Shown here: positions 1-64,000 of the stretch, piece after piece
Position numbering within the stretch: position 1 is the first letter of the stretch
Layout: each line of letters begins with the position of its first letter
DNA from: Medicago truncatula
Taxonomy: Eukaryota > Streptophyta > Magnoliopsida > Fabales > Fabaceae
DNA: 64,000 nt
NCBI RefSeq assembly: GCF_003473485.1
Contig: NC_053042.1
Span: forward strand, 43,425,762-43,489,761
Direction: 5' to 3'
Notes under the pieces: model-generated
Seen by the model: the letters and a program-made list of their open reading frames with translations, nothing else
The model's database searches: none
What the model was told of the DNA's origin: nothing
Translations under genes and position numbers: made by a program

Positions 1-330
1 AAACAATGAAGGTTTTTTGTGATAAACCAAAACAAAATTGGGTTTAGGATACTATTTATTGAATAAAAGGGGTAAGAAATTAGTTTTCTACATTTGAGAC
101 GGGTTTGAGTATGAGTTCAGGTGGGTACATGTATCTCTATTACCAGTTTTGTACCTATGTTTTGAAATTGAAAGAAAATCGAAACACATACCTAAATCTA
201 GTCAAAACAGAGAAAAATTTATCAAAACGGATTTGGTTCAGACAGGTATCCCGCGGATATAATTTTAGTGTTCGCTCTAATCGAGTGAGGACAAAACACG
301 CTGAGAAGACTCGTTTTGGTTTGTAGGATC
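1..330. repeat. Truncated copy of the hAT-like repeat found complete at 33646-34197
   Basis: The stretch at about 90-260 (a pyrimidine/purine pattern with 'acatttgagacggg', 'tgttttgaaatt' and 'gtcaaaac') follows the order of words in the element at 34020-34180 ('acatttgggacgggtat', 'gttttgaaatagg', 'gtcaaaacggg'). It runs off the left edge of the window and no right terminal repeat or target duplication is clear, so this is an old, diverged copy. A 73-residue ORF through it has no family signature and is not called a gene. Confidence 0.5.
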
Positions 331-828
331 AGTCGGCAATGCTTAAAGTAGTTTGGGATGTTACAAATCGTATCAGCGCAAACTTCTCACAGTACGGTGT
401 GGCCGGGGACGAACCAAACGGAAGCAGATGGGTATGTAACACCCAAGGCAGACACGAGCGGGAGTGGTCGCCGGTGCACCGTTAAGAAAGTACAGTATTA
501 TCTTCATTTTGTATAATTTTGACTAATTAAAATAACATTTTAATTATTTAAAATTATATTTTTATTATGATATGCTTGACAGCAATTTAATCCGCCATCC
601 TTAAAAAGAAAAACAATTTGATCCTCCATGATTAATTAAACAATTAAGACTAATAGTGCACTCTTTGCACGTCGTCTCTTGTTTGGTAGTTCTTTGAATT
701 GGAAGCAACGTTGACTTGTCAAAAGGCACGTGCTGCTTAAAAAATGTTCAAGTTGCTTCAACCATCTATGGGCCATGATTACAAAGATTCTCAAGCTATT
801 TAGGTCTGTTTGGTTAACCTTAAAAAAG
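331..828. other. Intergenic, possible LTR-junction debris
   Basis: No gene is visible. Around 355-480 the base composition rises in G+C and the words 'gggatgttacaaatcg' and 'tatcagcgc' resemble the junction between an LTR and a Met-tRNA primer site of a Ty3/gypsy-type element. No second LTR or coding domain supports this, so it is only a hint. The remainder is A+T-rich filler. Confidence 0.25.
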
Positions 829-1495
829 AGCTTTTAGCTTATAGCTTATAAGTTTGTTTGACAAAAAAAATTCTGTTTGGTAACACTTTTTCACCATGAG
901 CTTATAACTTATTTAACGAGTTTATAAGCTATTTTTCAGAAGCTATTCCAAGTAGCGTTTGAGTTTATACCTTATAGCTTCTCACTTTTTCTTCCAATTT
1001 TACCCTTTTTTTTTTTGAAAAAATATATACCTTCGTTTTTTTTTTACGAAACAAAATACTATTATTCTATTAGTGTTACTTTTTTTTTTTTTTAGGTAAG
1101 TGTTATTTTCTTTATCCTCTGTTATTAGTATTACTCTATTAGTGCTATCTTTTTTTTTGTTTTTGAGGTAAATGTTATTTTTTTTATAAAGTGGAAACAC
1201 TTAAATGATAATAAATATAAGATAAAATTTTAGTGAATAAAATTTAATTTAATTTATAATACATAGGATATATTAAATTAATAAATTTAAAGTATTTTTT
1301 TAAAGAAAAATTAGTTTACAAAATTACAAATACTTAAATTAATGATATAATTTTTATTATGAATTAAAAATACTTTTTATGTCATTTTACATTTATCAGC
1401 TAGTTGAACCACTATTTTTACTAAACACTTCAGTTAGCTTATCTGCTAAAAGCTATCAGCTATCCGCTATTTTTATCAAACAAGCCATAATGAAA
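800..1495. repeat. Degraded MITE-like repeat with 'ataagct' motifs
   Basis: The left part 'ggtctgtttggttaac' and the right part 'tatcaaacaagcc' are imperfect inverted ends. Between them are many copies of 'ttatagctt', 'ataagct' and 'aaaagctatcagct', with poly-T runs and A+T-rich filler. This is the pattern of an abundant legume MITE family related to hAT elements. Weaker relatives occur near 14026-14400 and 21470-21760. Exact ends and a target duplication could not be fixed. Confidence 0.45.
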
Positions 1496-2205
1496 TGAAA
1501 CATATTTGTTAAATTTTTGGGACACCTTAATGAATTCTTTGCCTTCAAAATCTAAATTTAAAATCCTAATCATGACTTTAGCTTATCTATTGAGCAACCA
1601 AATCAATCTAATTAATTTAGAGGATGATGGATAAGTTAAGAGATTAAAAGAAGTTAATGAGTTAAAATTATAATTCAAATTCTATAACAAGAGAAAAGAT
1701 ACAAACATAACTAATAACGTATTAACATTTGATATAAAGTCAAAATATGTGCGGCACGGGTGGCAAAATGCGGAACCAAATACATTATAAGTGTTTTTGA
1801 TATATTTTTTCTCAAAAAAAAAAGTGTTTTTGATATATTTGACTACTTACGAAGAAAACAAAATTAATTTTAAAAGTGTAGAAGTGATTTTGATATATTT
1901 GACTACTCATGAATAAAAAATAATTTGAAGTTGAGGTTTATAGCTTTAGATTTTAGAATTGTTTTTTACAATAAAATTTATAATTCAACATACTTTTACA
2001 TAAATGTATTTATATATATATCATTTTATCTTGAACTCACTTTTAAATTTAATTAGACGTCAAAACAGGCAAGGGTAGACGTCAAAAAAAAAAAAACTTA
2101 ATTAATTTTACAGAGTCAATTCATTCTAAATCAACTTTGTCATCGCAAAATCAAACACAATGTACACTATTGGCTTTCACTAAGGATGATAAAAAAATCC
2201 GCATC
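1496..2205. other. Intergenic, no gene seen
   Basis: A+T-rich sequence. At about 1787-1905 a phrase close to 'agtgtttttgatatattt' occurs three times, followed twice by 'gactact', so there is a small degenerate direct repeat. Nothing coding was recognised. Confidence 0.5.
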
Positions 2206-2210
2206 TGCGA

Positions 2211-2798
2211 ATAACTTTTTTTTGAACAATCAAAAATGAATTATAATAACAATGCTAAATGATATCAAAAGCACAAGATGTGCCAAGATACCACCGCACA
2301 CACCAGTTTACAACAAAAGCAAAGGGTCTATCCAATGCCTAAACACGACATAGGACTAGACCACCACAAATGATCACCAAAAATAAAACAAGCCTTTTTG
2401 GCTTTCAACCACCACAAAGAATAAAACTTAACTTTATCTAATAACTGATCTAGAGATGATTCCTTTTGCTTAAACAGTCTAGCATTTCTTTCATTCCATA
2501 TAGTCCAAACGGTCAAAAGCCAAAGAAGCTGAAGAAAAGACCGTCTTGATCTCACACTACCTGTATAGTGGATAAATTGAACAAAATGATCAGAGATTTG
2601 TTGACTATCAACACCATCACAACCAATCCAAAACCGCACCAGAGACCACAACTCCCTAAAGCAAGGACACGAGAGAAACAAATGACGAGCATCCTCCACC
2701 TGGCCACACCCCAAAATACACAAAGAATCGGTATATCTATAATTATTCAATTGATACATATCTATCTGTATATCATATTTATCAAACATGATACACAA
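2211..2798 (-). mobile_element. 3' end of a LINE retrotransposon (reverse transcriptase zinc-binding tail)
   Basis: The minus-strand reading frame 2798-2328 (156 residues) has the C-terminal zinc-binding region of plant LINE reverse transcriptases: a Cys-rich 'CILGCGQVEDARHLFLSC' segment, then 'ELWSLV' and 'LLWLLTVWTIWNERNARLF'. Downstream of its stop lies an untranslated tail ending at an A-run (plus-strand T-run near 2211-2220). No reverse transcriptase core or endonuclease precedes it, so this is a 5'-truncated, dead insertion, as is usual for LINEs. The start codon of the frame has no meaning because the protein is truncated. Confidence 0.85.
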
Positions 2799-4002
2799 AT
2801 GTCATACTATCTACTTCATCAATATCTATTTACATCCTTATCCTTATTTTTAACATTTGAAAACGTGTATATATTTTTCTTTCCAAATCAAACCCCATGA
2901 GGCATGAAAGTGTTGGTATAAAGCACAGATATACTTATCACGCATACCGCGCGTCATATGCCTGAACCTGCTTGTCTCGCATACCCCGTGTCACAAATAC
3001 CTTTTTTTTTTAAATTTTTTTTTTTCCCAAAATAAACACCTTTTGTGAACAATAACTAGTTAAATGCACCAGTTTTTTTTTTTTCTTCTTTTGGATTTAA
3101 GGGTTGAAAAAAAAAAAAAAAAAGGTTGAACTATATTTAATTTAGTAATAAGAAAAATATCAATAATATATTGATTTTTCTTGGGATAGTGCATGGAAAA
3201 AGAAAAATCTCTATTAAGTCGTATATTTTTATCTTGGTCCCTTTATTTTAGAATCTCAGCTTCGCCTTTAGTCAGGCTAAATATTTTTTGTGGTTATTTC
3301 GGTTCAAACTTATGCCTACCTTTTGTTTATGAGTATTTAGGTGATGTTTGTCCATATGTAAATATAAAGATATTTAAGGAATAGACCCTTCCATTAATTG
3401 CATGGAGGAATATAAGAGGCTAACTCATGCCAAACTTATGCAAATTGTCAAAATCAATAAATGACTCCTACGGTCTCACTCTCATGTCAATGGTGTCATG
3501 TTCCTTGAATTATATATTTTTTTCTTCTCAATCAAACGGCAAAGGTGGAATTAATGTTTAACCATTTGCCCATAGTTAGAGTTCAGTTTCAAGAGCCAGG
3601 GACATGCATCTCCACACAAATTTTTTCCAGACATCTAAGAAAAGTTTAGCCGTGATGGTTGGAATCAACTATTAGGTCCAACAGAAGTTTGACTTCCACA
3701 AATTTAACTAAAGAAACAATTTAAGGTAGAGATTTTCAAAATTCCTCTTTAGTTATCTGTTGGAACATTGGTGTGAAGATGGAAGGAAATTGAAATGTTG
3801 AAAGATTAAAGATCAAGTTATTAAACTTTGATATAGTATTGTGTAATTGAAAAAATAGAGTGTGGAGGTCCCACATAAAATAGAACAAACATTAATATGT
3901 TTAAATAGTGATATTTAATTTTAAATACCTGATAATGATAAAAATAATAATAATTATTATTCTTTATTCATGAATATCACTTCCCACAATTTTAAGTTAT
4001 GT
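2799..4002. other. Intergenic, no gene seen
   Basis: A+T-rich DNA with poly-T and poly-A runs at about 3002-3025 and 3068-3125. A 63-codon ORF at 3193-3384 has no recognisable family and is not supported. Confidence 0.5.
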
Positions 4003-4003
4003 T

Positions 4004-5314
4004 TGTTGTGATAAGATTGAGAATCTTGAAGGTGAGAAAAACACAAGAAGGGGGGGTTGAATTGTGTTTTCTTTTTCTCTCAAAAAAATACTTCTTCTGA
4101 TAGTACTTCAGAAGCAGTTTGAAAATGCTTTTGATGTAATGACCATAATCAAATATGCAGCGGAAAAGATCAAAGCAGAGAAAAGAAGAATAAGACACAA
4201 CCAGTTATCCTGGTTCATTCCATAAAACGGAAGTAGTCCAGTCCCCCTTGCACTTCCAAGGAGATTTCACTATAATCACAAAGATTACAAATGCTCAATA
4301 CTCTCTAAGTATGAGACTTCTCAAAATGCTCAAGCACACAGGCAAGAGTCTTCCAATGCTCAAGCACTAAGCAAGAGTCTTTTAATGCTCAAGCACGCAG
4401 GCAAGAGTCTTATGATCAAACAAAAATACCATGAAATAAGTTTGATTTGAACACTTGATATACTATCAGTGGTGTTCACAATACAATACGATACAGACTC
4501 TAGACTTTTGAATTTCTAAGATATATCAAATTAGTGCAGAAATTCAGTGTGCTTTGTAGAATCAAATTGACAGAGTTTTGGCGCTTTTTAACTTGTGTAT
4601 CTCTATCTACATTCTTCAAGTCTTCACTCCTTTATATAGAGGCGTGAAAGAGACGTTGAGATGATTAGCACGTCTAAAGAGTCGTTGAGTTCCTTTGATC
4701 ATCCACCAGTAATCCTTTGCCTGATTTGAGTGTAGTCCTTTGAAGAATTAGCTTCAAATTCATTCCCATCTTGAAGGAACATTTCTGCAGGCATGGCTGT
4801 TTTTCTTGTCTTGTAGCGTGGACAAAAACAGAGTAGTGGAGGTAGTGGTTGTACACTTGTACTTTGTCAACTCTGTTAACGAAGGACAAGTACTTAGTGT
4901 TCTCCAAATGACCGTTGATGTCTCCCTTTCAATTCTTCGTTCTTCTTAGACAAGGTTGAAATGTTAAACAGCTACTTTGAATCTTCAGTTTAAACTTATG
5001 GATCAATTGTAGCTTCTGGTGATAATTTCGCTTCTGATGAAAACCTTGCTTCTGATGACCTTCTGCTTCCGATGACGTCATCACTTCAGAGGCACTTCAG
5101 CTTCAGAAGCACTTTAGCTTCAGACGCAGTTTTCTTCAGATGCTTCGAATTCCTTTGCTCTCCATTGTTCTTCCAAGACCTATTGAAATTACTTGACTTG
5201 CTTTTGGTCCTGTACACTTGAACAATTATTAGCAATAACCAATTGAAAATTTTTAATACCTTGTTATCATCAAAACTCATTAAGGTTCATTGTGAAACAC
5301 ATTTTGTTCCAACA
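4004..5314 (-). mobile_element. Solo LTR, copia-like, minus orientation
   Basis: Read on the minus strand the segment begins TGTTGGAACAAAATGTG and ends ATCACAACA, so it has the TG...CA ends and TGTTG/CAACA short inverted repeats of an LTR. A TATA box (CTATATAAAG on the minus strand, about 4630) lies between a 'cttcag/cttctga'-rich region resembling U3 (4990-5140) and the R-U5 side. The sequence type resembles the SIRE/Maximus copia LTRs of legumes; that is recalled, not searched. The flanking five bases (atgtt and aatct) do not match, so no target duplication supports a clean insertion. No internal retroelement genes lie next to it, hence solo. Confidence 0.65.
4326..4412. repeat. Three tandem copies of a 27-30 bp unit inside the solo LTR
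   Basis: The unit 'aatgctcaagcac', followed by '(a/g)c(a)ggcaagagtctt', occurs three times in a row with small length differences. It lies on the R-U5 side of the LTR. Such internal tandem repeats differ between LTR copies and can serve as a family marker. Confidence 0.75.
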
Positions 5315-6363
5315 AATCTAACTGAATTTTCTATATTTTCTTCATTAGTTAGTTTCATCTAATCTTGTTGATTTGTTTCTTTTTGAATTTATCCGATTAG
5401 TTTGTTACTTGAGCTGATATGCGGGTTGCTTAATTTTTAAGTTTACTTAATTCTTATGTTTCTCCAAATTAGTTACAAACTCTCCCTGTAAAAGGAGAGC
5501 TCACCTAGTTCAAAAAACACACTAAATAGTTTCATTGAGTTGTCAGGAACTATTTCTCTCTTCTCCATTCCTTAACTTGTGTTGACGAGTCTTTCTTCTC
5601 TTCATCTCCTTTTTTCTGTCCCTTCGGAATTAAGAGTGTTCTTAAGACCATAGTCCCTTTCCGGTTTAATTCCATTATGAATTAAGAAATTAAAAATGGT
5701 CTTAAAAACACAGTCCCTTCGATAATATATGTCCCATCGGAATAAAGAATACTTTTAAGATCATAGTCCCTATTTGGAATGACAATGTCCCGTCGAAATT
5801 AAGAATGGTCTTAACGGTATATAAATATTATTTTATATTTTTCTAATTGAGGAGAAATGGTGGTGTCACCATATTTGAGTGGTCGTAGTACCATATTGAT
5901 AGTTTGGAGAACTTAAAGTTAGAATGGTGTTAACACCATATTTGAGTGGTCTCAGCACCATAACAGAGTGGTAACAATACCATATTAAAGTGGTTTTAGT
6001 ATTAAAGATTGGTCTCAGTACCATATTTGGAGGTGTAATTCTCGAACGGTTTTCTACACTGCAGTAGTTAATCGAACAATTGTAGATGAGCTTGCTTTAT
6101 CCTGGAGTAGGCGTGGTAGATAGTCTGTCTTGCACAATTTTGGACAGTGCCACGAAACGTCTTAAAGAGAGCGACCTGATCGTGACTTAACCTAGTAACA
6201 ATTTCGGTGGATAATATAATTTGGAAATCCAAATACAACTATTTGGAAATCCAAAAACAACATCATCAGATTGGTTAAAGTACTGTTGAGTTCACTGATT
6301 AGTCTTCATCAATGAATGAACTGAAAATACAATGTAAAGAAGTGGTAACTCATGCATAATATT
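5315..6363. repeat. Intergenic with two blocks of degenerate tandem repeats
   Basis: At about 5620-5820 a unit of roughly 60 bp containing 'aagaatggtcttaa' and 'catagtccct' recurs three or four times. At 5850-6035 a shorter unit with 'gagtggtctcagtaccatatt' variants recurs six or more times. Neither block is in a gene. Farther on, 6050-6200 is less repetitive and somewhat less A+T-rich; its origin is unknown. Confidence 0.6.
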
Positions 6364-6366
6364 TTA

Positions 6367-6903
6367 GAGTGTGTTTGGATCGAGTAATTAGAAATTTTAA
6401 AAAAATGAGAATTTTAATAAATTCAAATTATTCAATTGAATTGTCTTTAATTTTAAATATTTTTGTTTAGATGGAGTAATAAATAGTTTCATTGTTATTA
6501 TTTTTGGGCTACTTTTGTAAATTTTGAATTTTTTGGTCAATCTTGAAAGTTGAAAAATATGGGTCAATTTGAAAATTTTGAGGGGTCACTTTGTAATTTT
6601 TAAACATAATAGGGTTCGATTTATAATTTTTTGAAAATTTATTGGGGGTCAATTTGAACATTTTGAACAATACAAGGACTGAAATGCAAAATTTGAAGAA
6701 TTTGTTAGAAGAAATTTGAAAGTTCTACCTTTCTGGTGTCATTTAAAATTTTCTTAATTTAACCAGGACAAAATACTTCATAAATTTTTATCATTTTAAG
6801 AAATGTCTAAATTATTATCCAAACAATGGAATTTACTTAATATGATTTCAATTCTTTCAAAAAATTACGTTACCTCAAGATAATCCCCCATCCAAACACA
6901 TTC
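6367..6903. mobile_element. PIF/Harbinger-like MITE
   Basis: The ends GAGTGTGTTTGGATCGAG (left) and, inverted, GAATGTGTTTGGATGGGG (right) form an imperfect terminal inverted repeat. Both ends are flanked by TTA (6364-6366 and 6904-6906), the 3-bp target duplication of the PIF/Harbinger (Tourist) group. The 537-bp interior is A+T-rich and non-coding. Confidence 0.75.
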
Positions 6904-6979
6904 TTAAATTTATAAAGATGTGGTCTCTCACTCTATCTCTCTTGTTGGTCTAGCTCATTGGTTTGTTGTTGCTCATGAC

Positions 6980-7446
6980 CAAGGGCCGACCTGAACTAGG
7001 CCCACTGTGGCAAGTGCCACACCAGTCAAGGCCCAATTATATATATTTTTTTAAATTCTTTTTAGCTAAATATTATATCATATAAGTTAAATTTTGTAAT
7101 TTAATTATATGCGTATGTTGTTATGTAGTGGCAAGGGCTCGTCCCTTTCACCAATGGAACTTGGGTTTATAAGTTAAATTTTGTAATTTAATTATATGTG
7201 TATGGTGTTTTGTAATTTAATTCCTGCAGTGCCCAATTTTTGCTTTTTAACATTTAATTTAACTAATAATACCATAAAAAAATGCAAAAAGCAAGTGTTG
7301 AACTAGAGTACCTAAAGTAAAATCATTTCATATGTACCACTAATCTATACAATTGTTTTATTAATAATATTGTGATAAATAATATATAAGACAACCTGCA
7401 AAAAAAATTGTGCCACACTGGTTTTGTGAGGCCAGGTTCGCCCCTG
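6980..7446. mobile_element. hAT-type MITE with 8-bp target duplication
   Basis: The element starts CAAGGGCCGACCTGAA and ends GGTTCGCCCCTG, an imperfect inverted repeat of the CAGGGGCGGAAC class typical of hAT transposons. It is flanked on both sides by the identical octamer CTCATGAC (6972-6979 and 7447-7454). The 467-bp interior has a duplicated 'taaattttgtaatttaatta' block (about 7086 and 7165) and no transposase, so it is non-autonomous. Confidence 0.85.
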
Positions 7447-7454
7447 CTCATGAC

Positions 7455-9020
7455 GCTCCCTTATCCTTCCAACAAGTGATACCATAGCACTGGTTTGTCT
7501 TGGTGGAGGAGCTTGAGTAAGATCCTGATATTGGATCATTGTATAAAGTATTTATGGCAGTGCAGGCAAGATATGTGTTTCATTGGTTGTCCCAGATAGA
7601 GATTGTTGGGTTCAAGTGTGAGTGATTACTCCCACATTGATTATGAATGTATTAAGTGTTGGTTGTAACAGCGACGAAAATATAAAATGTGGAAAACGCA
7701 CAATTGAGAGAGAGATTGTTGGTTTCAAGTGTGAATGATTAGTTCCAAACTGTGAATTGACAAGGTGATTGATATATAAGAAAGGCGACTGATGTACTTA
7801 ATGTCTTAAGATTTTAGGTAGAGATGTGATGTCTCACTCTGTATGGTCTTCGATTATTGGTTTGATGTTGCTCCAGATACTCCCTCAAATTCCCCAATAA
7901 AGCACTTAGGCCATGATTACGAAAATTAGGCAACTCACAAGGGAAGAAGAATCCCTACTCTGGCTAAAAGCACACAAAAATCCTTACATAATTCTCAAGC
8001 ATCCACCTGAAAGGTATCCTTTTGATCCATCTAAAGGTCATTCAGGAATCATGCATCCCGTGAATCTTGTTTCGCTTGCACCGAAAAATAGTTTGAGCAT
8101 GGAAGAACAAAGTGTTATTGTCACCAAGCTTCACCCATCGTGCTCTAGATTTGATAACATAAATAAACAAAATATCAGATTAACCCTTATAAATTGTAGT
8201 CAATATTTTAGAAAGGAAAGTTATAAAGAGACATTGTTTTATATATACAAGGGTCGTGTTTGGAACTCCGGGTTCCTCATTTATTAACTTTAAAAGTTGA
8301 ATTTCTAACCATTAGACTATTTGACAAAAAAAAAAAAAAAAATTGTATAAAAACGTCCACGAAATAATCTACGAATCTACAATGTATACAAATAGCTATA
8401 GTCATTACAATAGTTTAAGTGGTGAGTTACATCTTGGTCTTTCATGTGATTGTAAAAGTGGGATACAAACTCTCTGATTGTTATGTTTCTCCTGTAACAG
8501 GTTTAAACGTTTGTAGAAGGTGAGTGATATTTGTATCCGAAACGTTTGTATTGGGTTTGAGTATCCCTTTGTATTCTCATTGAATTGAATAAATTTTGCT
8601 TATAAAAAATATCATGGCGATGTTAAAATAACATTTATTTTCATGTAGATAGAAATCAAAGACTCGGAAGATAGAAATGAAATAAGATGAGGACTCAGAC
8701 TTAAAGGATTGCTTGCATATCGCGAATGATTGCCTTCAAAAAAAAAAAAAAATAGAGCAAACACCATAATGGTACTAATTGATCCAAATGAATAACTCAA
8801 ACATATACTATTATTTTTAGCTACCGAAGAAAAGAAATCAAATGAATCTCACTTTAGAGACTAAACTCTCATAGTGTTTCTCAAAAGCAGAGAACTCGAA
8901 GCAGAAGAATAATGCATGTGAAGTATCTGAGAGGAGCATCACAAACCTAATCAGTTACACTCCTACTAACAGCCTATTTTAGCTTCTTGGGGAAATATTT
9001 CACATATAACTTCTATCATA
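7455..9020. other. Intergenic with retroelement debris and one unexplained ORF
   Basis: Sequence around 7808-7874 is a diverged copy of 6905-6976 (both carry 'gtctcactct' and 'attggtttg.tgttgctc'), and 'gagattgttgg.ttcaagtgtga' occurs at about 7600 and 7709, so this is duplicated repeat material. The tail at 8400-8607, ending 'aataaattttgcttataaaa', resembles the 3' end of a legume LINE. A 124-codon ORF at 7913-8287 is discussed in the findings. Confidence 0.45.
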
Positions 9021-9026
9021 GAAGTT

Positions 9027-9659
9027 CTATGGATCAGAAATGCTTCCTAGACCTGTAGTGGCAAGTTTACTGACAAGAGCTAGAGCGTTACTGGTTATAT
9101 AATAGGCTTTGAGAACCCTATTTTGCAGCAATTGAATTTTCCTACCGTTTTCGCCTTGAAACCCATCAAGGCAAGTATCTTGATCTGTGAGTGCCGCACT
9201 TATCCATGTATTAAGGTCCCCCATCTGGGTACCAAATGTCCTTCTACTAAGCCTTCTGAGCACATTCAGTGATCTATGAAGCTCATCAAGGGCATCTGCA
9301 ATAGTCTCGACACAATCTAATAGTGCAACTTTATTTCTTCCTCTTAAACGCCCGTGTCTAGTTAAGTTTGTGAGATATGCTTGGACATTCTTAACTTCAC
9401 CGATTGTCACCGACACTCCAGCCCTTGCCCACTTGCTAGGGCCTCTTCCAGCACTGTAAGAGAACGGTGCTAGCGAGCGCATACAAAGGTTTTGATACCT
9501 AGTTACTTTGCAAGCTTCTCTAACATTGTTTCTCCCTTTTGCAAATACCAACTGGCTTGCAAGGTATGGAATAAAAATAAATGCAAGCAGTAAGGTAAGG
9601 TGTGATATTCTTCTGACCATTATGGTAAACGAACAAAGGAGAAGTTGAACTTGAAGCAA
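9027..9659 (-). CDS. Plant invertase/pectin methylesterase inhibitor (PMEI) family protein
   Basis: A single-exon gene of 210 codons on the minus strand. Proteins of this family are small secreted four-helix-bundle inhibitors that block pectin methylesterases or acid invertases in the cell wall. The protein has a hydrophobic N-terminal signal segment (about residues 18-40, ending near VFAKG), then the two conserved Cys pairs: C50/C59 in 'EACKVTRYQNLC' and C116/C163 in 'LLDCVETI' and 'DQDTCLDGF'. A Met at residue 14 (position 9620) sits right before the signal peptide and is a likely alternative or true start; either gives a family-sized protein. On the minus strand a TATA-like TATAAA lies 88 bp upstream of the first ATG. 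The family is clear, but sequence alone does not tell PMEI from invertase inhibitor; the closest class by eye is the '21 kDa protein' type. Confidence 0.93.
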   Translation of the reverse strand: MLQVQLLLCSFTIMVRRISHLTLLLAFIFIPYLASQLVFAKGRNNVREACKVTRYQNLCMRSLAPFSYSAGRGPSKWARAGVSVTIGEVKNVQAYLTNLTRHGRLRGRNKVALLDCVETIADALDELHRSLNVLRRLSRRTFGTQMGDLNTWISAALTDQDTCLDGFQGENGRKIQLLQNRVLKAYYITSNALALVSKLATTGLGSISDP

Positions 9660-9746
9660 GATGAAACAAAGTAAGTTATGCTGCTAGTTTGGCACTTGAC
9701 AGTACAAAAATAGGTTGGTAAAGTTAGGAATGACCTTGTAGAGTTC

Positions 9747-9752
9747 TTTATA
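9747..9752 (-). promoter_or_regulatory. Candidate TATA box of the PMEI gene
   Basis: The minus strand reads ACTATAAAGA here, 88 bp upstream of the first ATG and 127 bp upstream of the second in-frame ATG. Position and sequence fit a plant TATA box; no transcript start is known. Confidence 0.5.
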
Positions 9753-11680
9753 GTAGAGTTAGATAACTGTATGACTATTATTTTTGAAAAAGGTGGGTTC
9801 CTTCATAGCGTCCTGTTGTTGTTGTTATGTCTCACATCACTGCACCTTTTCTGAGGTAGGTTGTTACAAAGGCAAGAGACTAGTGAGTTCAACTAAAAAA
9901 GGTATATGGATGGTGATATGAAACAGATGGGAAAAGTAAGTAACATGTGATTGGAAGGTGAGTTTCTCTTTAATCTTGGATAAAACAAGATCTCTATTTT
10001 TATAGTATTGTGAGTGCTTCTGTACAGCTCATTCGCATGAAAGATCATTTAATAGTGCAGTAATCAATTTCACCAATCTGCTAGCTTAAAAATCATAAAA
10101 ACCTCAAATTATACTGATACACATTAAAGAGTGAATAATATAAAGGGTTTACTATAAAACTTCTCGTTCTATTTTTTGGTTTGTTGACAAGCAGTAATCA
10201 ACAGCAGAAATATTTTTTTTTATAGAATATTGATTTGAGTTACCACATTATATTTTGTTTTGTTTGATGCTCAATGCACGGTACAAAAAAGCTCCGAATA
10301 TAAAACAAGTGTTTGCATGGGTTGATGCTCAATGTTGATTGTCCCCTTTAGTAATCACAAGTGGGGTACTGGTTTTTAATTTTCTCCTATAATGGTCTTT
10401 AGCTATAGGTTGCTGTCATCATCCTATTTTATTTTAGCTGTCTTTTAGTGGTTCTTTACTGCTGGGTTTGGTATAGCTTTAATAGTTCCCAGAACTTCTC
10501 TTGTGCATTAATTGGTTTGATTTGTTGAGAGTGTATTTTGGTCTAAACCCCTTGAAGTTGGTGATATATTTGTACTGTGGGTCTTTCATCAAGCCGTTTA
10601 ATTACTGGAATCTCTATATTTGACCCAAAACAAAGGTGACGGATGGATACTTTTTCCTTAAGTGATGTGATAAGATTAAGACATACTCTCCTAATATTTT
10701 GGGCAACTTCTTAATCTTTTGTCATATTTATAATTGGTTTTCTTTCATTCCATATTAGGAATTTCCATAAATAAATATGAAACAACTATTTTTATATTGT
10801 TCGATATCAAAGCCATCAATTATTTGAATGACCGTAATTTTACTCTAGTCCTTGCACGTATAAAACACGTAATTTTCAGCTACCAAAGAGATGGTACATT
10901 GCCACCAATTGTGTTTAACTAGTTAGTCAAAATGGCAATGAAAACAAAGTTGTAATAAGAATAAAAAGACAACGCTTAAGCAACCGAATCCAGCCTCTGA
11001 TCTTAGCAGCACGTAAAATTTGTGTTGGTTTAAAATACAGCAGGTGTCTTTCATGCTTGCATCTTTTCTACAAAATAAAAAATGGGGATGCAAAATTAAT
11101 TAGTATTTGCCTGACTTGAAAGCCAAAAATTAGACTCTATCGTGGATCACATATAAGCAACTGGTAACAAGGTTTAATCAGTTAATGGTATTAAAAATAG
11201 AGTGGATATTCGGATCATCAATAGTATGCAGCATGACTTCCTTCTAATTATGTCGTATTCTGCAAATCAACTGCGTTTGGCATATTTTTTTCCCGACAGC
11301 AATTTCAATCTGGCAAGGGCAACTGACCTATTGTTTCACACTTCACACTATTTTGTACAAGTGATAAACTATGAAATGCTACAGTCTTGAGTGAACACGT
11401 CATCTTATGTTTGTTCTTCACAGAAATAAAGAGCTGTCATGCAAAACTTCACAGCAGAAAAACATGGATTACAAACTCTTCACTAACTGCGATAGCAACA
11501 TTTTCTCTCTTTTATGCAAATTATCGGCAACCAAACAAGCACCAAATGGTTAGTCGGTAGGCAGGTTATAGTATATGCAGTTTGTAGAGCTTGGGCTTGT
11601 GATTGTTTGGCTTCTAGCAGTTCCTCATTAGATTGTAGGTTAGTGTTTCACAACAAAACTAGGTACTGTTTATAACCTAA
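9753..11680. other. Intergenic upstream of the PMEI gene, no gene seen
   Basis: About 1.9 kb of A+T-rich DNA. The ORFs at 10734 and 11202 are 62 codons long with no recognisable motif. No clear terminal inverted repeat was found. Confidence 0.5.
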
Positions 11681-11905
11681 GTTTTTTTTAGCAATAGCAA
11701 ACTTCATTTCAATAATGATACAAGTTAAATGAAATGAAATCAAGAATACTCCTAAACAAGTGGAGCCTAGCTAAAGAAGTGTGCTCTTACACAAGAGTAA
11801 GACCAACTACATTGACTTGTCTCCGAATAAACTCCACTCTATAGTTGGGTGATGCAAACAGTAAATTCTTACACTGATGAACAACGGAACCAGACTCTAT
11901 TTCCC
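11681..11905 (-). mobile_element. Probable 3' tail of a LINE (minus)
   Basis: On the minus strand the segment ends 'gaaatgaagtttgctattgc' and then a run of A's (plus-strand T-run at 11682-11689). That is the usual ending of plant LINE insertions. No coding part remains. Confidence 0.5.
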
Positions 11906-12773
11906 CTATATCTTTTTATCATATTATAACCTAAGCAATGTTGATAATTATATAGCAAAAGCATAATTCTTTAGCATATATAACTCTCAAAATTGAACAC
12001 TGGTACAGTGGTACTTTGTGTCTGAACCTGAACTCAGCTGCCAGCGACACATATGCACCATGGTTTATTGATTGTTTCGAAAAATCAATTGAGTATGCTG
12101 ATCATTATAATGACAGCTATACATTGTTATCAATTGCATTTTCAAATTTTATCTTAAACAATATATCAGGGAGTCAGGGTGGTCAACAATTATGTTTTAT
12201 CATCATAACCGCACCTCAAAGCTCAAGCCACCCCGGAGGAGAGGAAGTGTAGACAAACCCTTAAATTTGAAAGATTTAAATATCCCTACAATTTTAACCC
12301 ACTTGAGTTTTAGTACTTCTAGACTTACTGTTTATGCTGTTATTGATTAGCTAAATGTATGAATGTATATATCTGCTCCCATTTCAGTTTTGGCTCTTCA
12401 TAGTAAAAGGACAAATCCTCATGTTTTTACGCATTAGGGTTTAATCCTTGCAAGTTGTAAATAACCATTATGCACGATAAGTTGGTGCTCACGATAAAAC
12501 TATAACGACTTGTGTCTCTAGACTCTAAGCGTGTGGGGAACAAAACCCAAATGAATATAAAATGTAGGGATTTCAGTTGAAACAAGCTACCAGAAAGGTG
12601 CAGTACATCACGAAATCATACAACACATTGAAAGGTACACCAATACTACCACAAAAAGAAACCTAAGGAGAAATTTCAAGTCCCAAGCACTAGAAAAATT
12701 ACTTATCGCTCCTAAACAAAAATAAACAATCTAGAAGAGAAAACATTCTGTTCTAACCTCTTCACTTCTATCT
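11906..12773. other. Intergenic downstream of the LYR-family gene, no gene seen
   Basis: A+T-rich sequence. The first few hundred bases below 12774 are presumably the 3' untranslated region of the minus-strand gene. A 78-codon ORF at 12016-12252 has no recognisable family. Confidence 0.5.
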
Positions 12774-14872
12774 TTATCCTGACTTACGAATAATTTCTTC
12801 TGATGGGATTTCAAGGGTTGCACCAGCATGCTCTTTTTCAGGCTTCACTACTGCAACAAAAAGTATACAAAAGTAATGAGAAAGATTCAGAACTAGTTTG
12901 GATCAATTTTCATGAACACTTCTAAAAAGTTAAAAAAATGATTATAATATTCGAATTAACAGCTTCTCTTATATATTGAAATCAAATTTTGCACCTAAAT
13001 TTTTTCAGACACTCTTATTAAACTTCTCCATAAACACTTATGAACTTATAATAGCCTTTTTGACTAGCAACAAAGAGCTGGTTTTGATAAACTTCTCAAC
13101 AAGCACTTAAGGAGAAAGAACTACTAAAAAACCTTGTAATAATAATGCGTTTTCTAAACAACAATTTACCATATCTGTTAAAATTAGTGTCCTTGTCTTA
13201 TTTTCTTCAGAAACTCTCTCAAACTTCTCTGTAAACACTAGTTTTTGTGTAAGTCAAAAACTATATAATAGTTCAATTAAGAAGCTCTTCTAACTGTGAA
13301 GCACAGAAGCCTGAGATTAGGTGTGTCCTCGTATTCGACACGCGTCACTGTCAGACACCCGTACGAAGCTCGTACGATGCGTCTCGACAACTCAGGCAAG
13401 TGTCCCAAAATAAACTTTTCTCTGCTTCAGCACACCTTGGACACTCTTTGGATACTCCTTGGACACCTCTCAAAGATATTTACTAGAGTCAAAGATGTGT
13501 CGAAGTAATGATGATCAATGAGTAAAAGACACTAATGTTGATTACATCATTTCTAGCTTTTTGGTAGTATATGGATGGATGAAGGTAAAAGACTATAATA
13601 TCTTGTTATACCAAAAAAAAGTTTTACTGAAAATATGAAATAAATTGCTCAATTGAGATGTGCAGATATGTGGTGTCCTATATTTTTTACATTAATAGTG
13701 TCGTCGCATCCATGTCGTGTCAAATGTCCATAGTCTAGTAAGATAAAAGCTTATCCAAATTGGACCTTAGAGCCAATTTGGATGAACTTCTCATCAAGTA
13801 ATTATAGAAAGGGAAACATAAATTTGAATGAAAACCACTTCTAGTTCCTGAGAAAAATTGTGAGACCCAACTTATAAAATGAAATAAATGTTTTTAAATT
13901 GTAGCTTCCCATATAAGTTGAAACTAAGTTTCTATATCTCAATTATTTAACTTCTCCATAAACATATACACAAGTTGATAAGACTTTTACAAGTGAAAAA
14001 CCATGAACTAATTTTAAGCCATATTTGGATAAAGTACTTAATTTGCAGACTATAAAACAAGGGCTTATCAATTTATTTTGTTAAATGGCAAATATTAGTA
14101 GATTAATTGTGATGTTAGTATTTTTATGCGTGCCAAGACTTGAACCCTAGACCTTTGACACATCAACTCCTTTAATCCCTTAACTCAAATCAGTTGAGCT
14201 ACCCAACCACCCCCACCCCTCATCCCAATAAAGGGTTTATCATTGATAAGCCCTAATGTATAAACTGAATAGCTATTTTTATAATAAAAGTTAAAAGAAA
14301 ACAAATTGTTTTTGTATAAGCTATAAGATGGTTTTATAAGCTATCTTGGAGAGCTTATAAAAATAAGTTGAAACAGCTTACCAACATGTCATAAACTGTT
14401 TTCATAATCCAATTTAAACACTCCCTTAGTTAAGAAGGACTCATAAGCTAAAAGGTAATCAAAACTGATCCAAACAACAATGTTTACCGACACTTCAAAA
14501 CAACAAAAAATAGAAAGAAAAAGCCAAAATAACGAGTACATAGAACTATAAGCATGCTGTAATTTCAAAATCCAAGTGAAGCAAATAATCGAACAGGTGG
14601 AGTGCTCAACGAGAGAGATAGAGAGTACCGTAACTGCCGGCGTCATTATTGAGTGGTGCCTGAACGAGCATGGTAGAGACGAACTCAGCGGCCTCATTGG
14701 CCTGTGCAAGAAGCTTCTGGATTTCCGCTTCGGAGGTGACATTTCGGCTTTCTTCGAACTGCTTACGCACCTCAGCCGCAGATCCCTTCAGCATATGATG
14801 ATCGCCGACGAATGATTTCCGAGTGGCTTTCAACACCGCCCTGTACGCGCTCAGAACTTGTCCTTTCGTCAT
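12774..14872 (-). CDS. MZM1: LYR-motif mitochondrial assembly factor (MZM1/LYRM7-like)
   Basis: Two exons on the minus strand, 14872-14629 and 12850-12774, encode 106 residues. The junction (G, donor GTACTC; acceptor GCAG) restores frame and gives '[20 protein letters not shown]'. Proteins of this family (complex 1 LYR) are small matrix proteins; MZM1/LYRM7 chaperones the Rieske iron-sulfur protein before it enters complex III. Here the LYR signature near the N-terminus appears as A-Y-R (residues 9-11, '[15 protein letters not shown]'), followed by the helical '[21 protein letters not shown]' region and a C-terminal '[12 protein letters not shown]' tail. The size equals the family's. The 1778-bp intron is full of MITE and SINE debris. 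The name rests on remembered family features; a related LYR protein is the alternative. Confidence 0.85.
12880..14000. repeat. Several MITE fragments inside the LYR-gene intron
   Basis: Segments at about 12895-13100 and 13755-13990 share 'tttggat.aacttctc', 'aacttctccataaaca' and 'gcttc.catata.gttgaaa' wording and look like two diverged copies of one repeat. Between them, about 13298-13735, is another repeat, starting 'gaagcacagaagcc' and ending 'catgtcgtgtcaaatgtcc', with many 'gacac' words. It resembles the MITE in the helicase intron near 32612-32770. Exact ends were not determined. Confidence 0.5.
14095..14220 (-). mobile_element. Degraded tRNA-derived SINE (minus)
   Basis: The minus strand reads GGTTGGGTAGCTCAACTGAT and, about 40 bases later, TCTAGGGTTCAAGTCTTGG. 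These are good matches to the A box and B box of an internal RNA polymerase III promoter as found in tRNA-derived SINEs. The element lies in the intron of the LYR-family gene. Confidence 0.65.
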
Positions 14873-15640
14873 CTCTCCGATGATCTCTTTTTCTTACTCC
14901 TTTCGTTTCCTTCAGACTGGTAGTAGCCTAATGCAGTAATGCTCCTCCTACACGTCGTCGTATTTGTTTCATTCAACTATAGAAAATTTTGTCTAAAAAA
15001 AAAAAAAAACTGAGAGTAAATAGAAAGAAAAAACAAAGTTGTCCTATAAGTTCTAACTCAACTATAGAAAGTATCAAAATTGTTAGATCAGATGTCATGC
15101 TCGGGCCTCAAACCCTAAAACCTTCACTTTGTGTGTCAATATGTGTGAATTTATGATCGCTTTGTCATTTCGCCGTTTAATATTCATGTCTAAAACTTTT
15201 AGAATAAATAGAAAGAAAAAAAATAAAAATTGTAATTTTTTGCAAATACCCCTCTCAATTTAGAGAAAATGCAAAAAATCTTCTAAAATTGTTAAACATT
15301 AGACAATTTGTTTTCTTCCTCAGTTTTTTTCATTAACATGATGGGGTAGTTGACTGTTTACATGACATTGTCATATCATCTAACAAATAATGTCCCATCA
15401 TAATGAAGTATTTGCAAATTAAAAAATTGAAAAAAAAAAGTTTTAATTTTTTTAACAATAACATTATGAGCAAATACCCTCGAAATTGATAATAATCAGA
15501 AAATTGATATGTTCTTCATATTTTTCGTATCATTACTTCATGGGATGGTAAAGATCATTTGAAACAAATACTAACTTTCTCAAACTCTCTGTCTCGTATA
15601 TAATTATCTCTAGCACAAACTTCAGATGCTATAACACTAA
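14873..15640. other. Intergenic upstream of the LYR-family gene
   Basis: Presumed promoter region of the minus-strand gene, then A+T-rich DNA. It includes a degenerate SINE (separate entry). No other gene seen. Confidence 0.5.
15068..15180 (+). mobile_element. Degenerate SINE copy
   Basis: The segment ('gatgtcatgctcgggcctc', 'aaaccctaaaaccttc', 'tatgatcgctttgtcatttc') matches word for word, with changes, the better SINE at 24128-24273. The 5' A box part is mostly lost. Confidence 0.65.
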
Positions 15641-15810
15641 GACTATCACTTTTCCCACCCTGTTGCCTTCTCACGCGCCCTACAAAATTCCATAAATACC
15701 CCTGAGCCGGATTACGTAATCCGGACCAGATTGTTAGTGTTTCCATAATATATAATCTGGACAAATACGATATGAATATTTTGTGTCTTTCGTTGATGTC
15801 AAAGGTCTCT

Positions 15811-15875
15811 GTTGACCGTTATACGACCCCCGCATAAGCTGCAATGCAATTGCAGGGGTCGTATGAGCGGTCAAC
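15811..15875. repeat. Imperfect hairpin inside the MULE
   Basis: The arm 'gttgaccgttatacgacccc' and its near-complement 'ggggtcgtatgagcggtcaac' are separated by about 25 bases. A further variant, 'ggggtcatatgatcggtcaa', occurs at 18058-18077 near the other end of the same element. The role is unknown; it may be a transposase-binding site or an inverted gene fragment. Confidence 0.7.
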
Positions 15876-16484
15876 AATGACCATGACACCACTAACACTC
15901 CTAAAATCTACCTAAAAAACTAATTTTTTTTGAAGAAAATGTAAGAAAGGAGGGTGAAGAAGAATGAAGGAAAATGTTGAAGATCCAAGCCTTTTTATAG
16001 CCTAAAACAAGTCATAGGTAATTTGGAAGTCAAGGAAAACGTGTTTTTCATTCAAAACCGTCCAAAAAACGTATTAAAACTCCACTAACCGGCATAACCT
16101 TTGGTGAAACGTCACCGGCCAAAATGTTACTGAGGGTTTCCGGATTTTATAATCCGGAATGCATGAAGCTATTCCGGATTTTAAAGTCCGAACTGCATCA
16201 GACCCTTTTGTTTGGATCGTTTTCGTTGCAAATGCCTTGAAAAAAATAGAACAAAGGTACATAACATAAATTGAAGCAACATGAGAAAAATAAACAGTTA
16301 AAAAAAACCATAATAACAGAAATGATGAATTTTTTGAGAAGGTGTTTTCAAGAGGATTTCTTTGAGTTATATCCTGCTGCCTTGCCAAATGATATATTCA
16401 TCTGGCAAGCAGCAAAATTTAACTCATAGTAACCTCTTGATATTTTTGAGTTATCTCTGTATCAAGGAGGCATCAAGGAGTATC

Positions 16485-16755
16485 TATATATTTTTGACAA
16501 CATGCTGATGATCTTAATCATGCTGTTATATCGAGATCTATATACTTAAAATAGCATGAGAAAGATCCTCAACACAATGACAAAAATTTGGTCTGGTCTC
16601 TTTGGTGTGGTTGTTTGTATTTTTGACAACATGCTGAGGATCTTCATCATGCAGTCAAATAGAGAGCTAACTCATCTATTTGCGACCGCATGAGAAAGAT
16701 CCTGAGCTTAATGACAAAAAATTGCATGGTTTTCTTTGGTGTGTTTGTGTGTTTT
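16485..16755. repeat. Two tandem copies of a roughly 130-bp unit inside the MULE
   Basis: Both copies begin 'tatttttgacaacatgctga', contain 'gcatgagaaagatcct' and end near 'ctttggtgtg', with a diverged middle. They are not coding. Confidence 0.75.
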
Positions 16756-17115
16756 GATGGTATTGAAGCTGAAAATCGGAGAGGATGTATTTATAGAGGT
16801 CATTGGATGTTGTGGGCCACATAAACTCCTGGTGCAATGTGGTCCATACAAAAGAATCATATGCTGAGGTATTCCGGATTTCGTTTTCCAGAACACACTT
16901 ACGCCATAGGTCAATTCGGATTTCGTAATTCGAAAAGTATATCTTTGGTTATTTTATCGATTAAATGAACATATTTGACGTAAATTAAAACATAATGAAA
17001 GTTTAAATAATATATATTATTAAAAACATAATGCAACAACTTAATTCAACAACACATAACGAACACGCGATTAAAACAACATAAAACACGTGATTAATTA
17101 AAACATAGCACATTT

Positions 17116-17550
17116 TCACGGATCATCTAAACTAACTTCTTCCTCCCCTGGTCCCTCCAGCAGAGCCCGAATCTCTTCGTAGTTCCTGGTCCAGTGCAAA
17201 ATTTTCAGAATTTGTTCAACAGATCTAACCAACGAAGCGTCCAACTCTATTGGTCCTTTTGTACTGTGCTGACCAAAGACAGATAACATGGTTCGCACGT
17301 CGTCATCGTTCTTGAGTTTCATCCGGCTGAAGCGAAGAGATCCGGTTGAGTCGGACAACGGACATCGATATTCAACTCCGACCACCCTCCTCGTGTCTCT
17401 GTGGTTGAGTTGACGGTTGATTTGATCCAGCTCATCCTTCAGCTCGGAGAGGGTGACATTGTCTCAAATCCTAAACAAACGGGGTGGTGTTCCACCGTTG
17501 TAGTAGACTGCCGCTAGCTTGGTGTTCATATCAAAGCCAGGGAATTCCAT
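17116..17550 (-). pseudogene. Broken N-terminal ORF of a MULE transposon
   Basis: A 145-codon frame on the minus strand from ATG at 17550 to a stop ending at 17116, interrupted by one in-frame TGA at 17464-17466. Before the stop it reads 'MEFPGFDMNTKLAAVYYNG'; after it, 'NVTLSELKDELDQINRQL', 'DDDVRTMLSVF', 'IELDASLVRSVEQILKIL' and an acidic tail. The 'NDDDVRTM' and 'IELDA' segments resemble the N-terminal region that precedes the zinc-finger and DDE domains in plant Mutator-like proteins; this is from memory of the family. The catalytic part is absent. Its place inside a bounded MULE supports the call. It might still be a captured host fragment. Confidence 0.6.
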
Positions 17551-18562
17551 GTTTTTTTGTTCGATGTAGTTTACTTGTAATGAAAACAGTGACCCATATT
17601 TATAGAGGTATGTGGGCGTTGTGGACCACAAAAAATTGTCGGTGCAATGTGGGACACACAAAAGAATCCAATGCTGAATAAATCCGGATTCTAAAATCCG
17701 AACCAACCCTCACCATACTCAAAGTTCCAAGTTTCCCTCTGTTCACCCAGTGTCGTATGTTTCCGGAATATGAAATCTGGAATATATGCGTATTCCGGAT
17801 TACACCAGAAGCTTTTGGCCGGTGGTCTGCACCACAAAGAAAACGTTTTTCAAAACGTTTGGGTGGTGGTCAAGTTGAAAAACACATTTTTACACGTTTT
17901 TGACTGCATTAATGCCTTTCCCACCCTTTTTTTACCATCACTCCCTTATAAATAGCCTTAATTTTTTCAAAAATATTCACACCCTCTTCTCCTCTTCTAC
18001 AACGATGTGTCTCCATCATTGGCCTTTCATAGAAAAAGGCCTCTTTGGAAATCCAAGGGGTCATATGATCGGTCAATCTGGGTGTGAGGCTGGTTTGCCT
18101 AGGTGTCATGTTGACCATCATGGTCTCTTGTTCCCTAGAGGCCTCTGTGCCTCCTATGTCTCCCCACCAACACCAAAGCTACTGGTATGTCCCATCAGAC
18201 AACATTGGTTTCTTCTTCCCCACCATCTTCTTTCCTCCCCCCAAGTTAAGAGTAGAAATAGATTTAGGATCTTATGTAATAAGCTTAAAAAGCTTGAAAA
18301 TTATTGTAATGTATTGTTCATATATTAATAAAATGAGTTGTTTTTATGTTTGTGTCCTTTTATTTTTGTTTTTTATTTTATTTGCATTTTATTTTACGAA
18401 TTTTGAAGATTAAAATTGCAAAAGTTCTGGTAAAATATTATTCCGGATTTTTAAATCCGAAAACATCTGCAAAATTCTAACAATGCAATCCAGACCAGGG
18501 ATAAAATTGAAAAAAAATAGGGCGCGTGAGGAAACGCGGGAAAAATAATAGTCTAACACTAA

Positions 18563-19273
18563 TAGATGCTTGAGAACATACGATTCACTAGTGTGTGTAT
18601 ATTTGAAAAAAAAATAGCAAGGTCCGTGTTTTTTTTTTTTTTGGGTTGATTCTATGTATATCTTATCAAATATATTGGTCAAATGTTGATATTTGAAGTC
18701 CATGTGAAGTTGAAAATTGCAATTTTTCATGTTCTTTTTATGTTTGAAGGGAATGTTCAATCAATTATCCTTTTTTTTTTAATAATAATGTTCAATCAAC
18801 TTCTTCAAAAAAAAATAATGTTCAATCAATTATCAAGCAGGAAATAGCTGAAAACATATGACGTACGAACCATAATCTAAACTTGAGTATTGAGAGTTTT
18901 TTTGCTCATAACACCTTGGCTAATTTGATTATTACTTACAAATCTTTTCTTTGAAATTTGTCCGACTGAGATTAAAAGTTCCGGAACATACATGTAACAC
19001 ATCTCAAACAACTGAGAAAAGCTCAATATTTTTAGTCATCATTCCTTGTTCCTCACATGTCATTATCTCAAGTACATCATTTCAATAGTTGGATCAGAAT
19101 ATGTTTAAGAATATGAATGATCCCAAACCTATATCATACTAATATATACTCCGGATATTGATTTGGCAAATGGGTCAGGACCAGATGATACTCTAAAAGC
19201 CACACAGTTCATGCACAAAATAAACCAGTCCCAGACTCCTTTTTTCAAGGAAAGACAGAATTTTGTGCAATCA
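18563..19273. other. Intergenic, no gene seen
   Basis: A+T-rich DNA with poly-A/T runs (18605-18650, 18768-18785) and a short repeat 'aataatgttcaatcaa' at about 18781 and 18815. The part nearest 19274 is presumably 3' untranslated sequence of the unknown minus-strand gene. Confidence 0.5.
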
Positions 19274-22200
19274 TCACCTTAATGCATCAATCATTCTACA
19301 ATCATTCTTTCTACGACGGCATCTATGATGAGATTTTTGATCTAGCAAGGTGTTCTCCCCAACCATCTCCATTTTGGAATCTACAGCTGGTACAATGAAG
19401 GTTCAAGTTAGGCTTTGCAAAATGGCAATTACAATACTAGATTTTATATGCAACAAATGCCTTAGTAAATAATGACTTGAAGATGTTATTGTAGAAAATC
19501 TCAACTATAATCAGACATGACAATTAAAATATAGAACCTTTAAACTCATTCACTCTTGTGTACTCTTGCAACAGAGGATCACAAACGTTTATCAGGGAAA
19601 CATAAAGCTTCTAATAGTAATAACAGCAAATCATATTTAATCAAAATTCCATTTAAACACTCATGGCATGCTTAGATCAATACAAGAAGAATAATCATAT
19701 CTTATAACACTAGATGGAGTCGGTTTACATAAATTACTTATGGGCCCATCAATTCCTAGCATGTACAAGTTCAAATACAGACATTCTCAAGGTGCGGAAG
19801 ATTCAACAAGTTGTTCCCATACACGTCAAAACTACCGGAGATGAGATTCTACAATTTTTTCTACCTGAGATGAGACTACTATTTTTTTCTACATTGGAAG
19901 CTAGTCTAACCATTTTTTTTGCTCCTTATTATTGTGTTCTCAATCCTATCTCATCTTGTGTGACCATTCATTCATCTTGACATTCTAATCTTCGCAAAGC
20001 TGAGTTACACGCTTTAGATAGTGACATCCAAAATCTCTTAAGAAAGTTAGTTTGCAAACGAGAGAGCAATGTGTCACCAGGCACAAATATAAATTGCAAA
20101 AATACAATATATATTGTATTGTAATATGTTTCTGTTATTTCTGGCGATTAATTCATCATCTTCAGAACATTCCATTTCCTCACCTCAAAAGTTAGTATAT
20201 AAACAGTAATGCCATTTGCAAATCTCCTCTGACACAAATATAACATCTAACTTCATATTATTAGGACTTCCAGAAAAAAACCTATCTCAATGATGCTCAC
20301 TCACCACGTTATGGCCAATTCCTAACTCAAGCCAAAATGTACAAGTTTACAAAACTATCAACGTGATTGTGTTGTTTCATTCATCACTTGAGATTTTGCT
20401 AAGTATGTATGCCAGGATCTATCTATTTCAGCAATGTACTACTTCAAAAAATACGACTTCAGAAATTTCCACAAGTTTTTCTTAGCACACTCTCCAACCC
20501 TCTCACTTAGCATCTAGGAAGTGAGAATTAATATCAGTCAAAATTTACAAAGAAAAATTGGAGGCCTAACTAAATGGGACTGTTTGACCAAAATATGTTC
20601 TAGATTTCCACTCTCAGGCACTACACAGTTGAAGAATGGAGGAAGATTTGTTTTCCCAACAAGCTGTAACTTCAAACATAAAGATAATATTCAACAAGTT
20701 GGTACATAGATTAAATGATCCTTTTATCCACCAGTCAGAAGCTTCACCAAACTCCAAGGCACATGACATGATGGAATGCAAGCACTACCCTCCCAACAGC
20801 AGAACATATATTATTAAGTCTAAGTTCTAACAGAAAGCTAGTCCAATTATTCAACAAGTTGGTGCATAGATTAAATGATCCTTTTATGATCAACCAGTCA
20901 GAAGCTTCACCAACTCTAAAGCACATGGGATAAGTAATGAAAAGAGAATTTTATGGGAGGGAACTAAATGTTTCCCTCCTTTGGGGATTCAATACCCCCT
21001 CCCCCCCACCCACATAGTTAGCTTTCTACTCTAGGAGCTTAAATAATAACAACCAGTCTCACACATATTGATGTTGTTCCAGAAACTCAGCTTAGCTTAA
21101 AATGAAGTTGCATTACTGTTACAGCAATAGCAAAATAAAATATACTTCTAGGTTATTTTGTTTAGCTTCAAAAAAATATACCAAAAAGTTATTACAAACA
21201 AATAGCATATCGATATAAGAGAAGTAAATTCCCCTGCTGAATGTTTGAAAACTTCAACTTTATAACTGAGTAGAATCTAATTAAAATGATAGGATTTACA
21301 AATCCTACAAAGATGAAATATTATACCAAAAAGATGTGTAAATGAACTGAATTCTTGAAGTTAAAGTAATACAATTCAGTCCTTTCACCTTAAACATACT
21401 ACTTCATTCCAAATCCACTAAGCAATAGCATGTAAGCAAAAGCCCCAAGTTGGTGATTACCCACACAGACAAGTTTGGATCGACTTATTTCGCTTATCTA
21501 TTGGTATAGACACTTGTGGGACTATTTAGGAGAACTTAGGGAAACAGATAGATTATGGCATGACCCTAAGCTATTTTCAGCTTATTTTCATAAGCTATCC
21601 AAAATAGCATATAAAAACAACTTAACTTATAGTATATATAAGAATAGTTTAACTTTATTTTATCTTGTTACAGAAACAACTTATACGCAATATATAAGCT
21701 GATAAATACATACTATATGATAAGCTCTGTTTATCTAAACAGGACCCATATGCTGAATCACCCATAAGAGTAAACCTCGATAGACAAGAATGTTCATGCA
21801 AAAGAACTAAAGATAAGCAGAAAAAGATTAAACCTTTTGGGCAACCAACATCTAAAAATTCCCAAGAAACAAAATTTGATGACAAAAAAATTAAGATAAG
21901 CAGAAAAGATTAAAAAATTTCAGCAATCGACAGCAAAAAAATCTAAAGAAACAAAATTTAACAACAAAAATAAGAAATTTACCTCCAACAAGTTGATTAC
22001 CCCAAAACAAAAGTCTATGATCATCCTCTTCCTCATCAAATTCATCACCATACCCAAATTCAGCATCTCCACGATAACCCGGTTCACTCCCATACCCAGA
22101 TTCATTCCCATTCGCATCAGAACACCCATTCACCCCAAACCCAACACCCACATTCTCCTTTTCCTTCTCTTTCTCTCCACTTCCACCACAATCCCTCGAA

Positions 22201-22631
22201 TTCTTCGCTTCACTCACATCAGAAGACCAATTCGCATCCCCATTGCCAAAAAGTTCCCCGCTTGAATCAGTCCCCATCGCCACCGGAAAATCGGAGCAAG
22301 TTCCGTAAGCAGCGGAAGCACCGACGGAGCAGCAACGTCTTGTGGCGCTGCGATCGCTACTTCGACCGGAAACAGATCTGGAACCGCGGCGGCGGCGTTT
22401 GCGAGCGATGAGACGGTAATTGGCGGGGGGATTGTTGTCGGTGAGGGTTAGTTTGGAGAGGTCAAGGGAAAAAGAAGTGGTGGTTCGGTCGGAGAGACAA
22501 GGTCGTTTGTTGATGTTGTTGTTGTTGTGGGAGTGGGAGCCATGATCGTGGATTTGGTGGAACGGTTTCCAGGTTCGTAGCTGTAATACGCATGTGTCGA
22601 GTGTGGGTTTGTGAGACATGGATTGAGTCAT
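19274..22631 (-). CDS. Plant-specific protein of unknown function (two exons, 251 residues)
   Basis: Exon 1 is 22631-21983 and exon 2 is 19380-19274 on the minus strand. The splice (GGAG, donor GTAAAT; acceptor CTGTAG) joins in frame and gives 'FWGNQLVGDSKMEMVGENT'. The protein has a Ser-, Arg- and Gly-rich N-terminal two thirds with a basic patch 'ARKRRRRGSRS' (about residues 77-87) that could be a nuclear signal, an acidic stretch 'DEFDEEEDDH' (197-206), then the block 'RLLFWGNQLV' and the C-terminal block 'DQKSHHRCRRRKNDCRM'. I recognise this C-terminal combination from uncharacterised plant proteins, but no function is known to me. The 2.6-kb intron contains repeats. The C-terminal exon is short and a single-ORF search would miss it. 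No domain supports an enzymatic role. Confidence 0.8.
20690..20935. repeat. Direct duplication of a roughly 75-bp segment in the intron
   Basis: 'attcaacaagttggt.cat' followed by 'agattaaatgatcctttta' and 'ccagtcagaagcttcacca' occurs at 20690-20770 and again at 20849-20935, with a few substitutions and a 3-base insertion. It lies inside the intron of the unknown gene. Confidence 0.85.
21470..21760. repeat. Degraded 'ataagct' MITE in the intron
   Basis: Words such as 'cataagctatccaaaatagc', 'gataagctctgtttatctaa' and 'atataagctgataaat' are those of the same repeat group as 800-1495. Ends are not precise. Confidence 0.4.
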
Positions 22632-22639
22632 CAGAAGAT

Positions 22640-24115
22640 GAACGAAGAAGATGGAAGAATTATATGTTTGTGTTGACTTGTTCTAAGGGTTGGATTGATG
22701 AATTGGGATACGAGAGAGAGGGAGATGATATTTTGTGTTTTCACTCACGAGATTCTTGACATAAAAATAGGTCCCGCCATAAGGCTCGTCACTACTCACA
22801 CTTGTGTTTAACCCATCCAACCTATTGAGATTAATAGTTTTTTTTTATTTTATTTTATGGGATCGAAATGAGTTGAGCAAGATAGAATACAACAACAATT
22901 AATATTGACGTTAGAATTTGAGTAAAAGGTGAGATGTATCAAGTGGATAGTAATCATTTGTCTTGTATTGTGATGAACGATACTTTTATTGGCAACAAGA
23001 AGGAGTTGTTGGATAGTGACGAAGGAACCGTTAAAAGATAGTGCTCATTAATGTTTAATTTTGATGACCGTTACTTAGCCGTTGAGATGATTGAGAATGG
23101 TGAGGATTTAAGGTCGATCATGAGAGGTTATATTAGACGTTTGTATGTTTAAGCATCATTAAAGAAGGTTTTTGAGCCTTGGATTAGTCCCAAAACAGTT
23201 TTTATTTTTTTGACGGAAGGATCCAGGGGATTAATATCATTTAATGTGAAAATCTAGATCCTTGAAATATAAAGAGATGAGAGTTTTAGAATTTTAAAAA
23301 AAAAAATGGAGAATGATAGGTTAAAGATCGGAATTTAAAACTTACAAAACATGAGAGGATTTTTTTTTTTTAAAGTATATGTATATTTTTTTTTTTTGAA
23401 AGATTAAAGGATATGTATATAGCTACTAGCGTATAAGATAGATAAGTTTGATAAATTTTCTCTCTCACCAACCTATCACTTTTTACTATATCATAACATT
23501 TTTTATATCCTGCATCTTCTTAGCCTTTGAAATTAAAACTTACAACATATAATTATTTTTTTCTCAAAAAAACATTATTAGTTTCAAACAAATTATCAAT
23601 TTAGCCATTTTTTATGAAAATCAATTTAGCATCATGTTCTCTCCAATTTAATTACTAAATTATATATGATTAAAATATGTAGTCTCAAAGATAAACCAAT
23701 TTCAATCTATTCTCTTAAAAAACATCGATTTAGTATTTTTCTTTTACAGGGACTAACAATTTAGTCTTTTAACTATTAAGATTTTTTACCTTTCTTTTTG
23801 ACATGTGCTACTAAGATGTTATGGACTAAATTGACGGATTTTCATATACTTTGAAGGTCATAGTGACGAATTTCATATATTTTAGAACTATATATTATTT
23901 TTATATAATTTAAGGACTAAATTAGAGAGTGATAGTTTAAGGATTCAATTGATAATTTATTAAAAAATCTCTCTCTCTCTCAATTAATTTTTTTTTAAAT
24001 ATACATTAAGAATATATTTTCATGTCATTTTATTATTTATCATTTAGTTCAACCTTGAATACCAATTTAAATTCAATAAAATAATTTATCCACTATCAAT
24101 CAACTTATCCATAAT
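22640..24115. other. Intergenic, no confident gene
   Basis: The first 150 bp are presumably the promoter and 5' leader of the unknown gene (minus). At 22930-23150 a plus-strand stretch has coding-like composition, with short open pieces broken by stops, and may be an old retroelement or gene fragment. The rest, 23200-24115, is A+T-rich. Confidence 0.4.
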
Positions 24116-24127
24116 AAAGCCGCAAGC

Positions 24128-24273
24128 ATCTAGAAGTCCTAGCTCAACTGGCAAAAATGCCGATATTGTTAGGCCGGATGCCATGACCGGGGTTCGAACC
24201 CCGATACCTCCACTTGTGTGTGTGAGTTTATAATGGCTTTGCCATTTCGTCTATCTACCAAAAAAGAAAAAAA
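24128..24273 (+). mobile_element. tRNA-derived SINE with 12-bp target duplication
   Basis: The A box 'tagctcaactggcaaaaatg' and the B box 'ggggttcgaaccccgatacc' are intact, followed by the 3' body 'tataatggctttgccatttc' and an A-rich tail. The identical 12-mer AAAGCCGCAAGC flanks it on both sides (24116-24127 and 24274-24285). This is a clean, fairly young SINE insertion. Diverged relatives are at 15068-15180 and probably 14095-14220. Confidence 0.9.
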
Positions 24274-24285
24274 AAAGCCGCAAGC

Positions 24286-24994
24286 TAAATGTATTTGTAC
24301 CCATTTATCAAAAAATAAACATTTTTAAAAAAAAAATTTAAAAAAATCTTTTAAAGATGTGAGAGAGATAGTCACACTGATGTAAAATACTTGGGTGACC
24401 GTGACTTTAAATTTTGACGACTTTAGTGTATTTTGATAAGAGATAATGATTAAAATAAATTATTTTAACGAGAAATGATGATTAGTTACGAGAGATAGAG
24501 ACAAAGTCACAAATATCACTAAAACTCAAAGTCACCTCAAGTGGAAAGCCATGGTAACTTTCCCTCCATAAAGTCTCTCAATCCCAACCCAAAAAAAAGA
24601 GGAATGCAATTGAACCTTCCATGATGAAAAAGTTGAACGTGCGGTTAATTTACTCAAAGAACGTATCATTAATCAGTTGAAGTTTATTTCTAAAAATTGA
24701 TTTACACATAAGTTGGTGATCGGTGAATAAGGTGGATGAGATGAGAGAGCAACAAATGTGTTCTGTAATAGTATGTCACAAGATATAAACACTGCATCTA
24801 ATTTGAAGGATTCGCCATAGATAGTAATAATTGATGGTTACACATAATTCATTTTTCTGTTGTTTTAAACTAAACAGAAAGTTATAGAAACTTGCTGTAG
24901 AATTTCATAAAGTTGTCGTCAAGAACTATAGACATCTACCTATAATTACTGTGCCTCTAGAAAAGCTCAAACTTACATAACATGCAGTCCGTTA
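24286..24994. other. Intergenic, shared dispersed repeat
   Basis: About 24385-24540 is a diverged copy of 37675-37815: both contain 'aatactt.ggtgac', 'agtgt.ttttga' and 'gatgattagttac/ttagagat'. The rest is presumably 3' untranslated sequence of the helicase and A+T-rich spacer. Confidence 0.55.
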
Positions 24995-27900
24995 TTAATT
25001 TTTTTGAATTTTATGCAGATGTCTTTTCATAGTAGCAACATAATCACCACAAAGTTCGTCAGTCGGAGGCTGCAGGCTGAAGACATATGAGATAGACCTT
25101 GACACCACCATTGGCCGCCGATTGGTAACGGAGTCATGTAATATCCCAAAGCTTATTTCGTCAAAAGCAAATGACTCTGTAAGGATAAAGAAACAGTCTC
25201 TTGCCAACTTCTCTACCTGAAACCGCAACATTACATTTAGTTAATTGAATTCAATTTCAGTTAGTTAGTCAAGTATTCCTGCTGTAAGAAGATTGTTATG
25301 CTAGCTGGGCAGTTAGTTATCTAATAAGTTAGTTAGTCACCCTTCAGTTATCTCTTTCATTGGATATAAGGCCCATTGCCTCTCTTTGTAAGTGATTCTC
25401 AGTATGAAAGGCAGAAAATTACCAGAGCACTTTGCTTTCTTCACCAAACTTTCTCTTTTCTTTGTCTTTTCCTTTATGGATCTTGTAGATTGAGAGGGTC
25501 AATAACTATTTGCTATTATCTTAATGAGTGGCTGTTTATTCGTTTTAAATGCTATCCATCAGAAAGCTTTGGCTTCTGAATATGAGCAAAGCACCAAACA
25601 GACCAACTAGGGAATTTATCAAGTGACTATCATCGTCACAGGAGTGTTAAATAACATTTTTATAACACCTGTAAATGGTAAGAGATCATGAACAGAAGCA
25701 ATCACCTGAAGTTGGGAAAATCTGATATTATTCATGGTTATGATAACTTGCACCTCCTGCAAATCATCAGCCAAAATTCGAAAGGCTAGATATTGGAAGA
25801 AATTTTGCAACGCCTTCTTTTTTCCATCCAAATCCTCACCATAGCTATCGAAGCAAGGAAACCACAGTACACATTGAACTTCATTCCAAGGAATAAGACT
25901 CCTCCCTGCCTTGGCTATGATTGTTTGGTACGGATGATATAGACCCCATAAAATTCTGACTCCTGTAAGGGATGGTTCAGTAAAGGTTGTTTCTGACAAA
26001 CTGGTCGTTGAAATTATTTTGGATGGATCATAGTGGCAAGCAAAGCATGAGGAGAAATGCAAATCAGTGTCGTCCAATATCAGAATTGATCTGTTGCTAG
26101 ATTTGGGAAACAAATTCAGAAGGGATGCAGAATTCATGGCATTATCTTCTGGCCGGCAGATGTTTTTACGGGCCGACACTGCTGGTCGGTCCACATCATG
26201 TGAAAATAAACAAGATCCTCCATTTCGGCAACCCTATTACAATGAACATTAAATAATAACCATAATCTTAATAATGGTAGCATCATAATGTAGTCAAACT
26301 CAATCGATGAATTTTGATAATAATAACCATAATCTTAACAAAATGAAATCACCTGCAAGGAAAAGAAGAACTTGCACTGTGGTCTCTTAGCCTGCAATGT
26401 GTGTGAAAATGAACATGAATTGCCTCTGCTGCAGGATCCACGCATGAAGTATACACAAGGAGAAACCTCCCCGTAGACGTGGAAATTACCAACGTCAGCA
26501 TCCTCTGGTGGATGGCTAGAAGAATCATCTGGGTACTGAGCTCTTGTCTATTTCATGCAAGAAAAGAAAACCGCCTATTTTTAGAAGGAAAATAAATTTA
26601 TTTCAGAATGAAAATTTTACGTGCAAGATTCAAAAGCATGCTACCTCTTTTACAATTGCAGCAAACATTTTTGCCACTTCATAACTGTTCAAGTGATTCA
26701 AAGTAACATATGGTACAGCAACACATTTCTTTGTTTGATTTGATGGTTCAAAGCCTTCCTCATCTACAGACACTACATCTGAATGTCCATCTGGCTGACT
26801 TTTGAACAGGCATGTATGACTAAATTCATAAGGATCATAATAGGGTACGAGGCCATGAAAGGAGCTCAAAAATTTCGGCCGGAACCGATGGATTGTATAT
26901 AGTATATCATTATCTGTAAAGATCAGAAATAAGGATTGTTAGAGGATCAAAGTTTTAAGGAACGGTGCACTAAACTGCATTTGCAAAAATGTGATACGTT
27001 TCCATTTGAAAAAAGAAATTTAAAAGTGTAAATATTCTGACAAATAGTATAGATACGTACAAATTTCTGACATCTGATGCAGCGATGATTGGTAGAGATT
27101 ATGGAAAAAACACCAATCTTCCTCAAGCTTAAGCATAAGATGTGTGTCAGGATACACATCATCAGACTTCAAAACCTGCTTTAAATGTTCAAGCCGGTAC
27201 TTATCCTGCATATGAATGAATATTTTCACCATAAATTCACAAGACCTCTAAGGCTGAATGCTAAAATACAGACTGAGGAGGCAAATCTTATTTCTAGGCA
27301 ATCAATAAAATCAAAGTTGGTTGGTAAGCGATCAATAAAACCATTTCAATGAATAAGCAAAATTTCACAAATTCATAATAGCCTTCAACCTTTCACTAAA
27401 ACACTAATATAGATACTGAATAATGGCAATGTATTTGATAGTACAAACAGCAAAGCATACAGCTTTACCTTGAAAATGTGCTGCCAAAACTGAAATGCAC
27501 AAAAGTTAGCCATGAATTCCATCTCCTTTCGACCAGCTAAGATTGTCCGGTCACCATAATAGCAATCAATGTACTTAGCAAACTGATGAAAATAAAAAAC
27601 AATTAATTAGACGAGTTGAGGCTCACAACATTGCCAAAGAATTAGTGCATTAGGAAATAGTACATCTGATTCAAATCATAGGTATTACCAATTCATCCTC
27701 TCCAAATGGGTGAATAATGGGTAAAGGCTGTGTATCCATCATAATACCCAGCAAGATGCCCTCACGTATCATACCAATGTCTCCAAACTTGAGGACTAAA
27801 ACAGATGAATCGAAAGACAACGAGAAGCTAGCAAGTAATCGACCATAAAATGTAGGTTCATATCGGCCCCTGGTAGGTGTCTTTTCTAGTGCACCCATCT

Positions 27901-30900
27901 GAACAAGTAAACTCAATGCATCTTCAACAATTTGAGGATCAGGTGGATCCAGAGCTTTTTGCAACAAAACTGCCATCAAACCCATCAGTCAAGATAACAT
28001 TGTCAGAATTGGTATGCATTTGTATTAGATATCGTACATATCATAAACTGGACCATTTCAAGTGTACAGGATAACACGGAGCTTTTTACTATTTTTTTTG
28101 TTATCCCTTTGTTAAGAGACATTGCAGTTACGTTTAGTAGGAATACAAATATTCACAATATTAATGGGTAAAATAAACAGTTTCCTGGAATATGTAATTT
28201 GGTAATATAACACTATTTTTGGCCAAGAAATCAGGACGAACTAACTTACCTTTGGGATCATTGATGGCCTTAGATCCAGCACAACATGAAGAAAGAATTT
28301 GAAGCCTCAATGATAATTTAAGAATAACTGGAGTCTCATGATCCTCAAGATCATTGTAAAATGATCCAGGAACCAACCTATAAACTTGGCCATCACAAGT
28401 TCGGCCAGTTCTTCCACTGCGTTGTTTCGCCTACAAGACCATATCAACAAACTAAGGAAAATGTAAAAAATTAACAAAATATGGAAATAAGATCATTTGT
28501 ACCTGAGACTTGGAAACCCAAACAAGTGCTGAACAGTCCTTTTTACGGGACTTATCCCAATAGACTTGTAATGATCGGCACGAATCAATGACATAAGCCA
28601 CTTTAGGTATTGTCACAGAAGATTCAGCAATGTTGGTAGCCAATATTACCTGACAGACAGCAACCACAATCATATATTGTGAATAACAGTAGAAGAAATT
28701 ATATCGTAGAAATAATTTTAGAAGAAAAAATCTTCTGAAAAAAATACCACCCAGCCAGAGGTAACTAAAAGAAACATCAAAGAACAAATATGAAAGAAAA
28801 TATATCTCTTACATAAATTAAATTACATAACACTATTGAACATTTAGATTGCAATACAGTAAATATTATAATTCAACATACCAACACTCAATTTGCAACA
28901 CTATAATTCGCCATTAACAGAATTTTTTCCAGTTAAAATTCATAAATTAAATTTGTATAATATTTTCAATACATGAAGTTAGCGAAAACGCGGTACAAAC
29001 ATGTCCTTCCATATTGTAAAAGACTTTCTATTGTTTACTAAACTACGGGCAGAAATAACTGACAACAACCTTTCGATGTGACTTCCAAATCTTCATAGTC
29101 ATGAGAGCTTGTTCAGTATCAATGCTACCATGTAAGATATGAACTCTAAAAGTTGATTCAAGTGGCTTCAAAAGACGCCATTGCTGCTCCAGCGAATAGT
29201 AGGTTGGAAGGAATACCAAAATGCTTTTTTCAATATCTGGCTCATTCTCATGTATATGCAGCACCAGCTCATGAATAAGCGAGTGCAATTCAGACTTAAT
29301 GTATGCATTGGATATGGAAGGATTGAGACAAGACGAATATTTTGAATGCATTATTTCAGAAGTTATCCCAAGAGTTTCAGCTACCTGTGAAAAGAAGATT
29401 AGCACCATAATCACTGCTACCACATGATCATCAACGATGAAATAACTCAGAGAAAAATCCTCTAAGTTAGTGGGTAAACTTTGAAGAGAACAGATGATAT
29501 TTACAAGCAGTACATAAGTGAGCATATGGATCAGGAGTGTTTCAAATGTCCATATGTTCGAAACCCAAAATAGTTATGAAGGTGAAGTATAATTTAAGAC
29601 CATTCAATATGTATAATATAGACAATATATACAGAACTAGTATTACACCTTTATTTAATTAAAAAAAAAAAAAAGAAACTCTCAGAGTACATGCCTGGTC
29701 AAGGTATGAAACACTTCGCTGAAAAAGCATGTTCTGATTTGAGCTAGGAATTGCAAGCACTTCAACTCGTTCGCCTCTACCAAGATCCCTAAAGTAGTCC
29801 CTATATCTTGAAATATCAGCAGTAGCAGACATCAAAACTACCCTGCAAAAGCATATTATTTTATCAACATAACATATACTTGCCTCTTAAATTGAAATGA
29901 GAGATTTTGATTACAACGTGGTCCCGCTTAGCAGTCCAGGAAACAGAAATAAATGGACTTCTTGACGGGGATCCTCTTATTACTTGGATAATTAGAAAGA
30001 CATAGTGACTAAAGGAACAGATGCTATCACTGCAATTAAACAAACAATTGCATATGCACTCCTGATCTTCAAATTTATAGATTAGTTTCTTACAAATATG
30101 CACATAGAACTCTCTTTAATTAACTCTTCCAAACATCCTCTCAACACTACCGAAACCAAGATGCTAACCTTAAGTCATTGTTCTTTAACAAAAACTGCTT
30201 TACACAAACTAGTACAAGATCAGACTCCACTGATCTTTCATGTACTTCGTCAAGAATAATAACCTTGTACTTCAGTGCAGTCAAGCCCTTCTCTTGCATT
30301 TCATCCAACAACACTCCAGCCGTTTTAAAAACAATCTCTGAACTGCAGTAGAACAATATACATACCAGGTAAGAAAGAAAGATAAAAAGAGAGAATGATA
30401 AGAACTGAATAAGGAAAAAGATAGGTGCTGTATATCTTCCTTAAAACAGCTTCCCTATGACAAAGGACAGTGCGGTCAGACTGTAATATACCATGCAAGG
30501 TGTCAATAGATAATGTGCTATAACATGAAACATTTATTATTGTATGTTAGTATAATAAATGGATAATAACACTTTTCTCATATGAATATTTCTTTTACTT
30601 GAAAGAAATATACATTAAAGAAAAATGAGTGCCAGATTTCTTCCTTAAAATGGGAATCTTAAATAAAATAAAAATGAGTGCCAAACTATGCATGTTACCA
30701 TGGTAGTTAAAATCCCGATTTGAATCATTAAATCCCACAAATAAGAAATTATGCTTTCCCTCAACAATTACGAGTATACGCAGAATCTTATTTGGACGAA
30801 TCAGGTGTAATCGCCCCTGTTAATCAATGATATTTTAAACGTGTCTGTGATTGCGCTTAAAAATGAATTTTAAATTTATATAAGCATTTGAAGTGTGATT

Positions 30901-33216
30901 TAAGGTTTTAATCATCTTACCTGTGAGCTATGGTTATGAATATAAATTTACACAAGTATTTTAAGTGATTTAAGGTTTTCTCTTTTACTAATGCTATTTT
31001 ATAGGCATATTGTATAAGTTTTATGAGTATTGTATAATCTTACGATTAGTGTTACAAATCCATGGTTTGCGATTTTACTATCCCTTCCTGATTTTGTGTA
31101 AAATCTCGATTTTAACTACCTTGCATGTTATAATAACTAGATTACTATTGTCATAAGATGAAGCATGCATGTAAGTAATGCTATGAGTAATAATATCTTT
31201 GCATCCTGGTCAAATATATAATTATATCATTTTTAAATAAAATAAAGATATTCAATTCGATTAAATTTACTCTTAATGTCTATCATTTTTAAATAAAATA
31301 AAGATATTCGATTCAATTAAATTTACTCTTAATCTATGTAAGACAAGGTGTCTCCATCAGATTCAGGTCAAAATTTACTCTTCATAAAATATGTCAAGAC
31401 TTCACATCTACAAAAGCGACGAGGAAACAAGACCGAGGATAAGATGAAGGAAGTCATTGAATTACTATCACATACTTCTAAAGAAAATAAAAATGAACTA
31501 GTTTAAGTGAATGTGTTTAAAATACCTAGCTGAAAAGTGCCGTGAATGTCCAATGTGATACCCAACTTCTTCTCCCAATTGACAATTTCGAGCTTTCGCA
31601 ACCATTTTGGCAACAGAAACGACAGCAAATCTTCTAGGCAGAGTGCACAAAATGGGTGTCATGTTTTCTTCTAGAAGAAACTGAGGAATTTGTGAACTTT
31701 TCCCTTGAAGCAAAAAGAAGCAAAAACATCAGCAACATCGAAAGATTATGAATAACTACAAAGTAAGTTATTCCTTATAAATGGGCCATTTATAAGGAAA
31801 CAGCGGCATTCGTCAAAACAATCCAGGCAGTGTTCATTCATATATGTAAATGAACCGAAGTGCACAACAAAAGGAACAAGTAACAACCATTTTACTAAAT
31901 GAACGGATGAAAGCATAAGAGCATGTTTTAAAAAATAAAAGATCCATAACCTTCCCGACTTTTTAAATTTAATATATGCATGTAGGGTTTTTTCTATTTA
32001 TTTTATTTAATGTTTACGCCTAAAGATTTTGAAAGTTTTAGGAAATATCTCTGTTTTAAATCACAGTCACATCACGATCTTTAATATTGTGGAGAATTAC
32101 GACAAATATGGCTGACGCAACCTCTATCGCATTTATGGAGCCATAAAAAACTTGATGCCGCGACACAAATTGTGGCTGTTGATATTTATACTAAATCCCA
32201 ACCATATCCAATAATCCGTACTACTAGTAACCACATTTATAGCATGGTAACTTCAAAATTTTGGTTTGATCCATAACATGTTATTTGAAAGCTACTAACT
32301 AAAGTATGTTAAGACCACAGTACTAAAATGTAACATAAGGACTTCTATATATATGCATAAAGTCAAAATGTACAGGATGAAAATCCAGTGGAATGGCATT
32401 TTTTAAAAGCAATGTCTAAAAATGGCTATACCTTTATTTTGATGAGGTAAAAATAGCTATACTTGAAATTTTAGTGTTAGAATTCAAGAATAGTTGGATG
32501 CAAACATGAAAAATTCTAAAATCAAAAGTAACAACAATAACGTAGGTATTAGAATTCTTTGACAACTTCAACTGAATTTCCATATCATAAATGTGTGAGA
32601 TTTCTCTCTTCTATGTGGCACCGCCAACACTTCTGATGGAAGACATGTCAGTGTCCGACACATCTCAGTGTTCCACATAGACATGTGTGACTACGTTCAA
32701 TTAATTCATATTTAAAAAATTTCCGAGTGTAAATGTCAGTGTCGTGTCAAAATCGGTGCTTCATAGCTCTCTTCAGCCTAATTCATATTTTTTCTTGTAT
32801 AACAATTAATTAATTCCGAGAACAAAAAAATTCATCGCTCAGTGAAAAATCAACGATCACTAGTCAAAACTAAAAAACAAAAAAATTAACACAAAAAAAC
32901 AAGATAAATTGCAATATATATGAGAAATACATAATAAACGTAACTAAAAATTTCAGCAACGCAGAGTAAAATTGTTGGATACGGTCAATGCAGTACGAAA
33001 AAAATAAAACGAAGAAAAAAATGGAACAGTTTGAGAAGTTATACCGCAACCGGTTTCACCGATGATGAGAGTGACGCGATTTTGTTGAATTTTATCGATG
33101 ATTTTCTTCCTCATAGACATGACAGGTAGGTGAGAGAAAGTAGACTGCAACAGCGATGGAGTAATGGAAGGAGTGGGAGAAGGAGGAGGAGACGGAGATG
33201 ACGGTGGCGACGCCAT
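24995..33216 (-). CDS. DExH8: DExH-box RNA helicase with two CCCH zinc fingers (Arabidopsis DExH8/C3H31 type)
   Basis: Fourteen minus-strand exons encode 1022 residues: 33216-33045, 31703-31526, 30342-30169, 29842-29695, 29384-29070, 28649-28503, 28430-28250, 27969-27689, 27582-27469, 27205-27061, 26913-26645, 26547-26353, 26233-25706 and 25216-24995. All phases fit. Motifs in order: Walker A 'GETGCGKS' (53-60, across intron 1), DEVH box (148-151), SAT (180-182), 'LATNIAESSVTIP' in exon 6, and 'QRSGRTGR' (381-388). The helicase-associated region follows. Two CCCH fingers, C739-X7-C-X5-C-X3-H757 and C766-X8-C-X5-C-X3-H785, come before a conserved C-terminal domain. Such enzymes unwind or remodel RNA using ATP; the fingers should add RNA binding. 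Length and order match what I recall of At2g47680 (about 1015 residues). Intron 4 has a GC donor. Confidence 0.95.
25265..25590 (+). mobile_element. Possible solo LTR in the last helicase intron
   Basis: Repeated 'agttagtta' words are followed by a TATA-like 'ggatataaggcccattgcc' and then a C/T-rich leader, the usual layout of U3-R-U5 in a small copia LTR. The intron is 489 bp, longer than its neighbours. No clear TG/CA ends or target duplication were found, so the call is tentative. Confidence 0.3.
31225..31336. repeat. Tandem duplication of 56 bp in helicase intron 2
   Basis: 'tatcatttttaaataaaata' followed by 'aagatattc' and 'attaaatttactcttaat' is repeated head to tail with about three differences. 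It is non-coding. Confidence 0.85.
32612..32772. mobile_element. Short MITE in helicase intron 1
   Basis: Left end 'tgtggcaccgccaacac' and right end 'gtgtcgtgtcaaaatcggtg' plus 'cttca' form an imperfect inverted repeat, and the inside contains several 'gtgtc/gacac' words. The pattern resembles a very common Medicago MITE with 'gaagcaccgacac' ends. The target duplication is unclear (possibly TA). Confidence 0.55.
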
Positions 33217-33645
33217 TCTCAGAAACCGTCACAGTTTCAGCGTGTGTTTTCTACAGGTGAAGAAAGCGAATGACCAGGAAAGGAGAAAGTACAGAATTTT
33301 GCAACGTCACGGCCCAGTCAATTTATTTCTTTTTAGAGAGATAGGAGTGAGATACGAAAAGGGCGAGTTCATGTGAGCTCGGTGGTCTAGTTTGACTTTA
33401 AGTCAGTCATTTTTCTTTTTCTACTTTGACTATGATTATGATTCTAACAAATCATGATCATGGGGATGGTTTGAGAGTGGATACACTATGCGCGAAGTAT
33501 GCGGAAATTATTCACAACTCCCACTACTTCTCTTGCACGTTTTCTCAGTAAAATAAAAATAAAAATAGAAAAAAAAAATCCTAAAATTGTTATAGGTAGC
33601 GAAAAAGAAAATGGTTCTTTTTTTGGTCGAATAGTCTATTGATTA
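33217..33645. promoter_or_regulatory. Upstream region of the helicase gene
   Basis: This should hold the promoter and 5' leader of the minus-strand helicase. No convincing TATA box was found. Nothing else was seen before the hAT element starting at 33646. Confidence 0.4.
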
Positions 33646-34197
33646 TAGGCATGGCAATGGGGCGCGGTGGGGACGGATCTTACTTTCCCCGTCTTTATAT
33701 CCGATTCTCATATACTTACTCGTTACTCTATTCATATCCAACAGAGATGGGAAATTGAATCTCATCCACGTCCCCGACGGGTTCGGCTATCCCCACCCCA
33801 TCCCCATCCCCGTATCGAATAATTTTTTTTAATAAAAAAATAGAAGCTTTTTTGCATCCCCAAGAGCAACGTTGTAATACATTATCCAACAATATGCTCA
33901 CTTTAACATCTGTTAGACGGAATGATTTAACTGATCATTTAAATATCAATGGTAATTTTTATTAACATGATAATTAGCAAACAAAATAACATGACATATC
34001 AACATAAAATAATTTTTTACATTTGGGACGGGTATGGGTATGGGTGCCTATATACTTGTTACCCGTCCTATACCCGTGTTTTGAAATAGGGGAAAACCCA
34101 TACTCATACCCAAACTCAGTCAAAACGGGGAAAACTCGTCAAATTGAGTTTGGTTCGGGCGGGTAACCGCGGGGTATGAGTTTTGTTGTCATGCCTA
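33646..34197. mobile_element. Non-autonomous hAT element with 8-bp target duplication
   Basis: Terminal inverted repeats TAGGCATGGCAA and (inverted right end) TAGGCATGACAA enclose 552 bp. The flanks are ATTGATTA (33638-33645) and ATTGACTA (34198-34205), an octamer with one change. The interior is rich in 'ccccatccc' and 'gggtatggg' stretches of opposite polarity, so the element can fold back on itself. A diverged copy lies at the start of the window. Confidence 0.82.
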
Positions 34198-34214
34198 ATT
34201 GACTATAATCCACC

Positions 34215-34312
34215 AAAATGACTAAAGTTCACTACAATGAATAAGTAATATGTCTAAGTTCAAACTCCGACTTCTGCATATAACAATACATGTTTTTAAC
34301 TGAGCTATAGAA
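34215..34312 (-). mobile_element. tRNA-derived SINE fragment (minus)
   Basis: The minus strand reads CTATAGCTCAGTT, later TTATATGCAGAAGTCGGAGT and TTTGAACTTAGAC, then 'ttacttattcattgtagtga'. These are the A box, body, B box and tail of a common legume SINE whose intact form has '.agctcagttggtaggga' and 'ggggttcgaaccccgg' (recalled). It abuts the hAT element. Confidence 0.65.
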
Positions 34313-35740
34313 AAAAAATTATATGATCTAATATTTTGCCAACTTGCTTATAATCTAGTTCAAAAATGACATTTTGAAGATTGGAAGCTATGATTCAATG
34401 AAGAAGATTAAACAAACTTCAAGATTTACATTCAACTGCTTGAAGTTTTATACGACATTTATCGTTCTAGTTATAACGAATCGGCTTTGATCGTCTCAGA
34501 TAAACATTCGAATACTTGAACATTGTTGTTGTTAGAAGCATCATCTATGTTGTATTTGAAGAAATCGTGTGCATATGCATGAATCTTGTTAACTTGATGC
34601 GCATGTTGTCAAGTGTTGAGAAAATTTTGAGCACGAAACACTACGACTTCTGTAAATTCGTTTTTTCCTTTCCAAAGTTTCACATTTTTCTGTTGCCAAA
34701 TGCTTCATGATATCATCATAAACATTAAAAAGTTGTTTCTCATTAAGGTGATGCGAAACCCGTAAAAGTATAAAATAAGGAAAGTCATCGGCCAAGGACA
34801 TGAGAGGCTGCAACACCAACCACGTATTTCAATTGCTTCAATGTATTAAATACTATAATTTTCATAAAATTTACTATTTAAAGTTTTAAAAAGTGATTTG
34901 GAGACGCTTATTAATATTTCCCTTTATTTTTTGTCGAAATTTAACTTCTTCATTTTTTTGGTACAACCAAAATTTAAATTTATTTAGACAAACAAATGTC
35001 ATAGACTTTCAATATCACGGTCGCTACATTCTCCTCTGCTCACTATTATAAGTAAAAAACTACTTTTTAGATTTATTGAATGAGTGATGTATGTGATCAT
35101 TAATATAGACCACATTTAGTGTATAAATTAGATTGAATAGGAATAATGTACCTCCCAAGTCTCCACATAAAGATTTTGATCTTAAGAGAATAGACAAACT
35201 CACAGTTTAATCCAATCTAAGGGAATTTTAAAATAATATATTTGCCAACCTTTCATCACAAACTCTGCAGCACTTTTTTTTGTAATATATACATCCATTA
35301 TCAAATCTCCAAATTATCTCATCTGCATGGTTATGACTTAGGAAAAGATTTTTTTTTTCCAAAATCTCTTCAACAGCACGAGAATTAAACAATTTTCAGC
35401 ACATCGTAACCCCTTTTTTGGTGTGAGTTTAGTAGTCATTCCTTCCAAAGTTTTTACAAATTAAATCATTGATATTTATTTTAATCTATTCATAATGGTA
35501 TTCAATCTTCTTTAATTTCATTCTAAAAAATAAATTATCAAATTCAAATTGATTTCTCATTTATTTTTTGTCTTTTCATTCATTTTGCTATATCAAATTC
35601 ATATTAATTAAAAAAAATGAGATATTTCTTTGATGGTTAATCTGATGTGGAGAAGAAAATAACCAATAAAGTACTAGTAAAAAACATGTTGACTAAAGAA
35701 GAAATAGTCGGAGAACAGAAAGAAAATAAAATAATGTCAG
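34313..35740. other. Intergenic, no confident gene
   Basis: A 76-codon minus frame at 34589-34819 has some protein-like composition but no family signature. Around 35045-35130 the phrase 'actttttagatttattgaat' is shared with the MITE at 36911-37075, so a diverged copy of that element is likely present. Confidence 0.4.
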
Positions 35741-36310
35741 CAGCGGCGAAGCTAGTAATATTTTTATGAGGTGGCCACATATAAAGATTTTTTTTTTTAA
35801 ACTAGTAAATTTAACCAATAAGAAAAAATAAATTCTCAATGACTATTACGTACATAAAATGTACTTTATAAAATGCACTTAAAGCTATAATTTACTAATT
35901 ACTTTGTTTAGCTGTAAAGAAAAAAAATTCAAAGTGTTAATAATGGGTTTGTTATAATAAAGGGTTAATAAATTATGTTTGGGCCAATAGTGATAGAATT
36001 TCTTTTGTTGGAGAAAGTTATAGATTATTGTTGTTGTCGTCATATTTTCATTATCAATCAGAGAATATGTATATTTTTTTATGTTCACCCTTCGGTTCTT
36101 AGAAGATTGGATCAAGTAATTCAAAGTTCAATTGAAAAGTAAGTAAAATCAAAAAGAAAAAAAAATCAATCCATCTAAAAGCAAACTTGGGGTAGCCAAA
36201 TATATATTATTAGGGGTAGCTTAATATAAAAATATACCAACTCATTCAACAATTTTTTTCTCTTTGGGGTAGCCATAGCTACCCCTCTCACATGAAAGCA
36301 ATCGCCCCTG
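35741..36310. mobile_element. hAT-type MITE with perfect 8-bp target duplication
   Basis: The element starts CAGCGGCGAAGCTAGTA and ends 'gcaatcGCCCCTG', a CAGGGGCG-class hAT end. The identical octamer AATGTCAG flanks both sides (35733-35740 and 36311-36318). The right part repeats 'ggggtagcc' words ('ggggtagccaaat', 'ggggtagcttaat', 'ggggtagccatagc'). At 570 bp and without a transposase it is non-autonomous. Confidence 0.85.
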
Positions 36311-36318
36311 AATGTCAG

Positions 36319-36910
36319 CATCTTACAAATTTAGGTTATATTTGATAGTTTGAAGACGAGGGAATAAAAGAGCTTTCGAAGAGGGAAGAATAGACAAAGA
36401 GATAGATCTCCAACATTCTTTGAGACAATGTTTTTGTAGAGAATGGAAAAACAATGTGTTTAATTAATAGTATGTTTTTAATTTCTAGATTGAATTAAAA
36501 GAAAAATCGTTTTGAATAGAAAGTGAAATTTAGTGGTTGAGCCAGGTCGAAACTTGACTCTAAGACACTAGATTTCTCTTAAATATGCGATTTTATGATG
36601 ACTAAATGTGAAATCTAGAAACATGACTTTAAGAAACTAAAAACTAGTAATTTAATATGATTGTATGACGACTTTAATTTTCGTCTACACGAAATCTAGT
36701 GATTGAGCTAGGTCGAAACCTAACTCAGTGATTCAGTTTCTCTTAGTGATAGGAATCTGCACACACTCATACACTAGATTTGTAAATCGTTTTGAATAGA
36801 AAGTGAAATTTAGTGATTGAATTTGGTATCTTGGAGTTTACATCACTTATACACCCTGTGCACTAACTATTTGTGCTTGATATTTACTTTACTAGTATAT
36901 ATACTCACAC
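36319..36910. repeat. Intergenic with a direct repeat about 283 bp apart
   Basis: The phrase 'aaatcgttttgaatagaaag', continuing 'tgaaatttagtg', occurs at about 36504 and again at about 36787, and 'gagc.aggtcgaaac.t.act' also recurs (36539 and 36697). The block looks like an old internally duplicated repeat; no gene was seen. Confidence 0.6.
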
Positions 36911-37075
36911 CCTCTCCCTTTGGTTACTATTGTAAGCAAAAAAAAACTTTTTAGATTTATTGAATAAATGATGTGTCTAGTCTATAATAATGGCCGAATA
37001 GAATACATCATTTATTCAATAAACTTAAAAAGTTATGTTTTTTTTTTTTTTTTATATATAATAGTGACAGGATAG
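36911..37075. mobile_element. Stowaway-like hairpin MITE
   Basis: 'aactttttagatttattgaa' and 'taaatgatgt' at 36948-36978 are mirrored as 'acatcatttattcaataaac' and 'ttaaaaagtt' at 37005-37036, giving a long hairpin. The outer parts 'ggttactattgtaagc' and '.tataatagtgacagg' also pair roughly. Length, A+T content and fold fit the Stowaway group; TA flanks are plausible but not proven. Confidence 0.65.
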
Positions 37076-37161
37076 TGTATTTGTTATATTTTTCTCAAAA
37101 ATAATTGGCTCATAAAGTCCTCAGCTTGTATAAGACCAACAATACAGGTTTATTGATATAT

Positions 37162-37651
37162 GGGTTAAATATGTTTTTGGTCCCTATAAATATACCAACT
37201 TTTCGTTTTAGTCCCTCTAAAATTTACCTTCAACTTTTAGTCCTCCAAAATTTTCCATCTTCACTTTTGGTCCCTCTTTTAAAGTAAACTCATATGTAGA
37301 ATTCACATTTTTGAATAAAAGTTTGCAGAAAAATTCATAATATTATAAGAATCTCTCCTAAAAAATTTTAGAATTTTTCAACAAAACATGAATTTAATAT
37401 GAATTTTTATGGTTAAAAATTCATATTAAATTTATGTTTTGTTAAAAAATTCTAATTTTTTTTGGGAAATATTTTTACAATATTCTACACATTTATGCAC
37501 AATTTCATTAAAAAATATTAAAATTAACTTAAAAATAGGGACTATAAGTAGTGATTGAAAATTTTATAGGGACTAAAAGTTGAAGGAAAATTTTATAGGG
37601 ACTAAAACGAAAAGTTGATATATTTATAGGGACTAAAAACATATTTAACCC
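37162..37651. mobile_element. MULE-type MITE with 9-bp target duplication
   Basis: The ends GGGTTAAATATGTTTTTGGT and the inverted right end (same sequence) form a terminal inverted repeat of more than 60 bp with 'tttagtccct' words. Both flanks carry the identical 9-mer TTGATATAT (37153-37161 and 37652-37660). This 'ggttaaatatgtttttggtc' family is very common in legumes. It is non-coding, 490 bp. Confidence 0.9.
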
Positions 37652-37660
37652 TTGATATAT

Positions 37661-38089
37661 CTGTCTGAAAAATACTTAGGTGACATTGAGTTTTGATGAC
37701 ATTAGTGTGTTTTGAAGAGAGAGATTGCTCTATAAATGATTAAAACAAATCAATTTGAATGAGAATGATTAGTTATTAGAGATAGACACAATGCCACCAA
37801 TATTGAGTTTTGATGAGATTGGTACACATTTGGGATCACATCGAGGGGCGGAGCCAACCCTAGTTGAGGGTATGCACCTGCACACCCTGAACTTTGAAAA
37901 ATTGCATCTACAATCTTATGTTTTCTTGTTTTGAATCCCGTGGAAAATTAGAATTGCACCTTGAGTCTCTCACACACACACTGTCAACAGAAAAACGAGG
38001 AAGCAAAAACAAAATAAGATAGAAGGATTGAAGTAGTTGCAGAATAAGAGAAACAGAAGCGCAGGACGAAGAAGAAGAGGTATGGCGTC
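37661..38089. other. Intergenic, dispersed repeat and a possible hAT end
   Basis: About 37675-37815 is the partner of the repeat at 24385-24540. At 37843 'gaggggcggagccaaccc' looks like a hAT left end (CAGGGGCGGAGCC), but no matching right end was found. No gene seen apart from the beta-glucosidase remnant that follows. Confidence 0.45.
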
Positions 38090-39324
38090 TGGTCTTGTGA
38101 ACAACCGTATTAGGATCACACCTCAAACAAATAAAGAAGAAGACATGGTAGCAGCTCACAGAGTCCGTGATTTTTTGGTTGGTTGGTAAGTAAGTGAGTG
38201 GCCCTAGCATTTGTTGTGTTGGTTTTACACTTCTTTTCCTTGTGTTTCTTTATTTGTTTTTTAACACGTGCATATAAAACTAATTCTAGATTTATGTTAA
38301 ATCTTTTTATGTCCTCACTTCGGTTTTCGACTTTCGTATAGGCCCGAAATTTTATTTCTTTAATTCCATTTTTAATACACTATCAAGTTTACTACAGCAA
38401 TCCATCAGAACAATGTTTCATTGGTGTCTAAGATGTGTAGTGTAATCTCTCAAAGATTAAGTTTAAGGAAGATGATTTAATTTTAATCAAAGATTTACAA
38501 TGATCGTATTATACTCTTATTGAACATTTTACAAAGTCCATCTTCGATACTCAGCTGACACCTCTTGAATAAATACTGTTGAATATGATTACATTTGAAC
38601 AATATTTTTGTCATTTTGTTTTTTGAAATTTCCAAATTCTAAGTACTCGAGGTCTTGCATCATTTAACATCTCATATCTAATATTCTTCATTAATGAGGA
38701 CAAACTATAATATTGCATGCATAGTTTTTTTTTTTTTTTGGGTAAAGAAAACTAAATAATGCAATGCATCACTATCATTTTCTGAATAATTAATGATCAT
38801 GTAATTTAATAACTCACTTGTTTTGGCAGATGAACAAGATCTGTTTTCAAATGATGAGGTAACAATAATATATATCATAATGAGTTAATAAAATAAGAAT
38901 ATTATTTCAACTTATAGAACTAAATAAGCTTTACTAATTGATTAAGTACTCTGTCACACCATGGGGTTTACAGTAGAGTTACTGCTATATAATTTCAGCT
39001 TCCAATGTGACAACAAACATCAAGTAATTCGTCATTGCAAGATGTGTCAAGGGTGAAATTCTTGCATGGATAATATTTGGTGCAGTGCTTCATGCCTCGA
39101 GGCATGCATTCATCTAGCTACTTACCAAGTTACTTATCACACACGTCACATTTTTTATTTACCAAGAATTAAGTCCATTAATTAATATAAACACTTCATG
39201 TTAATGTGTTTGTCTAATTTTCAATATGTTATGCTAATGGGGTCAAATGTAATAGGATATTTTGCGTGGTCCTTTATGGACGTGTTTGAGTTGTTGGATA
39301 TATATATCTATCTATCTATCTATC

Positions 39325-39382
<58 letters not shown>

Positions 39383-39490
39383 TCTAAACTACACTTTGCT
39401 TATGTGTCACCTCACCAATTCCCCCCTCTCTAACTAATTTTCTAAGCATTCTCCATGTGGCTCTCTTTTTCCTTCACTTTTGACTTCTTT

Positions 39491-39632
39491 ATTATGTAAC
39501 TTCCAATTAATTTGTGTGATTCCTTCCACTACCAATTTTTTTATTTATAACCTACAAATTATTATGTAACTTCCAATTAATTTGTTTAACTCTTTCCACT
39601 ACTCATTATTTTATATTGATAACCTACAAATT
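39491..39632. repeat. 70-bp tandem duplication in the Helitron
   Basis: 'attatgtaacttccaattaa' followed by 'tttgt', 'tttccactac' and 'taacctacaaatt' occurs twice, starting at 39491 and 39561, with scattered changes. Confidence 0.85.
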
Positions 39633-40734
39633 GAACAAATTTAGTGCATAATTTTATTTTCTATAAAAATCATTGCAAGAACATGCAAAAACTTGATTAC
39701 TCATTTTTTCAAAGGGTGAAGAATATTTGGAGGAGAATGAAGGATGTGGATTTTGTCTATCCCATGAAATAACCATGGGATAACCATAGTTCATTCACAA
39801 ACACATATGCATAAGCCATAAGGTATATCGTATTTATATTACCAATTTCATTTTTTTGGTAGTTTTTATTTTTCTTTTCCAACTTCATGTACATTTCTTT
39901 CTAATATTTTGTTATCTAATGGATATCCTTTCGTTTGTAGGGTTTTCGAAAAAGCAGAGTTTTTGAAAGGGTGTTTCTTATGTGAAAAGGTGGTTATCAT
40001 CATACATTAAAATAGAAGTCTTTTGACTTTTATGCTAACTATTTTTGCAATATGGTGGATGGTTATATTTATCAACTAATTTTTTGTAATATCTGAAATT
40101 ATTCCAATGAAATTATATCTACTTTTTTAGTCATTCTCTCATTCCTTTTATTTATTTCCCCAGTCTATGATATAGCTTTATATTTCACTCAATACATTGC
40201 GTGGTAAAATTTCTATTGTCTTTACGTTCTGTATTTCAATGTGTTTTTCGTTATTTTTGGAATTAGATATGAGAGGGTTCCTTTGCAACAAGGTTTGTAT
40301 TTTATCACCTATTTAATTACATGCATTTTAATGTATAAGCATATAAAATTGTTTGTTTTATTGTTTTTATTTGTCTACTAATATTTGTTACCTCACAAGA
40401 ATTGCTTTGGAATCCTCCATATCTTTCTATCTGTTTATTTATCTTTATGTTCATGTCTTCTTCTTCTATATTGTAAAGTAAACTTGAGTCATTATCATGT
40501 AAGCTTTGTGATGATTTTGCAACCCTAGAGAAACTTTCCACCCCTTAAAACCTTCCACTCTCTTGAAAACTTTTCATTCCACTAAAATTACTTAGTGGAA
40601 CATTGAATGTCAATATATTACATAACCTTTCTCTAATTTTTTTTTTCTTACATAACATTTAAGAAAAAAAAAAAAAAGGACTCAATCCCTCTCAAATTCT
40701 ATCTAATCTAATAATTAATAATGGAGAACTATCT

Positions 40735-40835
40735 CTATCTCTTCTCTATGTCTATCTATCTATCTATATATCTATCTCTATCTCTATCTCTATCTCTATA
40801 TACATGTATTTTAAGCTACACTTTGCTTAGGTGTT
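40735..40835. repeat. Second copy of the Helitron 5' end
   Basis: 'tctatctatctatctatata' and '(ctctat)n' followed by 'atacatgtattttaagctac' and 'actttgcttaggtg' matches the 5' end at 39307-39405 ('atacatgtattctaaactac', 'actttgcttatgtg'). A weaker third copy begins near 43308 ('tctatctatctatctatata' then 'cttcttctcttta'). This points to nested or multi-start Helitron structure. Confidence 0.7.
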
Positions 40836-41304
40836 TTTTTACAAAGCTCTCCAATAATTTTTGAACTTTTGATCTATGCTTAGCAATGACTTACGTGTCA
40901 TTCTATGTAAGCCTCTCCATTATTTTTCTTCTAATTCACATTTTGCATCCACTTTTCCTATTAAATGATCCCAACCTTCTGTATTTCTTTCTAATGTAAC
41001 TCCCTATTAAATACTCTTCCTACCCCTATATTTTTCCAAGGCTCCACATTTTGTATCCAATCTTTCAATTTCTCTCAATTAATTTGTAACAGCCATGGCT
41101 TGACCAAAAATATTCTTCCAACGTTTTATTTTTTACGACCCTTCAATATTTCTTCTTCCGTTTTTTTTAATATATATTTTACATTAGTTTCATTTTCGTC
41201 TATATATTTGTTCTAACGGGCTTTGGCTTTATAAAATGGGTATTGTTTATTAGGAATCGTGTTTGCAAGTTTTGGAAATAGAGCTCCTCATTTTTTTTCT
41301 AAGC

Positions 41305-41308
<4 letters not shown>

Positions 41309-41386
<78 letters not shown>
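41309..41386. repeat. (TA)n microsatellite
   Basis: About 38 uninterrupted TA repeats, giving a false ORF of alternating I and Y. A shorter (TA)n lies at 39328-39375 near the Helitron 5' end. Confidence 0.97.
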
Positions 41387-41387
<1 letters not shown>

Positions 41388-41767
41388 CTTATTTTATCCT
41401 TTTCATTTCTTCTTCCATTTCATTTTTTTGATAGTTTTGATTTTCTGTTCAAGCTTCGTGTGTGTGTTTCTATTTCTATAATTTTCCGTATTCTCGAATA
41501 GATATTTTTTTCTTTGATTTCAAATGCACGGGTTTGAGAAAAGAGAGAGTTTTGTTTAAAGGACATTTCATATATGAAATTGTGGTTGTATTTTTTCATT
41601 GAAATTAAAGTAATTTTTCATTATTATTATTTATTTAACATTGTTACGAGATCAAGAGTTCACTAAACATGTGGAAGGAAACATATAAAAAATGTATATT
41701 TTTTTATTCATTTTTATTCCAAGCCAACATGTGGTTGTTACTATAACTATTAGAGATTTTTCCTTCT

Positions 41768-41880
41768 CAACTAATTGCCATAAGATGGACGAGGATTTGG
41801 ATGGATCTTACAAGAAACTCAAAACTCTCAACACCAAAAATCCTAAAGGGTCGAACAAAAGAAAGTAAGAATCTTTATCC
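41768..41880 (+). other. Possible captured coding scrap in the Helitron
   Basis: The plus strand reads 'KMDEDLDGSYKKLKTLN' and 'TKNPKGSNKRK' then a stop. It has the Lys-rich look of the C-terminus of replication protein A-like proteins that Helitrons carry, but the similarity is weak and judged by eye only. Confidence 0.25.
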
Positions 41881-41991
41881 ATAGATGTTAGTTTAATTTG
41901 ATCAAGTATTTGTGTCTTTGTAATAAGAGAAAATACTCTTACTATGTTTTTAATAGAATAGTTTCTTATAAGAACAAGTATCCTAGGTAAC

Positions 41992-42060
41992 TAATTGTAG
42001 AAGCACACATATATTCAAGGCCTACATAACTAATTGTAGAAGCACACATCTATTCAAAAT
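41992..42060. repeat. Short tandem duplication (about 38 bp)
   Basis: 'taactaattgtagaagcaca' followed by 'catatattcaa' occurs twice in direct succession within the Helitron, as 'cctaggtaact...' and 'cctacataact...'. Confidence 0.85.
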
Positions 42061-43117
42061 TTTAATGGCATGTTCTTGATCTTCGTAAAATTGGAGAGAC
42101 AAAATCATGTTTTGATGATTTGAACGCACCAACATGGAAATTTAACCCTATACCTAGGAATTGGTTGACCTTCATACTTTCCATCAACTGAGTTTCCTAC
42201 AATTAAAAGTAAATTTGGGTGCAGCTTATGGAATTGTCTAACTATACCCACATTCTTTTGGGGAAGTTTTATGAATACTTTATTTTAAAGATAATTAAAT
42301 GACTTATTTCCATTTAGTTGCTTTCTTTTGATTAAGGTTTAATAAATTTATTAGCAATATTTTTAGATTTAATTTAATAAAGTTTATATGGATTTTATAT
42401 ATTTGAAAGTATGAGGTTAAGGTTGAATGTATAAGTGTTTCTATCAATTATATATTTGTCTTCTATATTATATTTTAAAGTAAGTTTGAGTTACTCTTGA
42501 TCTAGCATTTGTGATGACATGGTACCTTTAAGACCTTCCCATAAATTAAATTTGACTCATTATTCTTAAGCTTATGATTATGTATATGCATCTCACCTCT
42601 AAAAAAATATTCTCACATATAGTATAATTTCTCACCCTTTCTTATTCTATCTAATCTAACAATTATAATAATGCAAGTAGTTTTAAGTTACAAAACTTAT
42701 CATCCTTTCTTAATATATTTGTAGTTATTATTTTATACTCCATTAAAAAAGGCAAAGAGAGTAGAAAATGTGAGAAAGAGTTAGTAAAAAAAGAAGAAAA
42801 AAAGAATGAGAAATAAATTAAAAGAAGTGTTGGGAATGATTTTTTGGAGTGCCGTGTTGGATTAGAGGAGGATCTGTGAGGTAATTATGTAGCGTATAAT
42901 TGATGAGTTGTAAACAAATGATTTCGGGAAAAGAAGATAAGTTGTGGGAAAAGAATATACGAAGATTATGAACTATATTAAATAAACTATTGATTTTTAC
43001 TTGAATTATTTGAAATACAATGTAAATCAAGAAAAAAAATTATAAGTTGTCATATTTTTCTCCAATCTAATTGTTAAACTTAAATTATACACTATGAAAC
43101 TTTACCCATCTAAAAAA

Positions 43118-43305
43118 ATATTGTGACATTTTACCGTAAACACATTGAGACAAGGAATCAATGTATTAGAGATCAAGTAAAGAAAGGGTGGCTGGAACCG
43201 CTACATTGTCCTATTGCTATATACGAAGCAGACGTTCCTACAAAAATTGTGAAGCATGACAAGTTTGAGGAGTTGAGAAACAAGATGGGTGTCACATCTT
43301 TGGAG
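43118..43305 (+). pseudogene. Copia polyprotein C-terminal scrap carried by the Helitron
   Basis: The frame reads 'FYRKHIETRNQCIRDQVKKG', 'PLHCPIAIYEADVPTK' and 'KFEELRNKMGVTSLEHL'. This is the end of a Ty1/copia polyprotein, where the RNase H domain finishes with an H-I-E-x-R/D-x-H/C-x-I-R-D segment, then A-D-x-x-T-K and F-E-x-L-R-x-x-x-G-V. Nothing upstream of it is preserved and no LTR adjoins. Confidence 0.75.
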
Positions 43306-44370
43306 CATCTATCTATCTATCTATATATCTTCTTCTCTTTATAAACTAAACTTGACTCACTCCGATGCTAGGATTGTGCCTCTGTGGCACCTATAAAAAA
43401 GACTTAACTTTTACTCTTTAATTATTCTATCTAATAAACTAATCTAATACGTAACTTCTCACTTTTTTTTCTCATAATAACGCTAACTCAATCATACAAT
43501 CCATTAGAATACAACGAGTTATGAACTCACTCTAGACAAAAAATAACAAAGATGTTCGTTAATGAACAGAAACATCATTGTTTTTCTATAGCCATGTTTT
43601 AAGAATCTAATAGTAACGGTTTATGGATCTAACAAACTATTTAAACATTCCATAATTTCATACACCGTCATCATTGGATGTATCTCTTAACATTCCTTCA
43701 ATTATAACCTATAAAATGGAATCAATTTTACAACAGATACTTTTCTACACTTTTTGTTGAAAATTGGTTGGTTATAATTTTAATTAAGGGTCATTGTCCC
43801 ATCCTTCTGTATATAAATTTCTGCGGTATTATTTTGATTTTGGATCATCATTATCACTTTCTTCAATCAACTCTTGGATAATACTCTTCAATTTTGTATC
43901 CTTATATATTGAAAGAGCACATTATTTTCTTAACAAGATTGATGCTGTTTTTTATTTTTAGTGAGAGCACATTATTTTTTTAACAAGATTGATGTTGTTT
44001 TTCTTTTAATTTTGTTTTCAGGTTGTATGGATAACAATTAGAGATAACATTTTAGAGCTTTGTTATAGCAAAGTCGCATAAAGAAATTTAGGCAATTGAT
44101 TTGATTGGCAACAATATGGGACATTTAAAATATTAGAAACAATATTATATTTCAATGTGGGGTGGATAATGTGGGAAAATTGGTATATCTAATTAAAAAT
44201 ATTGATTGAATATGGTTCTTGGGTAAATTGCAAGCAATATTTTGATCAATCCCGTGCAACGCACGGGTTATATACCTAGTATATATATATTAATCGCAAT
44301 GATCCAGAGTTAAAGAGGTATTCAAAGCTCTATGCAAAGTGGTACAGGCAGTTTTTGATGGGTAGAAGAA

Positions 44371-46480
44371 GTTATTTAATTTTCTCTTGTTTCTCTTGGA
44401 CCTTTGTTTGTGTAGTAATAAGTTATTTAATTTTGTTTAAGATCTGAGCCAACATTAATTAGTGATGTTTCCTTGCTATGCTCAATTACTATCCATTCTT
44501 TGTACATTCCACGTATACGTGTAAAAATTTGTTATCCAGATAATGTTACATGCATAAGTGGTAGATATTTGTATATCACTTAATTGTTTGATTCGAGGTT
44601 TGATCCTTATGAAAAAACAAATTCAAATTGTTAAGGGATGCAATTATGGATACCACGTGTAAATATACTTGTACATGTCCAAATATTGTGCTTAAATAAT
44701 TATAACCATATCGTCCCTAAATATAGGAACCTTTTGCAAAAATTACGGAGATTAAGAAAGTAGGTTGTAGTATTAAATTTATATATAATTACTATTGTTT
44801 TTACAATTTTATCCTTAAGAGAAATAGTTAATTTATGTTTTCAACATAATACTTATTGTTGATTGAGGAAAAAGATGCAAAATAAATAAGGGTAGATTTG
44901 TAAAGAAATAATTAGCGTACTTGAAAATATCAAAGAGGTCTTATAAAAAGGGACAAATTTTTTTTTCTCAAAAGGGACGGAGATACTAAATTATTTACAT
45001 GAATACTCTTAGAAAAGTACAAAGCCTGATTATCATTTGAAAAGTAATACCCTACAACACACTGAAAGAAAGTAAAAGCCTAATTATCCCAAGAGTACAA
45101 ATTAATATAAGAGAAGTGCTGGCAACACTCTCTTTTTTATCATTCTCTTTAATACTCACTTTTTTATTGGATAAAATCAATATGAATCTCATATTTTGGA
45201 AATAGATCCCACATAAAGTGGTAGAATCCACATTGATTTCATCCAATGATAGAGTTAATATTAGAGAGTGATCAAAATAGAGTGTTGCTAATATTTTTCA
45301 TTAATATAAACTAGGGTTTTTCTATCATGAAGAAGTTCAAAATAGTAAATTTGTATTGTAACTTGTGCATTTTATATTAAATATGTAACTTTTCAATAAG
45401 TGATTGTTGTTTTTCAATTAAAAGTTGCTATTTTTAGTTTCCTTAACATGTGTAATATTGCACATGTTAGACAAACCCATATAATTATGAAAATGTACAC
45501 ACCAAGAATGTTGGTGTTTTCTTTCATTAAAATATATTTTAAGCGTAAATTTATGGAAGTTTCTACTGTACACCCTTCAATTAAGGTGTACCAATACACC
45601 TATTTCATAAATCTATAAGTTAACGATAATTTTTATGTGATAAAGAGATATTTATCGACTTTTATATTTTAGAAAATATCATTCCACAAGAAAAAACATC
45701 ATTTCATTTTTTATAAGAATTATACTAAATTTTTTAATATTTTATTGAAAAAAATAATCAATATTCACTATTATGAGTAATAAAAATTAACAAAATTTGA
45801 ATTTTACTTTGCCGACACTTTTGAAAAATAAAATAAAATAATTATAATTATAAATGATAGAAAATATTTTTTTTTAAAGAAAATAAATCATTAAACTATT
45901 CATTTAAATACACGGGTGTACCGATACACTTAAAATTATCGAGTGTACCATAGAAATTGCCTAAATTTATAATAATTACATAATTAGTTTTAAAGAACTT
46001 GCTAATTTTCACCCATTCATCTTTTGTGGAAGTAACCTTTCAAAAAAAAAAAAAAAAAACTTTTGCGGAAGTAAATTAACAAGTTATAACGACAAATTTA
46101 TTACATACATTTAAGGTATAGTTTGCTAATTTAGACTAACTATAAAAGTAGTAAGTACCTAGTTAGCAAATCCTACTTGCTAACTTATATTGATCACTCA
46201 TTTTTTTGTGGTTAAATTAGCAAGTTAAAACTATTTTTTTTGACAAATTATTTTGTCAAACTTTAACACGTAACTTGCTAATTTGTACCCACTAAAAATA
46301 AAGTGAATTTAAATTAGCAAATCCATTCTTTTTTGAACAAGGAAACAGGTATATTTTATTTAAGATTAATCTTTTTCTTCATGAACATCAACTGCCATCC
46401 TTATTTCTAAAAAAAATTCTTTCCAATTAAGGAATAGTTAAATGGATACGAGATTTTGGATATAAGATTTAGACACATGG
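44371..46480. other. Intergenic, no gene, one Stowaway-like MITE
   Basis: About 44710-44985 has ends 'cgtccctaaatatagg' and 'aaaagggacggagata' and shares 'gtaaagaaat.' and 'tcttataaaaag.gacaa' with 63205-63370, so it is a degraded MITE of the ctccctcc group. About 45100-45290 holds 'agtgctggcaacactctctt' and its rough inverse 'agagtgttgctaatatttt', another small inverted-repeat element. The rest is A+T-rich. Confidence 0.5.
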
Positions 46481-47730
46481 ATATAAAAATACATATTATT
46501 TAATTATTTTCTTTTTTAACTTTTTTCCATTTTTGTGAGTGTCGAAATTTTATGTCTAAAGTATCTTGACTACACAAAAATTTCTCCACATTTAGACACT
46601 AGACAAAAATCACACTAAAGACGGACTTAAATTAATCAAAATTTTATTTTTGTTGAGAAATTACATTAATCACATTGAATATGGCAAAACAATAATACGA
46701 ATACCGTGATTAACTGAAAAGAAAATAAAAGCCTAAAATGCATTTATTTTTCCTTTGCAAAATTACAATGCTTTATCATGATTTTGTTAAACTTATCACC
46801 AACCTAACATGCATGTTTAAAAAAGGTTTTGTTAACAAGCACCCTAACAATGTTTACGGAAACCATAAAAAAAATGAATGTCTTTGAAAATTTAAGTTTT
46901 TATTGTTTGAAGAAGCTAAAATGGAATTTATTAAAATCACAATGATTCCTAACCAGCACAAGGAATGCTAGATCAGAAGTCGTAAAGTAGCAACATACAA
47001 AAGAAAATAAAAGTTGTACCAAAACCCTCACCCAACATACATAAAAAAACTCTCAAACATCACAAGTTGCCACAAAAACAACTTCCACTACCAACATTAT
47101 GTTGCCCGCACACAATCTCCAAACAACAACGTCAAGAACCAACACAATAACCAACAACCTTTAAAAAGCTACACAATTGAAACAACAACAACAACGATTG
47201 AAACAACAACAACAACAACCACCTTCGCCACAACAACAATCGATATCACGTTAACGAATCCATCTTTGCAACAACAACAACCAACACAACAACAATCATA
47301 ACTACACAATTTTCAATACAAAAGTTTATGTTTCAAATGCTTAAACAATGCCCTAAAGGCATTTGTTAGCATTTTTCTTAAAATAATTAAAAGTAAAAAG
47401 CTATTTTAATCTTCTTCGAAATCATAAAATCAAATATTAAGTTTTTTTCTTTGCTTACAAATAATTAAGTTATTCGAAATACTAACAAATTACTCCTTTT
47501 TTTACTAAGTATTACAATTAATCCGTAAGTGAAAAAAATTAATCCGTAAAGTTTAATTTACTTGTTTATCTAGTAAATGCCGAGTAAACTTTGTCCAAAA
47601 CATGGATGATTAGAAAATAAGTCAGAACCACCAATTTGGTGTTGTCCTTTACTCACCCACACTTCTTAAAAATGGAATACAAAAATGTTTGAGGGAATAT
47701 ACAGAAAGAAAAAAAACATAAACATAGAAG
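46481..47730. other. Upstream region of beta-glucosidase copy 1
   Basis: The parts 46510-46700 and about 47605-47730 match the upstream region of copy 2 (53703-53814 plus 55523-55620, and 56068-56193). The middle differs between the copies. 47000-47300 includes a (CAA)n tract (47178-47295) that yields a false Thr/Gln-rich ORF. Confidence 0.7.
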
Positions 47731-51310
<3,580 letters not shown>

Positions 51311-52383
51311 TGGGTTCTATAATTTGTATGCATTAAAGTGTTGTTACATTTGGTGTTTCTGTTGAGAGACTTTCAGTTTTGTCGGTTAGCTGGTTAGTGG
51401 TTTAGATGTTTAAGAAATCTGTTTGCATATTATTTAGTTAATCTATCTAAAATCACTATTCCATCGACCATCTGTGTATGCAATCATCATAAAGTGAGTG
51501 ATCTCACATTAACAATGGTATCTAGTTCTTTGATTTGGGACACGTGCATACGAGAATGTGAGGTTGTTTGCGAAATCTGAGGTAGTCATGACTAACTCTA
51601 ATGGTTCTTCGTTGGCCAACCTGTCTTTTCTTTATGGCAAAAACTTATAATAGAGAAGTGGTTCCAGATGCAAGTCATCTTTGGTTTCTGGGATGTGTTT
51701 GAAATTTTGCAAGGCTCTCTTATTGATCCATCTATGTGTGAACTATACGAATTTTAGAAGATAGCTGCAAAGGATGCCTGAGACATGTTAAAAAATTCTT
51801 ATGTTGTTGCAAAGGTTGCCAAAGTAAGACTATAGTTCATGGACAAAAAATATTAACCAGAACTGTACGTCTTGTTTTGCTCAAAAACCACAAAGGAGCT
51901 GATCAGCAGACAAATGTGGCTTGCCTCTCTTAAATTTCCTTGTGTTTTATTAGAACTAAGAGAGAGATTAGCACCAAAACGTGTCTCACTCTAAATATGT
52001 ATTTGCTTATATTTCAGGCTGGATAGAGTATTATCTTTTCCATTCAATTTGTTTTATTCAGCCATTAACAAAATTATTTTTCAAACAAAATAAACAAGAG
52101 AAAGCTATTGCCATTTTCATAAAGTATATCAAGGCAGAAACAGTAATTTTTCAGGAAAAATAGTTATTAGAGACACATTAATCTAAGAATTTTCATATAC
52201 AGAATAAAATAAGGCCCCCGGGTAGGAGGCAACAACAATCCACACAATTGCATATTTTCTATCATAAACTACAAACCAAACATGCCATAGGATAAACTAA
52301 GTCACAAACTTTCTGAGAACATTGCTATTTCACTTCTGCTGAAAGGATTATATATTTATTCTTGCAGGATATGCCAATATAGA
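51311..52383. other. Convergent 3' region between beta-glucosidase 1 and the stress-protein remnant
   Basis: Matches 60124-61046 almost throughout. Copy 1 has about 170 extra bases around 51985-52155 that are absent in copy 2, and copy 2 has a short stretch around 60765-60790 not in copy 1. No gene is seen in it. Confidence 0.75.
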
Positions 52384-53540
52384 TCAGTGCTTGGTTTTTG
52401 GCTTCTTCACAATCATCACAGTGCAATGAGCATGATGAGCACAGTAGTCACTCACACTACCTAAAACCGCCCTGCAAATTAAAAGTGTCGAGTATAGTGA
52501 GTGAATTAGGAAATTATGAAATGAAGTGTTTGCTTCAAGCAACAATGTATATACATGTTCTCCCCCAGTATAAATAAAATGAAAAGTCAAATAAACTTAG
52601 AAAGGAGAAACCACATTGTATTGAACACATTTTGAGTAATGAAATGCAATAAGTTTATTCCTCTCAAAAAATATAAACTTAGAAAGCAAAAGGAAGGTTT
52701 GATTGTTGATTAAAATAGAAAAGATCATAGAGACTTTATAATCGGTAAGTTGTAGAAAACTATGTGAATCATACAAAAAACCACTGCTGCCTATCTTCTA
52801 CAGGTTAAAAAGATTTTAGTGGATGGCAAATTACATTTTATTCTTGTTTTTGGCCATTTAATTGTGTTTGTGATCGTGGTGGCATTCACTTAAGTTAAAA
52901 TGTTAGAACTAAATGCAGCATATTCATGGTATATCCCAATCACAATTACCTATCACTCCAAACCAAGGATGATAATCGTAACAACAATGAAATCATACCT
53001 TTTTATAGCCCCATAACCGTGACTACCCACAACCAAGATTGAAGCACGGTACTTTTCCACTGTATCACAGAGAACATTTCTAGCATCACCTTCCACCACC
53101 TCTACTATTACATCATTTACCTGAAGAAAATTCAGTTATCAGATAGTTTTTCCACATATGACATAAGTACTTAAACATCATAATGTATACGTTTTTCCTT
53201 AGGCTCGAAAGTAGAAAAATAAATTCACGATGATATTAATACACACGAGTTTTGTTGGCCCTAACTAATAGGGATATGGATATGGAAACTCAATAATTTC
53301 ACTCGAAAAGCATAACAATTAACAGACATACAAAGATGATGGTAAGTTTGTTTAAACCAGTTGAAGCAATTTAAGTGAAATACAACACGAAATTGAAACA
53401 TGATAAATCTTAACATCACGAAGAAACAATGATAAATTAAGGGTTTTTTCTAGATTACCTATGAAGAATGGTGGGTAATTTACCCACCAATAAAAATGAG
53501 CAATTTGTTGGTGGGGTCAAGATAGTTCAATGGATACCAA
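52384..53540 (-). pseudogene. Universal stress protein gene, 3' fragment (exons 3 and 4 only)
   Basis: Exon 4 (52471-52384) and exon 3 (53120-52999) are, as far as read, identical to those of the complete gene at 61047-62789, including the intron between them; the offset is a constant 8663 bases. Exons 1 and 2 are missing because the copy ends inside intron 2 at about 53540, within a MITE also present in the complete gene. Without the first 95 codons it lacks the start and half of the nucleotide-binding fold, so it cannot make a normal protein. Any transcript would need a new promoter. Confidence 0.92.
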
Positions 53541-53702
53541 CATACAAGTGTGGGAGATGGCCGCACGAGGCACCGACACACCCCCAAAACCAAACTGCTA
53601 GCTGACAAAAAACCACCAACATACAAACAGCAACAACAGCATTGCTGTTCCTGTCACCAAACAGCAGCTAAAAGTACCGCGCAGAGACCCCAACAGCACC
53701 AA
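53541..53702. other. Filler DNA at the duplication joint
   Basis: About 160 bp with no counterpart in either unit as read. It is richer in G+C, with 'caacaacagcattgctgttc' (a small palindrome) and 'ccgcacgaggcaccgacaca'. The origin was not recognised. Confidence 0.55.
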
Positions 53703-54148
53703 AATACATATTTTCTCTTTCAACTTTTTTCCATTTTTGTAAGAGTGTCCAAATTTTATGTCTAAAGTCTCGTGATCACACAAAAAGTTCTCCAGATCTA
53801 GACACTAAAGATGGGAATTTTTTTTTTTCTGCCCTTATTTAATTCCAAAAATACAAAAATGCCCCACTTTTGAAAAAAATTGCATAAATGCCCTACTTTT
53901 CAGAATTTTCGGGTACCTTGCAACCCCCACTTGCGGGGTACCTTAAAAAAAATTTAAAAATTAAGTACATTGCTACCCCCACTTGCGGGGTATGAATTTT
54001 TTTTTTTATTTTTTATTTTTTTAAATAAATAGATTGCTACCCCCACTTGCGGGGTATGCTTAATTTTTTAAAATGTTTTTAATACACCCCGCAAGCCCCA
54101 CTTGCGGGTTAGTTTATGTGATTTTTTTTTTAATTTTTTCTCGTAATT

Positions 54149-54179
<31 letters not shown>

Positions 54180-54236
54180 ATAATAATAATAATATTAATC
54201 ACTAGACATCCTATAAACAAAATAAAGACTAAATTT

Positions 54237-54713
54237 CTACTGATGTCTAATATTAATGCAATCTTTGCGGGAATGACCAGGCATCCTACAAACACCGCAT
54301 CTTCTCTCAGTTTCCACATCGTCCATCTCGGTCCTAATGCGAGTAATTGGTGGACGACCTTTCTTTGCCCTACGCATTGACTTGTTGGGAACCACCTTCG
54401 GTCCTTCATAATTAGGCCAATATGTCTGGTGGTGAACCACGTCGAAGTGGATGTTGTATACGGCGTATACACACTCATTTGTGAATTTGTTATCGACAAA
54501 AGTCTTGTAGTCGTGACAAAAGCTAGAACATGCGGCAATGACATGTGAGCATGGTAGGTGTAACGCTCTAAACCGTCCACAGTCACACCATTTATTTTGC
54601 AGGTCCACTTTGTATTCTCCCTTTGGCAATCCTTCTTTATGATCGATGGTTTCACGGACGGAAAAGGTATATCGATCCCGGTCAAACTGAGTGACATGAT
54701 GACTGTTGGATTT
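54237..54713 (-). pseudogene. MULE transposase C-terminus (SWIM finger and zinc knuckle)
   Basis: The minus frame reads 'SNSHHVTQFDRDRYTFSV', then a SWIM zinc finger 'CDCGRFRALHLPCSH' (CxCx9CxH), and a CCHC knuckle 'CGVCRMPGHSRKDC' before the stop. This is the normal end of plant MuDR-type transposases. The DDE domain that should precede it is gone, cut off near 54713. Confidence 0.88.
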
Positions 54714-54725
54714 AATCACCTCATT

Positions 54726-55085
54726 CCTGGCGCATCCAACAACAACTACTTCTCCTATAATGACCCAAACCAAGCTGGACCGTCCAACACCAATTACCCC
54801 CCCTACAGCAACCCACAATACCCAATGTACACCAACCAAAACTACAACCACCCACCAACACCAACAAACCTATTATCTCACTTTTCTCCGGCTTCGTTGA
54901 ACTCTAGTGATCAATTTCTGGATATGGGATGGCCAACAAGGGAACACGATGTGTCATTGTCATTGGGTTATGGTAGTCAAATACAATCAGCTGCAGATAA
55001 CAACGACGAAGACCAACATGACCCTCAAGTAAATCGCGGAAGAAATCGTCGAAGACGAGGGTGTGGGACAGCCGGGCATTTATAA
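54726..55085 (+). pseudogene. C-terminal tail of a second transposon-linked protein (possibly plant mobile domain type)
   Basis: The plus frame from about 54726 reads an Asn-, Pro- and Tyr-rich stretch ('NNNYFSYNDPNQAGPSN'), then 'DMGWPTREHDVSLSLGYG', a basic 'GRNRRRRGCGTAGHL' and a stop. The basic end with 'CGT.GH' is reminiscent of PMD-type proteins often carried by Mutator-like elements. The low-complexity composition makes this uncertain. The 5' part is missing at the same joint as the transposase fragment. Confidence 0.5.
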
Positions 55086-55818
55086 TAATTGTAGATATCA
55101 TGATATTTAATATGTTTATTATTTTTTTTCCTTCTTTTTTTTATTATTTTTTTTATTTTAAAAATAAAAAAAAAAAAAACAAAAAACAAACCCGCAAGTG
55201 GGGCTTGCGGGGTATTAAAAAAATTTAAAAAAAAATTAAATACCCCGCAAGTTGGGGTAGCAAGTTATTTAATTTAAAAAAAAAAAAAAATATAGGCCGC
55301 AAGTGGTAGTTATTTAATTTTAAAAAAATAAAAAATAAAAATGTAGGCCGCAAGTCCCACTTGCGGGGTAGTTAATTTTTTAAATTTTTTTAAGGTACCC
55401 CGCAAGTGGGGGTTGCAAGGTACCAGAATTTCTGAAAAGTAGGGCATTTATGCAATTTTTTTCAAAACTAGGGCATTTTTGTATTTTTGGAATTAAATAA
55501 GGGCAAAAAAAAAAAAAAATTCCTAAAGATGGATTTACATTAATCACAAATTTTTTGTTTGTTGAGAAATTACATCAATCACAATGAATATGGCAAAACC
55601 ATAATACACAAATATCGGATTTTGTGAAAAAAAATTCAATAAACATATTAACGCGTTGTGATTTTGTCACATTCATTGTGGAGCGATTTGTGGAAACTTT
55701 AAAAAAAATGAAAGTGGGTCAATTATGTCATTAACTCTCATAGGGGTCAGAAGTGAAATTATTTTGGGAAACCGGGTCAAAAAAAAATTCGATAATAGAA
55801 TATGCTTATTACTTATTA

Positions 55819-56048
55819 CTCCCTCCTTAAGTCTATTTGGAAAAGAAAATTGTCCTAAATTATACGTCGCTTAACAATACCAATGAAATATTAATGTTAT
55901 TTTTTCTATTATATCCTTAATTATTAATTACTATCTCTTCTTTCAATTATTTCATTTATCTTTTCCATACCATTTATTAGGGATAATTTTGTAAAATTTT
56001 AATACGTGTGAAATGGCCAAAACGTCGTGCAATTTGGGACGGAGGAAA
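55819..56048. mobile_element. Stowaway-like MITE upstream of beta-glucosidase copy 2
   Basis: The left end CTCCCTCCTTAAGTCTATTT and the right end 'tgggacGGAGGAAA' form the familiar ctccctcc/ggagggag inverted repeat, with TA on both sides. The 230-bp interior is A+T-rich. It is absent at the matching place upstream of copy 1 and lies within 150 bp of the copy 2 start codon. Confidence 0.75.
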
Positions 56049-56193
56049 TAGTATCTTTATCAGAGCAAGATTAGAAAATGAGTCAGAATCACCAATTCGG
56101 TGTTGTCTTTTACTCACACACACTTCTAAAAAATGGAACACGGAAATGTTTGAGGAATATAGAGAAAGAAAAAAAAAACATAAAACATAGAAG

Positions 56194-60123
<3,930 letters not shown>

Positions 60124-61046
60124 TGGGTTCTATAATTTGTATGCATTAAAGTGTTGTTACATTTGGTGTTTCTGTTGAGAGTGTTTCAGTTTTGTCGGTT
60201 AGTTGGTTAGTGGTTTAGATGTTTAACAAATCTGTTTGCATGATCATTATTTAGTTGATCTATCTAAAACCACTATTCCATCTGTGTATGCAATCATCAT
60301 AAAGTGAGTGATCTCACATTAACAATGGTATCTAGTTCTTTGATTTGGGACACGTGCATACGAGAATGTGAGGTTGTTTGCGAAATCTGAGGTAGTCATG
60401 ACTAACTCTAATGGTTCTTCGTTGGCCAACCTGTCTTTTCTTTATGGCAAAAACTTATAATAGAGAAGTGGTTCCAGATGCAAGTCATCTTTGGTTTCTG
60501 GGATGTGTTTGAAATTTTGCAAGGCTCTCTTATTGATTCATCTATGTGTGAACTATACGAATTTTAGAAGATAGCTGCAAAGGATGCCTGAGACATCTTA
60601 AAAAATTCTTATGTTGTTGCAAAGGTTGCCAAAGGGAGACTATAGTTCATGGACAATAAATATTAACCAGAACTGTACGTCTTGTTTTGCTCAAAAACCA
60701 CAAAGGAGCTGATCAGCAGACAAATGTGGCTTACCTCTCTCTTAAATTTCCTTGTGTTTTACAAAAAACATTTCAGCACTAAATTTCTTCAATTAGAACT
60801 AAGAGAGAAAGATTAATCTAGATAGTTATTAGAGACACATTAATCTAAGAAATTTTCATATACAGAATAAAATAAGGCCCCCGGGTAGGAGGCAACAACA
60901 ATCCACACAATTGCATATTTTCTATCATAAACTACAAACCAAACATGCCATAGGATAAACTAAGTCACAAACTTTCTGAGAACATTGCTATTTCACTTCT
61001 GCTGAAAGGATTATTTATTTATTCTTGCAGGATATGCCAATATAGA
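60124..61046. other. Convergent 3' region between beta-glucosidase 2 and the stress-protein gene
   Basis: The duplicate of 51311-52383. It should hold both 3' untranslated regions. No gene seen. Confidence 0.75.
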
Positions 61047-62789
61047 TCAGTGCTTGGTTTTTGGCTTCTTCACAATCATCACAGTGCAATGAGCATGATG
61101 AGCACAGTAGTCACTCACACTACCTAAAACCGCCCTGCAAATTAAAAGTGTCGAGTATAGTGAGTGAATTAGGAAATTATGAAATGAAGTGTTTGCTTCA
61201 AGCAACAATGTATATACATGTTCTCCCCCAGTATAAATAAAATGAAAAGTCAAATAAACTTAGAAAGGAGAAACCACATTGTATTGAACACATTTTGAGT
61301 AATGAAATGCAATAAGTTTATTCCTCTCAAAAAATATAAACTTAGAAAGCAAAAGGAAGGTTTGATTGTTGATTAAAATAGAAAAGATCATAGAGACTTT
61401 ATAATCGGTAAGTTGTAGAAAACTATGTGAATCATACAAAAAACCACTGCTGCCTATCTTCTACAGGTTAAAAAGATTTTAGTGGATGGCAAATTACATT
61501 TTATTCTTGTTTTTGGCCATTTAATTGTGTTTGTGATCGTGGTGGCATTCACTTAAGTTAAAATGTTAGAACTAAATGCAGCATATTCATGGTATATCCC
61601 AATCACAATTACCTATCACTCCAAACCAAGGATGATAATCGTAACAACAATGAAATCATACCTTTTTATAGCCCCATAACCGTGACTACCCACAACCAAG
61701 ATTGAAGCACGGTACTTTTCCACTGTATCACAGAGAACATTTCTAGCATCACCTTCCACCACCTCTACTATTACATCATTTACCTGAAGAAAATTCAGTT
61801 ATCAGATAGTTTTTCCACATATGACATAAGTACTTAAACATCATAATGTATACGTTTTTCCTTAGGCTCGAAAGTAGAAAAATAAATTCACGATGATATT
61901 AATACACACGAGTTTTGTTGGCCCTAACTAATAGGGATATGGATATGGAAACTCAATAATTTCACTCGAAAAGCATAACAATTAACAGACATACAAAGAT
62001 GATGGTAAGTTTGTTTAAACCAGTTGAAGCAATTTAAGTGAAATACAACACGAAATTGAAACATGATAAATCTTAACATCACGAAGAAACAATGATAAAT
62101 TAAGGGTTTTTTCTAGATTGCCTTTGAAGAATGGTGGGTAATTTACCCACCAACCAATGAAAATGAGCAATTTGTTGGTGGGGTCAAGATAGGTCATGGA
62201 TACCACTTAAAAATGTGCTTATGTAACTAATGTGTATTGGTTGGGGTAAATTATCCACCATTCTTCCATGGGTACCCTAGTTGTCACCTAAATTAAGTTA
62301 TCATAGATTTCTGCAATGTCACTGACAACCAGAATCGCGCACCTCTGGACGGTTAATTGAAATTATTGAAGCTAGAATGAAAAACAAAAATAGAAATAGA
62401 AATACATACGGATTTCTTAATGCAAAGTTGTTTAGCATTCTCAGCAACTCTAGCAGCAATCTTCCTCAAATCAGAGTCCACAATTGGCAAAACCTCAGCA
62501 GCTCCTGCGTACACTAATTAGGAAAAATGGTTGATCCAATTACGAAAACATCAACTAAAAAAAGAGAGGTGCTAATAAAAATGAAATTGAGAATTATACC
62601 AGGACCAGCAAGACCAACAGAAGAAGTAGCGGCAGGTCTAGCATGAACAAGAACAAGTTTGAAAACGGAATTGTTGGTGCTGAAGAAATGATCGAGAGTC
62701 CATTTCAGAGCGTATGCACTGTGATCGCTCTCGTCGATTGCTACCAACATTACTGGTTTTGATTTCTGTTCTGAACTCGCACTCGCCAT
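61047..62789 (-). CDS. Universal stress protein (USP) A-like protein, 164 residues
   Basis: Four exons on the minus strand: 62789-62600, 62504-62410, 61783-61662 and 61134-61047, all in frame. USP domain proteins are small Rossmann-like nucleotide-binding proteins, cytosolic as a rule, linked to stress and hypoxia responses. The start is set at 'MASASSEQKS' (an upstream in-frame ATG at 62801 would add MIFR). It begins with the first strand 'PVMLVAIDESDHSAYALKW', keeps 'LAGPGAAEVLPIV' across intron 1, and has the ATP-binding signature G127-X2-G130-X9-G140-S141 ('GSHGYGAIKRAVLGS') with the C-terminal 'CTVMIVKKPKTKH'. An ATP-binding role is expected from the motif. A partial second copy lies at 52384-53540. 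Confidence 0.95.
62110..62285. mobile_element. MITE in intron 2 of the USP gene
   Basis: 'ctagattgcctttgaagaat' and 'ggtgggtaatttaccc' on the left are mirrored by 'ggggtaaattatccaccatt' and 'cttccatgggtaccctag' on the right. The left three quarters also occur at 53448-53540 in the truncated copy, where homology between the duplicated units stops. Confidence 0.75.
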
Positions 62790-62860
62790 TCTAAAAATCA
62801 CTAACGGGAATTTCTCTCTCTCTTTAGTTCACTTGCGAGAGACGCAACAGAACGTGGCCA

Positions 62861-62868
62861 TATATATA
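62861..62868 (-). promoter_or_regulatory. Candidate TATA box of the USP gene
   Basis: The minus strand reads GTATATATATGG about 75 bp upstream of the chosen ATG, a good position for a TATA box given a short leader. An 'acgtgt' word, the core of ABA/G-box type elements, overlaps its upstream edge. Confidence 0.5.
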
Positions 62869-62879
62869 CGTGTATGTTT

Positions 62880-64000
62880 TATTTATTAGTAATATTATTG
62901 TGGGAAATGAAAACAAGGTGCGCTGGGCCTGGTTATGCTGCTGAATTGAAAACGAGGACATGATAAAATAAAAGTAATGAGTAATTCCTATCCGATCCTT
63001 GAAAGGGACGTTGCGAGTTTCTCGACTTCTATGGAAAGATAAAGATGCAAACTACACGCTTATAAATCCATCAAATCATCTTTGTTTTTTGCTTGATGGT
63101 TCATGACTCCTCAATGAATACGAAACCTTTTTTTGTTTTTTATTTTATTTTTATAAATACGGTAGCTGTCTATTCATTTATTATGCCAAGGGAGTTACTT
63201 GATGTTTTCTATATGTTATTCATTGCCGATTGAAGAAAAATATATGTAATAAATAGGAGTATGTATGTAAAGAAATGGTTAATGTAGTTGGAAATAGTAA
63301 ATGGATCTTATAAAAAGAGACAATTTTTTTTCTCCAAAATAATCTTATAATTCGGGATGGAGGTAGTAATATGATAATTAAAGTGGTTGGAATACCAATG
63401 TCTTTGGATCTGTAGCGTTTATGTCCAAATTTTGTCATTGCATTGATGTTAAGTAGGGGAAAACTAAATTTCAATTTGTTTATAGTTTGCGTTGATGTTG
63501 CATTGTCTTGCTTGAAGGACTAGCTTGACCAAATTAATGATTGTTCCAAGCACGAAGATACAAGGGTGAATAGTGTAAGTATCGTCGTTCGTCGATCAAC
63601 TCAGATGGACACGTTAAACTCACCCAGGATGTGAGAACCATTTCTCTATATTGGATCAATATAGTTCCATGTAATACCTTAGTGAGATCTATTAATGTTA
63701 TTCAGGAAAGTTTGGTTCGGCCAAGACATATGAAAAGAATCAAAATATGCATCAATGGACCCGACGTAAAATTTAGTTTGGCTTATTCAAAGTCTTGTTT
63801 ATGTTTGTTTAATTATCATGTTGCAATTATTATTATTATTATTTTAGGGAATAAATTCATTACCTTTCATTATCAATCAAAGTTCGGATACATGACGGGA
63901 CATTGGACATGGAAGCTAGCATGAGATGGGGCTACCTGAGCTAATTCATGAGCGACCTAATTAGCTTGACTTCTATTAAACTCGACACGAGAGTTCTGAA
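62880..64000. other. Intergenic, MITE remnant, no gene seen
   Basis: About 63205-63368 is the second copy of the MITE seen at 44710-44985, ending 'attcgggatggaggtagta'. An (ATT)n tract lies at 63828-63845. The remaining sequence gives no recognisable gene; the 97-codon ORF at 63631 has no family signature. Confidence 0.45.

Follow-up and report, generated by a model that had tools for sequence, protein, structure and literature searches.

A nonautonomous, noncoding Helitron very probably occupies positions 39307 to 44279 of the analyzed stretch of Medicago truncatula DNA (64,000 nt, here called the window), having inserted into the last exon of a decaying copy of a GH1 beta-glucosidase gene. 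This reading, made from the sequence, describes a 4,973-nt insert that begins with TC after an A, ends with CTAG before a T, and has neither inverted ends nor a Rep/Hel match. The earlier note had proposed a Helitron within an exon of a beta-glucosidase pseudogene. Both ends, the insertion point between A and T, and comparison with paralogous genes support that proposal well, but the element is not a simple one and has further 5′ starts inside it. All features of the insert and the pseudogene described below are on the plus strand.

Termini of the insert

The left border reads ATC at 39306 to 39308, with the 5′ TC following the A, and the right border reads CTAGT at 44276 to 44280. Between them the insert runs from TCTATCTATC, preceded by A, to CCCGTGCAACGCACGGG TTATATAC CTAG, followed by T. 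The 3′ hairpin, CCCGTGC-AAC-GCACGGG (44251 to 44267), has a 7-bp stem and a 3-nt loop and stands 8 nt before the terminal CTAG (44276 to 44279). Folded as DNA, it has an energy of −8.4 kcal/mol (z score, −4.62), and 0 of 200 shuffles were as good. The exact 17-mer of the hairpin occurs once in the window, where 0.01 occurrences were expected; its own reverse strand gives a second match with 3 mismatches.

A generic search of both strands for a 7-bp stem followed by CTRR-T yielded 4 distinct 3′ ends, whereas 40 shuffles gave 4.85 on average. Such a match is worth nothing alone because shuffled sequence yields as many ends. When at least 5 of the 7 stem positions had to be G/C, only the end at 44279 remained in the window (shuffle mean, 0.025; largest, 1; n = 40). 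The rejected hairpin plus CTRR-T ends were at 47610, 30209, and 6996, all on the minus strand, for stems of at least 6 bp that were half G/C, and at 3932, 36980, and 6996 (minus strand) for stems of 7 bp; their stems contained 0 to 4 G/C in 6 to 7 positions. The termini are as the earlier note had described them, and no other site in the window joins a GC-rich hairpin to CTRR-T as the right one does.

Comparison of the 60-nt ends revealed no terminal inverted repeats beyond TATATA, and the ORFs of 60 amino acids or more that lie wholly inside the insert (9 of 9 searched) gave no Pfam match to the Rep, helicase, or RPA families. On these two grounds the insert is read as a nonautonomous Helitron. 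Lack of Rep/Hel does not exclude a Helitron because nonautonomous members are without it. Three weak Pfam matches of the insert ORFs, all below the cutoff (zf-FLZ, 0.1; DUF5334, 0.17; DUF7540, 0.2), were taken as chance.

The hairpin followed by CTAGT had 0 matches in a public viral contig collection (viral_contigs), as did the 5′ start sequence. The same hairpin and CTAGT string was present at 10 loci in bacterial genome_contigs, which were taken as chance matches or terminators. A text search of the literature did not find the hairpin strings together with the word Helitron; with shorter strings, one paper among those listed (PMC8397809) contains that word. No RNA family matched inside the insert. 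Rfam precursor matches in the window were to MIR2619, MIR2587, and MIR5269, which we take to be Medicago families.

Internal starts and the history of the interior

The insert is composite, with several 5′ starts and one 3′ end found. The outer start, TCTATCTATCTATCTAT (39307 to 39323), follows an A. In the 64 kb, searched on both strands, this 17-mer begins only at 39307, 40751, and 43308, all in the insert and all on one strand. The internal copies at 40751 to 40773 and 43308 to 43330 are identical over 23 nt. The copy at 43308 follows an A and would begin a core element of 972 nt. The copy at 40751 is a less sure candidate because G, not A, precedes its TC; nearby, the TC at 40755 does have an A before it. 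Two decayed starts are perhaps present near 40420 and 42440.

Sequence beyond the starts is also repeated. What follows the start at 39307 is found again behind 40751 with 79% identity over 102 nt, microsatellite included. With microsatellites masked, positions 39845 to 40044 matched positions 41417 to 41636 (the alpha repeat) at 151 of 195 aligned nucleotides, and 0 of 100 shuffles were as good. A second module (beta) is repeated at 40424 to 40514, 42438 to 42517, and 43328 to 43359. The first beta copy matched the second and the third with the microsatellite masked (0 of 100 shuffles as good in each case); the match between the second and third copies was weak (2 of 100 shuffles as good), and its alignment fell elsewhere in the module. 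The remaining stretch from 43450 to 44240 did not match either of the internal units, since 86 and 90 of 100 shuffles did equally well.

The starts could be nothing more than (TCTA)n microsatellite. They were nevertheless retained as 5′ ends because the sequence that follows them also matches when microsatellites are masked, because all of them are confined to one strand of the insert, and because at 39307 and at 43308 the start falls on a TC preceded by A and on a break in the sequence. Plus-strand scans of the insert for perfect stems, which decayed ends would escape, gave no second 3′ end.

Directly 5′ of the start at 43308 is an open frame (43141 to 43307) whose translation, HIETRNQCIRDQVKKGWLEPLHCPIAIYEADVPTKIVKHDKFEELRNKMGVTSLEH, resembles the RNase H part at the C terminus of copia pol and may derive from it. 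This peptide had no Pfam match and only weak, unrelated matches in PDB (3 with E values up to 10; best, 0.022). Its 12 pattern matches in viral_contigs yielded 0 confirmed ones, and its strings were not found in a text search of the literature. The frame meets the start at an A followed by TC, and to the right of the sole 3′ end is glucosidase exon, not a continuation of the frame.

Our preferred history of the interior, which is tentative, is that a 972-nt core beginning at 43308 within a copia element grew stepwise in the 5′ direction and that the composite then moved as a unit into the pseudogene. In the Helraiser model, as described in the accessible text of PMC4778049, the left end is required, and RepHel makes its first cut at the 5′ TC. 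It then pauses at the 3′ hairpin, makes a second cut at CTAG, and places the element between A and T. If so, an element could grow in the 5′ direction because transfers launched from different starts, all upstream of a single 3′ end, stop at the same place. For the element described here, a RepHel protein, presumably made elsewhere, would nick the donor copy at the 5′ TC, and the displaced strand would run until the stop at the hairpin before CTAG. The strand, or a circle, would then be joined between A and T within an AT-rich stretch of the last exon. The oldest core would be the piece from 43308 to 44279, sitting in the copia element; it would later have been mobilized from starts further upstream, carrying the DNA between. 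Each upstream start could launch a transfer ending at the common 3′ end, which would produce growth in the 5′ direction. We infer both the order of these steps and the movement of the composite as one unit.

A slightly less likely alternative is that the outer Helitron entered the exon first, that a copia element and then at least one further Helitron inserted inside it, and that a later deletion took away the extra 3′ ends together with what else there was of the copia element. This alternative concerns the history of the interior only, not the Helitron nature of the insert. The start at 43308 abuts the copia-like frame at A and TC as a fresh insertion would, and deletions do occur at this locus, since the host exon itself is short of 14 nt. 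Maize helA elements have a tendency to land within or close to other Helitrons, according to the available text of PMC3288121. However, such nesting needs the loss of every extra 3′ end, and no decayed hairpin-CTRR end was found on the plus strand of the insert in the perfect-stem scans, which would miss decayed ends.

The host exon and its junction with the insert

Whereas the history of the interior is tentative, the identity of the insert as a Helitron is very probable, and it draws on the host gene as well as on the termini. Two GH1 beta-glucosidase genes lie in the window, at approximately 47.7 to 51.3 kb and 56 to 60.1 kb, with a third, decayed copy upstream. The two genes are 89 to 91% alike in three main matching blocks, and the last exon of both is uninterrupted at the break site. 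In the last exon of the decayed copy, the left piece (39240 to 39299; found with tblastn) matched these paralogues at 47 and 46 of 60 nt. The right piece (44298 to 44369) matched at 57 and 58 of 72 nt, with homology that is clear from 44298 and possible from 44292. At the protein level the pieces read GSNVIGYFAWSFMDVFELLD and INRNDPELKRYSKLYAKWYRQF. Comparison with the continuous paralogues thus bears out the claim that two halves of one exon stand 5 kb apart.

In family searches alone, the left piece fell below the Pfam cutoff for GH1 (E value, 0.0022; 17 bits versus 22.6), and its PDB matches, to Klotho and then to beta-glucosidases, had E values of 0.011 or worse. The right piece had no match in Pfam (E values up to 1) or PDB (E values up to 10).

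Remnants of other exons precede the left piece. An earlier exon is represented at 38121 to 38186 (tblastn; 13 of 22 residues, 59%; E value, 5e-7), and the penultimate exon at 39011 to 39107 aligned with the paralogues at 75% and 74% identity over 96 nt. By eye, a short exon near 38830 to 38858 resembles a paralogue exon. Further exons were not found between 25000 and 47500 with the ORFs of at least 25 amino acids from the first paralogue as queries and a limit of 24 bits. The last exon of the pseudogene also has one extra G near its start. We infer that the insertion was not the only damage to the gene and that the gene was probably broken before the insertion took place.

The exon does not rejoin cleanly when the insert is removed, as the earlier note had implied it would. 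Once the flanks are joined, TTGGAT and AATGATCC are separated by 25 nt, most of it (AT)n, against 39 in both paralogues. Thus, the exon is 14 nt short at the junction, the frame shifts across it, and no single frame spans both pieces. Because there is (AT)n on both sides and 25 nt stand where the paralogues have 39, the host gene brackets the left border to within about 7 nt and the right border to within 12 to 18 nt, not to the base. Its description as independent proof of the borders does not fully hold. Short motifs are the usual basis for placing Helitron borders; here the host exon and two uninterrupted paralogues a few kilobases away provide evidence from outside the element.

The (AT)n flanks produce direct repeats of 7 to 10 nt by composition, and these would hide any short target duplication. 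The flanks and their repeats count against the Helitron reading, as do the unclean rejoining of the exon and the chance that the (TCTA)n starts are plain microsatellite. They would suit another transposon, such as a MuTAnT-type Mutator-like element in a TA microsatellite, with Helitron-like ends by chance; in the accessible part of PMC4486113, M. truncatula MuTAnTs are described as targeting TA microsatellites. A check for the 9-nt target site duplication of MuTAnTs returned these compositional repeats. However, terminal inverted repeats were not found, and TC, hairpin, and CTAG coincide at the break, which makes such an element very unlikely. Equally improbable is that intron gain or rearrangement split the exon and that the intervening DNA is not one insertion, an explanation in keeping with the 14 missing nucleotides and the several unrelated blocks in the insert but not with pieces that are adjacent codons of a single exon, correct in order and strand, or with breaks that both coincide with Helitron termini.

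Relation to known Helitrons

This composite Helitron-type insertion belongs to an already known kind of element. In the available text of PMC3288121, 17.6% of maize helA elements have multiple 5′ termini and 28.7% have multiple termini, which are explained by nesting and later transfer. Like some of those elements, the insert has more than one 5′ terminus, and its 3′ hairpin belongs to the type CCGT(N)GCAWCGCACGRR, with 6 to 8 nt and CTA- after it. The pseudo-3′-terminus model given there, CCGT[N]GCA[AT]CGCACG[AG]2 N6-8 CTAT, had 0 matches as printed and one, at 44252, when the N was optional and CTAG was allowed. The insert hairpin lacks one base of the model, the N, and the insert has CTAG as real ends do. 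In contrast to the maize elements as described, the insert begins with (TCTA)n, outside the maize 5′ criterion, has several starts but one 3′ end found, and comes from another plant family.

The HelitronFinder criteria, as they appear in the accessible text of PMC2267711, gave a similarly mixed result. The maize 5′ criterion had 0 matches in the window, the medium 3′ criterion selected the insert end and 8 other window sites, and the insert end departs from the high-quality 3′ criterion by one spacer base. A hairpin is not a perfect mark of a Helitron, because 16 of 35 maize Helitrons are without an obviously strong one in the part of PMC2575219 that describes them.

The Lolium perenne Helitron that carries GIGANTEA fragments, as portrayed in the available text of PMC2702305, resembles the insert in its TC and CTAG ends, its insertion between A and T, and a GC-rich hairpin 7 to 9 nt before CTAG and the following T. 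The insert 3′ end fits the search form used there. Both elements have signs of 5′-ward expansion of a smaller element, which for Lolium is stated as something that may have happened. The Lolium hairpin has another sequence, and the Lolium element carries host gene fragments, whereas in the insert only the copia-like piece, presumptively identified, was seen. Mothra Helitrons of rice, from the accessible account in PMC4683698, are likewise nonautonomous, with TC and CTAG ends, a 16-nt hairpin, and two internal repeat blocks, one of them very AT-rich; the Mothra elements form a family of high copy number, for which a mother element has been proposed.

Neither the approximate border evidence nor the composite interior would greatly surprise a specialist, given the share of maize helA elements with multiple termini in PMC3288121. 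The combination of several internal 5′ starts and one 3′ end provides a case for testing the origin of composite Helitrons. If the tentatively preferred history is true, the insert would be a readable growth record of one Helitron, and it would show that Helitrons can grow through the start they use as well as through the known read-on beyond the 3′ end.

Insertion site and interior of the probable Helitron

The insert at 39307-44279 (+), read as a non-autonomous Helitron, splits the last exon of a decayed GH1 beta-glucosidase copy. The joined flanks (39300-39306 and 44280-44297) comprise 25 nt, mostly (AT)n, versus 39 nt of exon in the two uninterrupted glucosidase paralogues in the window. 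A simple Helitron insertion leaves this difference in length unaccounted for. Within the insert there are tandem duplications of ca. 70 nt at 39489-39632 and of ca. 50 nt at 43902-44001.

Possible MITE-like sequences near the pseudogene

A 490-nt element (37162-37651) lies a short way upstream of the pseudogene. Its terminal inverted repeats, beginning GGGTTAAATATG, are 96 nt each, with 86 of 96 positions matching, and it is flanked by a perfect 9-nt target duplication, TTGATATAT, at 37153-37161 and 37652-37660. The element also contains a palindrome at 37302-37521, and on these features together it looks like a Mutator-type MITE.

A match to the MIR5269 precursor at 45167-45246 (+) scored 61.3 bits against a cut-off of 60, and weaker, subthreshold matches were found on the opposite strand. 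Matches on both strands are the pattern that a MITE-like palindrome would give.

Other putative transposon-related matches

A weak match to zf-RVT, the reverse-transcriptase zinc-binding domain, at 2331-2801 (-) (E value of 0.0022, below the cut-off) is perhaps a LINE remnant. Between the two paralogues, a SWIM zinc-finger match (Pfam PF04434; E value of 1.9e-6) at 54240-54869 (-) is probably part of a Mutator-like transposase.
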